Assembly (NCBI GenBank): GCA_016841365.1
Contig: JAENZI010000018.1
Span: 1 to 48,715 of the forward strand
Direction: 5' to 3'
DNA: 48,715 nt
Origin: Anaerolineaceae bacterium
GTDB taxonomy: Bacteria; Chloroflexota; Anaerolineae; Anaerolineales; Anaerolineaceae
Part shown: piece after piece, positions 1 through 48,715 of the stretch
Numbering within the stretch: the first letter of the stretch is position 1
Layout of the letters: each line of letters opens with the position of its first letter
Program-made: the position numbers and the translations under genes
Notes under the pieces: generated by a model
Database searches by the model: none
What the model was told of the DNA's origin: nothing
The model's input: the letters and a program-made list of their open reading frames with translations, nothing else

Positions 1-72
1 GCCGATGTAGCTCAATGGTAGAGCAATCGCCTTGTAAGTGATAGGTTATGGGTTCGATTCCCATCATCGGCT
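1..72 (+). tRNA. tRNA-Thr (TGT)
   Basis: A complete cloverleaf is visible. The 7-bp acceptor stem GCCGATG (1-7) pairs with CATCGGC (65-71), followed by discriminator T72. The anticodon loop CTTGTAA is closed by ATCGC/GTGAT and gives anticodon TGT. No CCA is encoded. It is the first tRNA in a Thr-Tyr-Thr cluster leading into tuf, and it begins at the first base of the window, so its promoter lies outside. Confidence 0.97.
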
Positions 73-153
73 CAGGTTGCGCGTTTGCGATCGGGATTTG
101 TTGCTTAACCAAAAGATCCCGATCTCGAGCGAGTAACACACTCGCTTGATCCA

Positions 154-236
154 GGACGGTTACCCAAGTGGACAAAGGGGGCTGACTGTAAATCAGCTGG
201 CACAGGCCTTCGTTGGTTCGAATCCAACACCGTCCA
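154..236 (+). tRNA. tRNA-Tyr (GTA)
   Basis: This is a class II tRNA with a long variable arm. Acceptor GGACGGT (154-160) pairs with ACCGTCC (229-235), with discriminator A236. The anticodon loop CTGTAAA, closed by CTGA/TCAG, gives GTA. The T-arm GTTGG/CCAAC encloses TTCGAAT. It lies 81 bases after tRNA-Thr(TGT) and is probably co-transcribed with it. Confidence 0.97.
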
Positions 237-270
237 TTTCTGGCAGCCCTGGCTTCCAGTCGGATCGGCT

Positions 271-343
271 GCCCTCATAGCTCAGTCGGTAGAGCGCATT
301 CTTGGTAAGAATGAGGTCATGGGTTCAAATCCCATTGAGGGCT
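271..343 (+). tRNA. tRNA-Thr (GGT)
   Basis: Acceptor GCCCTCA (271-277) pairs with TGAGGGC (336-342), with discriminator T343. The anticodon loop TTGGTAA, closed by CATTC/GAATG, gives GGT. It lies 74 bases upstream of tuf, as the second Thr isoacceptor of the cluster. The order Thr(TGT), Tyr, Thr(GGT), tuf matches the E. coli thrU-tyrU-glyT-thrT-tufB operon without glyT. Confidence 0.97.
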
Positions 344-417
344 TTCTGCCGAAATTTGATTTATAGAAAAATTAGAACATATTAAGGTAAAGCTTTTAGC
401 TAAGGAGAAAGGTATAT

Positions 418-1620
418 ATGGCCAAGGAAACATTTGATCGATCAAAACCGCACCTCAACGTAGGTACGATGGGACATATTGACCATGGTAAAACGACGCT
501 GACGGCGGCGATCACCAAAGTGCAGGGGATGAAGGGGTTTGCGGACTTCCGCGCCTTCGACTCGATTGACAATGCACCGGAAGAAAAAGATCGTGGGATC
601 ACGATCAACATTTCGCATGTGGAATATCAGACGGAAAAGCGTCACTATGCGCATGTTGACATGCCCGGTCACCGTGACTACATCAAGAACATGATCACAG
701 GTGCAGCGCAGGTAGATGGTGCGATCCTGGTGGTGGCAGCGCCGGATGGTGCCATGCCCCAGACGAAAGAGCACGTGCTGCTGGCACGTCAGGTGGAAGT
801 GCCGAGCATTGTGGTCTTTTTGAACAAGATTGACATGATGGACGATCCAGAACTGTTGGAGCTGGTGGAGATGGAGCTGCGTGAGATGTTGACGGGCTAC
901 GGCTTCCCCGGAGACGACATTCCGATCATCCACGGGAGTGCGTTGCAGGCATTGGAATCAGACAGCACCGACCCGAGCGCACCGGAATACAAATGCATCA
1001 ATGAGCTGATGGATGCCGTGGATAACTACATTCCACAGCCAGAGCGTGAAATTGACAAACCGTTCATGATGCCGGTTGAAGACGTGTTCTCGATCAAGGG
1101 ACGCGGCACGGTGGTGACAGGCCGCATTGACCGCGGCACGATCCACACGGGCGACCCGGTAGAGATCGTCGGCTTGCAGGAAAAGAGCATGAACTCGGTG
1201 GTGACAGGTGTGGAAATGTTCCACAAACTGTTAGATGAAGGTATGGCGGGTGACAACGTTGGTTTGTTGCTGCGCGGCATCGGACGAGACGAAGTGGAAC
1301 GCGGCATGGTGGTTGCCAAACCCGGCAGCATCACCCCGCACACGAAATTTGAAGGCGAAGTGTATGTGTTGACCCGAGAAGAGGGTGGGCGGCACAGTGC
1401 ATTCTTCACCGGCTATCGACCGCAGTTCTTCATCCGCACGATGGATGTGACAGGCACCGTGGCATTGCCAGAAGGTGTTGAGATGGTGTTACCTGGCGAC
1501 CGAGTGACGATCGAAGTGGAACTGATCGTGCCAGTGGCGCTTGAGAATGGTTCGCAATTTGCGATCCGCGAAGGCGGCCTGACAGTTGGCGCCGGTGTGA
1601 TCTCGAAAATTATTGAGTAA
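418..1620 (+). CDS. tuf: Elongation factor Tu
   Basis: This is the GTPase that delivers aminoacyl-tRNA to the ribosomal A site. At 400 aa it is the usual length. The G1 P-loop GHIDHGKT is at residues 19-26, the G2 region contains RGITI, G3 is DMPGH, and G4 is NKID. The family more often has GHVDHGKT and DCPGH, so the I and M are mild variants. Domains 2 and 3 follow and the protein ends normally. An AGGAGAAAGG ribosome-binding site lies just before the ATG. It is preceded by three tRNAs and followed by rpmG, secE and nusG, a widely conserved translation cluster. The product is certain. Confidence 0.98.
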
Positions 1621-1630
1621 ATAACTTTTT

Positions 1631-1681
1631 AGGAAGGATAGCATGGCTGCCCTGGTAATAGGGGCAGCCATGGTAAAATAA
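1631..1681 (+). promoter_or_regulatory. Hairpin with 12-codon leader ORF between tuf and rpmG
   Basis: An 11-bp perfect stem, CATGGCTGCCC (1642-1652) with GGGCAGCCATG (1662-1672), sits between tuf and rpmG. There is no T tract on this strand, so it is not an intrinsic terminator. A strong AGGAAGG (1631-1637) precedes an ATG at 1643 that opens a 12-codon frame ending in TAA at 1679-1681, five bases before the rpmG ATG. rpmG itself has no clear Shine-Dalgarno sequence. The arrangement would allow translation-coupled or structure-controlled expression of rpmG. That role is inference. Confidence 0.5.
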
Positions 1682-1686
1682 AAAAG

Positions 1687-1854
1687 ATGGCTAAAAAGAA
1701 AGGTATCCGCCCGGTCATTACATTAGAATGTACAGAATGTCATGAACGGAACTATACGACTGAAAAAAATCGTCGTAATGATCCAAGCCGGATGGAGTTG
1801 AAAAAGTATTGTCCGCGATGCAAAGAACATACGATGCATCGTGAGGTAAAATAA
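1687..1854 (+). CDS. rpmG: 50S ribosomal protein L33
   Basis: This 55-residue basic protein of the large ribosomal subunit begins MAKKKGIRP. It carries two CxxC pairs (ECTEC near residue 15 and CPRC near residue 42), typical of the zinc-binding form of L33. The length matches the family. It sits between tuf and tRNA-Trp/secE, the position of rpmG in many bacteria. No Shine-Dalgarno sequence lies directly before the ATG; the nearest one (1631-1637) belongs to a short leader frame, so translation may be coupled to it. Confidence 0.95.
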
Positions 1855-1901
1855 GGCTGTTGAGGTAAGGCTATCGAAAAAGTCGACTCCACAGCACATA
1901 G

Positions 1902-1975
1902 AGGCCAGTAGCTCAATTTGGCAGAGCACCGCTCTCCAAAAGCGGGGGTTGTGGGTTCAAGTCCTACCTGGCCTG
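1902..1975 (+). tRNA. tRNA-Trp (CCA)
   Basis: Acceptor AGGCCAG (1902-1908) pairs with CTGGCCT (1968-1974), with discriminator G1975. The anticodon loop CTCCAAA, closed by CCGCT/AGCGG, gives CCA. It lies between rpmG and secE, a common location for tRNA-Trp, and is followed immediately by a short terminator-like hairpin. Confidence 0.97.
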
Positions 1976-1987
1976 CCTGAAAAATTC

Positions 1988-2014
1988 AACGCCGTCTGTT
2001 ATGGGCGGCGTTTT
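1988..2014 (+). terminator. Terminator-like hairpin after tRNA-Trp
   Basis: The stem AACGCCG (1988-1994) pairs with CGGCGTT (2006-2012), extended by G-T pairs, and runs into TTTT (2011-2014). It lies directly after tRNA-Trp and before the secE ribosome-binding site. It could partly terminate the tRNA transcript or mark its 3' end. It also overlaps the upstream in-frame ATG of secE at 2001, which argues against that start. Confidence 0.55.
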
Positions 2015-2036
2015 GGACGTAAGCAAGGAGATACTT

Positions 2037-2252
2037 GTGACGGCGAAAAAGAAGAAACAAAACATTATACAGAGGATCCAGCGCTTTTGGCGTGAGACGA
2101 TCGGTGAACTTCGCAAGGTCACCTGGCCTACGCCGAAAGAAGCCTGGAAGATGACCCGGCTCACCTTGATTGTGATGGTAATTATGTCCCTGATCCTTGG
2201 GATCTTGGATTTTGTATTCTCACGCTTGGTCACCTTCCTCGTTGCCCTTTAG
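2037..2252 (+). CDS. secE: Preprotein translocase subunit SecE
   Basis: This small subunit of the SecYEG channel is placed at the GTG at 2037, giving 71 aa, because AAGGAG (2025-2030) lies six bases upstream. An in-frame ATG at 2001 would add 12 residues encoded by a hairpin and has no ribosome-binding site. The lysine-rich N-terminus is followed by RETIGELRKVTWPTPKEAW, the conserved SecE amphipathic helix motif. One membrane segment (LTLIVMVIMSLILGILDFVF) follows, as in single-spanning SecE of Gram-positive type. nusG follows, the usual order. Confidence 0.95.
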   Translation: MTAKKKKQNIIQRIQRFWRETIGELRKVTWPTPKEAWKMTRLTLIVMVIMSLILGILDFVFSRLVTFLVAL

Positions 2253-2288
2253 TAATAAGCGACATTAAGTAAGTCAGGTAAGGTAATT

Positions 2289-2969
2289 ATGGCAGCAACT
2301 GCAAACCCAGAAGAACAAGTTCCGGAAGAAGAACAAGACTCGACCGTTTTAGAAACGGAAGATCTTGACGCGCCTGCGGAAGAAGCTGCTGAACCTTTGA
2401 CTGATAAGCTTCCTGAAGAAGGCGAGACCGAAGCCGAAGAGGACGAAAATCGAGCCTGGTATGTGATTCATTGTTATTCGGGCTACGAGAATAAAGTCCG
2501 TCATAATCTTGAGCAGCGGATTGAATCCATGGGTATGAAGGACAGCATCTTTGATGTTGTCATCCCAACCCAGGAAGAGATCGAGGTTAAAGATGGCAAA
2601 CGGCGTTCGATCGAGCGGCATGTGTTCCCGGGTTATGTTCTGGTGAACATGGAGATGAGCGAAGAAAGCTGGTATGTCGTCCGCAATACCCCGGGTGTGA
2701 CAGGTTTTGTGGGTATGGGCGATGATCCGATCCCGCTCCGCCCTGAAGAAGTATCGCAGATCCTCAAGCGGATGGAGGCAGAGGCGCCGACCATTAAAGT
2801 TTCCTATAAGCCCGGCGAAAAGGTCCGCATAGTCGATGGTCCGTTCAATGATTTTCACGGCACAGTTGATGAAATTGATATGGAACGCTCGAAAGTGCGT
2901 GTGATGGTCAATTTCTTCGGTCGTTCTACACCGGTTGAACTCGACTTTTTACAGGTCGAAAAAATTTAA
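2289..2969 (+). CDS. nusG: Transcription termination/antitermination factor NusG
   Basis: NusG binds RNA polymerase and links it to Rho and the ribosome. The 226-residue protein has a Glu/Asp-rich extension of about 55 residues. The NGN domain follows, starting at AWYVIHCYSGYENKV, with FPGYVLV and NTPGVTGFVG. The C-terminal KOW domain (KPGEKVRIVDGPFNDFHG) begins near residue 177. E. coli NusG is about 180 residues, so the acidic N-terminal extension is the extra part; similar extensions occur in other phyla. The ribosome-binding site is weak (GGTAAGG before the ATG). It lies between secE and rplK as expected. Confidence 0.97.
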   Translation: MAATANPEEQVPEEEQDSTVLETEDLDAPAEEAAEPLTDKLPEEGETEAEEDENRAWYVIHCYSGYENKVRHNLEQRIESMGMKDSIFDVVIPTQEEIEVKDGKRRSIERHVFPGYVLVNMEMSEESWYVVRNTPGVTGFVGMGDDPIPLRPEEVSQILKRMEAEAPTIKVSYKPGEKVRIVDGPFNDFHGTVDEIDMERSKVRVMVNFFGRSTPVELDFLQVEKI

Positions 2970-2989
2970 TCAACACTATTTAGTAAATT

Positions 2990-3021
2990 GTGGGAGGGAC
3001 ATCACGCCCCGTTAGCACCAC
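2990..3021 (+). promoter_or_regulatory. rplK leader hairpin, candidate L1-binding site
   Basis: GTGG (2990-2993) pairs with CCAC (3018-3021), enclosing GGG (2996-2998) and CCC (3008-3010). It sits immediately before the rplK AAGGAG. A closely similar element occurs before rplA at 3473-3503. In many bacteria ribosomal protein L1 represses the L11-L1 operon by binding an mRNA mimic of its 23S rRNA site. Assigning these hairpins to L1 is inference from position and repetition. Confidence 0.55.
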
Positions 3022-3035
3022 GAAGGAGTATATAA

Positions 3036-3464
3036 GTGGCAAAGAAAGTAAAAGCAATCATAACCCTGCAAATCCAAGCCGGAAAGGCTAACCCGGCGCC
3101 CCCAATTGGGCCAGCGTTAGCACAGCATGGTGTCAACATCATGGCTTTCTGCAAGGACTACAATGGTCGGACAGCCTCTCGCGCTGGCGAAATTATTCCT
3201 GCTGAAATTACCATCTTCCAGGATAGTTCGTTTCGCTTCAAGCTCAAATCACCACCAGCAGCCATTTTGCTTGCCAAAGCGGCTGGCGTTGAAAAAGGTT
3301 CCGGTGAACCCAACCGTGATAAAGTCGGCACGGTGACTCGTTCCCAGGTGCGCGAGATCGCAGAGCAGAAGTTTGAAGATATGAACGCGATTGATATGGA
3401 AGGCGCCATGCGCCAGATTGAAGGCACCGCCCGTAATATGGGCATTATTGTCGTAGAGGATTAA
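3036..3464 (+). CDS. rplK: 50S ribosomal protein L11
   Basis: L11 forms the GTPase-associated centre of the ribosome with 23S rRNA. The protein is 142 aa, the normal length. It begins [20 protein letters not shown] and contains the [20 protein letters not shown] motif. The C-terminal RNA-binding domain ends [13 protein letters not shown]. Translation starts at a GTG with AAGGAG eight bases upstream; no ATG fits as well. It is followed by rplA after a 51-base spacer with its own hairpin leader. Confidence 0.98.
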
Positions 3465-3472
3465 TTATTCAG

Positions 3473-3503
3473 GTGGGAGGGTGTAATATCCCGTTAGGAC
3501 CAC
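3473..3503 (+). promoter_or_regulatory. rplA leader hairpin, second copy of the rplK leader motif
   Basis: GTGG (3473-3476) pairs with CCAC (3500-3503), enclosing GGG (3479-3481) and CCC (3490-3492). The shared layout is GTGGGAGGG, then ATC/ACC, CCCGTTAG and ACCAC, followed by AAGGAG. The conservation of both arms between two sites about 480 bases apart supports an RNA element. A role as an L1 autoregulatory site is inferred. Confidence 0.55.
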
Positions 3504-3515
3504 AAAGGAGTTTTT

Positions 3516-4226
3516 ATGGCAAGTCACGGTAAAAAATATCTTGTAGCACGAGAAAAGGTTGATCGGGAAAATTTGTACGGTCCCGTTGAAGCATTGACCT
3601 TAATGAAAGAAATCAGTTTTGCAAACTTTGATGAGACAGTGGAAGTCCATCTGCGCACGTCCCTTGACCCCCGCCAGGCAGACCAGCAGATCAGAGATGT
3701 GGTTGCTCTGCCGAATGGCCTTGGTAAAACGGTCACAGTGGTTGTGTTTGCGCAGGGCGATGCTGCAAAGGCAGCCCGCGAAGCAGGCGCAGATTATGTT
3801 GCAGACTCCGAAGAAGTTGTCGCGAAGATCCAGGGCGGTTGGACCGATTTTGATGTGGCGATTGCCACCCCGGATATGATGGGCACCGTCGGTCGATTGG
3901 GACGTATTTTAGGCCCGCGCGGTTTGATGCCAAACCCCAAGGCTGGAACAGTTGTGCAAGGTGACAATATTGCCGATGCGATCAATGAAGCCAAAGCTGG
4001 CCGAATTGAATTCCGCCTCGATAAAACGGCGAACATTCATGTTCCGATCGGGAAGATTTCGTTCAGTGTTGAGCAATTAACCGAAAACCTCGAGGCATTT
4101 GTTCTCGCTGTCCGGCAGGCTCGACCGGCAGGCGCACCCGGCAACTTTATCCGTCGTGTGACGGTATCGTCATCGATGGGGCCAGGGATCAAAGTTGATC
4201 CTTATGCTTCATCATTAACTTTGTAA
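3516..4226 (+). CDS. rplA: 50S ribosomal protein L1
   Basis: L1 forms the mobile stalk that guides E-site tRNA release, and it is commonly the translational repressor of its own operon. At 236 aa it is full length. It shows the domain II region [20 protein letters not shown] and the PKAGTV motif. The C-terminus contains [24 protein letters not shown] lies six bases before the ATG. It directly follows rplK and is separated from rplJ by a promoter and a structured leader. Confidence 0.98.
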
Positions 4227-4248
4227 TTCGTTCGGTTTGTGTTATAAT
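4221..4248 (+). promoter_or_regulatory. Promoter for rplJL
   Basis: A TTGTAA -35-like hexamer (4221-4226), overlapping the end of rplA, is followed after 16 bases by a perfect TATAAT (4243-4248). It precedes the long rplJ leader, so rplJL can be expressed separately from rplKA. The -35 match is partial. Confidence 0.6.
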
Positions 4249-4259
4249 ACGAACCGTCA

Positions 4260-4449
4260 TTAAAATTGAATAACAGCATTCTTCGCTGAAGAAAGCAGGT
4301 GCTCCGTAAGGAGCTTAATATCCCGCCGAGGTGAGGGCAACATTAGCTTGTTGGGTACCAGAAGGTACTTTCAATGAAGTCTTTGCCTCAGCGAAAATTG
4401 AGGCAAAGACTTCAAGTTTTAAAAACCATTCCGGAAGGAGGTGAACAAA
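4260..4449 (+). promoter_or_regulatory. Ribosomal protein L10 leader with attenuator-like hairpin
   Basis: The rplJ leader of about 190 bases contains a GC-rich structured segment (around 4300-4375, including GGTACC/GGTACTT pairings). A 15-bp perfect hairpin follows: GAAGTCTTTGCCTCA (4376-4390) with TGAGGCAAAGACTTC (4399-4413), then AAGTTTT. Position and layout fit the known L10 leader class, in which L10(L12)4 binds its own mRNA. The final hairpin could be a transcription attenuator, although its T tract is short. Class membership is inferred, not aligned. Confidence 0.65.
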
Positions 4450-4986
4450 TTGGCGTTTACTCGTAAAGAAAAAGAAGCAATGGTAGAGGAATATAAGGGC
4501 TGGATTGAGAACAGCAAAGCCTTCTTTGTCCTATCGTATCAGAATATGAATATGATGGCAGTGGACGAAGCCCGTAAACAATTGCGTGATGTTAATGGTG
4601 AGATCCATGTCGTCAAGAACCGGCTGTTCAGGTTGGTGATGGACGATTTGGGTTTGGACTATGAGCAGGAATTCTGGGAAGAAAACAACATGGTTGGTTT
4701 CGCATTCAGCGATGCCCCCAGCGTTGCAAAAGTAATCAGTGATATTTCAAAAACCAACGTTTTTGATATCCGCCTGGGTTACATGGATCAAAACAAATTG
4801 CGACCTGACCAGGTTAAAGCTTTAGCAGACTTGCCGACCCTGCCCGTTATGCGCGGCATTGTGCTCGGTACGATCATGGCTTCTGCAACCAAGTTGGTAC
4901 GTACATTGGCAGAACCTGCACGCTCTGTGGCTGCAGTGGTCAAAGCATACTCTGAAGAAGGACAGGCCGCTAAAAGTGCTGCCTGA
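4450..4986 (+). CDS. rplJ: 50S ribosomal protein L10
   Basis: L10 anchors the L7/L12 dimers on the ribosome. The chosen start is the TTG at 4450, giving 178 aa beginning M-AFTRKEKEAMVEEYKGW, which matches the usual L10 start. AAGGAGGTG ends six bases before it. A GTG at 4441 lies within that Shine-Dalgarno sequence and cannot be used with it. The N-terminal RNA-binding domain includes VVKNRLFRLV. The C-terminal helix that recruits L12 ends in an Ala-rich tail. rplL follows after 80 bases. Confidence 0.95.
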   Translation: MAFTRKEKEAMVEEYKGWIENSKAFFVLSYQNMNMMAVDEARKQLRDVNGEIHVVKNRLFRLVMDDLGLDYEQEFWEENNMVGFAFSDAPSVAKVISDISKTNVFDIRLGYMDQNKLRPDQVKALADLPTLPVMRGIVLGTIMASATKLVRTLAEPARSVAAVVKAYSEEGQAAKSAA

Positions 4987-5066
4987 AAAAAATCAATTTA
5001 AAAAACCCGTCAGGTGTAGCCCACCTGAACAATTAGAATGCAAAAATTGCAAGGAGATAACTTAAA

Positions 5067-5444
5067 ATGGCTGATTTAGAAAAATTAATGGATCAATTGA
5101 GCGAGCTGACAGTTTTAGAAGCTGCTGATCTCGTCAAAATGCTGGAAGAAAAATGGGGCGTTTCCGCTGCTGCCCCCGTGGCTGCTATGGCTGCCCCCGG
5201 CGCTGCTGCCGCTGAAGAAGAAGTTGAAGAGAAGACCGAGTTTGATGTTGTGTTGAAGAATGCTGGTCCGAAAAAGATCGAGACCATCAAAGTCATTCGC
5301 CAGCTGACAAACCTCGGCCTGGTTGATGCCAAGAATATGGCCGAAACCGCTGACTCCAAAATCCTCGAAGCCGTTGGCAAAGACATTGCGAACGACGCCA
5401 AGGAAAAACTTGAAGCTGCAGGCGCTGAAGTAGTGCTTGAGTAA
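5067..5444 (+). CDS. rplL: 50S ribosomal protein L7/L12
   Basis: This stalk protein recruits translational GTPases. The 125-residue sequence has the N-terminal dimerisation helices ([20 protein letters not shown]), an Ala-rich hinge (residues about 35-52) and the C-terminal domain with [13 protein letters not shown] and [18 protein letters not shown] lies upstream of the ATG. It ends the ribosomal block. A strong terminator follows and rpoB is not downstream, unlike the common rplJL-rpoBC arrangement. Confidence 0.98.
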
Positions 5445-5459
5445 TCAGGATAACTGAAC

Positions 5460-5507
5460 AAAAAAACAGAGGCGCTCCCATCTGTGGGGCAGCCTCTGTT
5501 TTGTTTT
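5460..5507. terminator. Bidirectional terminator between rplL and lexA
   Basis: The stem ACAGAGGC (5466-5473) pairs with GCCTCTGT (5492-5499) and has T-rich flanks on both strands: TTTTGTTTT after it on the + strand and TTTTTTTGTT on the minus strand. It terminates rplJL and the convergent lexA. Confidence 0.9.
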
Positions 5508-5526
5508 AATTATTAAGTCTTTACGC

Positions 5527-6222
5527 TTAGACGTTTTCCATCCGACGGATGACCAACACAACCTTTCCCTGAACTTTAACCTGTGCGGGATTGTCGATGA
5601 TGATCGGTTTCATCGTTGGGTTGGCAGGCTGCAAGCGAACTTTGCCATTTTCGTTGAAGAAATATTTGAGGGTGGTTTCATCCCGGTCAGAAAGCCAGAC
5701 GGCTACCATTTCTCCATTTTCGACCTGGGTAATTGGGCGCATGATCACGATGTCGCCGTCGTTGACCATCGCATCTATCATTGAATCACCCTGAACTTCA
5801 AGGGCGAATAGATCTTCTGTTTTTTCACGTGGGGGCAATAAGCTGCGGGCGATATCAATCCCCGTCTCCTGGTCATAGTAGTTGAAATCGGAGGAAGGCA
5901 CTGGCACGGGTTCACCGGCGACGATTCGGCCCACCACTGGTACAGTGAACATATCTGTGATAGCCTTGGCGGTCTGCATCAAGTTGCCTTCCAGCGTCCG
6001 CACGAGCCGAATCCCCCGTGAAACGTTCGATTCCCTTTCGATGAAGTTCATCTCTTCAAGCTGGTTCAGATAATAATTGACCACTGATGTGGAACTGATC
6101 TTGGTGTTTTCACCGATTTCACGGATGGATGGCGGGAAACCATTTTCGGACTGGAATTTTTCAAGAAATTTGAGGATTTTTTTATGTCTTTCACCTAACC
6201 CGGCTTTTCTTCTTGCCATCAT
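5527..6222 (-). CDS. lexA: LexA repressor, SOS master regulator
   Basis: LexA represses DNA-damage genes until RecA-stimulated self-cleavage. The 231-residue protein has an N-terminal winged helix-turn-helix (GFPPSIREIGENTKISSTSVVNYYL, of which residues 28-45 form the core). A linker follows, then the cleavage site Ala102-Gly103 in VAGEP. The C-terminal S24 protease has Ser147 (GDSM) and Lys186 (TTLKYF), so the self-cleavage machinery is intact. AAGGAG lies six bases before the first ATG. Its own promoter carries an SOS box (6282-6295), so it is autoregulated. Confidence 0.97.
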   Translation of the reverse strand: MMARRKAGLGERHKKILKFLEKFQSENGFPPSIREIGENTKISSTSVVNYYLNQLEEMNFIERESNVSRGIRLVRTLEGNLMQTAKAITDMFTVPVVGRIVAGEPVPVPSSDFNYYDQETGIDIARSLLPPREKTEDLFALEVQGDSMIDAMVNDGDIVIMRPITQVENGEMVAVWLSDRDETTLKYFFNENGKVRLQPANPTMKPIIIDNPAQVKVQGKVVLVIRRMENV

Positions 6223-6273
6223 TTTGGGCTCCTTCGACTCTTACTGCTCATTTGTGCTAAATATCTTAAAATA

Positions 6274-6302
6274 ATAATACACGAACATACGTTCGATGTC
6301 AA
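6274..6302 (-). promoter_or_regulatory. lexA promoter with LexA (SOS) box in the spacer
   Basis: On the minus strand TTGACA (6297-6302), a 17-base spacer and TATTAT (6274-6279) form a near-consensus promoter. The spacer contains the perfect palindrome CGAACATACGTTCG (6282-6295), which matches the Bacillus-type LexA box CGAACN4GTTCG. LexA binding would block RNA polymerase directly. This is the only strong SOS box seen in the window. Confidence 0.93.
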
Positions 6303-6386
6303 GATGGTTGAGAAAATGGATCAAGGAATGTGCGTAAATGTGGTATTGTTCACAAAAAAGGAGTGCTCGATTCAGGTTTATGTGGG

Positions 6387-6392
6387 TATAAT
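6387..6392 (+). promoter_or_regulatory. Candidate -10 element for the YitT-family gene
   Basis: A perfect TATAAT lies 52 bases upstream of the ATG at 6445. No good -35 is visible at the normal spacing. A transcript starting near 6400 would exclude the upstream in-frame start at 6304, supporting the shorter protein. Confidence 0.4.
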
Positions 6393-6444
6393 ATTTTACT
6401 TGCAGCAAGTCTACGGCAAATATAGCAGGACACTTGACAACCTT

Positions 6445-7350
6445 ATGAAACGAATTATTACTGGCATCAGAAAGTTTTTCTCACAAATTGAATTTTCCAA
6501 GCGTACGCTGTGGGACTTTGCGTTCATCATCGTTGGGGCGCTGATCCAGGCGCTGGCGCTGCGGTTGTTCTTGATCCCTGCAGACCTGGTCAGCGGCGGT
6601 ATCAGCGGTTTGGCGCAGCTTGTGAACCATTACACAAGTTTTCCCATTGGTCTGATGGTTTTGGTAGGCAATATTCCTCTGTTCATCATCGGCTGGCAAT
6701 ATCTGGGCGGCCCGAGATTTGCGCTTCGTACGATATTATCCATATTGGCATTTTCTATTTTTACTGACACACTGGCACTCTTTCTGCCCAGTGAGGGTGT
6801 CACCAATGACCTGCTGCTTAACACGCTGTATGGTGGTTTGCTACTGGGTGTGGGTTTAGGGATAGTTTACCGGGGGCGGGGCACAAGCGGGGGAACGGAT
6901 ATTTTGGGGCGAATTCTCAACCACCATTCCGGGATCACGATCTCCCAGGCTTATTTGATCACTGATTCGCTGGTAGTTTTGGGCGCCGGGTTTGTGTTTG
7001 GGTGGACGAAAGCTTTATATGGTTTGGTGCTGATCTATGTCAGCGGGTTAGCGGCTGAAGTTGCCTTGCAGGGGACGAACATCGTTCGGACGGCAATTAT
7101 TGTCACAACAGAGACGGATGCGATCGCGCAGGCAATCATGAGCGACATGGAGCGTGGTGTGACCATCCTCTCGGGCACAGGCGGATATTCGGGACAACCC
7201 AAAGCAGTCATCTATTGTGCGGTGTCGCGGATGGAAATCAATCGCCTGAAGATCCTGGTGCACGACATTGACCCCAAGGCCTTTATGGTGATTGGGCAGG
7301 CACAGGAAGCCCTGGGGGAGGGGTTTACACCGTTGAAGGTCGACCGCTAA
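6445..7350 (+). CDS. YitT family membrane protein (DUF161/DUF2179)
   Basis: This is a 301-residue inner-membrane protein of unknown biochemical role. It has about five or six hydrophobic segments, beginning with WDFAFIIVGALIQALALRLF. The glycine-rich SGGISGLAQL and RGRGTSGGTDILGRIL regions are typical of the family. A cytoplasmic DUF2179-type domain forms the last 80 residues (TAIIVTTETDAIAQAIM onwards). The reading frame stays open upstream to 6304, but the family N-terminus and a TATAAT at 6387 favour ATG 6445. No clear Shine-Dalgarno sequence is present. It is divergent from lexA and convergent with osmC. Confidence 0.85.
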   Translation: MKRIITGIRKFFSQIEFSKRTLWDFAFIIVGALIQALALRLFLIPADLVSGGISGLAQLVNHYTSFPIGLMVLVGNIPLFIIGWQYLGGPRFALRTILSILAFSIFTDTLALFLPSEGVTNDLLLNTLYGGLLLGVGLGIVYRGRGTSGGTDILGRILNHHSGITISQAYLITDSLVVLGAGFVFGWTKALYGLVLIYVSGLAAEVALQGTNIVRTAIIVTTETDAIAQAIMSDMERGVTILSGTGGYSGQPKAVIYCAVSRMEINRLKILVHDIDPKAFMVIGQAQEALGEGFTPLKVDR

Positions 7351-7366
7351 ATCGGATGCTGAGGTT

Positions 7367-7780
7367 TTAGTCTTCCAAGATCTCGTAACTGGTGATAATT
7401 TCAGCCTTGCCGCGCAGTGTGGCAGCGACAGAGCAATATTTTTCCTCTGACAGTTGAATGGCTTGTTCAAGGTCCTTAGGTGTTAATCCTTCGCCTTTGG
7501 CAATGAACTTCATGTATATTTTGCGGAATGTCCAGGGTGGATCCTGATCCTGTTCTGAAGTGAGTTCCACATGCAGATGGGTCAGGTTGATGCGTTTCTT
7601 TTCGAGGATCATGATCACATCGACTGAGGCGCATCCTGCCAGGGCTGATAAGATCAGCTCAGAAGGTTTCATACCCGTATTTTCTTGAGGGGTGGAAAGG
7701 ATCACGGAGTGGCCGGTTGAATCGGTTGAGACAAAGTTTTGCCCTCCCGGGATCCATCGTAATACTGTGTTGGTTGCCAT
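7367..7780 (-). CDS. OsmC/Ohr family protein
   Basis: This 137-residue OsmC-fold protein belongs to a family of thiol-dependent peroxidases that act on organic hydroperoxides and possibly persulfides. The two reactive cysteines are Cys50 (ALAGCASVDV) and Cys116 (EKYCSVAATL), spaced as in the family. The central GMKPSELILSALAGC motif is conserved. AAAGGAGAAATT precedes the ATG. It is the last gene of the fmdB-regulator-osmC operon, 28 bases after the regulator. The link to a thiol- or sulfur-sensing regulator suggests sulfur or peroxide detoxification; the substrate is not determined. Confidence 0.9.
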   Translation of the reverse strand: MATNTVLRWIPGGQNFVSTDSTGHSVILSTPQENTGMKPSELILSALAGCASVDVIMILEKKRINLTHLHVELTSEQDQDPPWTFRKIYMKFIAKGEGLTPKDLEQAIQLSEEKYCSVAATLRGKAEIITSYEILED

Positions 7781-7808
7781 AATTTCTCCTTTATTATTTT
7801 CTGTAAAG

Positions 7809-8093
7809 CTACGAAAATTTTCCCAGCATTTGGATTAAGTCTGCCATCAATTCGCGCTGGGTTTCTGGGTTTGATTGGTTGTTGAGATCAATCAAGCAGT
7901 CCTGAGCGACATCCTGCACAAAGTTCAGGCTGGCAGATTGGATCGCCGCACGGATGGCGATCAACTGCTGGACGATGTCTCTACAGTCGCGATCCTCAGC
8001 AATCATCTTTTTCACCCCGCGCAGTTGCCCTTCGATACGGGAAAGGCGGTGGGTGATGTGGGTTTTTACTTCTGGGTTTGTGGTTTGGATCAT
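7809..8093 (-). CDS. CsoR/RcnR-family repressor, CstR-like residues
   Basis: This is a 94-residue all-helical DUF156 repressor with HRLSRIEGQLRGVKKMI near the N-terminus. From ATG 8093, Cys37 and Cys66 are present with the CsoR spacing of 29. The residue at the position of the copper-ligand His (residue 62) is Val. A Cys pair without that His is the pattern of CstR, which senses persulfide or polysulfide rather than Cu(I). That functional call is inference. A GTG at 8096 is an alternative start. It lies between fmdB and osmC, and the operon promoter carries a CsoR-type palindrome. Confidence 0.88.
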   Translation of the reverse strand: MIQTTNPEVKTHITHRLSRIEGQLRGVKKMIAEDRDCRDIVQQLIAIRAAIQSASLNFVQDVAQDCLIDLNNQSNPETQRELMADLIQMLGKFS

Positions 8094-8141
8094 CACAATT
8101 GCTTTCTTTCAGACCACCGGTCTGATTGGGGGTTAACCAGC

Positions 8142-8351
8142 TCAGCTAAAGCCGCCCGAGCTGCCGCAGCTGGATGTGGTTGATGAACTGCGTTTGCCGC
8201 CGCTGTAGGCTGCGATGGTCGAAAGGCGTTTTTGCGTGTCGTCTGATTGGCAGTTGGGGCAATCAGGTGAATTGACACGGGGATCTGAAAACCCCATGAT
8301 CTTTTCAAACTCGTTACCGCAATTCTTGCAATGATATTCGTAAATCGGCAT
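8142..8351 (-). CDS. FmdB family zinc-ribbon protein
   Basis: This 69-residue protein begins MPIYEYHCKNCGNEFE, the FmdB signature, with a second CPNC pair near residue 31. The two pairs form a single zinc ribbon. The tail is rich in Ser and Gly (GGKRSSSTTSSCGSSGG). The family is named for a putative regulator of formamidase genes, but its role is generally unknown. GGAGGT lies nine bases before the ATG. It is the first gene of an operon with the CsoR/CstR-type repressor and osmC, with a promoter and operator directly upstream. Confidence 0.9.
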   Translation of the reverse strand: MPIYEYHCKNCGNEFEKIMGFSDPRVNSPDCPNCQSDDTQKRLSTIAAYSGGKRSSSTTSSCGSSGGFS

Positions 8352-8372
8352 AAAAAGTTTACCTCCATGATG

Positions 8373-8415
8373 CTATACTGGGGTATAGTATATTTCATTG
8401 GGGGCTTTATGTCAA
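8373..8415 (-). promoter_or_regulatory. Promoter and palindromic operator of the fmdB-csoR-osmC operon
   Basis: On the minus strand TTGACA (8410-8415), a 17-base spacer and TATACT (8387-8392) form a strong promoter. The palindrome CTATACTGGGGTATAG (8373-8388) overlaps the -10 and the start region. A/T arms around a G-tract centre fit operators of the CsoR/CstR family. The regulator encoded in this operon is the obvious ligand, which would make it autoregulated. Confidence 0.82.
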
Positions 8416-8605
8416 TTATTGGGGGGCAAAGAGGTTTTGCATGATGATTTCATCACCAGAAAGTGCTTAAAGATGCTGATATTCTTGAGAGAAATCTATC
8501 AGGTTTTACAATACGGGTGGGTGTACAATTGGTTTATAGTGGCATTTTGTGCGGCTTAACATCAGATATTGATACTCATGGCACATCAGATTAGGAGAGA
8601 TATTC

Positions 8606-9052
8606 ATGGAAGGAAAAATTGGCATCGGGATCATCATCTGTGATCGTTATCGGACCTGCGCCGGCGGCAAGTGTTTCAGATCGATGAGAGATCGTGAAGG
8701 GGCATTCAGCCGATATCAGGGGCAAGAGATTGAGTTGGTAGGGTATACCACCTGCAACGGCTGCCCTGGCGGAAACATCGAATATGCCGGCAACGAAATG
8801 GTCAAGAATGGCGTCGACGTGATCCATTTTGCCACGGGATTACTTGTTGGCTATCCGCCGTGCCCCTATATTGCGACCTTCAAGCAGTTCATTGAGAATC
8901 GGTACGGGGTTGAGGTCGTGTTGGGAACGCATCCCATCCCGCAGAAATATTTGGATATGCACCGTTCATTAGGCACCTGGGAGGAACCTCACTGGGAGGC
9001 ATGGTTAGCAGATACCCTGTGCGATGAAACAACCCGGCTTGCGTATAATTAG
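8606..9052 (+). CDS. CGGC domain-containing protein
   Basis: This 148-residue protein carries several cysteine clusters: CAGGKC (residues about 18-23), CNGCPGG (about 50-56) and GYPPCPY (about 82-88). They match the CGGC domain, a putative metal-binding domain of unknown function found mainly in anaerobes. AGGAGAGATATTC precedes the ATG. It stands alone between the fmdB operon (divergent) and the pheST leader. The cysteine count suggests metal or redox binding, but no activity can be stated. Confidence 0.85.
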   Translation: MEGKIGIGIIICDRYRTCAGGKCFRSMRDREGAFSRYQGQEIELVGYTTCNGCPGGNIEYAGNEMVKNGVDVIHFATGLLVGYPPCPYIATFKQFIENRYGVEVVLGTHPIPQKYLDMHRSLGTWEEPHWEAWLADTLCDETTRLAYN

Positions 9053-9085
9053 GCACGGCCTGCTGAAATGTAAAATGGGTTTTGC

Positions 9086-9114
9086 TTGACATCAGGGTCA
9101 AAATTTATCATAAT
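9086..9114 (+). promoter_or_regulatory. Promoter of the pheST T-box transcript
   Basis: TTGACA (9086-9091), a 17-base spacer and CATAAT (9109-9114) lie just upstream of the structured leader. The -35 is perfect and the -10 has one mismatch. Confidence 0.8.
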
Positions 9115-9134
9115 AAGAAGTAGAAAAAAATCAG

Positions 9135-9412
9135 GATCAGCGACGACAGAGGAAAGTAGGCTGGCGGAGGTTGACAGGGCGGTTCGGGCAAGACTGAGAC
9201 CCGAACCCTGCTGAACCCAACTGAAGTTCCCTCTCGAGCCGCTCAGGTGAAAGCGCATGCGAGTAGTCTGAGCCGATTTGCCCAGCGTTATTTGGGCAGC
9301 CAATTGCCCATGAGGCTGTTGGTGTTGAGTGGGTTGCGCAGTGCGCCTGTGCAGCCAAAAAAGGTGGTACCGCGGTCATCCCGTCCTTTGCTGAGGACGG
9401 GTGTTTTGTTTA
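9135..9412 (+). promoter_or_regulatory. T-box riboswitch controlling pheST
   Basis: The T-box core AAGGTGGTACCGCGG (9361-9375) is followed by an intrinsic terminator, CCCGTCC (9380-9386) with GGACGGG (9395-9401) and TGTTTTGTTT. Upstream structure includes GGTTCGGG/CCCGAACC (9181-9188/9200-9207), probably the upper part of stem I. AGAGG/CCTCT (9148-9152/9230-9234) may be its base. A TTC triplet at 9227-9229 beside that helix is a candidate Phe specifier. Uncharged tRNA-Phe would stabilise the antiterminator and switch on pheST. The T-box call is firm; the specifier is tentative. Confidence 0.93.
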
Positions 9413-9459
9413 ATAAATAGGTTTGAGTAATTATGTTTTTAACAGGAGGTTGAGAATCA

Positions 9460-10503
9460 ATGACAGAGAAAGAACAGGCATTGGCCGAGTTGGAAAAGAT
9501 CAGGTCTGAGGCGCTGGCAGTGTTGGCAGATGTGGCTGACGAGGAAGGGCTTGAAGCCTGGCGTGTGGCGCACCTTGGACGCAATTCACCCGTGATGGGT
9601 GTGTTCAGCGGCATGGGCAAATTGGATAAGGAATTACGTCCGTTGATGGGTAAGGCGGCGAACGAAGTCCGCCAAACGCTGGAAGAAGCGTTAGCAGAAA
9701 AACGCGAGCTGCTTGAAACAGCGGCTTTGCAAAATATGCTAACGACTGAAAAACTGGATGTGACCCTCCCCGGACGCCCGGTAGATCGCGGCAGGCTGCA
9801 TCCGTTGACAAAGGTTTTGAGAAGGGTGACGCGTATATTTGGCGATATGGGCTTCCAGGTGTATCGCTCACCTGAAGTGGAAACCGACGATTATAACTTC
9901 ACCTACCTTAATATGCCGCCTTACCACCCCGCCCGCGACATGTGGGATACGTTTTATACCAAACGTGATGGCGTTTTGCTGCGCACACATACCTCTCCAG
10001 GTCAGATCAGGGTCATGCGTGAGCGTGCACCCGAACCGATCCGCGCAATTTTGCCCGGTGCGACGATGCGCTATGAGCAGCTTTCTGCCCGCAGCGAAAT
10101 CGAATTTGTGCAGGTCGAAGTGTTGGTGATTGGCAAAGGGGTTACCTTTGCTGAATTGAAGGGCACATTGGATGATTTCGCCCGCAGATTGTTCGGCGAG
10201 GATGCCCGAACGCGCCTGCGCCCGTCACACTTCCCCTTCACGGAACCCAGCGCCGAGATGGATGTGGGATGTTTCGTGTGCGGCGGTGAGGGCTGCCCGG
10301 TTTGTAAGGAAACTGGCTGGCTTGAGATCCTGGGCTGCGGTATGGTGCACCCGGTGGTGCTGCAATACGGCGGCTATGATCCGGAGGTCTATTCAGGTTT
10401 TGCCGCCGGGATGGGTATCGACCGCAGCACGCTCATGCGTTACCGCATCGATGACATCCGCCACTTCAGGAATAACGATATCCGGTTCTTGAGGCAGTTT
10501 TAG
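9460..10503 (+). CDS. pheS: Phenylalanine--tRNA ligase alpha subunit
   Basis: This is the catalytic alpha subunit of the (alpha-beta)2 enzyme that charges tRNA-Phe. At 347 aa it is typical. An N-terminal coiled-coil of about 90 residues is followed by the class II core, with TSPGQIRVM, motif 2 around LRPSHFPFTEPSAEMDV and motif 3 GMGIDRSTLMRYRI. The CFVCGGEGCPVC Cys-rich loop is shared with Gram-positive PheS. AGGAGG lies before the ATG. A T-box leader precedes it, and an S23 gene separates it from pheT. Confidence 0.98.
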   Translation: MTEKEQALAELEKIRSEALAVLADVADEEGLEAWRVAHLGRNSPVMGVFSGMGKLDKELRPLMGKAANEVRQTLEEALAEKRELLETAALQNMLTTEKLDVTLPGRPVDRGRLHPLTKVLRRVTRIFGDMGFQVYRSPEVETDDYNFTYLNMPPYHPARDMWDTFYTKRDGVLLRTHTSPGQIRVMRERAPEPIRAILPGATMRYEQLSARSEIEFVQVEVLVIGKGVTFAELKGTLDDFARRLFGEDARTRLRPSHFPFTEPSAEMDVGCFVCGGEGCPVCKETGWLEILGCGMVHPVVLQYGGYDPEVYSGFAAGMGIDRSTLMRYRIDDIRHFRNNDIRFLRQF

Positions 10504-10515
10504 GACTGGTGAGTA

Positions 10516-10546
10516 GGGATTAGGTATTAGGAATTTGGTATTGGGA
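10516..10546 (+). repeat. Left flanking repeat of the S23 insertion
   Basis: The sequence GATTAGGTATTAGG (10518-10531), followed by a degenerate copy ending TTTGGTATTGGG, lies between the pheS stop and the S23 gene. Its core AGGTATTAGG (10522-10531) recurs inverted as CCTAATACCT at 11044-11053 downstream of the gene. A related direct copy lies at 24738-24758. Confidence 0.65.
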
Positions 10547-10592
10547 GTGCAGGTAAACGGTTGTTTGGCAAAAGATAGGTTGAGAGACAAAT

Positions 10593-11027
10593 ATGGCTGA
10601 TAACAATCAAGGATTGGAAACATTGGCTGTTTGGCAAAAGTCTGTGGATTTTGCAGTGGATGTTTGTCAATATTTATTGCCGATGTTGCCTGATGTAGAA
10701 AAATGGGCGTTGAATTCGCAATTGAGACGTTCTGTTCAGAGTATCCCTGCAAATATTGCGGAAGGATATGGACGATATAACTTTCAAGAAGCAATTCATT
10801 ATTGTTACATTGCTAGAGGATCAATGAGTGAAACCAAAACGCATTTGTTGATTGCCCATCGTCTTGGAAATATTGATACCCTTATGCACGATGAATACAA
10901 GTCACGGTTGGTGGCATTGGGAAAAATGATAAATGGCTATATTGGTCACCTCAGAAAGCAAAAGAATATTTCGTTTATTCGAGAAGTAGAGGATGATTCT
11001 TACCGAGAAGATTTGGGCCTTTACTAA
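10593..11027 (+). CDS. Four-helix-bundle protein of the S23 / 23S rRNA IVS family
   Basis: This 144-residue helical protein belongs to the family first found encoded in intervening sequences of 23S rRNA. It shows the family pattern: LAVWQKSVDFAVDVCQ, then QLRRSVQSIPANIAEGYGR, then IHYCYIARGSMSETKTHL, with a polar C-terminus. Its molecular role is not established; related Avd proteins act with diversity-generating retroelements, but no reverse transcriptase is present here. It splits pheS from pheT, is more AT-rich than both and is flanked by inverted repeats, which points to a small inserted element. The ribosome-binding site is weak. Confidence 0.85.
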   Translation: MADNNQGLETLAVWQKSVDFAVDVCQYLLPMLPDVEKWALNSQLRRSVQSIPANIAEGYGRYNFQEAIHYCYIARGSMSETKTHLLIAHRLGNIDTLMHDEYKSRLVALGKMINGYIGHLRKQKNISFIREVEDDSYREDLGLY

Positions 11028-11055
11028 TACCTGCTACCGATTACCTAATACCTGG
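11025..11055 (+). repeat. Right flanking repeat of the S23 insertion
   Basis: Two direct copies of CTAATACCTG occur at 11025-11034 and 11046-11055. The first overlaps the S23 stop codon. The segment CCTAATACCT (11044-11053) is the exact inverse of AGGTATTAGG on the left side. Confidence 0.65.
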
Positions 11056-11104
11056 GATCTTGTGGAATTTGTTAGAAATTAGAAAAAGTGAACGCGAGGA
11101 ATGA

Positions 11105-13639
11105 ATGAAAGTACCGATAACTTGGTTAAATGATTATGTTGATATTGCCGACCTGAATCTTGAAGAACTGGCGAAGAAGATGACACTGGTCGGGCTTGAG
11201 GTCGAGGAGATCAGGCTGGTGGGCATGCCGATGCCACCCGGAGAAAAGCACGAATTCAAATACGCGGGTTTATCCTGGCCGGAAGATAAGTTCGTGGTGG
11301 CGCAAGTTGATGAAGTGATGCCGCACCCTAACGCGGACCGGCTGGTGCTGTGCCGCTTGAATGACGGGAACGAGGAAATCATTGTTCTAACCGGGGCACC
11401 AAACCTGTTTGAATATTTAGGCAAGGGACCGTTAGATAAACCGCTCAAGGTGGCTTATGCCCGTGAAGGCGCGCAGCTTTATGATGGGCACCAACCCGGT
11501 AAGCAGTTGACCACGCTCAAGCGGATGAAGATCCGTGGTGTTGAATCCTTCTCGATGATTTGTTCTGAAAAGGAACTGGGCATATCCGATGAGCACGAGG
11601 GCGTCATCTTGCTGGATGATGATGCGCCCACAGGCATGCCCCTGGTGGCATATATGGGCGATGCCGTGTTTGATGTGGACACGCTGCCAAATATGGTCCG
11701 TGATGCCAGCGTGCTGGGGATGGCGCGTGAAATTGCAGCCGCAACCGGTCGTGAACTTCATTACCCGGATGATTCATTGACCGCTACCGGGAAACCCATT
11801 CAGGGCAGGGCAGCGATTCAGATTGAGGATCCTGAGTTGAACCCGCGGTTTGTGCTGGGTTTAATCGAGGATATCAAGGTTCAACCCAGCCCTTACTGGG
11901 TGCGCCGTAGACTGAACCTGGTCGGAATGCGCCCGATCAACTGCATTGTGGACGCCACCAATTACGTGATGCTTGAGTTGGGCGAACCGCTGCATGCCTT
12001 TGATTACGACATTCTCCTCAATCGTGCAGGCGGGAAATCCCCAACCATTATTACACGCACCGCACAGGAAGGCGAGCGGTTGACCACGCTGGATGGGGTT
12101 CAACACACGCTGGATGCAGAGATGGAACTGGTCACCGATACGGCTGGCGCGCTCTCGTTGGCAGGTGTGATGGGCGGCGAGGAAAGTGAAGTTACCAGCA
12201 GCACCACGAATGTGCTCTTAGAAGGCGCTTCATGGAATTTCATCAATATCCGCAAGACCGTCAGCAAATTGAAAATCAATTCAGAGGCTGCCTATCGTTT
12301 CAGCCGGGGGGTCCATCCGGCATTGGCAGAGCTGGGCGTGCGCCTGAGCCTGAAGCGCATGGCTGAATGGGGTGAGGGTCAAATCGCCGAGGGTTTGATT
12401 GACAATTACCCGAACCCGCCAGCAGACCCTGTTGTTGAACTTTCAGCGGACTGGGTGAATGCCAGCCTTGGGACAGAAATTGAAGCACAAAAGATTGCCG
12501 ATATTCTAAGCCGGCTTGAATTTACGTGTGAAGTTGAAAGTGACACAATCCGCGCCCAAACGCCGCCTCACCGCCTTGATATCCATGAAGGTGTGATCGG
12601 CCAGGCGGATTTGCTGGAAGAGATCAGCCGCATTTACGGCTTTGACAAGATCCCCTCGCGCCGGCTTGATCAGCCTTTGCCGCCGCAAAGCTCAAGTGAG
12701 GAATTGGTGATGGAGGATGATCTGCGTGACCTTTTGGTGAATTTGGGTTTACAGGAACTGATTGCCTACCGCATGACATCACCTGAACGTGAGGCGCGGC
12801 GTTTCCCGCCGGAGTATCAAGCACCTGAGGTGGATTACATTGAGATTCAAAATCCGATTTCGGTGGAACGTCGGGTGATGCGGCGCAGCATTTTAGCCAG
12901 CATGCTGGAGATCATGGAATATAACAGCAGTTTGGATCAGCGCCTGGCATTATTTGAAATCGGCCCGGTGTTCAACCCTGTCGAAGGGCAGCAGTTGCCG
13001 CAAGAGAAGCAGATGCTCTCGATTGGCCTGAGCGGCTTGCGCCATAAAACCACGTGGCAGGGGGGTGAACCAGAGGTTATGGATTTTTATGACCTGAAAG
13101 GTGTTGTTGAGGGTGTGATGCAGGGCATGCATATTGCGGGTGTTACTTTCCGTGCTGGAGAGCACCCCAGCCTGCACCCGGGCAAGACCGCCGAGATCTT
13201 GATTGGCGAAACGGTGGTCGGCGTGATGGGTGAGCTTCATCCGCTGGTGAAAGCCAATTATGAGATGGAAGAAGCGCCGGTGATGCTGGCTGAACTAGAT
13301 TTGGATGCTGTGTTAGGTGCTGCGCGGATCCTGTTCGATGTTGAAGCAGTTCCAACCTATCCGCCAGTGCTGGAAGACCTGGCTGTTGTGGTTGATGAGG
13401 TTGTGACAGCCGCGGATGTTGAAAACGTCCTGCGACTGGGCGGCGGTGACTACCTGGCAAAGGTTCAGCTATTCGATATCTATCGCGGTAAGCAGCTTGG
13501 TGAGGGTAAAAAGAGCCTGGCTTTCAGCCTGACCTATATCGCCCCCGACCGTACACTGACAGATAAGGAAGTGTTGAAACTGCGTGATAAGATCATCCGT
13601 CTGCTGGACGAGGAATTAGGTGCAAGCCTGCGGAGTTAA
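11105..13639 (+). CDS. pheT: Phenylalanine--tRNA ligase beta subunit
   Basis: This is the large beta subunit, which binds tRNA-Phe and edits mischarged Tyr. At 844 aa it is slightly longer than E. coli PheT (795). It has the N-terminal MKVPITWLNDYVDI, an EMAP-like tRNA-binding domain (residues about 50-165), the B3/B4 editing region (RRRLNLVGMRPINCIVDATNYVM within about 260-285) and the B5 domain. The catalytic-like core follows, then a C-terminal anticodon-binding FDX-ACB domain from about residue 750. GAGG precedes the ATG. It should share the T-box-controlled transcript with pheS if the S23 insertion does not terminate it. Confidence 0.97.
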   Translation: MKVPITWLNDYVDIADLNLEELAKKMTLVGLEVEEIRLVGMPMPPGEKHEFKYAGLSWPEDKFVVAQVDEVMPHPNADRLVLCRLNDGNEEIIVLTGAPNLFEYLGKGPLDKPLKVAYAREGAQLYDGHQPGKQLTTLKRMKIRGVESFSMICSEKELGISDEHEGVILLDDDAPTGMPLVAYMGDAVFDVDTLPNMVRDASVLGMAREIAAATGRELHYPDDSLTATGKPIQGRAAIQIEDPELNPRFVLGLIEDIKVQPSPYWVRRRLNLVGMRPINCIVDATNYVMLELGEPLHAFDYDILLNRAGGKSPTIITRTAQEGERLTTLDGVQHTLDAEMELVTDTAGALSLAGVMGGEESEVTSSTTNVLLEGASWNFINIRKTVSKLKINSEAAYRFSRGVHPALAELGVRLSLKRMAEWGEGQIAEGLIDNYPNPPADPVVELSADWVNASLGTEIEAQKIADILSRLEFTCEVESDTIRAQTPPHRLDIHEGVIGQADLLEEISRIYGFDKIPSRRLDQPLPPQSSSEELVMEDDLRDLLVNLGLQELIAYRMTSPEREARRFPPEYQAPEVDYIEIQNPISVERRVMRRSILASMLEIMEYNSSLDQRLALFEIGPVFNPVEGQQLPQEKQMLSIGLSGLRHKTTWQGGEPEVMDFYDLKGVVEGVMQGMHIAGVTFRAGEHPSLHPGKTAEILIGETVVGVMGELHPLVKANYEMEEAPVMLAELDLDAVLGAARILFDVEAVPTYPPVLEDLAVVVDEVVTAADVENVLRLGGGDYLAKVQLFDIYRGKQLGEGKKSLAFSLTYIAPDRTLTDKEVLKLRDKIIRLLDEELGASLRS

Positions 13640-13660
13640 TTAGAATTTTGAGTTAATATG

Positions 13661-13712
13661 ATAGGGCAGTTCGATACCAATATTTGGGGTATGAGTGAAC
13701 TGCCCTATTGTT
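13661..13712. terminator. Terminator hairpin after pheT
   Basis: ATAGGGCAGTTC (13661-13672) pairs perfectly with GAACTGCCCTAT (13697-13708). An inner helix ATACC/GGTAT extends it, and TGTTTAT follows. The stop codon of the convergent lipoprotein-like gene lies within the right arm, so the hairpin probably serves both transcripts. Confidence 0.8.
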
Positions 13713-14418
13713 TATACGCCTCAAAAGTGAACCAATCAGGAACCGAACCGACCAGCATGGTATCGATCAGGTTAACTTCAGCATCAACAACAATATTGTC
13801 TGAGAGGGTTTCACTTGTGCTGGGGCAGTTATGACGGACAATTTCGCTGTCGTAGGTCAAATCCATCTGGATCAGGGTGTTGCCTTCTGTGAGTTTCCCG
13901 GTGATAACCCCGGTTACTTTTAGTATTTGTTGTGTGATACACGAATGAAGTGATTTCTGCTCGTCTTCCCAAGTTTGTGGCTGCGCTTCGGATTCTTGAT
14001 AAATTGAGATCAATGACCCGTTAACTTCGCCATTTGTGCCTATGAGCAAGTAAATTTCGTCCTCAACGATTTGTCCGCCACTAAAACCTTCCCAGATCGT
14101 TGTTGCTCCGATAAAAATTGTTGAGTCAGCAGAACCAGCATTAGTTGTTGGTTGAGTGGTTGGTTCTAAACCATTTGCAGGTGATTGTTGGGTTGCTCCT
14201 GCGCTACTCAAGGATTGTGTTTCCTCTTGTTTTCCAACAACGGTCTTCGTTGGTTCGTGACAATAGGCGTCCCAAGGAGTCATACCCTCATCCCAAGTCC
14301 AGGTTCCCCCGCTGGCTTCACAGAGAACCAATTCAATATCCTCTTGGCCGCCACATGATAAGGAAACAAGAATGAGAACGATCACAGCAATTAGGAAACT
14401 TTGATGAGCACGAGTCAT
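13705..14418 (-). CDS. Predicted secreted protein or lipoprotein of unknown function
   Basis: I do not recognise this 237-residue protein. An N-terminal signal sequence (SFLIAVIVLILVSLSCGG) ends in a Cys, suggesting a lipoprotein, though the SLSC lipobox is imperfect. A Ser/Thr/Gln-rich linker (about residues 60-100) leads to a beta-rich domain with four further Cys residues. The start is ATG 14418, with GGAGGT four bases upstream; the upstream in-frame TTG lies in that ribosome-binding site. It faces pheT convergently and shares the terminator. It is probably surface-exposed; no function can be assigned. Confidence 0.75.
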   Translation of the reverse strand: MTRAHQSFLIAVIVLILVSLSCGGQEDIELVLCEASGGTWTWDEGMTPWDAYCHEPTKTVVGKQEETQSLSSAGATQQSPANGLEPTTQPTTNAGSADSTIFIGATTIWEGFSGGQIVEDEIYLLIGTNGEVNGSLISIYQESEAQPQTWEDEQKSLHSCITQQILKVTGVITGKLTEGNTLIQMDLTYDSEIVRHNCPSTSETLSDNIVVDAEVNLIDTMLVGSVPDWFTFEAYKQ

Positions 14419-14656
14419 TCTAACCTCCAAGAAGCTGAAAAATGAAAATTGCTTATCATTTTTTAGTAAACCAGGATATCAAATAAACCAAAATTCCTAA
14501 CTTAAGTGTAATGAATTAATGTTTTGGGATTGCTGATATTATCTCATACTATTCAAAATTAATGAGAAGAATTTTTCTAAAAATTTTGGAGATTTTTCTG
14601 TATGGTTCAAATTGATTCCGTGATCCTCTAAAAAACCGACCACCTAACAATTGGAC

Positions 14657-14662
14657 TATAAT
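14657..14662 (+). promoter_or_regulatory. Candidate -10 element for the MBL-fold gene
   Basis: A perfect TATAAT sits 31 bases before the ATG at 14694 and overlaps an upstream in-frame ATG at 14661. A transcript starting near 14669 could not use that earlier ATG. No clear -35 is seen. Confidence 0.4.
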
Positions 14663-14693
14663 GAATGAACAAGCCGATATTTTGGGAGGCGAA

Positions 14694-15518
14694 ATGCAAA
14701 TCACCACACTGCTTGAGAACCACAAGAATTTTGACCAGCCAGAACTGCAGGCAGAACACGGCCTGTCTTTCTATATTGAGCATGAAGGTCATGTTTATAT
14801 GTCTGATGTGGGGCAATCGGGCAAGTTTGCGTATAACGCCGTCAAACTGGGCAAGGATCTGAGGCGCGTGGAGGTTCTGGCGATATCTCACCATCATTAC
14901 GATCACGGCGGGGGTTTAGGGCGTTTTTTCTGGGAAAATGAGCACGCGACAGTCTATTTGCGTCAATCACAGCATGGGGATTGCGTTGCGGATGATGGCA
15001 CAGACCAGCCCCGCTTTATTGGCCTGGATCGGAAATTACTGCTGGAGTATGAGGGGCGCATAGTGCAGATCAGTGAAAACCGGGAAGTGATGCCCGGGTT
15101 TCACCTGCTGACAGATATTCCGCGTAATTATCCAAAACCAAGCGGTGACCAGCGATTACGGGTGAGGGTCGGTGATGAATTACAGCCGGACACCTTTGAC
15201 CATGAACTGGTCACGGTGATCGAAAGTGCTCAGGGTCTGGTGGTGCTTACGGGTTGTGCGCATAACGGGGTGCTGAATATGATCGCTGCCACCCATAAAG
15301 CCTTCCCGGACCAGCCAATTCAGGCGGTGATTGGCGGTTTTCACCTTCATCACGAAGATGAGGAGACGGTGAGCAGGATCGGGAAGGCTTTATTAGAAGA
15401 GGGTATCCAAATCATTGTTACCGGGCATTGCACAGGTGATACCCCTGTCGAAATCCTTGAAGGCGTTTTGGGTGACAGATTGCACCGTTTGTATTCTGGC
15501 ATGGTGATGGAATTTTAG
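14694..15518 (+). CDS. MBL-fold metallo-hydrolase
   Basis: This 274-residue metallo-beta-lactamase-fold protein has the metal motif HHHYDH (H66, H68, D70, H71). Later ligands lie in LTGCAHNG, IGGFHL and VTGHCTG. The GCAHNG and GHCTG signatures resemble the 7,8-dihydropterin-6-methyl-4-(beta-D-ribofuranosyl)-aminobenzene-5'-phosphate synthase-like subgroup, but the substrate is unknown. The start is ATG 14694, with GGGAGG four bases upstream; an in-frame ATG at 14661 overlaps a TATAAT. It is a single gene before an aldo/keto reductase, 46 bases apart. Confidence 0.88.
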   Translation: MQITTLLENHKNFDQPELQAEHGLSFYIEHEGHVYMSDVGQSGKFAYNAVKLGKDLRRVEVLAISHHHYDHGGGLGRFFWENEHATVYLRQSQHGDCVADDGTDQPRFIGLDRKLLLEYEGRIVQISENREVMPGFHLLTDIPRNYPKPSGDQRLRVRVGDELQPDTFDHELVTVIESAQGLVVLTGCAHNGVLNMIAATHKAFPDQPIQAVIGGFHLHHEDEETVSRIGKALLEEGIQIIVTGHCTGDTPVEILEGVLGDRLHRLYSGMVMEF

Positions 15519-15564
15519 AAAACGATGATAAAACATATTTTATTGTGTAAATAAAAAAGGAGGC

Positions 15565-16542
15565 ATGATGACAGAAATTGAAAAACGGATATTGGGTAAA
15601 AGCGGGATTGAAATTACAAAGATCGGGCTCGGTCTGTGGGCGATCGGCGGCGACGAGTGGGGTGAGGTGGATGATCGCGAATCACTGGATTTGATCGACG
15701 CCGCACTGGATATGGGAATCACGTTCTTCGATACGGCGGATGTGTATGGCACCGGGCACAGCGAAAAAATCCTTGGCAGGGCGATGAAAGGCAGACGGGA
15801 TAAATTCATCGTCGCGACCAAGATCGGATGGCTTGAATTTGACCATGAAAACCAGGTGAGCCAGTATGACACCGTCGAAAAGCTGGTGACCGGCGTGGAA
15901 TCGAACTTAAAAAGACTGGATACAGATTATGTGGACTTGATCCAGTGCCACATTGATTTTCGAGAGCCAAATATGGAGGTCTTTGTTGAAGGCTTCCAAA
16001 AATTGCAGGCGCAAGGGAAGGTGCGGGCTTATGGTGTCAGCACCAGCGATTTTGACTATCTGCAGGCTTTCAACGCTGACAATCAGACTGCAACCCTGCA
16101 AATCGACTATTCGATCCTCAATCGGACCCCTGAGAAAGAGATCTTCCCTTACACGATGGCCAACGACATTGGCGTTTTGGTGCGCGGACCTCTGGCAATG
16201 GGCATCCTGACCGGCAAATTCAGCAAAGATACTACCTTTGAAGAAGGTGATTTCAGGCAACGCTGGATTGAAAACGAGGATGAATACCAGACCTTCCTGA
16301 ACGACCTGGCGAAAGTTGAAAAGCTCAAAGCGCTGGCTAATGGACGGTCAATGGCACAGCTTGCTATCCAATTTACGATGCAGCACCCTGCGGTGACCGT
16401 AGCAATCCCGGGAGCCAAGCGGGTTTCGCAACTCAGAGAGAATTTGGAAGCTGCCTTGATGCCAGCGCTGACAGATGAGGAGATGGCCTTGATCGACTCT
16501 GTCACCGCACCTGGCGGCGGGCGTAAGATCTGGCCGGCGTAG
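15565..16542 (+). CDS. Aldo/keto reductase
   Basis: This 325-residue (beta/alpha)8 NAD(P)H-dependent oxidoreductase has the complete catalytic tetrad: Asp56 and Tyr61 (FDTADVYG), Lys86 (VATKIG) and His129 (LIQCHID). The C-terminal cofactor region contains AIPGAKRVSQLREN. AAAGGAGG precedes two consecutive ATGs (15565 and 15568); either could be used. It probably reduces sugar or aliphatic aldehydes, but the substrate is not evident. A terminator follows at 16617-16646. Confidence 0.95.
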   Translation: MMTEIEKRILGKSGIEITKIGLGLWAIGGDEWGEVDDRESLDLIDAALDMGITFFDTADVYGTGHSEKILGRAMKGRRDKFIVATKIGWLEFDHENQVSQYDTVEKLVTGVESNLKRLDTDYVDLIQCHIDFREPNMEVFVEGFQKLQAQGKVRAYGVSTSDFDYLQAFNADNQTATLQIDYSILNRTPEKEIFPYTMANDIGVLVRGPLAMGILTGKFSKDTTFEEGDFRQRWIENEDEYQTFLNDLAKVEKLKALANGRSMAQLAIQFTMQHPAVTVAIPGAKRVSQLRENLEAALMPALTDEEMALIDSVTAPGGGRKIWPA

Positions 16543-16616
16543 GCATCAATGGTTTTCATTTGAGCCTTGACCCTGAAAATTATTTATCAGAAAAGATGGG
16601 TTATCAGAAACACCAG

Positions 16617-16646
16617 GGCTGCCGGAGTCATTCGGCAGCCTTTTTT
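16617..16646 (+). terminator. Intrinsic terminator after the aldo/keto reductase
   Basis: The stem GGCTGCCG (16617-16624) pairs with CGGCAGCC (16633-16640), followed by TTTTTT (16641-16646). It is a textbook intrinsic terminator on the + strand. Confidence 0.92.
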
Positions 16647-16719
16647 GGTTGTAAACGCATAACTTTAATTTGGTAAAATTCTCTGCAGTAATCGACGAAT
16701 GTGACAAGGATAATGACTG

Positions 16720-17466
16720 ATGCAGAAACACGAATTTGAGGTGCGCAAACATGGCTGGGGGGAATCGCTGCTTTATCATCTCTTGCCCGGAGTCTTGATC
16801 GGTGCTTTTTATTATCTGACCGTGCCTGAGGTTGTGGAAGCAGGTTACCCGTCGGTGATGGCGCTTGTGCTGGGGGCGGTGTTCGTGCTGGTGCCCGTGG
16901 AAATGGGCGTGCTGCTGTGGCAAGGAAAACAGCAAACCGGCAAGCTGACTTTGCAGGGAGTCGTCCTTTACCAACATAAACTTCCCTGGTGGCAGTATGT
17001 GCTTTGGGTGCCGGTGATATTCCTCAGCTCCGGCTTAATTATCACAATTATGAATCCCATCAGCACTGTGATGGAGGGCTGGTTCGAGTGGATCCCGCAA
17101 TTGCTGCGCTTGGGCATGGGGCTCTCTGAAAGTTTTACGCGCGGAAAACTAATCCAAACTTACGCGCTGCATTTTGTCTTTATAATTTTCGTTGCCCCAT
17201 GGGTTGAGGAGCTTTATTTTCGTGGTTTTCTGCTACCCCGAATGCCAGAGAAAGCCGGAAAAGCCGCACCGGTTGTGCATAGCCTGTTATTCGCCTTGTA
17301 CCATGTCTGGTCGCCGTGGATGTTTTTGGCGCGTATGCTGGCGCTCTTGCCGCTGATTTATATCGTGCGCTGGAAGCGTAACCTCAAGCTGGGTATTTTT
17401 GCACACTGGCTGATCAACTCAATTGATTTTATAATGGGCGTGATTTTTATATTACAAATGAAATGA
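16720..17466 (+). CDS. CPBP-family intramembrane metalloprotease (CAAX/Abi type)
   Basis: This 248-residue membrane protein has about six hydrophobic segments. The glutamic-protease-like motifs are present: EELYFR (Glu163, Glu164, Arg168), FALYH (His195) and HWLIN near residue 228. The family includes eukaryotic Rce1 and bacterial immunity or bacteriocin-related proteases; the substrate here is unknown. No strong Shine-Dalgarno sequence precedes the ATG. It is convergent with the glycosyltransferase gene. Confidence 0.9.
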   Translation: MQKHEFEVRKHGWGESLLYHLLPGVLIGAFYYLTVPEVVEAGYPSVMALVLGAVFVLVPVEMGVLLWQGKQQTGKLTLQGVVLYQHKLPWWQYVLWVPVIFLSSGLIITIMNPISTVMEGWFEWIPQLLRLGMGLSESFTRGKLIQTYALHFVFIIFVAPWVEELYFRGFLLPRMPEKAGKAAPVVHSLLFALYHVWSPWMFLARMLALLPLIYIVRWKRNLKLGIFAHWLINSIDFIMGVIFILQMK

Positions 17467-17490
17467 CCGGAAGTGTAACATTAGGTGGCT

Positions 17491-18900
17491 TTAACCGCTT
17501 TCGGGTTTGCGCGCCACGATCACCAGTGATAGGCCTGGCCAGGGCAGGACAGGGTCTATCAGTTTGAAGAGGGGCACCATCACATTGAAGGCCTTCAGCC
17601 CGAAGCGCCCGATAGCCTTTTGTTTAACCACTTTCCCCCGGTACCACCAACCTAACACACCGATTTTATTCAACGTGAACAATTCCTCGATCTGGTAACC
17701 CAAATCCTCAAAAAACCCGCGCAGACGGTCTTTGTCGTAACGCCGGTGGTGTCCGATGGCAGAGTCAAGGGTGGAATACAGCTTTTGGCCGCGCGGCACG
17801 ATGAAGATCATCCGCCCACCGGGTTTGAGCACGCGGTCGGCGTTGAGTACCACTGCCCGGTCATCTTCGATATGCTCGATGACGTTTGAACACAGGATAG
17901 AATCGGGTTGAGGGAGGTCGGGCGGGGGCGTTTGGGTGGCGTCCCAGGCGTGGACTTCTACACCCGGTGTGTTCATATAGGCATTGCGCAAGACTTCGAG
18001 GTAAACAGGGTCGATCTCAGTGGCAATCACATCTGTATATTGCATCAGGATGCGCACGTTGTTGCCAATCCCTGAGCCGATTTCCATCAATAATTGACCC
18101 ACATAAGGGCGGGTGCGCTCAAGAGTCCATTCAGTGTATTTGGGGGCGGCTTCCATATCGATCAGGTCTTTTGTGCCGTAATCCCCCTGGAACATGTCGT
18201 CGATCACCCAAAACTTAAAGATGGTCCAGATTGCGCGTAAGCCATCCTTCCAGGTGATCTTCTTGCCTTCTGCGTAAGTGCGCCCATGATAGCTGATCGG
18301 CACTTCGAAGATGCGCAGTTTGCGCTTGGCAAATTTTGCCGTCAGTTCGGGTTCGATCCCAAAGCGTTTTGAGCGGATGGGGATGGTTTTGGCAACCTGA
18401 AGGCGGAAAGCCTTGTAACAGGTCTCCATATCGGTCAGGTTCAGGTCGGTGAAAATATTGCTGAGCAGTGTCAGGAAGCGGTTTGCCAGGGTGTGCCTGA
18501 AGTAGAGCACGCGACGCTCACCGCGCTGGGTGAAGCGTGAACCGTAAACCACATCGGCAGCGCCTTCGATGATCGGTTGCAGCACAGCAGGATAGTCTGC
18601 TGGGTCGTATTCGAGGTCGGCATCCTGCACAATGGCGATATCACCGCTGGCTGCCTGGATGGCTGTACTTATAGCGTTGCCTTTACCCTGGTTCTCCGCT
18701 AAGAGGATGGGATGAATGATTTGGGGATGATTGCGCTCAAGCTCACGGATGATCTCAGCCGAGCCATCGCTCGAGTGATCGTCGACAATCACAATTTCCA
18801 AGGCGTCGACGCCGGGGATATCTTGAGACATGACGCGGGCGACAATTTCACGCAGCGTGCGGCGTTCATTGTAGACGGGGATTAGAACGGATAATTTCAT
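17491..18900 (-). CDS. Fused GT2 glycosyltransferase and SAM methyltransferase
   Basis: This 469-residue two-domain protein has residues 1-235 as a GT2 (DPM1/DPG-synthase-like) domain. It shows LSVLIPVYNE, VIVDDHSSDG and the metal-binding QDADLEYDP (residues 92-100). Residues about 250-465 form a class I SAM methyltransferase with EIGSGIGN (273-280) and the post-I ATEIDP and LCSNVIEHIEDD motifs. GGAG precedes the ATG. It probably transfers a sugar to polyprenyl phosphate or a surface lipid, with a methylated partner step; that is inference. No membrane segment is evident, so it likely acts at the cytoplasmic membrane face. Confidence 0.9.
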   Translation of the reverse strand: MKLSVLIPVYNERRTLREIVARVMSQDIPGVDALEIVIVDDHSSDGSAEIIRELERNHPQIIHPILLAENQGKGNAISTAIQAASGDIAIVQDADLEYDPADYPAVLQPIIEGAADVVYGSRFTQRGERRVLYFRHTLANRFLTLLSNIFTDLNLTDMETCYKAFRLQVAKTIPIRSKRFGIEPELTAKFAKRKLRIFEVPISYHGRTYAEGKKITWKDGLRAIWTIFKFWVIDDMFQGDYGTKDLIDMEAAPKYTEWTLERTRPYVGQLLMEIGSGIGNNVRILMQYTDVIATEIDPVYLEVLRNAYMNTPGVEVHAWDATQTPPPDLPQPDSILCSNVIEHIEDDRAVVLNADRVLKPGGRMIFIVPRGQKLYSTLDSAIGHHRRYDKDRLRGFFEDLGYQIEELFTLNKIGVLGWWYRGKVVKQKAIGRFGLKAFNVMVPLFKLIDPVLPWPGLSLVIVARKPESG

Positions 18901-18928
18901 CCATACTCCAGACTAGCCAGTTGGCATG

Positions 18929-18937
18929 ATTATATCA
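18929..18937 (-). promoter_or_regulatory. Extended -10 promoter for the GT2-methyltransferase gene
   Basis: The minus strand reads TGATATAAT, an extended -10 (TGn plus perfect TATAAT at 18929-18934), about 28 bases before the ATG. The -35 is poor, which extended -10 promoters tolerate. Confidence 0.5.
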
Positions 18938-19139
18938 CAGGCGGTTTATGAGCTGATCCTGGGGATGTTTTACGGCTATAATGGATGATGGGTCGGGGCT
19001 GATACCGAAATTTACTTATTGTGATGGAAGCCTGATCATCGAGTGGTTCTGATCTTAGCGTTGCGTGCGTTCGTTATACTTCATCGGCAAGATGTGAGTT
19101 GGCATATATGAAGGGATTGCTGTACAGGAGGAGGCAGGG

Positions 19140-20987
19140 ATGTCGATAGTCATTATAGCCATTTTGATCTTGCTTGTACTGATGCTAACCTGGCTGATCT
19201 ATCAACTTGTGTGGGGTAAGCCTCCTGCGATCAATTTAGCGGTTGAGCGGATAGCCCTGCGAATGGTCAGGAAAGACCCTGAAACGCTGACGATGCTCGG
19301 ACTGCTCGATAACACGCTGTTGGATTTTCATAGCGGAGTGTTGACGGATGTTTCACCAGCTTATATGGCGAACTTTCGCCAGCTGGACCGCGACGGGTTG
19401 GTTCTGATCAAACAATATGATCCAGCGAAACTGGAAGGGAAGAAGCGGATCACCTATGACTTGATGCGCTGGTATTTTGAGCAAAACCTGCGCGGGCACC
19501 GCTTTGATTATCATTGGGCACCTGGCGCTGTTTTTATGGGGCCATATCCGGTCAACCATGTGTATGGCGTTCAGATCGATCTGATCAACTTTCTCACCAC
19601 CTATCATAAAATCTCAGGTAAGCGCAGCGTGCGGCGTTATCTTCGTCGTTTGCACATGGTTGGGTGGAAGATTGATGGTTTGCTGGAAAGCCTGGCGTTG
19701 TGTGAGGGTGCCGGGGCGATCCCGCCTCGATTTGTGATTGAAAAATGCCTCAGGCAAATAGAATCTTTTTTGGCTGTCCCATTCGAAGAAAATCCGCTGT
19801 ACACCAGCTTTGTAGAAAAAGTGCGCCCCTCAAAGCGGCTTGGTAAACGGGCAGCACAAGTTTATGGTCCGCAGGTGATTACGGCAATCCAAGAAACGGT
19901 TGCCCCAGCATATCAAAAACTAAGTAATTACTTGCAGGTCTGGCTGGATAAGGCAACAGACGATGACGGGGTTTGGAAACTGCCGGGTGGTGAAGATTAT
20001 TATGCATTTTTACTACGGCATCACACCACCAGCGAAATGACTGCAGATGAAATCCATCAATTGGGTTTGGATGAGGTGGGTCGGCTGACTGAATCGGTCT
20101 GCGAGATCTTTGACCGCATGGGGTTGCCCTGTGATTCGCCTGGTGAGCAGTTTAAAGCCATGATGCAGGATCCACAGCATCATTTCACTGGAGAAAACAA
20201 ACGCGACGCCATCCGCCAGGCTTATCAGGATATCCTGGATGAGGTGAGCACACGCCTGCCGGAAATTTTCTCCTACGGGTCGCTGGATCAAATCGTGGTT
20301 AAGCGTTTGCCCGAGTTCCGTGAACCCGACTCGCCCATTGCTTATGCCGAAGCGCCCTCCATGGACGGCAAACGCCCCGGGACGATGTGGGTCAACCTGC
20401 GCGAACCGGATAATGTTTACCGCTGGGGGATGCGCACCTTGGCGTACCACGAAGGGATCCCGGGGCATGTCTATCAGTTAGCCCATGCTCAGAAGATCAA
20501 GGGGTTACCCACATTCCGCAAGACCTATTTTTTCAACGCCTACGTTGAAGGATGGGCGCTTTATGCAGAATGGTTGGGCTGGGAATTGGGGTTGGAGGAT
20601 GACCTGAGCAACCTGGGGCGGTTGCAGGGCTTGCTTTGGCGGGCTGCTCGGTTGGTGGTGGATACAGGCTTGCACACACGCCAGTGGACAAGGCAGCAAG
20701 CGATTGATTATATGCTCGAAAAGACGGGTTTACCCGAAAGAGATGTTGTCTCTGAGGTGGAGCGGTATATTGTCGCACCCGGGCAAGCGTGTGCTTATTA
20801 CATCGGCTACCTCAAAATGCTTGCGCTGAGACGGAAGGCAGAAGCTGCATTGGGGGAGGCGTTCGACATCAAGGAGTTTCATGATGTGCTCATCAATCAA
20901 GGCGGACTGCCGCTCTCGATACTTGAGAAGGTGGTCAATGATTACATCGACCGGGCAGCCGGGTTAGGGCAGATCAACCTGACATAA
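19140..20987 (+). CDS. DUF885 family protein, predicted metallopeptidase
   Basis: This 615-residue protein has an N-terminal membrane anchor (residues about 3-20) followed by a large helical DUF885 domain. The HEGIPGH motif (residues 437-443) corresponds to the HExxPGH signature of the family and resembles a gluzincin-type zinc site; the downstream region EGWALYAEWLG is also typical. Family members are predicted peptidases or carboxypeptidases, mostly uncharacterised. The start is supported by AGGAGGAGG before the ATG. It is probably membrane-attached with the catalytic domain on one side. A hairpin terminator follows. Confidence 0.9.
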   Translation: MSIVIIAILILLVLMLTWLIYQLVWGKPPAINLAVERIALRMVRKDPETLTMLGLLDNTLLDFHSGVLTDVSPAYMANFRQLDRDGLVLIKQYDPAKLEGKKRITYDLMRWYFEQNLRGHRFDYHWAPGAVFMGPYPVNHVYGVQIDLINFLTTYHKISGKRSVRRYLRRLHMVGWKIDGLLESLALCEGAGAIPPRFVIEKCLRQIESFLAVPFEENPLYTSFVEKVRPSKRLGKRAAQVYGPQVITAIQETVAPAYQKLSNYLQVWLDKATDDDGVWKLPGGEDYYAFLLRHHTTSEMTADEIHQLGLDEVGRLTESVCEIFDRMGLPCDSPGEQFKAMMQDPQHHFTGENKRDAIRQAYQDILDEVSTRLPEIFSYGSLDQIVVKRLPEFREPDSPIAYAEAPSMDGKRPGTMWVNLREPDNVYRWGMRTLAYHEGIPGHVYQLAHAQKIKGLPTFRKTYFFNAYVEGWALYAEWLGWELGLEDDLSNLGRLQGLLWRAARLVVDTGLHTRQWTRQQAIDYMLEKTGLPERDVVSEVERYIVAPGQACAYYIGYLKMLALRRKAEAALGEAFDIKEFHDVLINQGGLPLSILEKVVNDYIDRAAGLGQINLT

Positions 20988-21015
20988 TTGTATTGGGTCG
21001 ACGAGAAATCATAAA

Positions 21016-21050
21016 CGGGCGGTTCTGATGAACCGCCCGCCTGTGTTTGT
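21016..21050. terminator. Hairpin terminator between DUF885 and trpS
   Basis: CGGGCGGTTC (21016-21025) pairs perfectly with GAACCGCCCG (21030-21039) around TGAT. The following sequence is only moderately T-rich (CCTGTGTTTGTG). It lies between two convergent genes and probably serves both. Confidence 0.7.
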
Positions 21051-21077
21051 GTACCTTATTCGTGTTGTGCGGGTTCT

Positions 21078-22070
21078 TCAGTCCAGACCGGTGGCTTTGC
21101 GAGCCGCTTGCAGGTAGGGCTTTCCCATTGCGCGGGCTTTTTGTGCACCTTCCAGCAAGACCTTATCCAGGTAGTCCTTATTTTGGATCAGGTTGTCAAA
21201 TTTTACGCGGGCATCGGCAAAATGCTCTAAAATCAGGCTGGCTAATTCCTTTTTGAGCTCACCATAGGCTGCCCCACCACCTACATATAATTCGCGGATT
21301 TCTTCTAACCGCTCTGGGCTGGCAAAAAAGCGCAGCAGGGCAAACAGGTTGTCGTCATCGGGGTCTTTAGGGTCTTCCGGGCGTTTGCTGTCCGTCACTA
21401 TCCGCATGACCTGTTTGCGTAATTTTTTCTCAGGCGCAAAGATCGGGATGGTGTTGTCGTAGCTTTTGCTCATCTTTCTGCCGTCAATCCCGGGCACTTT
21501 CATCACGGATTCCTGGATCAGGCCTTCGGGAACCTTGAGCACATCACCATAGGTGCGGTTGAATGCTTCCGCAATATCCCGTGTGATCTCAATATGCTGC
21601 TTCTGATCCAGCCCGACTGGGACAACATCTGAACCGTAAAGGAGGATATCGGCGGCCATGAGGACAGGGTAGTAGAACAAGCCAGCATTGATCCCTTCAT
21701 CCGGGTCGCGGTTCAATTCCAGGTTCTTATCTACAGCATCTTTATACGCGTGCGCCCGGTTGAGCAGCCCTTTGGATGTGAAGCAGGACATGATCCAGGT
21801 GAATTCTGGGATTTCCGGGATATCGGATTGGCGGAAGAATATCGCTTCATCAGGGTCGAGGCCTAGAGCCAGCCAGCTGGCAGCCACTTCATATACCAGA
21901 TCTTTGAGGGTGGCAGCGTCGTGCATGGTGGTTAGCGCGTGCAAATCGGCTACGAAATACATGCCCTGGTAGTTTTCCATCAGATCAAGCGCAGGTCGGT
22001 ACATGCCAAGGTAGTTGCCAATATGGGGTTTACCGGTGGGTTTGATCCCGGTTAATGCAATAGGTTTCAT
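21078..22070 (-). CDS. trpS: Tryptophan--tRNA ligase
   Basis: This class I synthetase charges tRNA-Trp. The 330-residue protein has the HIGN signature within TGKPHIGNYLG (about residues 14-24) and KMSKS within GRKMSKSYDNTIP. The family motif FTWIMSCFTS is also present. The ATG at 22070 is chosen because AAGGA lies six bases upstream; the in-frame TTG at 22085 is inside that site. It stands alone in this window, with no T-box visible in its short upstream gap. Confidence 0.97.
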   Translation of the reverse strand: MKPIALTGIKPTGKPHIGNYLGMYRPALDLMENYQGMYFVADLHALTTMHDAATLKDLVYEVAASWLALGLDPDEAIFFRQSDIPEIPEFTWIMSCFTSKGLLNRAHAYKDAVDKNLELNRDPDEGINAGLFYYPVLMAADILLYGSDVVPVGLDQKQHIEITRDIAEAFNRTYGDVLKVPEGLIQESVMKVPGIDGRKMSKSYDNTIPIFAPEKKLRKQVMRIVTDSKRPEDPKDPDDDNLFALLRFFASPERLEEIRELYVGGGAAYGELKKELASLILEHFADARVKFDNLIQNKDYLDKVLLEGAQKARAMGKPYLQAARKATGLD

Positions 22071-22154
22071 GCGACATCCTTCCAACTTATATAAATCAAG
22101 ATAATTTCATCTGAGTATTCTATCATAAATGGGTTTATGTTCTTTGACTCAATC

Positions 22155-22856
22155 TCAATTTTCAACTTGCGGGTCGATCTGCAGCTCTTTTTTCTCCAAA
22201 AGGCTCCCAAAATAGAGGTTCAGAAAATCGGGCAAGCCTTGATCGAATTGATGCAGTCCGTAGGCTTCTCGTTCGGCATCTGAAGTGTAGCTTGCGCCAT
22301 GGAACTCCCAAAACACGGCCATCTCGGGCAGGCGGTAGAAAGCCTTATCATTTTTGAGCGTTTCATAAAAGGAGACTTCGTCACCGACCCGGTCGGGGTG
22401 GTGCAGGCGGCCGGCGACGCCATAGCCGTGATGGTTGATCTCACCGGTAATGTTAAAGACATACAGTAACAGCTCTGGCACAGGCAGGCGGTTTGTTGGG
22501 CGGATGCTTAAGAGATTGATGGCGGGATTCCACGCGTGTTGATTTTGCTCTGGGTTTTCATCCTGCACGTGAAAACGCAGCCAGGCATAGTTCATGTTAT
22601 ACAGTTCACTGGAAGTGTGCACCTCTAATGTGAGGGGTTTATTCCACAAAGATGCCAGCCATTTGGGTAAATTGGGGATCTGAGTCAATTTGGCGGCTTT
22701 CTTCACGAGGGCAGCCAGGCTTGTAGGATAGTTTTCTATAAAATTGATTTGACCCGGTTCCAGCAAAATTGATGCATTGGGATCCAGTTTCTCGATGTCG
22801 GCTGGGTTGGTCAGCGTGTAAGTAAATCCGTCAAACTCGTTTGGGCGTTTCTGCAA
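22155..22856 (-). CDS. Hypothetical protein, unrecognised
   Basis: I do not recognise this 233-residue soluble protein. It has no signal peptide or membrane segment. Notable stretches are INHHGYGVAGRLHHPDRVGDEV and AVFWEFHGASYTSDAEREAYG (given here only in part by position, near residues 145-200), rich in His and aromatic residues. The start is a TTG with GGAGGAG three bases upstream, close but strong; no better ATG exists. It lies between trpS and a divergent HAD phosphatase. Codon use and composition match the neighbours, so it is probably a real gene. Confidence 0.72.
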   Translation of the reverse strand: MQKRPNEFDGFTYTLTNPADIEKLDPNASILLEPGQINFIENYPTSLAALVKKAAKLTQIPNLPKWLASLWNKPLTLEVHTSSELYNMNYAWLRFHVQDENPEQNQHAWNPAINLLSIRPTNRLPVPELLLYVFNITGEINHHGYGVAGRLHHPDRVGDEVSFYETLKNDKAFYRLPEMAVFWEFHGASYTSDAEREAYGLHQFDQGLPDFLNLYFGSLLEKKELQIDPQVEN

Positions 22857-23002
22857 ATTCTCCTCCGTGTTGTTGTTTTAATAATTATAGGTTAATCTGA
22901 TGTGGATTGCCAAAAAGTGTGGGTTACTGCCCCATATCGGTCAAAGTGAGGTTATGATTAAGCTGGTTGAATAATGGAAAGAAACAAAAAAGGATTCGAT
23001 TG

Positions 23003-23806
23003 ATGCAAGCGATAGAGAAGCTAAAGCAAACCCGGTGCTTTTTGATGGATATGGACGGCACGATTTACCTGGGCGATCAGCTATTGCCCGGTGCAGGTGA
23101 GTGGCTGGATCTACTGGAAGCGCACCAGGTGGATTATTATTTTTTGACGAATAATTCCTCCCGCTCTCGGGTGGAATATGCTGAAAAATTAATTGGCTTT
23201 GGGCTGGCAGTGCCGGAGGAACGGATTTTTACCTCAGGGGAAGCGACCGCTGTCTACTTGAACAAGCACTATCCCTCCACCAGCTTGTATGTGGTGGGCA
23301 CACCGCCGTTATTGGCTGAATTTCAGCGTCATAGGTTTGACCTGACGGAAGATGACCCTGATGTGGTCGTGCTGGGTTTTGACACCACCCTGACCTATGA
23401 TAAATTGTGGCAGTTGTGTGACCAGGTGGTGATGGGGAAACCCTATATTGCCACGCATCCCGATATCAACTGCCCCACGCCCGGAGGCTTCAAACCGGAT
23501 GTCGGCGCGATGATCGAATTGGTGGCGGCATCGACCGGCAGGCGGCCGGATGTGATTGTGGGCAAACCTAACGCGCCGATTGTGGAGGCGTTAGCTCAAA
23601 AGACAGGTTTCCCTGTCGAGGCACACTGTATGATCGGTGACCGCCTTTACACCGATATCGCCCTTGGCAAATGGGGCATCACGACTGCCCTGGTGTTGAG
23701 TGGGGAGACGAAACGAGAAGACCTTGCTACATCTGAATTTGTCCCGGATGTGGTGGTCGAGGACATCAGGGAGATGACGGCATTGATGCGTGATTTGCTG
23801 ACATAG
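23003..23806 (+). CDS. HAD-IIA family phosphatase (NagD-like)
   Basis: This 267-residue HAD-superfamily phosphatase has motif I DMDGTIYLGD with nucleophile Asp16 and Asp18, motif II FLTNNSSR, a Lys in VGKPNAP and motif IV GDRLYTDI. The C2-type cap between motifs II and III is as in NagD and 4-nitrophenyl/phosphoglycolate phosphatases; the substrate is not fixed by sequence. ATG 23003 is chosen with AAAGGA eight bases upstream; the open frame extends to a TTG at 22967 with no ribosome-binding site. Confidence 0.93.
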   Translation: MQAIEKLKQTRCFLMDMDGTIYLGDQLLPGAGEWLDLLEAHQVDYYFLTNNSSRSRVEYAEKLIGFGLAVPEERIFTSGEATAVYLNKHYPSTSLYVVGTPPLLAEFQRHRFDLTEDDPDVVVLGFDTTLTYDKLWQLCDQVVMGKPYIATHPDINCPTPGGFKPDVGAMIELVAASTGRRPDVIVGKPNAPIVEALAQKTGFPVEAHCMIGDRLYTDIALGKWGITTALVLSGETKREDLATSEFVPDVVVEDIREMTALMRDLLT

Positions 23807-23933
23807 TGGTTGATGCGCAAATCAGGCAAATATGGGCGACTTGTGCGGGCAGGATTTTGACCGGGTTGCTATCAAACGATGGGATGATTGTGTTTAAAGT
23901 GAGAGAAACGATAACTGAAATTGTGAGGGAGGG

Positions 23934-24725
23934 ATGACAAACAGCGACCGATTGTCATCTATTCTTAACCCGCTTGGTTTGGGCGCGTGGCGCTACCTTC
24001 CGGTTGTGACTTCGACCAACGACCTTGCCATACAATGGGCTGACGAGGGTGCACCTGATTGGTCTTTGGTGCTGGCAGATGAACAAACGGCTGGGCGCGG
24101 TCGGGGGGGCAGGGTGTGGTTCACCACGCCCGGGTCTGCCCTGGCGATGAGCCTGGTGCTGCGTTTGGAGCTGCCTGAAACAATGGTGGTTGAAAGATTC
24201 ACCGCATTGGCCGCTTTGGGGCTGGTCCACGCGCTTGATGCGCTGGGCTTAGAGGCGGAGATCAAGTGGCCGAATGATATTTTATTAATGAACAAAAAGG
24301 TTGGGGGCGTGCTGGTAGAAGCTGACTGGCAGGATGATACATTGATGTCGCTTGTGGTGGGAGTGGGTGTGAATATTACGCCCGATGCTGTCCCGCCAGC
24401 GGAATCTTTGCGCTATCCGGCGACATCGGTGGCATCAGCGGCTGGCGCGGCTGTTGATCGTTGGTCACTGCTGGGGGATATTCTCCGCCACATGCAGCAT
24501 TTGCGCACCTATATCACCACGGATGCGTTTATGCAGGAATGGAATCAGCATTTAGCATTCAGGGGGGAGTGGGTCTGGTTTCGCCATTCAACTGGGTTGG
24601 TCGAGAAGGTCAGGCTGCTGGGTGTCACATCGGACGGGCAGTTGTCGATTGAAAAAGAAAACGGGGAAGGTGAAAACGTTGTCGCTGGGGAAATTGTGAT
24701 GAATGGGGCATTCAGGGATTCGTAA
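23934..24725 (+). CDS. birA: Biotin--[acetyl-CoA-carboxylase] ligase
   Basis: This biotin protein ligase activates biotin as biotinyl-AMP and attaches it to carboxylase carriers. The 263-residue protein has STND (27-30), the GRGRGG loop (54-59) and IKWPNDI with the conserved catalytic Lys. A C-terminal SH3-like domain ends VVAGEIVMNG. There is no N-terminal helix-turn-helix, so it is the class I enzyme without repressor function. GGGAGGG is almost adjacent to the ATG, closer than usual. Confidence 0.95.
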   Translation: MTNSDRLSSILNPLGLGAWRYLPVVTSTNDLAIQWADEGAPDWSLVLADEQTAGRGRGGRVWFTTPGSALAMSLVLRLELPETMVVERFTALAALGLVHALDALGLEAEIKWPNDILLMNKKVGGVLVEADWQDDTLMSLVVGVGVNITPDAVPPAESLRYPATSVASAAGAAVDRWSLLGDILRHMQHLRTYITTDAFMQEWNQHLAFRGEWVWFRHSTGLVEKVRLLGVTSDGQLSIEKENGEGENVVAGEIVMNGAFRDS

Positions 24726-24737
24726 TTTGTAATGAGT

Positions 24738-24760
24738 GATTAGTTATTAGTTATTGGGAA
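24738..24760 (+). repeat. ATTAG-type repeat after birA
   Basis: GATTAGTTATTAG followed by TTATTGGGAA closely resembles the left flanking repeat of the S23 insertion at 10518-10546. No S23 gene lies beside it. It may be a solo copy or a scar of the same element family. Confidence 0.5.
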
Positions 24761-24811
24761 TCAGGGGGGATAGGGCTAATTCTCAGGTTGTTTTGGGATA
24801 TTTTGATCGGT

Positions 24812-24850
24812 TAAAAAGAAAACCCCCGATGGACCTAAAACCATCGGGGG
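24812..24850 (-). terminator. gyrA terminator
   Basis: CCCCCGATGG (24823-24832) pairs with CCATCGGGGG (24841-24850). On the minus strand the hairpin is followed by TTTTCTTTTT, immediately after the gyrA stop. The + strand side has only CTATTTATT, so it mainly serves gyrA. Confidence 0.9.
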
Positions 24851-24857
24851 CTATTTA

Positions 24858-27305
24858 TTATTCGGTCTGTTCGGGGATGCGTGCCATGGCTGCGACCGTA
24901 TCGCCTTCTTCAAGCTGCATGATGCGCACGCCGCGCGTTGCCCTGCCCTGATGAGAGATATCCGCCACTGCCATGCGAATCACGATGCCGTGGCTGGAGA
25001 TCAGCGAAACTTCGTCTTTTTCCTGCACGACACGCGCTTCGGTGATTCTTCCGATGTCTTTGAAGGCGCGTTTATCAATGGTGGCAATCCCCATTGTGCC
25101 GCGGCCCTTGGGGCTGTATTCCGTCAGGTTGGTGCGTTTGCCATAACCGCGATCTGTCACAACCAGCAGGTCGCCGTTTGGTTCAACGACTTCCATGGCA
25201 GTCAACTGGTCACCCGGGCGCATGCGGATACCGATCACGCCCATCGCCTGGCGTCCCATGGCGCGAACCTCACTTTCTGCAAAGCGCAGCGCCTGACCGT
25301 TGCGGGTGATGAACATGATATCGTCTTCACCGCCTGTCAGGCACACCCACCCTAATTGGTCATCTTCATCGAGTGAGATCGCAATCAGACCGGAGGGGCG
25401 CACGGACGCAAACTCGGAGAGTTTTACGCGTTTGACGCGTCCTTTGACCGTTGCCATGGTGCAGAAGTTGGCTTCTTCAAAATCAGCCACGGGCACCACC
25501 GCTGTAATTTGCTCACCAGGCTCGATATTGATCACGTTAATGATCGAAAGACCCCGTCCGGTACGGCTTTCATCAGGAAGCTGCCAGACTTTCTCGGAAT
25601 AAACCTTGCCTTTATCAGAGAAGAATAAGAGCGTGCTCAGGGTGTGGCAGCGCAGGAAGAACTTGACCTCATCCTCATCACGCATAGATTGCCCGATCAC
25701 ACCGCGGCCGCCGCGCCCTTGTGAACGATAGGTATCTTCGGAAACACGTTTGACGTACCCTTTTTGGGTAAGGCTGACGAGTACCTCTTCCTTCTTTACC
25801 AGGGCTTCTTCCGAAAGGTCGCTGGTGGCATCGGGTGCGATGACCGTGCGGCGTTCATCGCCAAAGGTTTCAACAATTTCATTCAGGTCGGTGCGGATGA
25901 TCTCGAGGATCTTTTTGGGATGCGCCAGCAGGTCTTCGAGATATTCGATTTCACTCATCACTTCTTTGTGCTCATCCATGATCTTCTGCTGCTCGAGGGC
26001 TGCCAGGCGGCGTAATTGCATATCGAGGATGGCTTGCGCCTGGGCTTCGCTTAGCTCGAACCGGGTCATCAGATTCTGTTTGGCGATATCGGCATTCTCC
26101 GATTCGCGGATGGTCTGGATGACATCATCCAGGTTAGCTAAAGCAATTAATAAACCTTCGAGAATGTGTGCACGCTGCCTTGCTTTGTCAAGGTCATATT
26201 GCGACCTGCGGGTGATCACGTCCTGGCGGTGCTCCAGATAGGCCTGAAGCGCTCTTTTGAGGGTCAGCAGGCGTGGCTCGCCTTTGACCAGCGCTAAGAT
26301 CTGGGCGCCAAAGGTGGATTGCAGAGGGGTGTATTTATAAAGCTGGTTCAGCACGCGCTTGGGCTGCGCACCTCGTTTGAGCTCAATCACGATGCGCATG
26401 CCGTTGCGGTCAGATTCATCGCGTAGATCCGATACCGAATCCAGCCGATCTTCGCGGGCGAGTTCAGCGATGCGCTCGATCAGCGTGGTTTTGTTCAGTT
26501 GGTAGGGGATCTCGGTGATGGTGATGACGAATCTCCCGGTGGGTTTTTCTTCGATGGTGGCAGTGCCGCGCATGATAATTTTGCCGCGGCCGGTGCTGTA
26601 TGCCTGGCGGATGCCCTCATCGCCGATGATCATGCCACCGGTGGGGAAGTCTGGCCCTGGAAGGAATTCCATCAGCTCTTCCACGCTGACTTCATCCATC
26701 TCGTCGTAGCGGTCGATCAGGTAATTTAGGGCTGCCACGAGTTCATTCAGGTTATGGGGTGGGACGTTGGTCGCCATCCCCACTGCGATGCCCGAGGAGC
26801 CGTTCAGTAAGAGGTTGGGCAGGCGAGAAGGGAGGACGTCAGGCTCTTGCAGCGACCCATCAAAGTTATCGATAAAATCCACTGTCTCTTTGTTCAGGTC
26901 AACTAACATTTCTTCGGCAATTTTCGAGAGGCGGGCTTCGGTATAACGCATCGCTGCGGGTGAATCACCGTCAATCGAGCCGAAGTTGCCCTGCCCGTCA
27001 ACCATCAGGTAGCGCAAGGAGAAATCCTGTGCCATACGGGCCATGGCATCATAGACGGCAGCGTCACCGTGGGGATGGTATTTACCCAAAACCTCACCCA
27101 CAATCCTGGCGGATTTGCGGTGCGGGGTGTTGGCGCGGATGCCCATGTCGCGCATGGCATACAGGATGCGGCGGTGGACGGGTTTGAGCCCGTCGCGCAC
27201 ATCCGGGATTGCCCGGGCGACGATCACGCTCATGGCGTAATCGAGATACGCTTCGCGCATTTCGCTGTCGATATCTACTTGTTGAACTGTACCAATTTCG
27301 ACCAT
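24858..27305 (-). CDS. gyrA: DNA gyrase subunit A
   Basis: This is the breakage-reunion subunit of gyrase. At 815 aa it is slightly shorter than E. coli GyrA. The catalytic Tyr121 lies in [11 protein letters not shown]. The quinolone region reads [13 protein letters not shown], with Ala82 where E. coli has Ser83, while Asp86 (E. coli Asp87) is kept. The GyrA box QGRGGRG in the C-terminal beta-pinwheel distinguishes it from ParC. Translation starts at an ATG after AGGAC. It stands alone; gyrB is not adjacent. Confidence 0.98.
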
Positions 27306-27697
27306 TAAGTTGTGTCCTTATTGAATGTTTTTTGATTTTGCAATTTAAACAAACACCTCCGAATTCACACAATAGGAGGTGATTTGGCGAATTGCACAAC
27401 CCTTTTATTATACCCCAGGAACAGGTTTTAATCGCTGAAATCCATATACAATTTTTATTTAATTAAATGAAGGAAGTGTTGGCCAGTGCGTATAATTTTG
27501 AGGTTTGATGGGCAGGATAATCCAACCGCTGAGTGGGGAAACCAAGCGCCGCCAGATCGGCCGCTATACTGGAGACAGTGGCTATTTTATCAGGATAGAT
27601 TGTAAAAATTTTGATATAAATATGTCATAAACTGGCATATATGCTGGCTATAATGAGCAAGTCAAGATCAATATCCAATAAAAAGGTGAATAGCAGT
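27306..27697. other. Intergenic region between gyrA and uvrA
   Basis: This divergent 392-base region holds no gene. On the minus strand a TATAAT (27407-27412) is a likely gyrA -10. Downstream of it the leader has an inverted repeat CACCTCC/GGAGGTG (27354-27360/27375-27381) followed by TTTGTTT, an attenuator-like arrangement. On the + strand a TATAAT at 27649-27654 is a candidate uvrA -10. No Bacillus-type LexA box is visible before uvrA. Confidence 0.5.
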
Positions 27698-30601
27698 ATG
27701 TTTCCAGAAGTGATTGTCATCCGCGGCGCCAAAGAACATAACCTCAAAAAAGTTGATATCACCCTGCCCAGGCATAAACTGATCGTGTTTACGGGCGTTT
27801 CCGGAAGCGGAAAATCGTCATTGGCGTTTGATACGTTATATGCCGAAGGTCAGCGGCGGTACGTTGAGTCGCTTTCATCCTTTGCCCGGCAGTTCATCGG
27901 TCAGATGGAAAAACCTAAGGTGGACTATATTGGGGGGCTCAGCCCAGCGATTGCCATCGAACAAAAACCGGTCAGCCGCAACCCGCGTTCAACAGTCGCC
28001 ACGGTGACCGAAATCGCCGATTACCTGCGGGTGCTGTTTGCCCGGGTGGGCACACCGCATTGCTACGAATGCGGGCGGGAATTGCATGCCCAATCTGCGC
28101 AGGAAATCGTCAGCCATGTGTCAGACCTTGCGCCTGGCACGCGCTTTCAGGTGCTGGCACCGGTTGCCCGGCAGCGTAAAGGTACTTTTAAAGATGTGTT
28201 TGCCCAGGCCAAATTGGACGGATTCTTGCGCGCCCGGGTGGACGGCGAGGTGTTTGATCTTTCTGAAGATATCCCGCTGGATAAGAATAAAAAACACGCC
28301 ATCGACATAGTCGTCGACCGCCTGGTTGCAAGGAATTGGCGGGAGGAACACGACGGCGACTACGTCAGCCGCTTGACAGATTCAGTGGAAACTGCCCTGC
28401 GGATTGGCGAGGGGCAGATCGTGATCGATCTTGAAGAGGGGGATGATTGGTTGCTCTCTGAAAACCTCTCCTGCCCCAATTGTGGGATCAGCTTTCCGGT
28501 GATGGAGCCAACCATGTTCAGCTTTAATTCGCCCTTGGGCATGTGTCCAACCTGTAATGGGTTGGGCGAGATCCACGAATTTGATGTGGATTTGATCATC
28601 GATCCAAACAGGGCGGTAGGGGAAGGGGCGGTCCGTCCTTGGGGTGAAGTGCACAAGAAGAAAAACTCCTACATCTATCAGACGTCTCTGCAGATCCTTG
28701 CGCACTTCGGTTGTGACCTGGATACGCCCTGGGCTGACATCTCTGAGGAGGGCAAACAGGCGATTCTATATGGCGGTGTGCAGGTGCACAGTTCCTGGGA
28801 AAGCGATCGGGGCTCGGGTGAGTATGAATATGTGACTGAAGGTATTTTTAATGTGCTCAGACGTCGTTATAAGCAAACCACATCAGAAAATTCCAAACGT
28901 TATTATCAGAGTTTTATGGGGCAGCAGCCGTGTTCTACCTGTGGAGGTAAACGCCTGCGTCCAGAAAGCCTGGCAGTCACAATTGGCGGGATGAATATTG
29001 ATGAGGTGATGCAGCTAAATATTCGTGAAGCCTGCCGCTGGGCAAAGCATGTTGAGACTGAATTAAGTGCAGAGGCACGGGTGATCGCTGAGGAAGTGCT
29101 CAAAGAAATTCAGGGAAGGCTGCAATTCTTGCTGAATGTGGGGCTGCACTACCTGACTCTCAACCGTCCTGCGCCGACTCTCTCAGGCGGTGAAGGGCAG
29201 CGCATCCGATTGGCCAGCCAGATCGGGTGCGGTCTGGTGGGCGTGTTGTATGTGCTGGATGAGCCAACCATTGGTTTGCATCAGCGCGATAACACACGCC
29301 TGCTCGAAACGCTGACCCATCTGCGAGATATGGGTAACACCGTGGTGGTGGTTGAACATGATGAGGAAACCATGCGCACAGCGGATTTCATCGTGGACCT
29401 GGGCCCGGGCGCCGGGGTGCGCGGCGGTGAGATTGTCGCTTCGGGCACCCTCGATACGATCCTCGAGTCGCCGGATTCATTGACGGGGCGCTACCTTAGA
29501 AAAGAATTGCAGGTGCTCTCACCCCACGAAAAACGCCGGCCGATCAATGGCAAATGGCTGATACTGACGGGGGCACGCCAGAACAATCTTAAGGGTATCA
29601 CTGCCCGGTTCCCACTGGGGCTGTTCACCTGTGTGACAGGGGTGTCGGGCAGTGGAAAATCATCACTGGTTGCCCAAACGCTGCAGCCCCTGCTGGCCGC
29701 TGAACTGCACCGCACGAAAGCTAAACCGGGGGCATATGAGAGTTTATCTGGATTGGAATATGTTAATAAGGTGGTCAACATCACGCAGGATCCGATCGGA
29801 CGCACCCCGCGCTCGAACCCGGCCACATATGTGAATGTGTGGGGACCGATCAGAGACTTGTTCGCCCTCACGCCGGAGGCCAAGCTGCGCGGATATGGAA
29901 AAGGCCGCTTCAGTTTCAATGTTAAAGGCGGCCGCTGTGAAGCCTGCAAAGGTTACGGGCAGAAAAAGGTCGAAATGCATTTCTTGCCGGATGTGTGGGT
30001 GACCTGCAATGTCTGCAAAGGCAACCGTTTTAACCGGGAGACACTGGAGATCAGGTATAAGGGCAAGACGATCGCGGATGTGCTTGAGATGGATGTGGAC
30101 GAAGGACTTGAATTTTTCGGTAATATCCCTGCCATCAGCCGCATCTTGCAGACGCTTTCGGATGTGGGGTTGGGTTATATCAAATTGGGGCAGAGTGCCA
30201 CAACCCTTTCGGGCGGCGAGGCACAGCGTGTTAAATTAGCCAAAGAGTTGGTGCGGGTCAGCACAGGGGATACGGTCTACATCCTGGATGAGCCGACCAC
30301 GGGTTTGCATTTTGCAGATATCCAGAAGCTGCTGGATGTTTTGCACCGCCTGACGGATGCTGGCAACACCGTGATTGTGATTGAGCATAACCTGGACGTG
30401 ATCAAGACCGCTGATTGGCTGATCGATTTAGGGCCGGAGGGCGGGGAAGCAGGCGGCGAGATCGTTGCCGAAGGGACGCCAGAAAAGGTGTGCATGAGCG
30501 ATCAGAGCTTCACCGGGGCATTTTTGCGCCGGATGCTGGAAATCCCTGAGTCTGCTGTTGACCTGACGGACCGGATTGCCGAATTGGAACGTCCGCTATA
30601 G
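27698..30601 (+). CDS. uvrA: UvrABC excinuclease subunit A
   Basis: UvrA is the damage-recognition ATPase of nucleotide excision repair. The 967-residue protein has two ABC modules. The first has Walker A GVSGSGKS (33-40) and signature LSGGEGQR (near 494); the second has Walker A GVSGSGKS (near 648) and LSGGEAQR (near 836). Zinc fingers are CPNC...CPTC (from about 260) and CEAC...CNVC (from about 747). ATG 27698 is chosen because AAAGGTG precedes it and the family N-terminus begins here; earlier in-frame ATGs at 27641 and 27653 overlap or precede a TATAAT. Confidence 0.97.
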
Positions 30602-30695
30602 TTTTGATCGCTTTCGTTAGCCGTATTCATGAAAATAGATTGGATTTTTTGCTCAACATAGATGATGAGGAATTAGATAAGAAAAGGAGATTAAC

Positions 30696-31181
30696 ATGCC
30701 AAAGATTGAAGTGGTATCACAATCACAAGTGACCATCGCCGGGCTGCACTACCACGGGAAGAACCAGGCTGGTGAGGTGCCCCAGTTATGGGTGCAATTG
30801 AACCAGCACTGGGATGAAATTCAGGGTAAAGATGAAAGCGCACATAAAGCTTACGGCGTTAGCATCATGGGTAATGATTTTGCCGAAACGATGACCTTCA
30901 ACTATATTGCTGGTTTTCCTTTGCTGGATGCAAAGGCAGCACAGCCCGAGGGGATCGTCAAGCACACCATCCCATCTGGGCTGTATGCAGTGATCGTCAG
31001 CCCCAACCTGACCAGCATCCAGCAGGCTTATGATGCCATTTATAACCGCTGGCTGCCTGAGTCGGACTACGCGCTGGACCTTTCACATGGTAATTTTTGT
31101 TTTGAACTTTATGGCGAAGAATTTATGCCGGCGGCAGGCTCAGAGAAGTTTTACATTTACGTACCGGTAAAGGAAAAATAA
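30696..31181 (+). CDS. GyrI-like effector-binding domain protein
   Basis: This 161-residue protein has the AraC effector-binding / GyrI-like (SOUL-like) fold, seen in IAGLHYHG near the N-terminus, the central HTIPSGLYAVI strand and the C-terminal FELYGEEF and FYIYVPVK. The domain binds small hydrophobic ligands; standalone members are often of unknown role. AAAGGAG lies before the ATG. A homologous second copy follows immediately, and a convergent WYL regulator lies next to it, suggesting a small-molecule-responsive pair. Confidence 0.85.
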   Translation: MPKIEVVSQSQVTIAGLHYHGKNQAGEVPQLWVQLNQHWDEIQGKDESAHKAYGVSIMGNDFAETMTFNYIAGFPLLDAKAAQPEGIVKHTIPSGLYAVIVSPNLTSIQQAYDAIYNRWLPESDYALDLSHGNFCFELYGEEFMPAAGSEKFYIYVPVKEK

Positions 31182-31182
31182 G

Positions 31183-31668
31183 GTGCAAACAGGGGCAGGT
31201 CAACCTAGGATTGTGCTTAAGGCTGGTTTCACAGTTGTAGGGCTGCCGGTGTGCGGTGGGTTTCATGACGGTGAGGTAGAGGCCCTATGGGATAGGCTTG
31301 GGAAGCGGTTTGACGAGATCCCGAATGCAGACCCGGACTGCGGCTATGGATTACACACCTGGCGTGATGGGGTGCATTGCTATTTGGCAGGGTTAGGTCT
31401 GGATGGTTCCGGGGAGATGATCGTGCCAGAGGGGATGAAGGCTGTCACGACAGGAACACATGCCTACGCGGTGTTTGTTCACCGGGGCTTGATGACAGAT
31501 TTGCCAGATACGGTTTCGTATATCTTTGAGAGTTGGCTGCCCCAATCGGGATATCAGGCGGCGGATGATTTCTATTTTGAGTATTTTGATGACCGCTTTC
31601 AGCCCGGGTCGCCCGATTCGGTGATCTTTGTTTATGTGCCCGTTGTCGGGCCGGTTGGTTCTTCGTAA
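31183..31668 (+). CDS. Second GyrI-like effector-binding domain protein
   Basis: This 161-residue protein is the same length as its upstream neighbour and has the same layout (FTVVGLPVCGGFHDGEV, then GTHAYAVFVHRG, then FEYFDDRF and IFVYVPV). The sequences are clearly divergent, so duplication is old or one copy was acquired. It starts at GTG one base after the first gene's stop, with AAAGGA inside the previous gene, so translation is coupled. Its last 37 bases overlap the 3' end of the convergent WYL regulator gene. Confidence 0.82.
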   Translation: MQTGAGQPRIVLKAGFTVVGLPVCGGFHDGEVEALWDRLGKRFDEIPNADPDCGYGLHTWRDGVHCYLAGLGLDGSGEMIVPEGMKAVTTGTHAYAVFVHRGLMTDLPDTVSYIFESWLPQSGYQAADDFYFEYFDDRFQPGSPDSVIFVYVPVVGPVGSS

Positions 31669-32609
31669 GCCTCGAGTAGGTCATGCGCAGCCTGTGTGAC
31701 CCGGGAGATCAATTCGGGGGGTTCGAGTGCTTTTGCCCGTTTGCCGTAGCTGAGCACCCAACCCGCTGCCCAGTCGAGGTTGTCTGCATCAAAGCGAACG
31801 GTGACCGAGCCATCCGGGTTATCGCTGACCTGCATCCAGTCATCGCTTCTCTCACGCATGCGAACGGCGAGTTCTGCGTCAATTTGGACTGCAATATGGT
31901 ATTGATTTTCCCAGCGCATGGTTTCTTCCATGTATGTTTTGGCGTCAAAGTCGTGGGGGAATTCGAAAGTTTCTTTCAGCCCGCGCACATCACTGATACG
32001 GTCGATGCGGAAGGTGCGCATCTCATCCCGCAGGTGGCAGTAGCCGATTAAATACCAATTGCCCCAACGAAAACTGAGCGCGTACGGGTCCACTTTACGG
32101 TCGGTTTCGACCCGGGCAAAGCTGTGATAGCGCAGCGAAACCCGCTTATTTTGCGCCATGCAATCCCTAAGGGCAGCCATAGTGTCATGGAAGGGGGTAT
32201 AGTCCCGCGAGGTGCCGGTCATCACCACCAGCGAACGCAGAGCGCGCTCAACCTCCTGGCGGATGTCATCGGGAAGGACATTATCCAGCTTGGCGGTGAC
32301 GCCAGTCACCGCGTCGTGAAAAGGCTTGCCCCACACATCCTGCACCATGCGTGCACCCATATAGAGCACGGTCGCCTCCTCGGGCGTGAAGATCAGTGGG
32401 GGCAGCTTGTACGTGCGCAGCAGGGAAAACCCCCCATATGGGCCGCGTTCGGAATAGAGCGGGACGCCCATCTCTTCCAGCATGCCGATGTAGCGGTGCA
32501 CGGTGCGATCGGAAACATCCAGCTCATCGGACAGTTCCGACACCGTCCACTGGCGGCGGGACTGAAACAGGAAGATCATCGAGAGCAGGCGGGTGGCGAC
32601 ATTTGTCAT
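31632..32609 (-). CDS. WYL-domain transcriptional regulator (YafY type)
   Basis: This 325-residue protein has an N-terminal winged helix-turn-helix (WTVSELSDELDVSDRTVHRY, around residues 21-40), a WYL domain (about 130-215, with RWGNWYLIGYCH) and a C-terminal WCX extension. WYL domains bind ligands such as nucleic acid or small molecules. ATG 32609 is chosen; the frame runs open further upstream into the promoter. A perfect TATAAT on the minus strand lies six bases from this ATG, so the mRNA is probably leaderless. It overlaps the GyrI-like gene by 37 bases at its 3' end. Confidence 0.92.
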   Translation of the reverse strand: MTNVATRLLSMIFLFQSRRQWTVSELSDELDVSDRTVHRYIGMLEEMGVPLYSERGPYGGFSLLRTYKLPPLIFTPEEATVLYMGARMVQDVWGKPFHDAVTGVTAKLDNVLPDDIRQEVERALRSLVVMTGTSRDYTPFHDTMAALRDCMAQNKRVSLRYHSFARVETDRKVDPYALSFRWGNWYLIGYCHLRDEMRTFRIDRISDVRGLKETFEFPHDFDAKTYMEETMRWENQYHIAVQIDAELAVRMRERSDDWMQVSDNPDGSVTVRFDADNLDWAAGWVLSYGKRAKALEPPELISRVTQAAHDLLEAYEEPTGPTTGT

Positions 32610-32615
32610 GGGGAT

Positions 32616-32649
32616 ATTATAGCGCGAAAATATGACGTAGAGTGACATA
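32616..32649 (-). promoter_or_regulatory. WYL regulator promoter with imperfect palindrome
   Basis: On the minus strand TATAAT (32616-32621) ends six bases before the ATG. Upstream, TATGACGT and GTGACATA (32631-32649) form an imperfect inverted repeat across the expected -35 region, where no consensus -35 is seen. It may be an operator for autoregulation or activation. Confidence 0.45.
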
Positions 32650-32824
32650 AACTTAGTCAGCATAAAAATTCTTTTAGTTTGTCACGATTTTTTCATTTTT
32701 GCTGTGGGCATAGCGTTTAGACGGTGATGACGTTAAATAAAATTAATAGTCGTTGTTAAAAATCGTTGTAATTGAATTTAGATTAACTAATTTGACCATA
32801 ATGAGATTTTTTGCAAAACTGGAT

Positions 32825-32853
32825 TTGGGCTTTCCAAAAAGGCACAATACAAT
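32825..32853 (+). promoter_or_regulatory. Candidate promoter of the YggT-like gene
   Basis: TTGGGC (32825-32830), a 17-base spacer and TACAAT (32848-32853) precede the gene by about 35 bases. Both hexamers have mismatches, so the call is moderate. Confidence 0.45.
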
Positions 32854-32887
32854 TAAATAAAAAATCTAAATATAAATGGAGGCAAAA

Positions 32888-33244
32888 GTGACAGAAGAAA
32901 AAGAACAAAAAAGTGTTCAGGAACTGGAAGAGAAAAAGAGTCGTTTTAAAACTTACAAAAGCACCCAGATCATCTGGTTTGTTTTTGGATTAATTGAAGC
33001 AATACTCGGCTTGCGCTTCATATTTAAATTGATTGCGGTCAACCCGGAAAATCCATTTGCGTCGCTGCTTTATGCTGTCTCTGATATGCTGCTAACACCT
33101 TTTACAAATTTGGCAAGCGCACCTTCTGCGGGTGGGATGGTTTTAGAAATCTCGACCCTTTTAGCCATGCTCATTTATGCCATGTTTGGGTGGGCACTCG
33201 AACGGATCATTTATGTGATTTTCTATAAACCAAAGAATTTGTAA
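32888..33244 (+). CDS. YggT-like membrane protein
   Basis: This 118-residue protein has a charged N-terminus (EEKEQKSVQELEEKKSRFK) and three hydrophobic segments. The region GLRFIFKLIAVNPENPFASL and then MLLTPFTNL resembles the YggT family, small membrane proteins of unclear role linked to osmotic stress or division. The chosen start is GTG 32888, with GGAGG six bases upstream; an ATG at 32876 overlaps that site. Confidence 0.75.
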   Translation: MTEEKEQKSVQELEEKKSRFKTYKSTQIIWFVFGLIEAILGLRFIFKLIAVNPENPFASLLYAVSDMLLTPFTNLASAPSAGGMVLEISTLLAMLIYAMFGWALERIIYVIFYKPKNL

Positions 33245-33332
33245 GTCGGACAAGTTTAAATTGATACAATCTGGAAAATTAACGGGACAAAAAACAAATT
33301 AAATTAAATTTGCATCTATTGAGATGAAGAAT

Positions 33333-34604
33333 CTATGTTGATTGATTTCGTTTAACAATCACAAGGGTGAAATCATCCTGGTAGGGCTGAAATCCAGCAA
33401 ACACCCTGGTTTGTTCGACGACGTGATGGATCAATTCTTGAGAAGTTAAGACTTTGTTTTGTGCAATGGTTTCTATGAGTTGCTGGCTGCCAAAAGCTTC
33501 TCCATTTTGGTTTTCTATTTCCACGACACCGTCGGTAAATATAATCAGGATATCACCCTGTGATAGGGTTTTGTTTTCATCCACATAATCGACATCGGGA
33601 TAGATGCCAAATGCTGGGCGATTTGCTATAAAGGTTTCTACGGTTCCATCGGGATGCAGCAACGAGGGTGAGGGGTGCCCACAACGAGTGAAATTTACCC
33701 AATCATCGGCTGGATTTAATATACCGTAGGTCATGGTGATGAAGTGGTTTCCTCCAGTAAATTCTGGCAAGTGTTGATTGATCGCACAGGCAATTTGTGC
33801 TGGGCTGCTGCTTCCGTAAGCGTGAGTCCGCAGCAAACTGCGGAAAGCGCTCATCACCAGGGCGGATGAGATCCCATGGCCTGATACATCTGCGACAGCG
33901 ATTCCAATCTGCCCATCCATAAGCTGCAAGTAATCATAATAATCACCGCCAATTTTCTCGGCAGGGATGCATACACCAGCAATATCATAACCCGGGATTT
34001 GTGGGTCGCTTTGCGGCAGCAGGTGGGTTTGGACGTCCTTTGCCATTTGAAGTTGTTTATCCAGCAGCTCTTTTTCCAACAACTGCCGGTGGAGGATGGC
34101 TTTTTCAAGCGCGATGGCAGCCGCATCGGCAAAGAATTGCAGCACTTGCAGATCGATTTCGTTATATGTGCCGATGTGGTCTGATTCTAAATTGAGTGCA
34201 CCAATGGCACGTTCATTGACCATGATCGGAACAGTAATCTCGGATAGGGTTTCAGGCCGGCCTTCAATGTAATATGGATCAAGACGCACATCTGGCGCAA
34301 CCAGGCTGGTGCCGGTTGAAATGACGTGACCGACAATTCCCTTCCCATGGGTGAGCATGGCGTCTTCGTTTGGCAAAGGGAAGTAGCCGCGCCAGCACAT
34401 CCCTGCGATCTTATTTCTTTGAGTCGTGGAGGAGTCTTGAGATAAAGCCTGGTTAAGCACAAAGATGCCAGCGGCATCATAATTCACAACCGGTTTGATC
34501 ATGTCCAATAACTGCGCCATGATCTTATCAAGGTCGAGGGTGTCTCTGGTTTTGTGTGAAATCTCAAATAAGAGCTGGTATTTTTGTTCAATGGTGAGAT
34601 TCAT
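33333..34604 (-). CDS. GAF-domain SpoIIE/PP2C-type serine phosphatase
   Basis: This 423-residue cytoplasmic protein has an N-terminal GAF sensor (about residues 10-165) and a short coiled linker (about 165-190). The SpoIIE-type phosphatase domain has GGDYYDY, VADVSGHGISSAL and the C-terminal IFTDGVVE and DDFTLVIV, which carry the metal-binding Asp residues. RsbU-like enzymes dephosphorylate anti-anti-sigma factors in partner-switching stress responses. No anti-sigma or antagonist gene is adjacent. ATG 34604 is chosen over an in-frame TTG at 34613; no clear ribosome-binding site is visible. Confidence 0.92.
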   Translation of the reverse strand: MNLTIEQKYQLLFEISHKTRDTLDLDKIMAQLLDMIKPVVNYDAAGIFVLNQALSQDSSTTQRNKIAGMCWRGYFPLPNEDAMLTHGKGIVGHVISTGTSLVAPDVRLDPYYIEGRPETLSEITVPIMVNERAIGALNLESDHIGTYNEIDLQVLQFFADAAAIALEKAILHRQLLEKELLDKQLQMAKDVQTHLLPQSDPQIPGYDIAGVCIPAEKIGGDYYDYLQLMDGQIGIAVADVSGHGISSALVMSAFRSLLRTHAYGSSSPAQIACAINQHLPEFTGGNHFITMTYGILNPADDWVNFTRCGHPSPSLLHPDGTVETFIANRPAFGIYPDVDYVDENKTLSQGDILIIFTDGVVEIENQNGEAFGSQQLIETIAQNKVLTSQELIHHVVEQTRVFAGFQPYQDDFTLVIVKRNQST

Positions 34605-34655
34605 TTGATTCAATAATACAGTTTTATTGGGTTTTATTCAATGAATATCATCAAT

Positions 34656-34690
34656 AAATCCCCACATACTGTTCGTGTATGTGGGGATTT
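34656..34690. terminator. Terminator hairpin between DUF305 and phosphatase genes
   Basis: A 14-bp perfect stem, AAATCCCCACATAC (34656-34669) with GTATGTGGGGATTT (34677-34690), lies between two minus-strand genes. The minus-strand flank is GATTTATTGATG, only weakly T-rich. It most likely ends the DUF305 transcript. Confidence 0.65.
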
Positions 34691-34762
34691 GCTTATTGTT
34701 TTTCTGATTAGCATACCGATTTAGCCATACTTCCAAATTACTAGATTGCTTGCCTTCTCAGG

Positions 34763-35293
34763 CTAATTTGCAAAGTCCGGCACTGACCGCTGTTCAGCTT
34801 CTGTTGGTGTGGTTGCCGCGCCATTTGTTTTGATGTCCTCAATCAACCATTCCATCTCGTTGATTTCTCTGACCTGTGCGGCGATGATCTCGTCTGCCAG
34901 TTCCCTCACGCGAAGGTCCTCGATGTTGGCGCGCTCGCTAGTAAGGATGGCGATCGAATGATGCGGGATCATGCCTTCCATATAGTCAACGCCAGAGACG
35001 GTTGTTTGGCTTCTGACCAGGAATAAGGCTGCGGCAAACACCATAACAGCGCCAAAGATGATGGCCAGATTGGCGGTCTTGTTGTGGTACATCTTCCACA
35101 TAAAGAGCAGCATGACGACGGTCATCACCGACCCCATGATGAGGGACATAAACAACCGGGTTTCGCTGAACCAGGCGTGATCGAGGATGTCGAAGGAATT
35201 CAGATAGGTTGTGAGATACATCAACACCATTGAGACGCCGATCATGATGAAAAAGCGCCCGTAATTGCTTTTTGAATGGTTTGTGTTTTCCAT
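34763..35293 (-). CDS. DUF305 membrane protein
   Basis: This 176-residue protein has three predicted membrane helices in the first 100 residues. A DUF305 ferritin-like helical domain follows, with YMEGMIPHHSIAILTS (His-His pair) and QVREINEMEWLIEDI. DUF305 proteins are associated with metal (copper or silver) handling, but the role is not established. GGAGGAAAA precedes the ATG at 35293; the frame continues open upstream without a start signal. Confidence 0.88.
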   Translation of the reverse strand: MENTNHSKSNYGRFFIMIGVSMVLMYLTTYLNSFDILDHAWFSETRLFMSLIMGSVMTVVMLLFMWKMYHNKTANLAIIFGAVMVFAAALFLVRSQTTVSGVDYMEGMIPHHSIAILTSERANIEDLRVRELADEIIAAQVREINEMEWLIEDIKTNGAATTPTEAEQRSVPDFAN

Positions 35294-35512
35294 TTTTCCT
35301 CCTAATTTATTTTGATTAATATTTTCTTTTTGTATTCTACATATTCTAATTATACCGATTGTTAAATCATGCTTCAAAATGAGGGAGAATGGCAAAGTTT
35401 TTGATTTTGGCTCTCTCTTAACAGGTTTACCTAGGATTCAAGTTATAATCAAATATGGGATATTAATCTTGATATCTTAACGCAATTGATTGATCCAGAT
35501 TGAAAAATAAAA

Positions 35513-38500
35513 ATGGCTAAATATTTCCGTCATGGGAGACCGACAATAGGCGTTTTAGCTGGCTGGCAGTTTTATCGGACTGCTACAAATCTCAGCTATC
35601 TTGCTCCTGTTTATAGCGGAATTGCAAAAGCTGCTTCTGAATTGAACTGCAACTTGCTTTTGGGATGCGGGATTGGCCCGTCGGCAAGCCCAACGGATCC
35701 GATGAAGGCTGCTTGGCCTGTTCTATTACCTGACCAGGATTTTTTACCGATTGGTGAATGGAATACGGATGGATTAATCATTGCTGTACCCCTTCATTCA
35801 GAAGCCCATTCAAACTATGTCCAGAATCTTATCAGAGCAGAACATCCTGTTCTTTTTATTGGTTTAGGAGAACAAGGGCCTACGATATTCGTTGACAATT
35901 TGGGCGGTGTCAACCAAGCAATGAACCACTTGTTTCAGCATGGGCATAAAGATATTGCTTTTATTGCGGGATCTCAAAATGACTTGCATGGGGATACCGG
36001 GGAACGATTAGCTTCTTATCAAAAATTCATCGAAACAAATGATTTAAACCAGGATCCCCGATTAATTGCCTTTGGTCGACATATTTATAGCGGCGGTTAC
36101 AATGCAATGCAAGAATTAATTGCATCAGGTTGTACCTTTACCGCTGTCATGGCAAGTAATGATGAATCAGCACTTGGCGCGATGGATGCGCTGAAAGCAT
36201 CTGGATTAAATGTGCCGGGGGATGTCGCAATCATCGGATTTGATAATCGTTTTGAAGGTGCGATTCAAGAACCAGGTCTGACCAGTATTCACGTTCCTTT
36301 GTATGATATTGGGTATCAATCATTAAAGCTTATGACCCAGAGGATTGTTGAGGACAAAGAACTTCCTGAAAAAGTGAAGATCGAAACGCAATTGATCATA
36401 AGGCAGTCATGTGGGTGCAAAGGAAGTAATTACTCAACTGATCAGCATTCAGATCATGCACTTTCTGTAACTGAGACCATTGAAGACAATGCTGAACAGA
36501 TCGTTGAATTAATCAATCAAACCATATTCATAGAGGTTCAAAATTTTTCAAAAGGAGAAATTCGAACTTTATGTCAGCAATTGGTGGAAAGCTTTATTGA
36601 AAGCATTACCTCAGAGAACGTTTCACATTTTCAGCATGTTTTATTGGAGGTGTTGAGGCAAACAGAAAATAACAATGATGTTGTTTACCTTTGGCAAAAA
36701 GCGATTGATGTCTTGGATTCTGCATTCATCTCAGGATCGGGAGGATCTTCAAAGTTTACTCAAAAATTAATAGAAGAAGCCAGATATACTATCAATTTCC
36801 AAATGCAATTGCAGCACCGGCGGCATGTTAAGGATGAAAGATGGGTATCCAGTCGGCTAAGTCTACTTACAGCAGAATTATTAGCTGCAATTGATCAGGA
36901 ACAGATTTTTTCAATCCTTGCTAAACGGTTGCCTGAAATGGATATCCCAATCGCAAGATTAGCACTCTTTGAAGAAAAAACTGAAAAATCCCTGGCAATT
37001 AGCACAATTCAAGATGTTTTAGATCCTGATCAAGAACCAATCCGGTTTACCAGCCGCAATTTTCCACCGGTAGGTTATTTCGATGAAAAAGAACCATATT
37101 TTCTGACTTTGATTCCAGTATTGGATCAAGAACAGCAACTAGGTTTTATGGTCTTTGATGTTGATCATCTTGACCTCTATGGATCGATTGTCCAGCAAAT
37201 GGGTAGTTCTTTGAATACACTCAGGTTATACCGGCAAGCGACTGAAGGGCGAAAACTGGCTGAGGAAGCAAATAAGCTGAAAAGCAGGTTTCTTTCTATG
37301 ATAAGCCATGAATTACGCACGCCATTGAATTTAATATCGGGTTTGAGTGAGATCGTCTTGCAAGATGCTGAAGAAGACCACCTTAATATTTCTTCAGCAA
37401 TCGAAAAAGATATTTTGAATATTAAAACATATTCGCAACATTTGAATGGGCTGATCGGTGATGTTATTGATCTTGCTACGCTTGATGCCGGCCAATTTCG
37501 TTTAAATAAGGAACTGATTGACCTTGGTGAGACCCTTCAAATGGTTGTGGAAAGTGGAAAACAACTCGCCTTGGAAAAGGGATTAAAATGGCACGCTGAT
37601 ATTCCTAAAACTGGTCCCTGGGTATGGGGTGACCGGACACGTTTGCGTCAGGTAATATTGAATTTGATCAGTAACGCAACTAAATTTACGAAACAAGGTG
37701 AGGTTAATTTTTATCTTTCCGAAGGGGATGGCAAAGCAATTATCAAGGTGGAGGATACAGGTATTGGTATTTCTCCTGATGAACAAGAGGAAATTTTTGA
37801 TGCATTTCGCCGTTCAGAACACAGTATTTCGATGGGTTTGCCAGGTCTTGGTTTAGGGTTAACCATCAGCAAAATGATTGTTGAAATGCACGAAGGGAAG
37901 ATAGGATTAAGATCAACAGGAGTTGAGGGTCAAGGATCTACCTTCTTCATCGAATTGCCCATTTTGAATTTGCCTGTGGTTAAATCGGGATTTGTTGCTC
38001 AACCTCAGCATGAGAGTAAAAGGACTGTCTTGTTGTTGACCACACGGCCTGGAACAAATTTGGCTTTGTTGGAGAGTTTGAAGAAGCGTGAGATTAAAGT
38101 TTATGAAGAAATAATGGGAGAAACTGAAATTTGGCAATCAAAATTACACGATATCGCCCCAGAAGTCATCATTCTTGATGTGACGATACAGTCAGATCTA
38201 ACATGGCTCACCCTGAATGCCATCAAAGAAAATGATTTGACGCAATCCACTCCCATTTTGTTATATGCTTCTAAAAAAGAAAAAGATTCTTTGATCAGAT
38301 TAGATTTTCTCACCAAGCCTTTTGAGGTAGATGATTTAACCAAGACTTTGGATCAATTCTGGGATTTAGCAAAAAAAGATGGAAAAACCCGCTTTATCCT
38401 TGTTGTTGAAGATGACCCTAACACACTCGACTTATATGAAAGGATAGTCAAATCGCATTCGACGGCTAATAAGGTTCTGCTGGCAACAAACGGATTAGAA

Positions 38501-39094
38501 GCACTGGATATTATTGAGGCAGAAGATATTGATCTTGTGTTACTTGATTTGCAAATGCCTGAGTTGGATGGTTTTGGTGTTTTAGAGAAAATGCGCGCAG
38601 ACGAACGAACAAGGAATATTCCGGTTATTGTTGTGACCGGTTTGGTATTGTCAGAAACAGAGATCAAGCGGCTTAATGAAGGCGTTTCAGTTATTTTACA
38701 AAAGGGATTATTTAGTATTGATGAAACTGTAGATCATATTGAGTCGACGCTGAATAAAAAGCAACAATTAAGTCATGAGACCCAGCACCTTGTCAGGCGG
38801 GCTATGGCATTTATTCATGAACATTATAATGAACCAATTTCACGCCGCGATATTGCTTCGCATGTCAATATATCCGAAGATTACTTAACCTATTGTTTCC
38901 GCCAGGAATTGAAGGCAACCCCGATCAGGTATATTCAGCGATACCGGGTAAATATCGCTAAAACCTTACTCAAAGATACGGATAAGAGTATTACCGAAGT
39001 CGCTTTGGCAGTGGGATTCTCTGAGGGCGGATATTTCAGCCGTATTTTCCGGCGTGAAATGGGGCTGTCGCCGGATCAATATCGGCGGGAATAA
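35513..39094 (+). CDS. Hybrid LacI-sensor / histidine kinase / receiver / AraC regulator
   Basis: This 1193-residue single-chain signalling protein has no signal peptide or membrane helix. Residues 8-300 form a LacI/GalR-like sugar-binding domain (RPTIGVLAG, IGFDN) without the LacI helix-turn-helix. A helical and GAF-like region (about 310-575) leads to HisKA with His599 (SHELRTP). An HATPase follows, with N-box near 717-721 and DTGIG at 748-752. Then come a degenerate receiver (Asp889, no acidic pair) and an intact receiver (VVEDD; Asp1012). The C-terminal AraC DNA-binding domain (about 1095-1193) has two HTH motifs. It precedes a glucan operon that it probably controls. No clear Shine-Dalgarno sequence is present. 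Confidence 0.93.
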   Translation: MAKYFRHGRPTIGVLAGWQFYRTATNLSYLAPVYSGIAKAASELNCNLLLGCGIGPSASPTDPMKAAWPVLLPDQDFLPIGEWNTDGLIIAVPLHSEAHSNYVQNLIRAEHPVLFIGLGEQGPTIFVDNLGGVNQAMNHLFQHGHKDIAFIAGSQNDLHGDTGERLASYQKFIETNDLNQDPRLIAFGRHIYSGGYNAMQELIASGCTFTAVMASNDESALGAMDALKASGLNVPGDVAIIGFDNRFEGAIQEPGLTSIHVPLYDIGYQSLKLMTQRIVEDKELPEKVKIETQLIIRQSCGCKGSNYSTDQHSDHALSVTETIEDNAEQIVELINQTIFIEVQNFSKGEIRTLCQQLVESFIESITSENVSHFQHVLLEVLRQTENNNDVVYLWQKAIDVLDSAFISGSGGSSKFTQKLIEEARYTINFQMQLQHRRHVKDERWVSSRLSLLTAELLAAIDQEQIFSILAKRLPEMDIPIARLALFEEKTEKSLAISTIQDVLDPDQEPIRFTSRNFPPVGYFDEKEPYFLTLIPVLDQEQQLGFMVFDVDHLDLYGSIVQQMGSSLNTLRLYRQATEGRKLAEEANKLKSRFLSMISHELRTPLNLISGLSEIVLQDAEEDHLNISSAIEKDILNIKTYSQHLNGLIGDVIDLATLDAGQFRLNKELIDLGETLQMVVESGKQLALEKGLKWHADIPKTGPWVWGDRTRLRQVILNLISNATKFTKQGEVNFYLSEGDGKAIIKVEDTGIGISPDEQEEIFDAFRRSEHSISMGLPGLGLGLTISKMIVEMHEGKIGLRSTGVEGQGSTFFIELPILNLPVVKSGFVAQPQHESKRTVLLLTTRPGTNLALLESLKKREIKVYEEIMGETEIWQSKLHDIAPEVIILDVTIQSDLTWLTLNAIKENDLTQSTPILLYASKKEKDSLIRLDFLTKPFEVDDLTKTLDQFWDLAKKDGKTRFILVVEDDPNTLDLYERIVKSHSTANKVLLATNGLEALDIIEAEDIDLVLLDLQMPELDGFGVLEKMRADERTRNIPVIVVTGLVLSETEIKRLNEGVSVILQKGLFSIDETVDHIESTLNKKQQLSHETQHLVRRAMAFIHEHYNEPISRRDIASHVNISEDYLTYCFRQELKATPIRYIQRYRVNIAKTLLKDTDKSITEVALAVGFSEGGYFSRIFRREMGLSPDQYRRE

Positions 39095-39667
39095 GTCCTT
39101 TCGGGTCATTAAAAATTACAAGTCAATTCAATTTTTATCCATCCTAAATCAATGATATCGTGAAAATATTACTGAGGGGGCAATCATCCTTGATGGAGGT
39201 TTAGATTTAACATGGAAAAGACATCTATGAATTGTCCATGTTTTCCCCGCTTTTCTCCACGAAAAATCTCATCGAAATCACTAAAATCTTAATAGACACA
39301 AAAATCTCTCAAGCTGCATATTTCTTGTTGATCAAGAAATGCAGTGATTTTTCGTCTTGCTTTAAGTGATCAGAGCCAGCGCACATAATTCTTTACCGTC
39401 CAAATCTTAAGTTAACCAAAAAATGACTATGAAAAACTCCCCTAAAAATAAACCTGACACACAAACGATTTGGTTTACTGGGCAATCTGCTTCATACCCA
39501 AAAACATAGGTAATGAACCAGATGCAATTTTTTGTTGATATGTTAAACAGGCTGATGACTTCTAAAAATCCGATATTTTGATGGAGGTGAAAAAAGAAAA
39601 ATTGGTTTATGCACGATACAGAAGTTCAATTTCAGTTAAGCAATTTCTATTTTCTAAAGGAGAAGCA
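39095..39667 (+). other. Regulatory intergenic region before the glucan operon
   Basis: This 573-base AT-rich region has no convincing gene. It contains a hairpin CTGCATATTTCTTG (39314-39327) with CAAGAAATGCAG (39333-39344), where the left arm has two extra bases. That hairpin is nested inside a longer inverted repeat ACGAAAAATC/GATTTTTCGT (39259-39268/39346-39355). These may form a terminator for the regulator gene or an operator for the AraC-type domain. No consensus promoter stands out. The frame of the binding-protein gene is open upstream to 39578, but AAGGAG supports ATG 39668. Confidence 0.5.
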
Positions 39668-40990
39668 ATGAACAAAAAGCATTTCGTTTTTAGTCTGTTA
39701 TTAGTCCTCACAATTCTTTTGACAGCATGTGCGTCAGGAACTGAAACAACTGATGATGCGCAACCTGTTGAGGAAGATGTAACCTTGCGGGTGCTTGTAC
39801 ATCAAAATCCGCCAATGGTGGCCTTCATGGAGGAGTTCAATCAGGCATTCGAAGAGAAATATCCTAATGTGACCGTGGATATGTCCGTAGTCAACGCGAA
39901 TGATCTGAGTACCGTTACGCAAACACGCCTGACCGCCAATGATGTTGACGTTGTGGATATGTTTGCATTTACCAATGCTGCCCAACCCTACATGAAGAAT
40001 GTTGATCCGCCAAACTGGCAGACCCTTATTGAAGCTGGTTATTTGATGGATCTCACTGGTCAGCCCTTCCTGGATAACTATTATGAATCAGCTATTGCAG
40101 ACGCTGGTACTTATAACGGGAAAGTTTACCAGATCAACCTGGGTACTGTTTCTTATAGCGGTCTTTATTACAACAAAGATCTCTTCGCTCAGTATGGCGT
40201 GGAAGTTCCCACGACCTACGATCAACTGGTGAGTGCCTGTGAGACCTTTACGGCTGAAGGAATTCCCTGTATGACCGCTGGCGGTAAGGACGGCTGGCCG
40301 ATCTTCGTTGGTGCTTATGGTTTAATTGGCTCTATCTATCCAGATCAGGAAGCATTGGTTGAAGGGTTATGGACAGGATCCATTAAGTGGAATGATGAAA
40401 AATCCATGGAAATGTGGGATAAGATGAAGGTTTATGCCCAGGATATGATGGAAGAAGGCGCCAGTGGTATCGCAGGTGATGCTGCTCCTGGACGTTTTGC
40501 TTCTGGTGCGGTAGCAATGTTTGCCGGGGGAACTTGGTACGCGGCTGCTATCGAATCGGCTGAACCGGCATTTGAGTGGGGTTATATCCCCTTCCCCGGC
40601 AGCGATGATCCTGAAGACAACAAATATCTATTTGGTAAATATGATCAGGGTTGGGTTATTGCTGAAAATTCACCCAATAAAGAAACCGGGCTCCTGTACT
40701 TAACCGAGTTCTCTGAACAGGAAAACTACGCTGCATTTGTCAACGCAGTTGGCTTCTTCCCCACCCAGCCAGGCGTAACTTTGGATACGCAAATTGGACG
40801 TGAAGTTGCTCCATACCTGGAGAATTTTAGAGTTGGTTATGAGCAATATTATGTGGCCCCCAAGGGCGCAGGTCAATATGCTAACCCCTGGGCATCATAC
40901 TTTGCTCCCTTTGGCACCTTTGATGATGCTGAAGAACTTGCCAACAAAGTCCAAGAAGATCTGCAATCCGGATTGGATGCTAATCAGTAA
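39668..40990 (+). CDS. Sugar ABC transporter substrate-binding lipoprotein
   Basis: This 440-residue extracytoplasmic binding protein belongs to the CUT1 (family 1) type. A lipoprotein signal ends LTILLTAC, with Cys at about residue 20, so it is tethered to the membrane. The mature protein has the MalE-like VTLRVLVHQNPP start, YNGKVYQINLG and a Trp/Tyr-rich binding region, fitting oligosaccharides. AAAGGAG precedes ATG 39668. It is the first gene of the transport operon; a strong hairpin follows it before the permeases, which would favour high binding-protein levels. Beta-glucan oligosaccharide specificity is inferred from the neighbours. Confidence 0.93.
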   Translation: MNKKHFVFSLLLVLTILLTACASGTETTDDAQPVEEDVTLRVLVHQNPPMVAFMEEFNQAFEEKYPNVTVDMSVVNANDLSTVTQTRLTANDVDVVDMFAFTNAAQPYMKNVDPPNWQTLIEAGYLMDLTGQPFLDNYYESAIADAGTYNGKVYQINLGTVSYSGLYYNKDLFAQYGVEVPTTYDQLVSACETFTAEGIPCMTAGGKDGWPIFVGAYGLIGSIYPDQEALVEGLWTGSIKWNDEKSMEMWDKMKVYAQDMMEEGASGIAGDAAPGRFASGAVAMFAGGTWYAAAIESAEPAFEWGYIPFPGSDDPEDNKYLFGKYDQGWVIAENSPNKETGLLYLTEFSEQENYAAFVNAVGFFPTQPGVTLDTQIGREVAPYLENFRVGYEQYYVAPKGAGQYANPWASYFAPFGTFDDAEELANKVQEDLQSGLDANQ

Positions 40991-41003
40991 CTATGATTTC
41001 GTA

Positions 41004-41038
41004 AATATGCTTCCTGTCAAATAGACAGGAAGCATATT
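41004..41038 (+). promoter_or_regulatory. Intergenic hairpin between binding protein and permease
   Basis: A perfect 15-bp stem, AATATGCTTCCTGTC (41004-41018) with GACAGGAAGCATATT (41024-41038), closes a five-base loop. The following AAATTTTGATAG is not a strong T tract. Hairpins at this place in sugar ABC operons commonly stabilise the upstream mRNA and cause partial termination, giving excess binding protein. That role is inferred. Confidence 0.75.
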
Positions 41039-41064
41039 AAATTTTGATAGAATGGAGGTTAAGT

Positions 41065-41994
41065 ATGAGGGGCTATCATTTTGGCGGTGGTAAGTCGCGT
41101 TGGGCGCCCTATCTATTTCTTCTTCCAGGGCTTTTATTGTACGTGATGATTGCTTTGGGCCCATCTATTTCCACAACGTTCTTTTCATTTACGAATGCAA
41201 CAGGTATTAGAGGTGCACCCGTCGACTGGGTTGGCTTGGATAACTATAAAGAATTTCTCTTTATGGGTCAGGCTTCACGTGACAACCTCTCAGCGCTTGG
41301 ACGGACTCTTCTCTTTTGTTTTTTTGTTACAACCATCCAATTTAGTTTGGGATTACTGGTTGCTGTTTTGGTTAACCAGAAACTTAAGGGTACTAATTTT
41401 TTCAGAACCCTTTATTTTATGCCGGTGATCCTTGGCGCAGTCATTCAGGGGTTGATCTGGTCGCTTTTCCTTTATCCCTTAGGCGGCCCGATGGACTCTA
41501 TTCTGAATTTCTTTGGTATGAGTTCGGAGTTTTTTGGAGGGCCACCAACAGAAGCGTTTGGCTGGGTCATTGTGGTTCAAATATGGGCAAATCTGGGAAC
41601 GACAATGATTATCTTCCTCGCCGGTCTGCAAACGATCCCCAGTGAATTGTATGAGGCAGCAGAAATTGATGGCGCGAACAAGTGGAAGGTATTTAAAAAT
41701 GTAACCTGGCCATTGCTTACCCCAAGCGTGAACACAAATCTGCTCTTGAATATTATTGGGTCCCTTCAGGCGTGGCAGTTGTTCCTGGTGTTAATTGGTT
41801 ACCGAAATGGAACCCAGGTTTTGGGCTATTTGATTTATGCTGTCGGCTTTGGTCAAACTTCCGGCAGTGTCACCAGCTCATTCCGACAGGGTTATGCTGC
41901 TGCTGCATCCATTGTGTTATTTATCTTGGTTCTGATATTGGGAACAACAACACAGTTTTTCCTAAGTCGTAGAGAGAGAAGGATATTAGGATGA
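41065..41994 (+). CDS. Sugar ABC transporter permease (MalF/UgpA type)
   Basis: This 309-residue inner-membrane permease has about six transmembrane segments, beginning APYLFLLPGLLLYVMIALGP. The ATPase-contact EAA loop reads EAAEIDGANKWKVFKNVTWP near residues 208-227. The ATG at 41065 has GGAGGT five bases upstream, whereas the upstream in-frame TTG has none. It overlaps the next permease by four bases (ATGA), indicating coupled translation. No ATPase gene is present in the locus, so a shared MsmK-like ATPase elsewhere is likely. Confidence 0.95.
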   Translation: MRGYHFGGGKSRWAPYLFLLPGLLLYVMIALGPSISTTFFSFTNATGIRGAPVDWVGLDNYKEFLFMGQASRDNLSALGRTLLFCFFVTTIQFSLGLLVAVLVNQKLKGTNFFRTLYFMPVILGAVIQGLIWSLFLYPLGGPMDSILNFFGMSSEFFGGPPTEAFGWVIVVQIWANLGTTMIIFLAGLQTIPSELYEAAEIDGANKWKVFKNVTWPLLTPSVNTNLLLNIIGSLQAWQLFLVLIGYRNGTQVLGYLIYAVGFGQTSGSVTSSFRQGYAAAASIVLFILVLILGTTTQFFLSRRERRILG

Positions 41995-42827
41995 ACGTAG
42001 ATATGAAAATCCGACGTCCAATTAAATGGGGAAAGATATTGTCCTATGCGGTTCTGATCATCTTTGCCATAGTTTATGCCGGCCCCTTGATCATGTTGGT
42101 TAACACTTCTCTGAAATCGCTCCCCGATTTTATGAAAAGTGCAACATCACTTGTGACTTCACCGAACTTTGATAACTTTATTGATGCATGGCAGAAGGCA
42201 AATTTTCCCCGTTATTTAACCAACACAGTGCTCTATACCGTTACGGCAACCCTGGTTTATGTGGTAACTGCAATATTTCTCGCATTTCCTGTTTCCAGAG
42301 GGTATATCAAAGGCGCAAAAATTATTCTATTTCTGTTCATTGTTGCGCTATTTTTACCCCCAGCCTTGATCCCTCAATTCCAATTAATGTTGAGACTTGG
42401 CCTATATAATAACCCTATCGGATATATTCTATTATTCACGATCAATCCGATTGGGTTCACAATCCTTGTCAATTACATCAAAACGATACCTATTGAACTT
42501 GATGAGGCTGCCGCATTAGATGGATGCAGCTATTTTAAGTTTGTGACAATGATCCTCTTCCCATTGATCAGGCCTGCTGTGGCGACGGTTGCAGTGTTGC
42601 ATGCAATTGGTATTTGGAATGAATTGATCTTGCCAACAATTTACCTCACGAGTCAGAAGTATTACCCCATCACCCGTGGCATGATCGTTTTCCAGGGTGT
42701 TTATGGCAGTAATTGGCCGACCTTGGCAGCCGCCGTATTGATCATGACCTTTCCTATGCTGCTCATCTTCTTATTGATGCAGCGATACATCATCTCTGGG
42801 TTAACCACGGGAGCTGTCAAAGGATAA
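41991..42827 (+). CDS. Sugar ABC transporter permease (MalG/UgpE type)
   Basis: This 278-residue second permease subunit has an N-terminal membrane helix (LSYAVLIIFAIVYAGPLIML) and about five more. The EAA loop is DEAAALDGCSYFKFVTMILF. Its ATG overlaps the stop of the first permease. With that protein it forms the CUT1 heterodimeric channel for the upstream binding protein. A large hairpin follows before the GH16 genes. Confidence 0.95.
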   Translation: MNVDMKIRRPIKWGKILSYAVLIIFAIVYAGPLIMLVNTSLKSLPDFMKSATSLVTSPNFDNFIDAWQKANFPRYLTNTVLYTVTATLVYVVTAIFLAFPVSRGYIKGAKIILFLFIVALFLPPALIPQFQLMLRLGLYNNPIGYILLFTINPIGFTILVNYIKTIPIELDEAAALDGCSYFKFVTMILFPLIRPAVATVAVLHAIGIWNELILPTIYLTSQKYYPITRGMIVFQGVYGSNWPTLAAAVLIMTFPMLLIFLLMQRYIISGLTTGAVKG

Positions 42828-42835
42828 CGTAAGTA

Positions 42836-42882
42836 TCAGGTAAGGTTTTCATTTCGATCGAATGAGCAAAGACCTTACCTGA
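42836..42882 (+). promoter_or_regulatory. Intergenic hairpin between permease and GH16 genes
   Basis: TCAGGTAAGG (42836-42845) pairs perfectly with CCTTACCTGA (42873-42882), and an inner helix TCATT/AATGA extends the structure. There is no T tract. It may protect the upstream mRNA end or act as a processing site that separates transport and hydrolase expression. Confidence 0.6.
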
Positions 42883-42921
42883 AATTCAATCTTCCAATGG
42901 AACAAAGGGAGCTCTATCATC

Positions 42922-43749
42922 ATGCAAAAATTTCAGCGACTATCAGTGATCGTTCTTCTTCTAGTTGTTATTACAGCCTGTACGCCGCTCAACCTGGCAT
43001 CAGAATCAGATGTTATTGAACCGCCCGAGGGGTGGGAATTACTATGGAATGATGAATTTAGCGATAGAAAAATCAATACATCAAATTGGACTTATGACCT
43101 GGGTGGTGGCGGTTGGGGGAATGGTGAAATGCAGACTTATACCGACTCCAATGATAATGCACACATAGAAGATGGGATGTTGGTTATCACCGCTCAAAAA
43201 GAAACACTTGAAGGCGGTGGATTTAATTTCACATCAGCCAGGCTAAAGACCCAAGGATTACAGACTTTTCAATACGGCCGAATCGAAGCCAGGATCAAGG
43301 TGCCTGAAGGAAAGGGGTTGTGGCCTGCTTTTTGGATGCTTGGAGAGAACTTTCCGGAAGTCGGTTGGCCGGATTGCGGTGAAATTGACATTATGGAATA
43401 TGTCGGCAGAGAGCCCGATTTGATTATTGGCACCCTGCATGGCCCTGGTTACTCAGGAGCCGTGGGCTTGAGCAAGTGGAACCGGCAGGACTATGCTATT
43501 GCTGATGACTTCCATACCTACGCCATTGAGTGGGATGAAGATCAGATCAGTTGGTTTTATGACGGGGAGAAATACAGCACCTACACCCGAGAGGATGTCG
43601 GTAACCGGGATTGGGTCTTCGACCAGCCCTTCTTTATCATTCTTAATCTGGCAATTGGCGGCACACTTGGCGGAATTGTGACACCCGATACAGAATTTCC
43701 GGCGCAGTATATGATTGATTATGTTCGTGTTTATGAAAAAACACCGTAA
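42922..43749 (+). CDS. GH16 endo-beta-glucanase lipoprotein (laminarinase type)
   Basis: This 275-residue lipoprotein has a signal sequence ending LLLVVITAC, with Cys at about residue 20. The GH16 domain follows, with WNDEF near the start and the catalytic motif GEIDIMEYVG: nucleophile Glu154, Asp156 and acid/base Glu159. Adjacent WPAFWMLG and LHGPGYSG regions match laminarinase-like subfamilies that hydrolyse beta-1,3 or mixed beta-1,3-1,4 glucans. It should act on the outer face of the cell, feeding oligosaccharides to the transporter. The second GH16 gene starts 15 bases after it. Confidence 0.92.
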   Translation: MQKFQRLSVIVLLLVVITACTPLNLASESDVIEPPEGWELLWNDEFSDRKINTSNWTYDLGGGGWGNGEMQTYTDSNDNAHIEDGMLVITAQKETLEGGGFNFTSARLKTQGLQTFQYGRIEARIKVPEGKGLWPAFWMLGENFPEVGWPDCGEIDIMEYVGREPDLIIGTLHGPGYSGAVGLSKWNRQDYAIADDFHTYAIEWDEDQISWFYDGEKYSTYTREDVGNRDWVFDQPFFIILNLAIGGTLGGIVTPDTEFPAQYMIDYVRVYEKTP

Positions 43750-43764
43750 ATAGGACTTTATCCG

Positions 43765-44562
43765 ATGCAGCTATCCAAAGATGATGAACTGGTCTTTTTT
43801 GATGATTTCACATCAGATGAATTAGATCGGTTCAAGTGGAACGTAGAAGTTACCGGGAAACGTCATAATAATGAACAGCAAGCATATATTGATTCAAGCG
43901 AAACGATTTTCTTTAAGAAAAAAGTAGATGAAGCAGACGGTGTTCTTGTTATTCAGCCAAAGTTTAAAAAGAATTTTATTACCACAGAAGGTATGTCCTT
44001 TGATTTTGTGTCAGGGAGAATACATACAAAGGGGAAATTTGATTTTACATATGGCAGGATTTCGGCCAGGATCATGCTCCCAAAGGGCGATGGATTGTGG
44101 CCAGCTTTTTGGCTTCTGGGAAGCCAGGGGAATTGGCCTGTTTGTGGCGAATTAGATATCATGGAAGCTGTGGGTGAGTCCGATTGGATCAGTGCGGCAG
44201 TACATGGCCCCGGGTTTTCGGGGGAGTCTGCACTCGTCAATAAAAAATACTGTGAGTCTCCTGAGTCGGCAACTCAGTGGCGTACTTATTCACTGGATTG
44301 GACTCCCGACAGCCTCTATTTCATGGTGGATGAAGAACTGATTTATCGAGTTTCTCGTCCAATGGTTGAGTTTTTTGGTCCTTGGGTTTACGATAAGAAA
44401 CAGCATATTATTTTAAACTTGGCTTTAGGCGGCCGTTACCCATATAAAACAAATGGGATCAAAGAGCCTTATTATGGGATGCCTGAAGCAACAGTAAAGG
44501 CAATTGTCAACGGTGAAATTGCTATGCTCGTAGATTGGGTGAAAGTATATCAAGGTCAATAA
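43765..44562 (+). CDS. GH16 family glycoside hydrolase without signal peptide
   Basis: This 265-residue GH16 enzyme begins MQLSKDDELVFFDDF with no signal sequence, so it is predicted to be cytoplasmic. The active site GELDIMEAVG has Glu129, Asp131 and Glu134; WPAFWLLG and VHGPGFSG are conserved. The paralogue is clearly diverged from the lipoprotein GH16 upstream. It would shorten imported oligosaccharides before phosphorolysis. The ribosome-binding site (TAGGAC) is weak. Beta-1,3 specificity is inferred from the locus. Confidence 0.92.
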   Translation: MQLSKDDELVFFDDFTSDELDRFKWNVEVTGKRHNNEQQAYIDSSETIFFKKKVDEADGVLVIQPKFKKNFITTEGMSFDFVSGRIHTKGKFDFTYGRISARIMLPKGDGLWPAFWLLGSQGNWPVCGELDIMEAVGESDWISAAVHGPGFSGESALVNKKYCESPESATQWRTYSLDWTPDSLYFMVDEELIYRVSRPMVEFFGPWVYDKKQHIILNLALGGRYPYKTNGIKEPYYGMPEATVKAIVNGEIAMLVDWVKVYQGQ

Positions 44563-44584
44563 TCTATCTAAGAGGAATATCGCG

Positions 44585-47500
44585 ATGAAAAAGGATACCG
44601 GACCAATTTTTGTTGGTGAAACCCCATTACAACACAAAACCTCTGAAGTATCAGGTGAATTTTTAGAGCTGTTTGGAGAGACTTATTACAAGATCCAGAA
44701 TTATGACCGGATGCCGCCATTTTTCATGAGCCTGGTCAGCAGTTCCAATCACTGGTTCTTTATATCTTCAACAGGGGGGTTGACGGCAGGGCGCGTAAAC
44801 CCTGAAAACGCGTTATTTCCTTATTACACCGAAGATAAAATCACAGAAAATTATGAAAATACGGGAAGCAAAACTATCTTGCTGATCACCCGTGGAAATC
44901 GGGTTTTCTATTGGGAACCTTTTTCGATCCGCCAGCAGGGGCTTTATGATGTGCACCGCAACCTCTATAAGAACAAAACCGGCACATCATTGGTTTTCGA
45001 GGAGGAAAATCGCGATCTTGGTCTCATTTTCCGTTATGCTTGGCGGACAGGCGACCGGTTTGGCTTCATAAAAACCTCTTGGTTGGTCAATTCATCTGAG
45101 GAATGCCGCGTGGAATTTCTGGATGGCATTCAGAATATTCAGCCTGCTTTTTCGCAAGTAAGTGTACAGAACACAACTAGTTGCTTGTTAGATGCCTATA
45201 AACGCAGCGCACTGGATGTCAAAACCGGGCTTGGGATTTTCACCCTGAATGCAACTCTGACGGATCTTCCCGAACCCAGCGAGTCCCTATTGGCGACAAC
45301 GGTCTTCCAGGTTGGTTTGGAAAATCCGAATATCCTGCTCTCATCTGCTCAATTGAGTGATTTTAGAAATGGGCGCGGCATAACACAGGAAACTGAGATC
45401 CGCGGAAAGCGCGGGGCATATTTTGTTCATTCAGAACAAGAATTACTTGCGGGGGAGGAAATTTCCTGGCATATTGTCGCCGATGTAAGCCAGGATTGGT
45501 CCCAGATGGCAGATAGAAGAAATTTACTGGTTGAGCAACAAGGTTCTTTGAGCATGGAGATCGAAAAGGATATCAATAGAAATCAAAATGAAATTACGGC
45601 ACTCGTCGCACAAGCGGATGGCCTGCAGCTTTCAGCGGATCAACCTACGACAGCACATCACTTTGCCAATGTGTTGTTCAATATCATGCGCGGCGGCATT
45701 TTCTATGATCAGTACTGGATCAGCAAAAAGAAATTTATGGATTACGTTTATGGCCATAATCAAGGCCTTCTCAAAGAAGCAAAGGCATTCTTTTCCGCCC
45801 TGCCAGAGCAAATTTATATTTATGATTTATATTCACGCGCTGAGCAATATGGGGATGCAGATCTGATTCGCTTATCCTATACCTATTTGCCATTATTCTT
45901 TAGTCGCAGGCACGGTGACCCAAGCCGGCCGTGGAATATGTTCTCGATCAACATCAAGGAAAGCGATGGTTCTGACCGGCTTGATTATCAAGGAAACTGG
46001 CGGGATATCTTCCAAAACTGGGAAGCCTTAGCCTGGTCCTACCCCGAATTTGTTGAGGGAATGATTTTCACCTTTTTGAACGCTACGACCGCTGATGGTT
46101 ATAACCCTTACCGGATCACACTTGAAGGCATTGATTGGGAAATTCCTGAACCGGGTAACCCCTGGAGCAACATCGGCTATTGGAGCGATCATCAAATCAT
46201 CTATTTGTTGAAGCTGATGGCGTTGAGCGTGAGGGTGCATCCCGGGAAACTACAAAGCATGTTGGATGAGCCGATTTTCAGTTATGCCAATGTGCCCTAT
46301 CGGATTAAACCCTATCAGGATTTGTTGGATGATCCGTACCATACCATCCTTTTTGATGCGGCGCTTGAAGAAAAAATCGAATCAGATGTCAAGAAATATG
46401 GATCGGACGGAAGACTTCTTCGCGATTCTGATGGGCAGGTTATCCATCGTACATTGGTTGAAAAATTACTCACGCTGCTATTGGCAAAACTGGTTAATTT
46501 TGTCCCAGAAGGCGGGATCTGGATGAACACCCAGCGGCCAGAGTGGAATGACGCGAATAATGCCCTGGTTGGCAAAGGCCTTTCTGTGGTCACCTTGGGG
46601 TACCTGTACCGCTTTATTACATTTTTCAAAGCATTGATCAAGGAGAAGGCTGAAACACAATACCAGGTCAGCGCTGAGGTAGAGCAACAATTTTCAACAA
46701 TCTCAGCAATACTGATCGAATTTGAGCAGCATCTTAAGGGAATATTCAATGACCAAATTCGTTCACAAATATTAGGTGCGCTGAGTGAAGCCGGGAGCGA
46801 ATACCGTGAGAGCCTTTATCGGCGAGGCTTTACGGGTGAATTTTCAGAACTTCCAGCACAAGGCCTAATTGACTTCCTTGATAGGGTTGGGCGCTTTCTC
46901 GCCCATTCACTCAAAGCAAATCGCAGAGAAGATGATCTGTACCATGCTTATAATGTAATCCAATTCGGCGATCAAAGCATTGGCATCAAACACTTAGATG
47001 TCATGCTGGAAGGGCAGGTATCCATTCTGTCATCCGGGATGCTCTCAGGGGAAGACGCGCTAAATTTGCTTGAAAGCCTGCAGAAAAGCCCGCTTTATCT
47101 CGAAGACCAAAATTCTTACATCCTTTACCCCGATAAATCCCTGCCGGGGATTTTGGAGAAGAATAGCATTGCCCCAGAACTGCTGCGGGAATTGGCGCTG
47201 CCAGATATGCTTGCTGCGGAGAAAGATCAAAGCATCCTTGTGAAAGATGAACTGGGATATTTTCACTTCAGCGGCAGCATCCATAATGAGAGGGATGTCA
47301 GGCGGGCGCTGGAAAAGCTTGGACAGAACCCTAAATACCGGGATACCGTTGAACAGGAACAGGAAAAGATCGTGGACCTGTTCGAGTCGGTGTTTCGGCA
47401 TTCGGAATTCACCGGGCGCTCAAGCACCTTCTTTGCTTACGAAGGATTGGGGAGCATTTACTGGCATATGGTATCCAAACTGCTGCTGGCCGTTGTGGAA

Positions 47501-48037
47501 ACCATCCAAACCTGTGAAGATAATGCCCTGGCGTCGCGTTTGTTGGAGAAATACCGCGATATCCGGGCTGGGCTGGGCTTCAATAAACCGCCCGAGAAAT
47601 TTGGTGCATTTCCGAGCGATCCCTATTCCCATACCCCCAAGGGGCAGGGGGCAAGGCAGCCGGGGATGACAGGGTTGGTGAAAGAGGAGGTCATTGCACG
47701 CCTGGCAGAGCTGGCTTTAACTGTTGAGGAGGGCTGCCTGGTTTTTGATCCATCGCTCCTCAACCCCGAGGAATTGCTTTCCTCCGCTGCAACCTTTGAT
47801 TTTATTGATATAAAGGGTGAACACCAATCCCTGTCTGTCCCTGCAGGCTCGGTCGCGTTTACTTATTGCCAGACGCCGGTCATCCTAATGGTTGGTAAAG
47901 CAGCAGAAATTGTTGTTGAAACCAGTGATGGGCAGCGCATGACGGTTGAGGGGAGCAGGCTTGATCAGGGAACCAGCGCCCACATCTTTAAACGCGATGG
48001 GGTTGTGGAGAAAATCAGGGTGAGGGTTGAGAAGTAG
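44585..48037 (+). CDS. Clan GH-Q-like phosphorylase, candidate beta-1,3-glucan phosphorylase (GH161-like)
   Basis: This 1150-residue protein has no signal peptide. Beta-sandwich-like N-terminal sequence (WFFISSTGGLTAGR) is followed by an (alpha/alpha)6-type region with PEWNDANN, whose Asp656 matches the WND catalytic acid of GH94-type enzymes, and FFAYEGLGSIYWHM. The length fits the beta-1,3-glucan phosphorylase families GH161 or GH149 better than cellobiose phosphorylase (about 800 aa). Expected reaction: glucan oligomer plus phosphate gives glucose-1-phosphate and a shorter chain. AGAGGA precedes the ATG. The family choice is from memory of length, motif and context and needs profile confirmation. 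Confidence 0.8.
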   Translation: MKKDTGPIFVGETPLQHKTSEVSGEFLELFGETYYKIQNYDRMPPFFMSLVSSSNHWFFISSTGGLTAGRVNPENALFPYYTEDKITENYENTGSKTILLITRGNRVFYWEPFSIRQQGLYDVHRNLYKNKTGTSLVFEEENRDLGLIFRYAWRTGDRFGFIKTSWLVNSSEECRVEFLDGIQNIQPAFSQVSVQNTTSCLLDAYKRSALDVKTGLGIFTLNATLTDLPEPSESLLATTVFQVGLENPNILLSSAQLSDFRNGRGITQETEIRGKRGAYFVHSEQELLAGEEISWHIVADVSQDWSQMADRRNLLVEQQGSLSMEIEKDINRNQNEITALVAQADGLQLSADQPTTAHHFANVLFNIMRGGIFYDQYWISKKKFMDYVYGHNQGLLKEAKAFFSALPEQIYIYDLYSRAEQYGDADLIRLSYTYLPLFFSRRHGDPSRPWNMFSINIKESDGSDRLDYQGNWRDIFQNWEALAWSYPEFVEGMIFTFLNATTADGYNPYRITLEGIDWEIPEPGNPWSNIGYWSDHQIIYLLKLMALSVRVHPGKLQSMLDEPIFSYANVPYRIKPYQDLLDDPYHTILFDAALEEKIESDVKKYGSDGRLLRDSDGQVIHRTLVEKLLTLLLAKLVNFVPEGGIWMNTQRPEWNDANNALVGKGLSVVTLGYLYRFITFFKALIKEKAETQYQVSAEVEQQFSTISAILIEFEQHLKGIFNDQIRSQILGALSEAGSEYRESLYRRGFTGEFSELPAQGLIDFLDRVGRFLAHSLKANRREDDLYHAYNVIQFGDQSIGIKHLDVMLEGQVSILSSGMLSGEDALNLLESLQKSPLYLEDQNSYILYPDKSLPGILEKNSIAPELLRELALPDMLAAEKDQSILVKDELGYFHFSGSIHNERDVRRALEKLGQNPKYRDTVEQEQEKIVDLFESVFRHSEFTGRSSTFFAYEGLGSIYWHMVSKLLLAVVETIQTCEDNALASRLLEKYRDIRAGLGFNKPPEKFGAFPSDPYSHTPKGQGARQPGMTGLVKEEVIARLAELALTVEEGCLVFDPSLLNPEELLSSAATFDFIDIKGEHQSLSVPAGSVAFTYCQTPVILMVGKAAEIVVETSDGQRMTVEGSRLDQGTSAHIFKRDGVVEKIRVRVEK

Positions 48038-48161
48038 AGGCTAGTGTGATGGGCGGCGGGAGACGTCTCGTAATGTGGCGCGGATTGAGATTGCTGTTAG
48101 CCAGAATTTGATTAGGGTCACTAAGTAGGGTTGTTTTTGTAGCAAAGTCATTGGCGATCAA

Positions 48162-48190
48162 TTGACCTTTAAGGTAAATTTTGCTATAAT
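48162..48190 (+). promoter_or_regulatory. Promoter upstream of tRNA-Val
   Basis: TTGACC (48162-48167), a 17-base spacer and a perfect TATAAT (48185-48190) form a strong promoter. Transcription would begin near 48197, before the degenerate tRNA-like copy and tRNA-Val. Confidence 0.85.
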
Positions 48191-48204
48191 GCAAGCCTGA
48201 ATGA

Positions 48205-48270
48205 GGGCGCATCGCCTCGCAGGCCCTGTAAAGGACTGTTGGTTAGAGCGCACAGTTAACATATGATTTT
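48205..48270 (+). pseudogene. Degenerate tRNA-Val-like copy
   Basis: Positions 48238-48262 match the D-loop to anticodon loop of the following tRNA-Val (48286-48310) at 22 of 25 bases. Upstream, GGGCGCATCGC (48205-48215) resembles the acceptor and D-stem start, separated by about 22 extra bases. There is no T-arm and no paired anticodon stem. It is probably a decayed duplicate that now forms part of the tRNA-Val transcript leader. Confidence 0.6.
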
Positions 48271-48271
48271 A

Positions 48272-48345
<74 letters not shown>

Positions 48346-48715
48346 TTTTGTGTTCAAATGGGGGATGTTAATATGTTAGTATGGATTCACAACTAATTTT
48401 TCCAAAATATGCCATTCTTGCAAAATATTATGATATTATATAAATGTGTTTTTATTGTTCGAGATATTTGTATTGATGGGAAGAACGTTTTAAAAAATAT
48501 AGTCTTTGTAGACCCAGTAATTATCTGAACGCCAATATTGAATATATCCAAAGATGATCAAACTTCAAATGTTGGGGAATGAAATTATAAGCAATCCAAA
48601 AGATGAGGTTTCTGTAGATCAGATGAAAGATTTTTTGGAACTATTATTTGATATTACTAATATCGAAATTCCACGTCTCTAAAAATTATATACCATTTTT
48701 CCCAAACCCGGGTGA
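48346..48715. other. AT-rich tail without a convincing gene
   Basis: No RNA gene, repeat or long frame is evident. A 42-codon frame from ATG 48554 to TAA 48682 exists but lacks a ribosome-binding site; it could be a small gene or chance in AT-rich DNA. Confidence 0.4.
48554..48682 (+). CDS. Possible small hypothetical ORF (42 aa)
   Basis: The frame begins MIKLQMLGNEII and ends NIEIPRL. No Shine-Dalgarno sequence, promoter or recognised domain is visible. It resembles a soluble amphipathic peptide or the C-terminal fragment of a decayed gene. It is listed only as a low-confidence possibility. Confidence 0.2.
   Translation: MIKLQMLGNEIISNPKDEVSVDQMKDFLELLFDITNIEIPRL

Follow-up and report, generated by a model that had tools for sequence, protein, structure and literature searches.

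A predicted beta-1,3-glucan operon of an Anaerolineaceae bacterium, headed by a soluble single-chain regulator and a recurring operator-like repeat

Positions 35513-48037 of the window, the whole stretch of 48,715 nucleotides from an Anaerolineaceae bacterium (contig JAENZI010000018.1) that was analysed, probably encode a catabolic operon for beta-1,3-glucan under a single-chain regulator. The locus is real; a GH149 phosphorylase with an inner endoglucanase is already known, and the soluble regulator and the conserved repeat are new. In the proposed scheme, a lipoprotein GH16 would cut beta-1,3-glucan of laminarin or fungal-wall type outside the cell, and the oligomers would be imported by a binding protein and two permeases served by a shared UgpC/MalK-type ATPase from elsewhere. 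In the cytosol, longer oligomers, or those with interruptions, would be shortened by a signal-less GH16, and phosphorolysis by GH149 would yield glucose-1-phosphate and glucose. The LacI-type domain of the regulator is predicted to sense a cytosolic sugar, and the signal may pass by His-Asp phosphorelay within the one chain. The AraC-type domain would then activate the promoter of the binding-protein gene by binding a direct repeat that has a 21-bp period and adjoins the -35 region. For Anaerolineae, the proposal offers a concrete regulator and operator whose role in beta-1,3-glucan use can be tested.

Seven open reading frames, all on the plus strand, were confirmed in this span. Their domain content by Pfam and NCBIfam is a regulator, SBP_bac_1, BPD_transp_1 twice, GH16 twice and GH149, which agrees with an earlier note on this DNA that had described a one-strand cluster of regulator, binding lipoprotein, two permeases, surface and signal-less GH16 and a 1150-residue phosphorylase-like enzyme. 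The features are as follows.

35513..39094, plus strand: single-chain regulator, 1193 aa (Pfam, key residues, hydropathy), with a LacI-type sugar-binding domain (~10-300), helical and GAF-like linker (~316-550), HisKA (590-660), HATPase_c (706-817), degenerate receiver (~838-952, read from sequence), receiver (962-1066) and AraC-type HTH (HTH_18, 1114-1192)
39223..39258, plus strand: predicted operator, a direct repeat of 21-bp period, core TnTCC-N13-TTTTnTCC (recurring site)
39282..39287, plus strand: -10-like hexamer TAAAAT, 23 nt 3' of the operator (conserved TAnnnT)
39668..40990, plus strand: ABC sugar-binding lipoprotein, SBP_bac_1 (Pfam); the ORF opens at 39578
41004..41038, plus strand: putative partial terminator, a hairpin of 15 bp followed by a T-rich tail, located between the binding-protein and permease genes
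41044..41994, plus strand: ABC permease 1, MalF/UgpA type, BPD_transp_1 (Pfam/NCBIfam)
41991..42827, plus strand: ABC permease 2, MalG/UgpE type, BPD_transp_1 (Pfam/NCBIfam)
42922..43749, plus strand: secreted lipoprotein GH16, laminarinase-like, EIDIME catalytic motif (Pfam, motif)
43765..44562, plus strand: signal-less GH16, ELDIME catalytic motif, divergent C-terminus (Pfam, motif)
44585..48037, plus strand: GH149 beta-1,3-glucan phosphorylase, 1150 residues, signal-less (NCBIfam, PDB match, motifs)

The regulator is considered soluble because it has no membrane segment and its sensor is LacI-like. The 19-residue hydropathy maximum is 1.47 and internal to the chain. In 13 of the 16 aligned regulators, no window exceeds 1.6, and the other three have two such windows each, with maxima of 1.61-1.74, in the receiver or the linker. 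The sensor domain is nearest to cytosolic LacI-family proteins (LacI/CcpA/PurR relatives); the Pfam match covers the sugar-binding part only, with no LacI helix-turn-helix reported at the N-terminus. Pfam gave no significant match for linker residues 300-600, and a structure model of the linker showed a weak fold resemblance to GAF domains. The regulator family was found in 18 of 400 Chloroflexota genomes at E <= 1e-100 and in 40 of 390 genomes of the same order at E <= 1e-150.

The route of a phosphorelay within the regulator is uncertain because one receiver-like domain looks degenerate. The possibility was considered that the kinase and receiver are structural and that the protein is a ligand-controlled AraC/XylR-like activator or repressor operating without phosphorelay. 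E. coli XylR is not known to have a kinase or receiver between its sensor and its AraC domain. Its pairing of a LacI/GalR-type sensor with an AraC domain, as given in the title of Ni et al. (cited in PMC11253607), is shared by the present regulator and, together with the degenerate domain, speaks for such a mechanism. However, the phospho-acceptor His, the glycine-rich nucleotide box and the receiver Asp (residue 1012) and Lys are kept in 16/16 aligned regulators, and control without phosphorelay is regarded as rather unlikely.

An operator-like direct repeat lies 5' of the operon in 18/18 regulator-headed loci. A strict regular expression missed 4 of 11 held-out loci, and a profile built from 7 loci was used instead. 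In ten of the 11 held-out loci, the 700 bp that follow the regulator contained a site scoring 28.5-45.2. The remaining locus, L248, scored -14.1 within 700 bp, but 16.8 in a wider search, at ~+3.2 kb and ~130-170 bases 5' of the binding-protein frame. The background maximum of the profile was 11.35 for 2401 windows of 700 bp and 10.86 for 435 windows of 3.5 kb; all 11 held-out loci exceeded it, L248 only after the wider search. A TAnnnT hexamer follows the predicted operator by 23 or 24 nt in 18/18 loci, 11 of them held out. The hexamer at 39282..39287 was not reported by a generic promoter scan, i.e., it has no good -35 partner.

Regulators without a glucan cluster served as controls. Scores were -13.1 to -2.9 in 5/5 of these and -20.3 to 3.8 in 21 of a further 22, so that 26/27 were not above background. 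The exception, a paralogue (L243/L262; 15.3), heads a galactoside operon, where the weaker site is followed by TATAAT at an identical distance of 23 nt. Taken by itself, the core pattern was also present at two unrelated positions among the loci analysed (L069 and L214). In the genome carrying the operon, a loose pattern was found at 3 places (2 of them elsewhere) vs. 2 for the reversed control, and the search for a second operator gave nothing convincing. The repeat is unlikely to be an element belonging to the 3' end of the regulator gene, because the L248 site is ~3.2 kb from the regulator, with opposite-strand frames between.

The operator and the regulator together invite comparison with the hybrid two-component systems (HTCS) of Bacteroides, including BT1754, in which sensor, histidine kinase, receiver and AraC domain are likewise joined in one chain and which control glycan loci (PMC3878776, PMC11253607). 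The sensor of BT1754 belongs to the sugar-binding-protein family COG1879, and predicted HTCS operators are described in the same sources as direct repeats of 16 bp + 5, 12 bp + 9 and 14 bp + 6. These sizes give a period of 20-21 bp, similar to the predicted operator here, which also precedes the target genes in all 18 loci. However, HTCS span the membrane and place their sensor in the periplasm, whereas the present regulator lacks a membrane segment and has a LacI-like sensor. HTCS have been called unique to Bacteroidetes (PMC3878776); if the present reading is true, HTCS-like control would extend beyond Bacteroidetes and operate without a membrane sensor. No description of LacI, histidine kinase and AraC domains in one chain was found among the titles and opening abstract lines of papers from one open-licence library.

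The gene set recurs in relatives. Among the 18 loci of the regulator clade, which were partly chosen by regulator score, GH149 is present in 16, ABC genes in 16, a GH16 gene in 17 and the inner GH16 in 11. Therefore, the inner GH16 is optional. Two loci (L183 and L245) have no GH149 beside the regulator and retain GH16 genes, two others (L250 and L256) lack ABC genes, and the GH149 gene of L250, counted among the 16, is cut by a contig end. The genes of the set co-occur strongly in relatives, and a chance neighbourhood was rejected because the same gene order recurs in other genomes. The full set is found in Ornatilinea apprima P3M-1 (L002), a described isolate (PMC4653792). In a quick tree, a single branch (SH-aLRT 84) set apart all 18 regulators, 17 of them being grouped at 100, and horizontal transfer of the locus is suggested.

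It is considered probable that these soluble one-chain sensors, with LacI-type sensor, kinase, receiver and AraC domain, form a class undescribed in the literature searched and widespread in Chloroflexota, and that one clade governs beta-1,3-glucan phosphorolysis from promoters of constant layout, in which two half-sites at a 21-bp period are followed after 23-24 nt by the -10 element, the operon and its regulator having been transferred together from one bacterial family to another. The weaker site of L262 suggests that other members of the class may use this layout with different half-sites. If the reading is true, the fixed geometry would make target operons readable from sequence.

The 1150-residue enzyme had been labelled GH161-like in the earlier note. 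This label was replaced by GH149 and a GH161 identity was rejected: model NF058639 (GH149) scored 1563.9 bits against a cut-off of 1150 and covers residues 19-1148, and the GH149 structures PDB 6hq6/6hq8 matched with E=0. With the protein as query, the GH149 structure scored 1148.8 bits vs. 43.6 bits for the GH161 structure PDB 9qqk. The enzyme nevertheless belongs to clan GH-Q, as had been supposed, and the WND motif is present at 654-656 along with RD at 473-474 and His 961 (contexts NWRDIFQNW at 471 and IYWHMVSK at 958), the active-site motifs of GH149 Pro_7066 (PMC6771811). No second GH149/GH161-like gene was detected in the genome (rated 98% complete) at E <= 0.001. GH161 is probably absent from it, since the model used for this search does detect the GH161 gene of another genome, G168. 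The predicted order of outside cutting, import and inside phosphorolysis under a fusion regulator is otherwise supported by the GH16 proteins, the importer, the GH-Q enzyme and their co-occurrence; the GH161 family is not. Two outcomes that the earlier note had named as speaking against its proposal, placement of the enzyme outside clan GH-Q and lack of co-occurrence in relatives, were not observed.

Both GH16 proteins exceed the Pfam cut-off of 22 (97.3 and 71.3 bits) and carry the ExDxxE catalytic motif. Judged from the sequence, the outer protein begins with a lipobox-like segment, VITAC. The inner protein lacks a signal segment; it could be exported in a different way. The inner GH16 of L248 would gain a hydrophobic stretch if translation began at an earlier ATG. 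EglC/ExoK/BglS models (beta-1,3-1,4 or beta-glucanase) also match both proteins, below cut-off, which raises the possibility that the main substrate is a mixed-linkage (beta-1,3/1,4) or other beta-glucan, the inner GH16 taking a linkage that GH149 cannot and GH149 being secondary. The loci that keep GH16 genes without an adjoining GH149 would fit this reading. However, among proteins of known structure, both GH16 proteins match beta-1,3-glucanases/laminarinases best (2vy0, 4dfs and 3azx for the inner copy), and GH149, present in most of the loci, is a beta-1,3 family (PMC6484121, PMC6771811), so that a main substrate other than beta-1,3-glucan is quite unlikely. It is highly improbable that GH149, the reaction of which is reversible (PMC5827456), builds or trims an internal beta-1,3-glucan store remodelled by the inner GH16, which a cytosolic endoglucanase would fit, because its gene and that of the inner GH16 share one promoter, activator-dependent in appearance, with an importer and a secreted GH16, and no glucan synthase frame is present among the seven genes.

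The catabolic reading resembles published GH149 clusters. Type I clusters combine GH149 with a sugar importer and a regulator (LacI or AraC), and type II clusters have an extracellular GH16 and a cytoplasmic endoglucanase, GH17 (Kuhaudomlarp et al. 2018, PMC5827456); the present locus shares features of both. It differs from the clusters of that paper, the main text of which contains the word 'Chloroflexi' 0 times, in having a MalFG/UgpAE-type importer with no ATPase of its own, a GH16 as inner endoglucanase, a soluble single-chain regulator and a host from Chloroflexota. The earlier note had regarded an inner GH16 with phosphorolysis under a fusion regulator as unusual. This is weakened by the GH17 precedent, the occurrence of the inner GH16 in 11/18 loci and the recurrent regulator family; the soluble one-chain regulator with its conserved operator-like promoter appears more unusual than that note held.

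Import and phosphorolysis of beta-glucan are also features of the GH161-GH94 tandem clusters (PMC6484121). In the same genus, locus L199, distinct from the GH149 locus, contains LacI, ABC genes, GH39-like, GH3, secreted GH16, GH161 and GH94-like genes, and L200 matches it in gene layout. Both differ from 35513-48037 in the phosphorylase pair, an ordinary LacI, no inner GH16 copy and absence of the core operator pattern.

UgpC/MalK-type ATPase genes are located elsewhere in the genome, as are phosphoglucomutase-family genes. Judged from the sequence, the binding lipoprotein more likely starts at the ATG at 39668 than at the opening of the frame at 39578. The hairpin downstream of its gene is possibly a partial terminator; hairpins with a T-tail numbered 14 vs. 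11.9 expected from shuffles, and this one has the longest stem among the matches listed.

All seven open frames claimed for the locus were present, and all lie on the + strand. The window is one entire contig (C9) of a 2.86-Mb genome. The elements referred to here are:

35513-48037, + strand: the whole locus
35513-39094, + strand: the single-chain regulator
39223-39258: predicted operator
39282-39287: -10-like hexamer, TAAAAT
43765-44562, + strand: the signal-less (inner) GH16

Pfam and NCBIfam placed a LacI-type sensor, HisKA, HATPase_c, a receiver and an AraC-type HTH in the one chain of the 1193-residue regulator. The rest of the cluster was assigned as an SBP_bac_1 lipoprotein, two permeases, two GH16 proteins and a 1150-residue GH149 phosphorylase. 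The same models identified no ABC ATPase among the seven genes; a UgpC/MalK-type ATPase is encoded on contig C17 of the same genome. Between the genes for the binding protein and the permeases, a 15-bp hairpin with a T-rich tail (41004-41038) possibly lowers permease expression. A tRNA-Val (cac) gene is present at 48272-48345; in front of it lies a short, incomplete tRNA-like repeat (ggttagagcgcac; region 48230-48345), and the contig ends about 370 bases past the gene.

The best reading of the locus is that a beta-glucan would be cut outside the cell, imported, trimmed inside and phosphorolysed, and that the soluble sensor-kinase-regulator would activate the operon. Which substrate is used, which way the reaction runs, what the ligand is, and that phosphorelay and binding to DNA take place are inferences.

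The 1150-residue enzyme had been described as GH161-like in the earlier note, and this label was wrong. The protein scored 1563.9 bits against the GH149 model NF058639 (cut-off 1150), and the crystal structure 6hq6 (GH149) gave 1148.8 bits vs. 43.6 bits for 9qqk (GH161), ruling out a GH161 identity. The placement in clan GH-Q was upheld. The motifs described for the GH149 enzyme Pro_7066 (RD, WND and His; PMC6771811) are all present in the enzyme. According to PMC6484121, Pro_7066 degrades laminaritriose as far as glucose, whereas PapP, a GH161 enzyme, halts at the disaccharide; this agrees with a cluster that has neither a beta-glucosidase nor a GH94 of its own. The corresponding locus of a same-genus genome (L199 in G168) encodes LacI, ABC genes, GH39-like, GH3, secreted GH16, GH161 and GH94-like proteins, and L200 of a second (G337) was compared by layout, which is the same.

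The inner GH16 was read in 12 copies (window, L002, L003, L005, L006, L109, L183, L244, L246, L247, L248 and L253), all of which keep the ExDxxE motif. A hydropathy rule left ten unflagged and flagged a signal in two, L244 and L248. In the L244 copy no start codon lies upstream of the hydrophobic stretch. The L248 copy has one ATG ahead of its own stretch, and its status is therefore ambiguous. A signal-like segment is present in the window's short secreted GH16; the same rule finds one in 12 more loci (L002, L005, L006, L109, L244, L246-L249, L253-L255), and inspection by eye in L183 and L245. The L003 copy is truncated at its start, and the rule is inapplicable to the GH16 proteins of L250 and L256, which are long. 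The pairing of an inner GH16 with phosphorolysis, under the fused regulator, had been called unusual; an inner endoglucanase beside GH149 has a precedent in PMC5827456, which reports GH149 clusters that combine an extracellular GH16 with a cytoplasmic GH17. The inner GH16 may make new chain ends, or get past interruptions that halt GH149.

The chains closest to the regulator's sensor domain were LacI, CcpA and PurR, and no membrane segment was detected by hydropathy anywhere in the window's regulator (maximum 1.47). Thirteen of 16 aligned regulators had no hydropathy window above 1.6; the other three had two each (maxima 1.61-1.74), located in the receiver or linker. The phospho-acceptor His, the nucleotide-binding box and the receiver Asp and Lys were conserved in all 16. 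The stretch linking sensor to kinase had no significant Pfam match, and its model (5 sequences; mean pLDDT 80.8, pTM 0.56) showed one helical part and one resembling GAF domains, the structural matches being weak. Hybrid two-component systems (HTCS) are presented as unique to Bacteroidetes, with periplasmic sensing, in PMC3878776. The window regulator would work in a similar way but was not filed as an HTCS because it is without the membrane sensor.

Matches to the regulator family occur in 18 of 400 Chloroflexota genomes (E <= 1e-100) and, at E <= 1e-150, in 40 of 390 from the order; some are partial. In a quick tree of 36 rows, a branch with SH-aLRT 84 sets the 18 cluster-heading regulators apart; 17 of them, without L110, were supported at 100, as was the group of the window and L244. 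Members of the family head other sugar loci as well. One accompanies ABC permeases and a GH42 beta-galactosidase with the operator site absent (L191:6896-17894), and a paralogue precedes genes for galactose-1-phosphate uridyltransferase, galactokinase, GH42, permeases and a binding protein (L262:1515-17579). Around seven sister-clade regulators (genus g66; L184-L190), the stretches read contained no homologues of these transporter or phosphorylase genes.

Seven loci have in common TnTCC-N13-TTTTnTCC between the regulator and binding-protein genes, a direct repeat of 21-bp period, with TAnnnT 23-24 nt downstream. Across 5.65 Mb from 216 loci, searched on both strands, the complete pattern was confined to those seven places, some of which are represented twice in the set, and the core without the -10 part occurred at two more; alternative spacings of 5 to 29 were absent from the seven regions. 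Because the pattern was derived from these loci, a profile built from them was tested on 11 held-out loci. Within 700 bp after the regulator it scored 28.5-45.2 in ten. The eleventh, L248, scored -14.1, and 16.8 when the search was widened to 3.5 kb, its predicted site lying about 130-170 bases ahead of the binding-protein frame. Background maxima were 11.35 (2401 windows of 700 bp) and 10.86 (435 windows of 3.5 kb). TAnnnT stood at 23 or 24 nt in all 11 held-out sites, of which a strict regex recovered just seven. The geometry fits an AraC-type dimer adjoining the -35 region, a placement known for AraC. Bacteroides HTCS operators are likewise predicted as direct repeats, with a 20-21 bp period vs. 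21 bp here (PMC3878776).

Five regulators without the cluster (L257-L261) scored -13.1 to -2.9. The 22 further controls were those with enough sequence (L231 had just 205 searchable bases), and for eight (L231, L235-L240, L242) absence of the cluster was assumed from the regulator score, the stretch read being short. Twenty-one scored -20.3 to 3.8 and one, L243, 15.3. L243 is the regulator of the galactoside operon L262 and has a weaker operator-like site with TATAAT 23 nt downstream. The reading is that this paralogue shares the promoter design but differs in its half-sites; it is the one case found among the controls, and its score speaks against the profile being strictly specific.

Co-occurrence of the genes in relatives was found across 18 loci headed by the regulator clade (window, L002, L005, L006, L109, L110, L183, L244-L250, L253-L256), selected partly by regulator score, so that gene counts are not population rates. 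GH149 was encoded in 16 (absent from L183 and L245; truncated at the contig end in L250), the binding protein with the two permeases in 16 (absent from L250 and L256), a GH16 in 17 (absent from L110) and the inner GH16 in 11. In L183 (8476-10077; from a same-family genome assembled as a single contig) the frame after the inner GH16 partly matches an alpha-galactosidase (Melibiase), perhaps a remnant. More widely, 12 of 400 Chloroflexota genomes encode a GH149 that scores above the cut-off, and at least 589 stretches of the genome collection encode a relative. In four Chloroflexia loci (L112, L113, L114, L116) the fused regulator's place is taken by a divergent gene as long as an ordinary LacI, followed by binding protein, permeases and GH149. 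Sediment Anaerolineae that carry laminarinase genes are mentioned in PMC11919646; the GH149 reads listed there are from Proteobacteria and Bacteroidota, Chloroflexota not being among them.

Horizontal acquisition is likely, because the closest relative of the regulator among those compared (L244, 58%) belongs to a different family, none of the 12 same-genus genomes listed carries the regulator, and its GC content is low. The regulator gene has 40.5% GC and the inner GH16 gene 41.9%, far lower than the 49.3% of a 219-kb genome sample, although GH149 has 47.2%.
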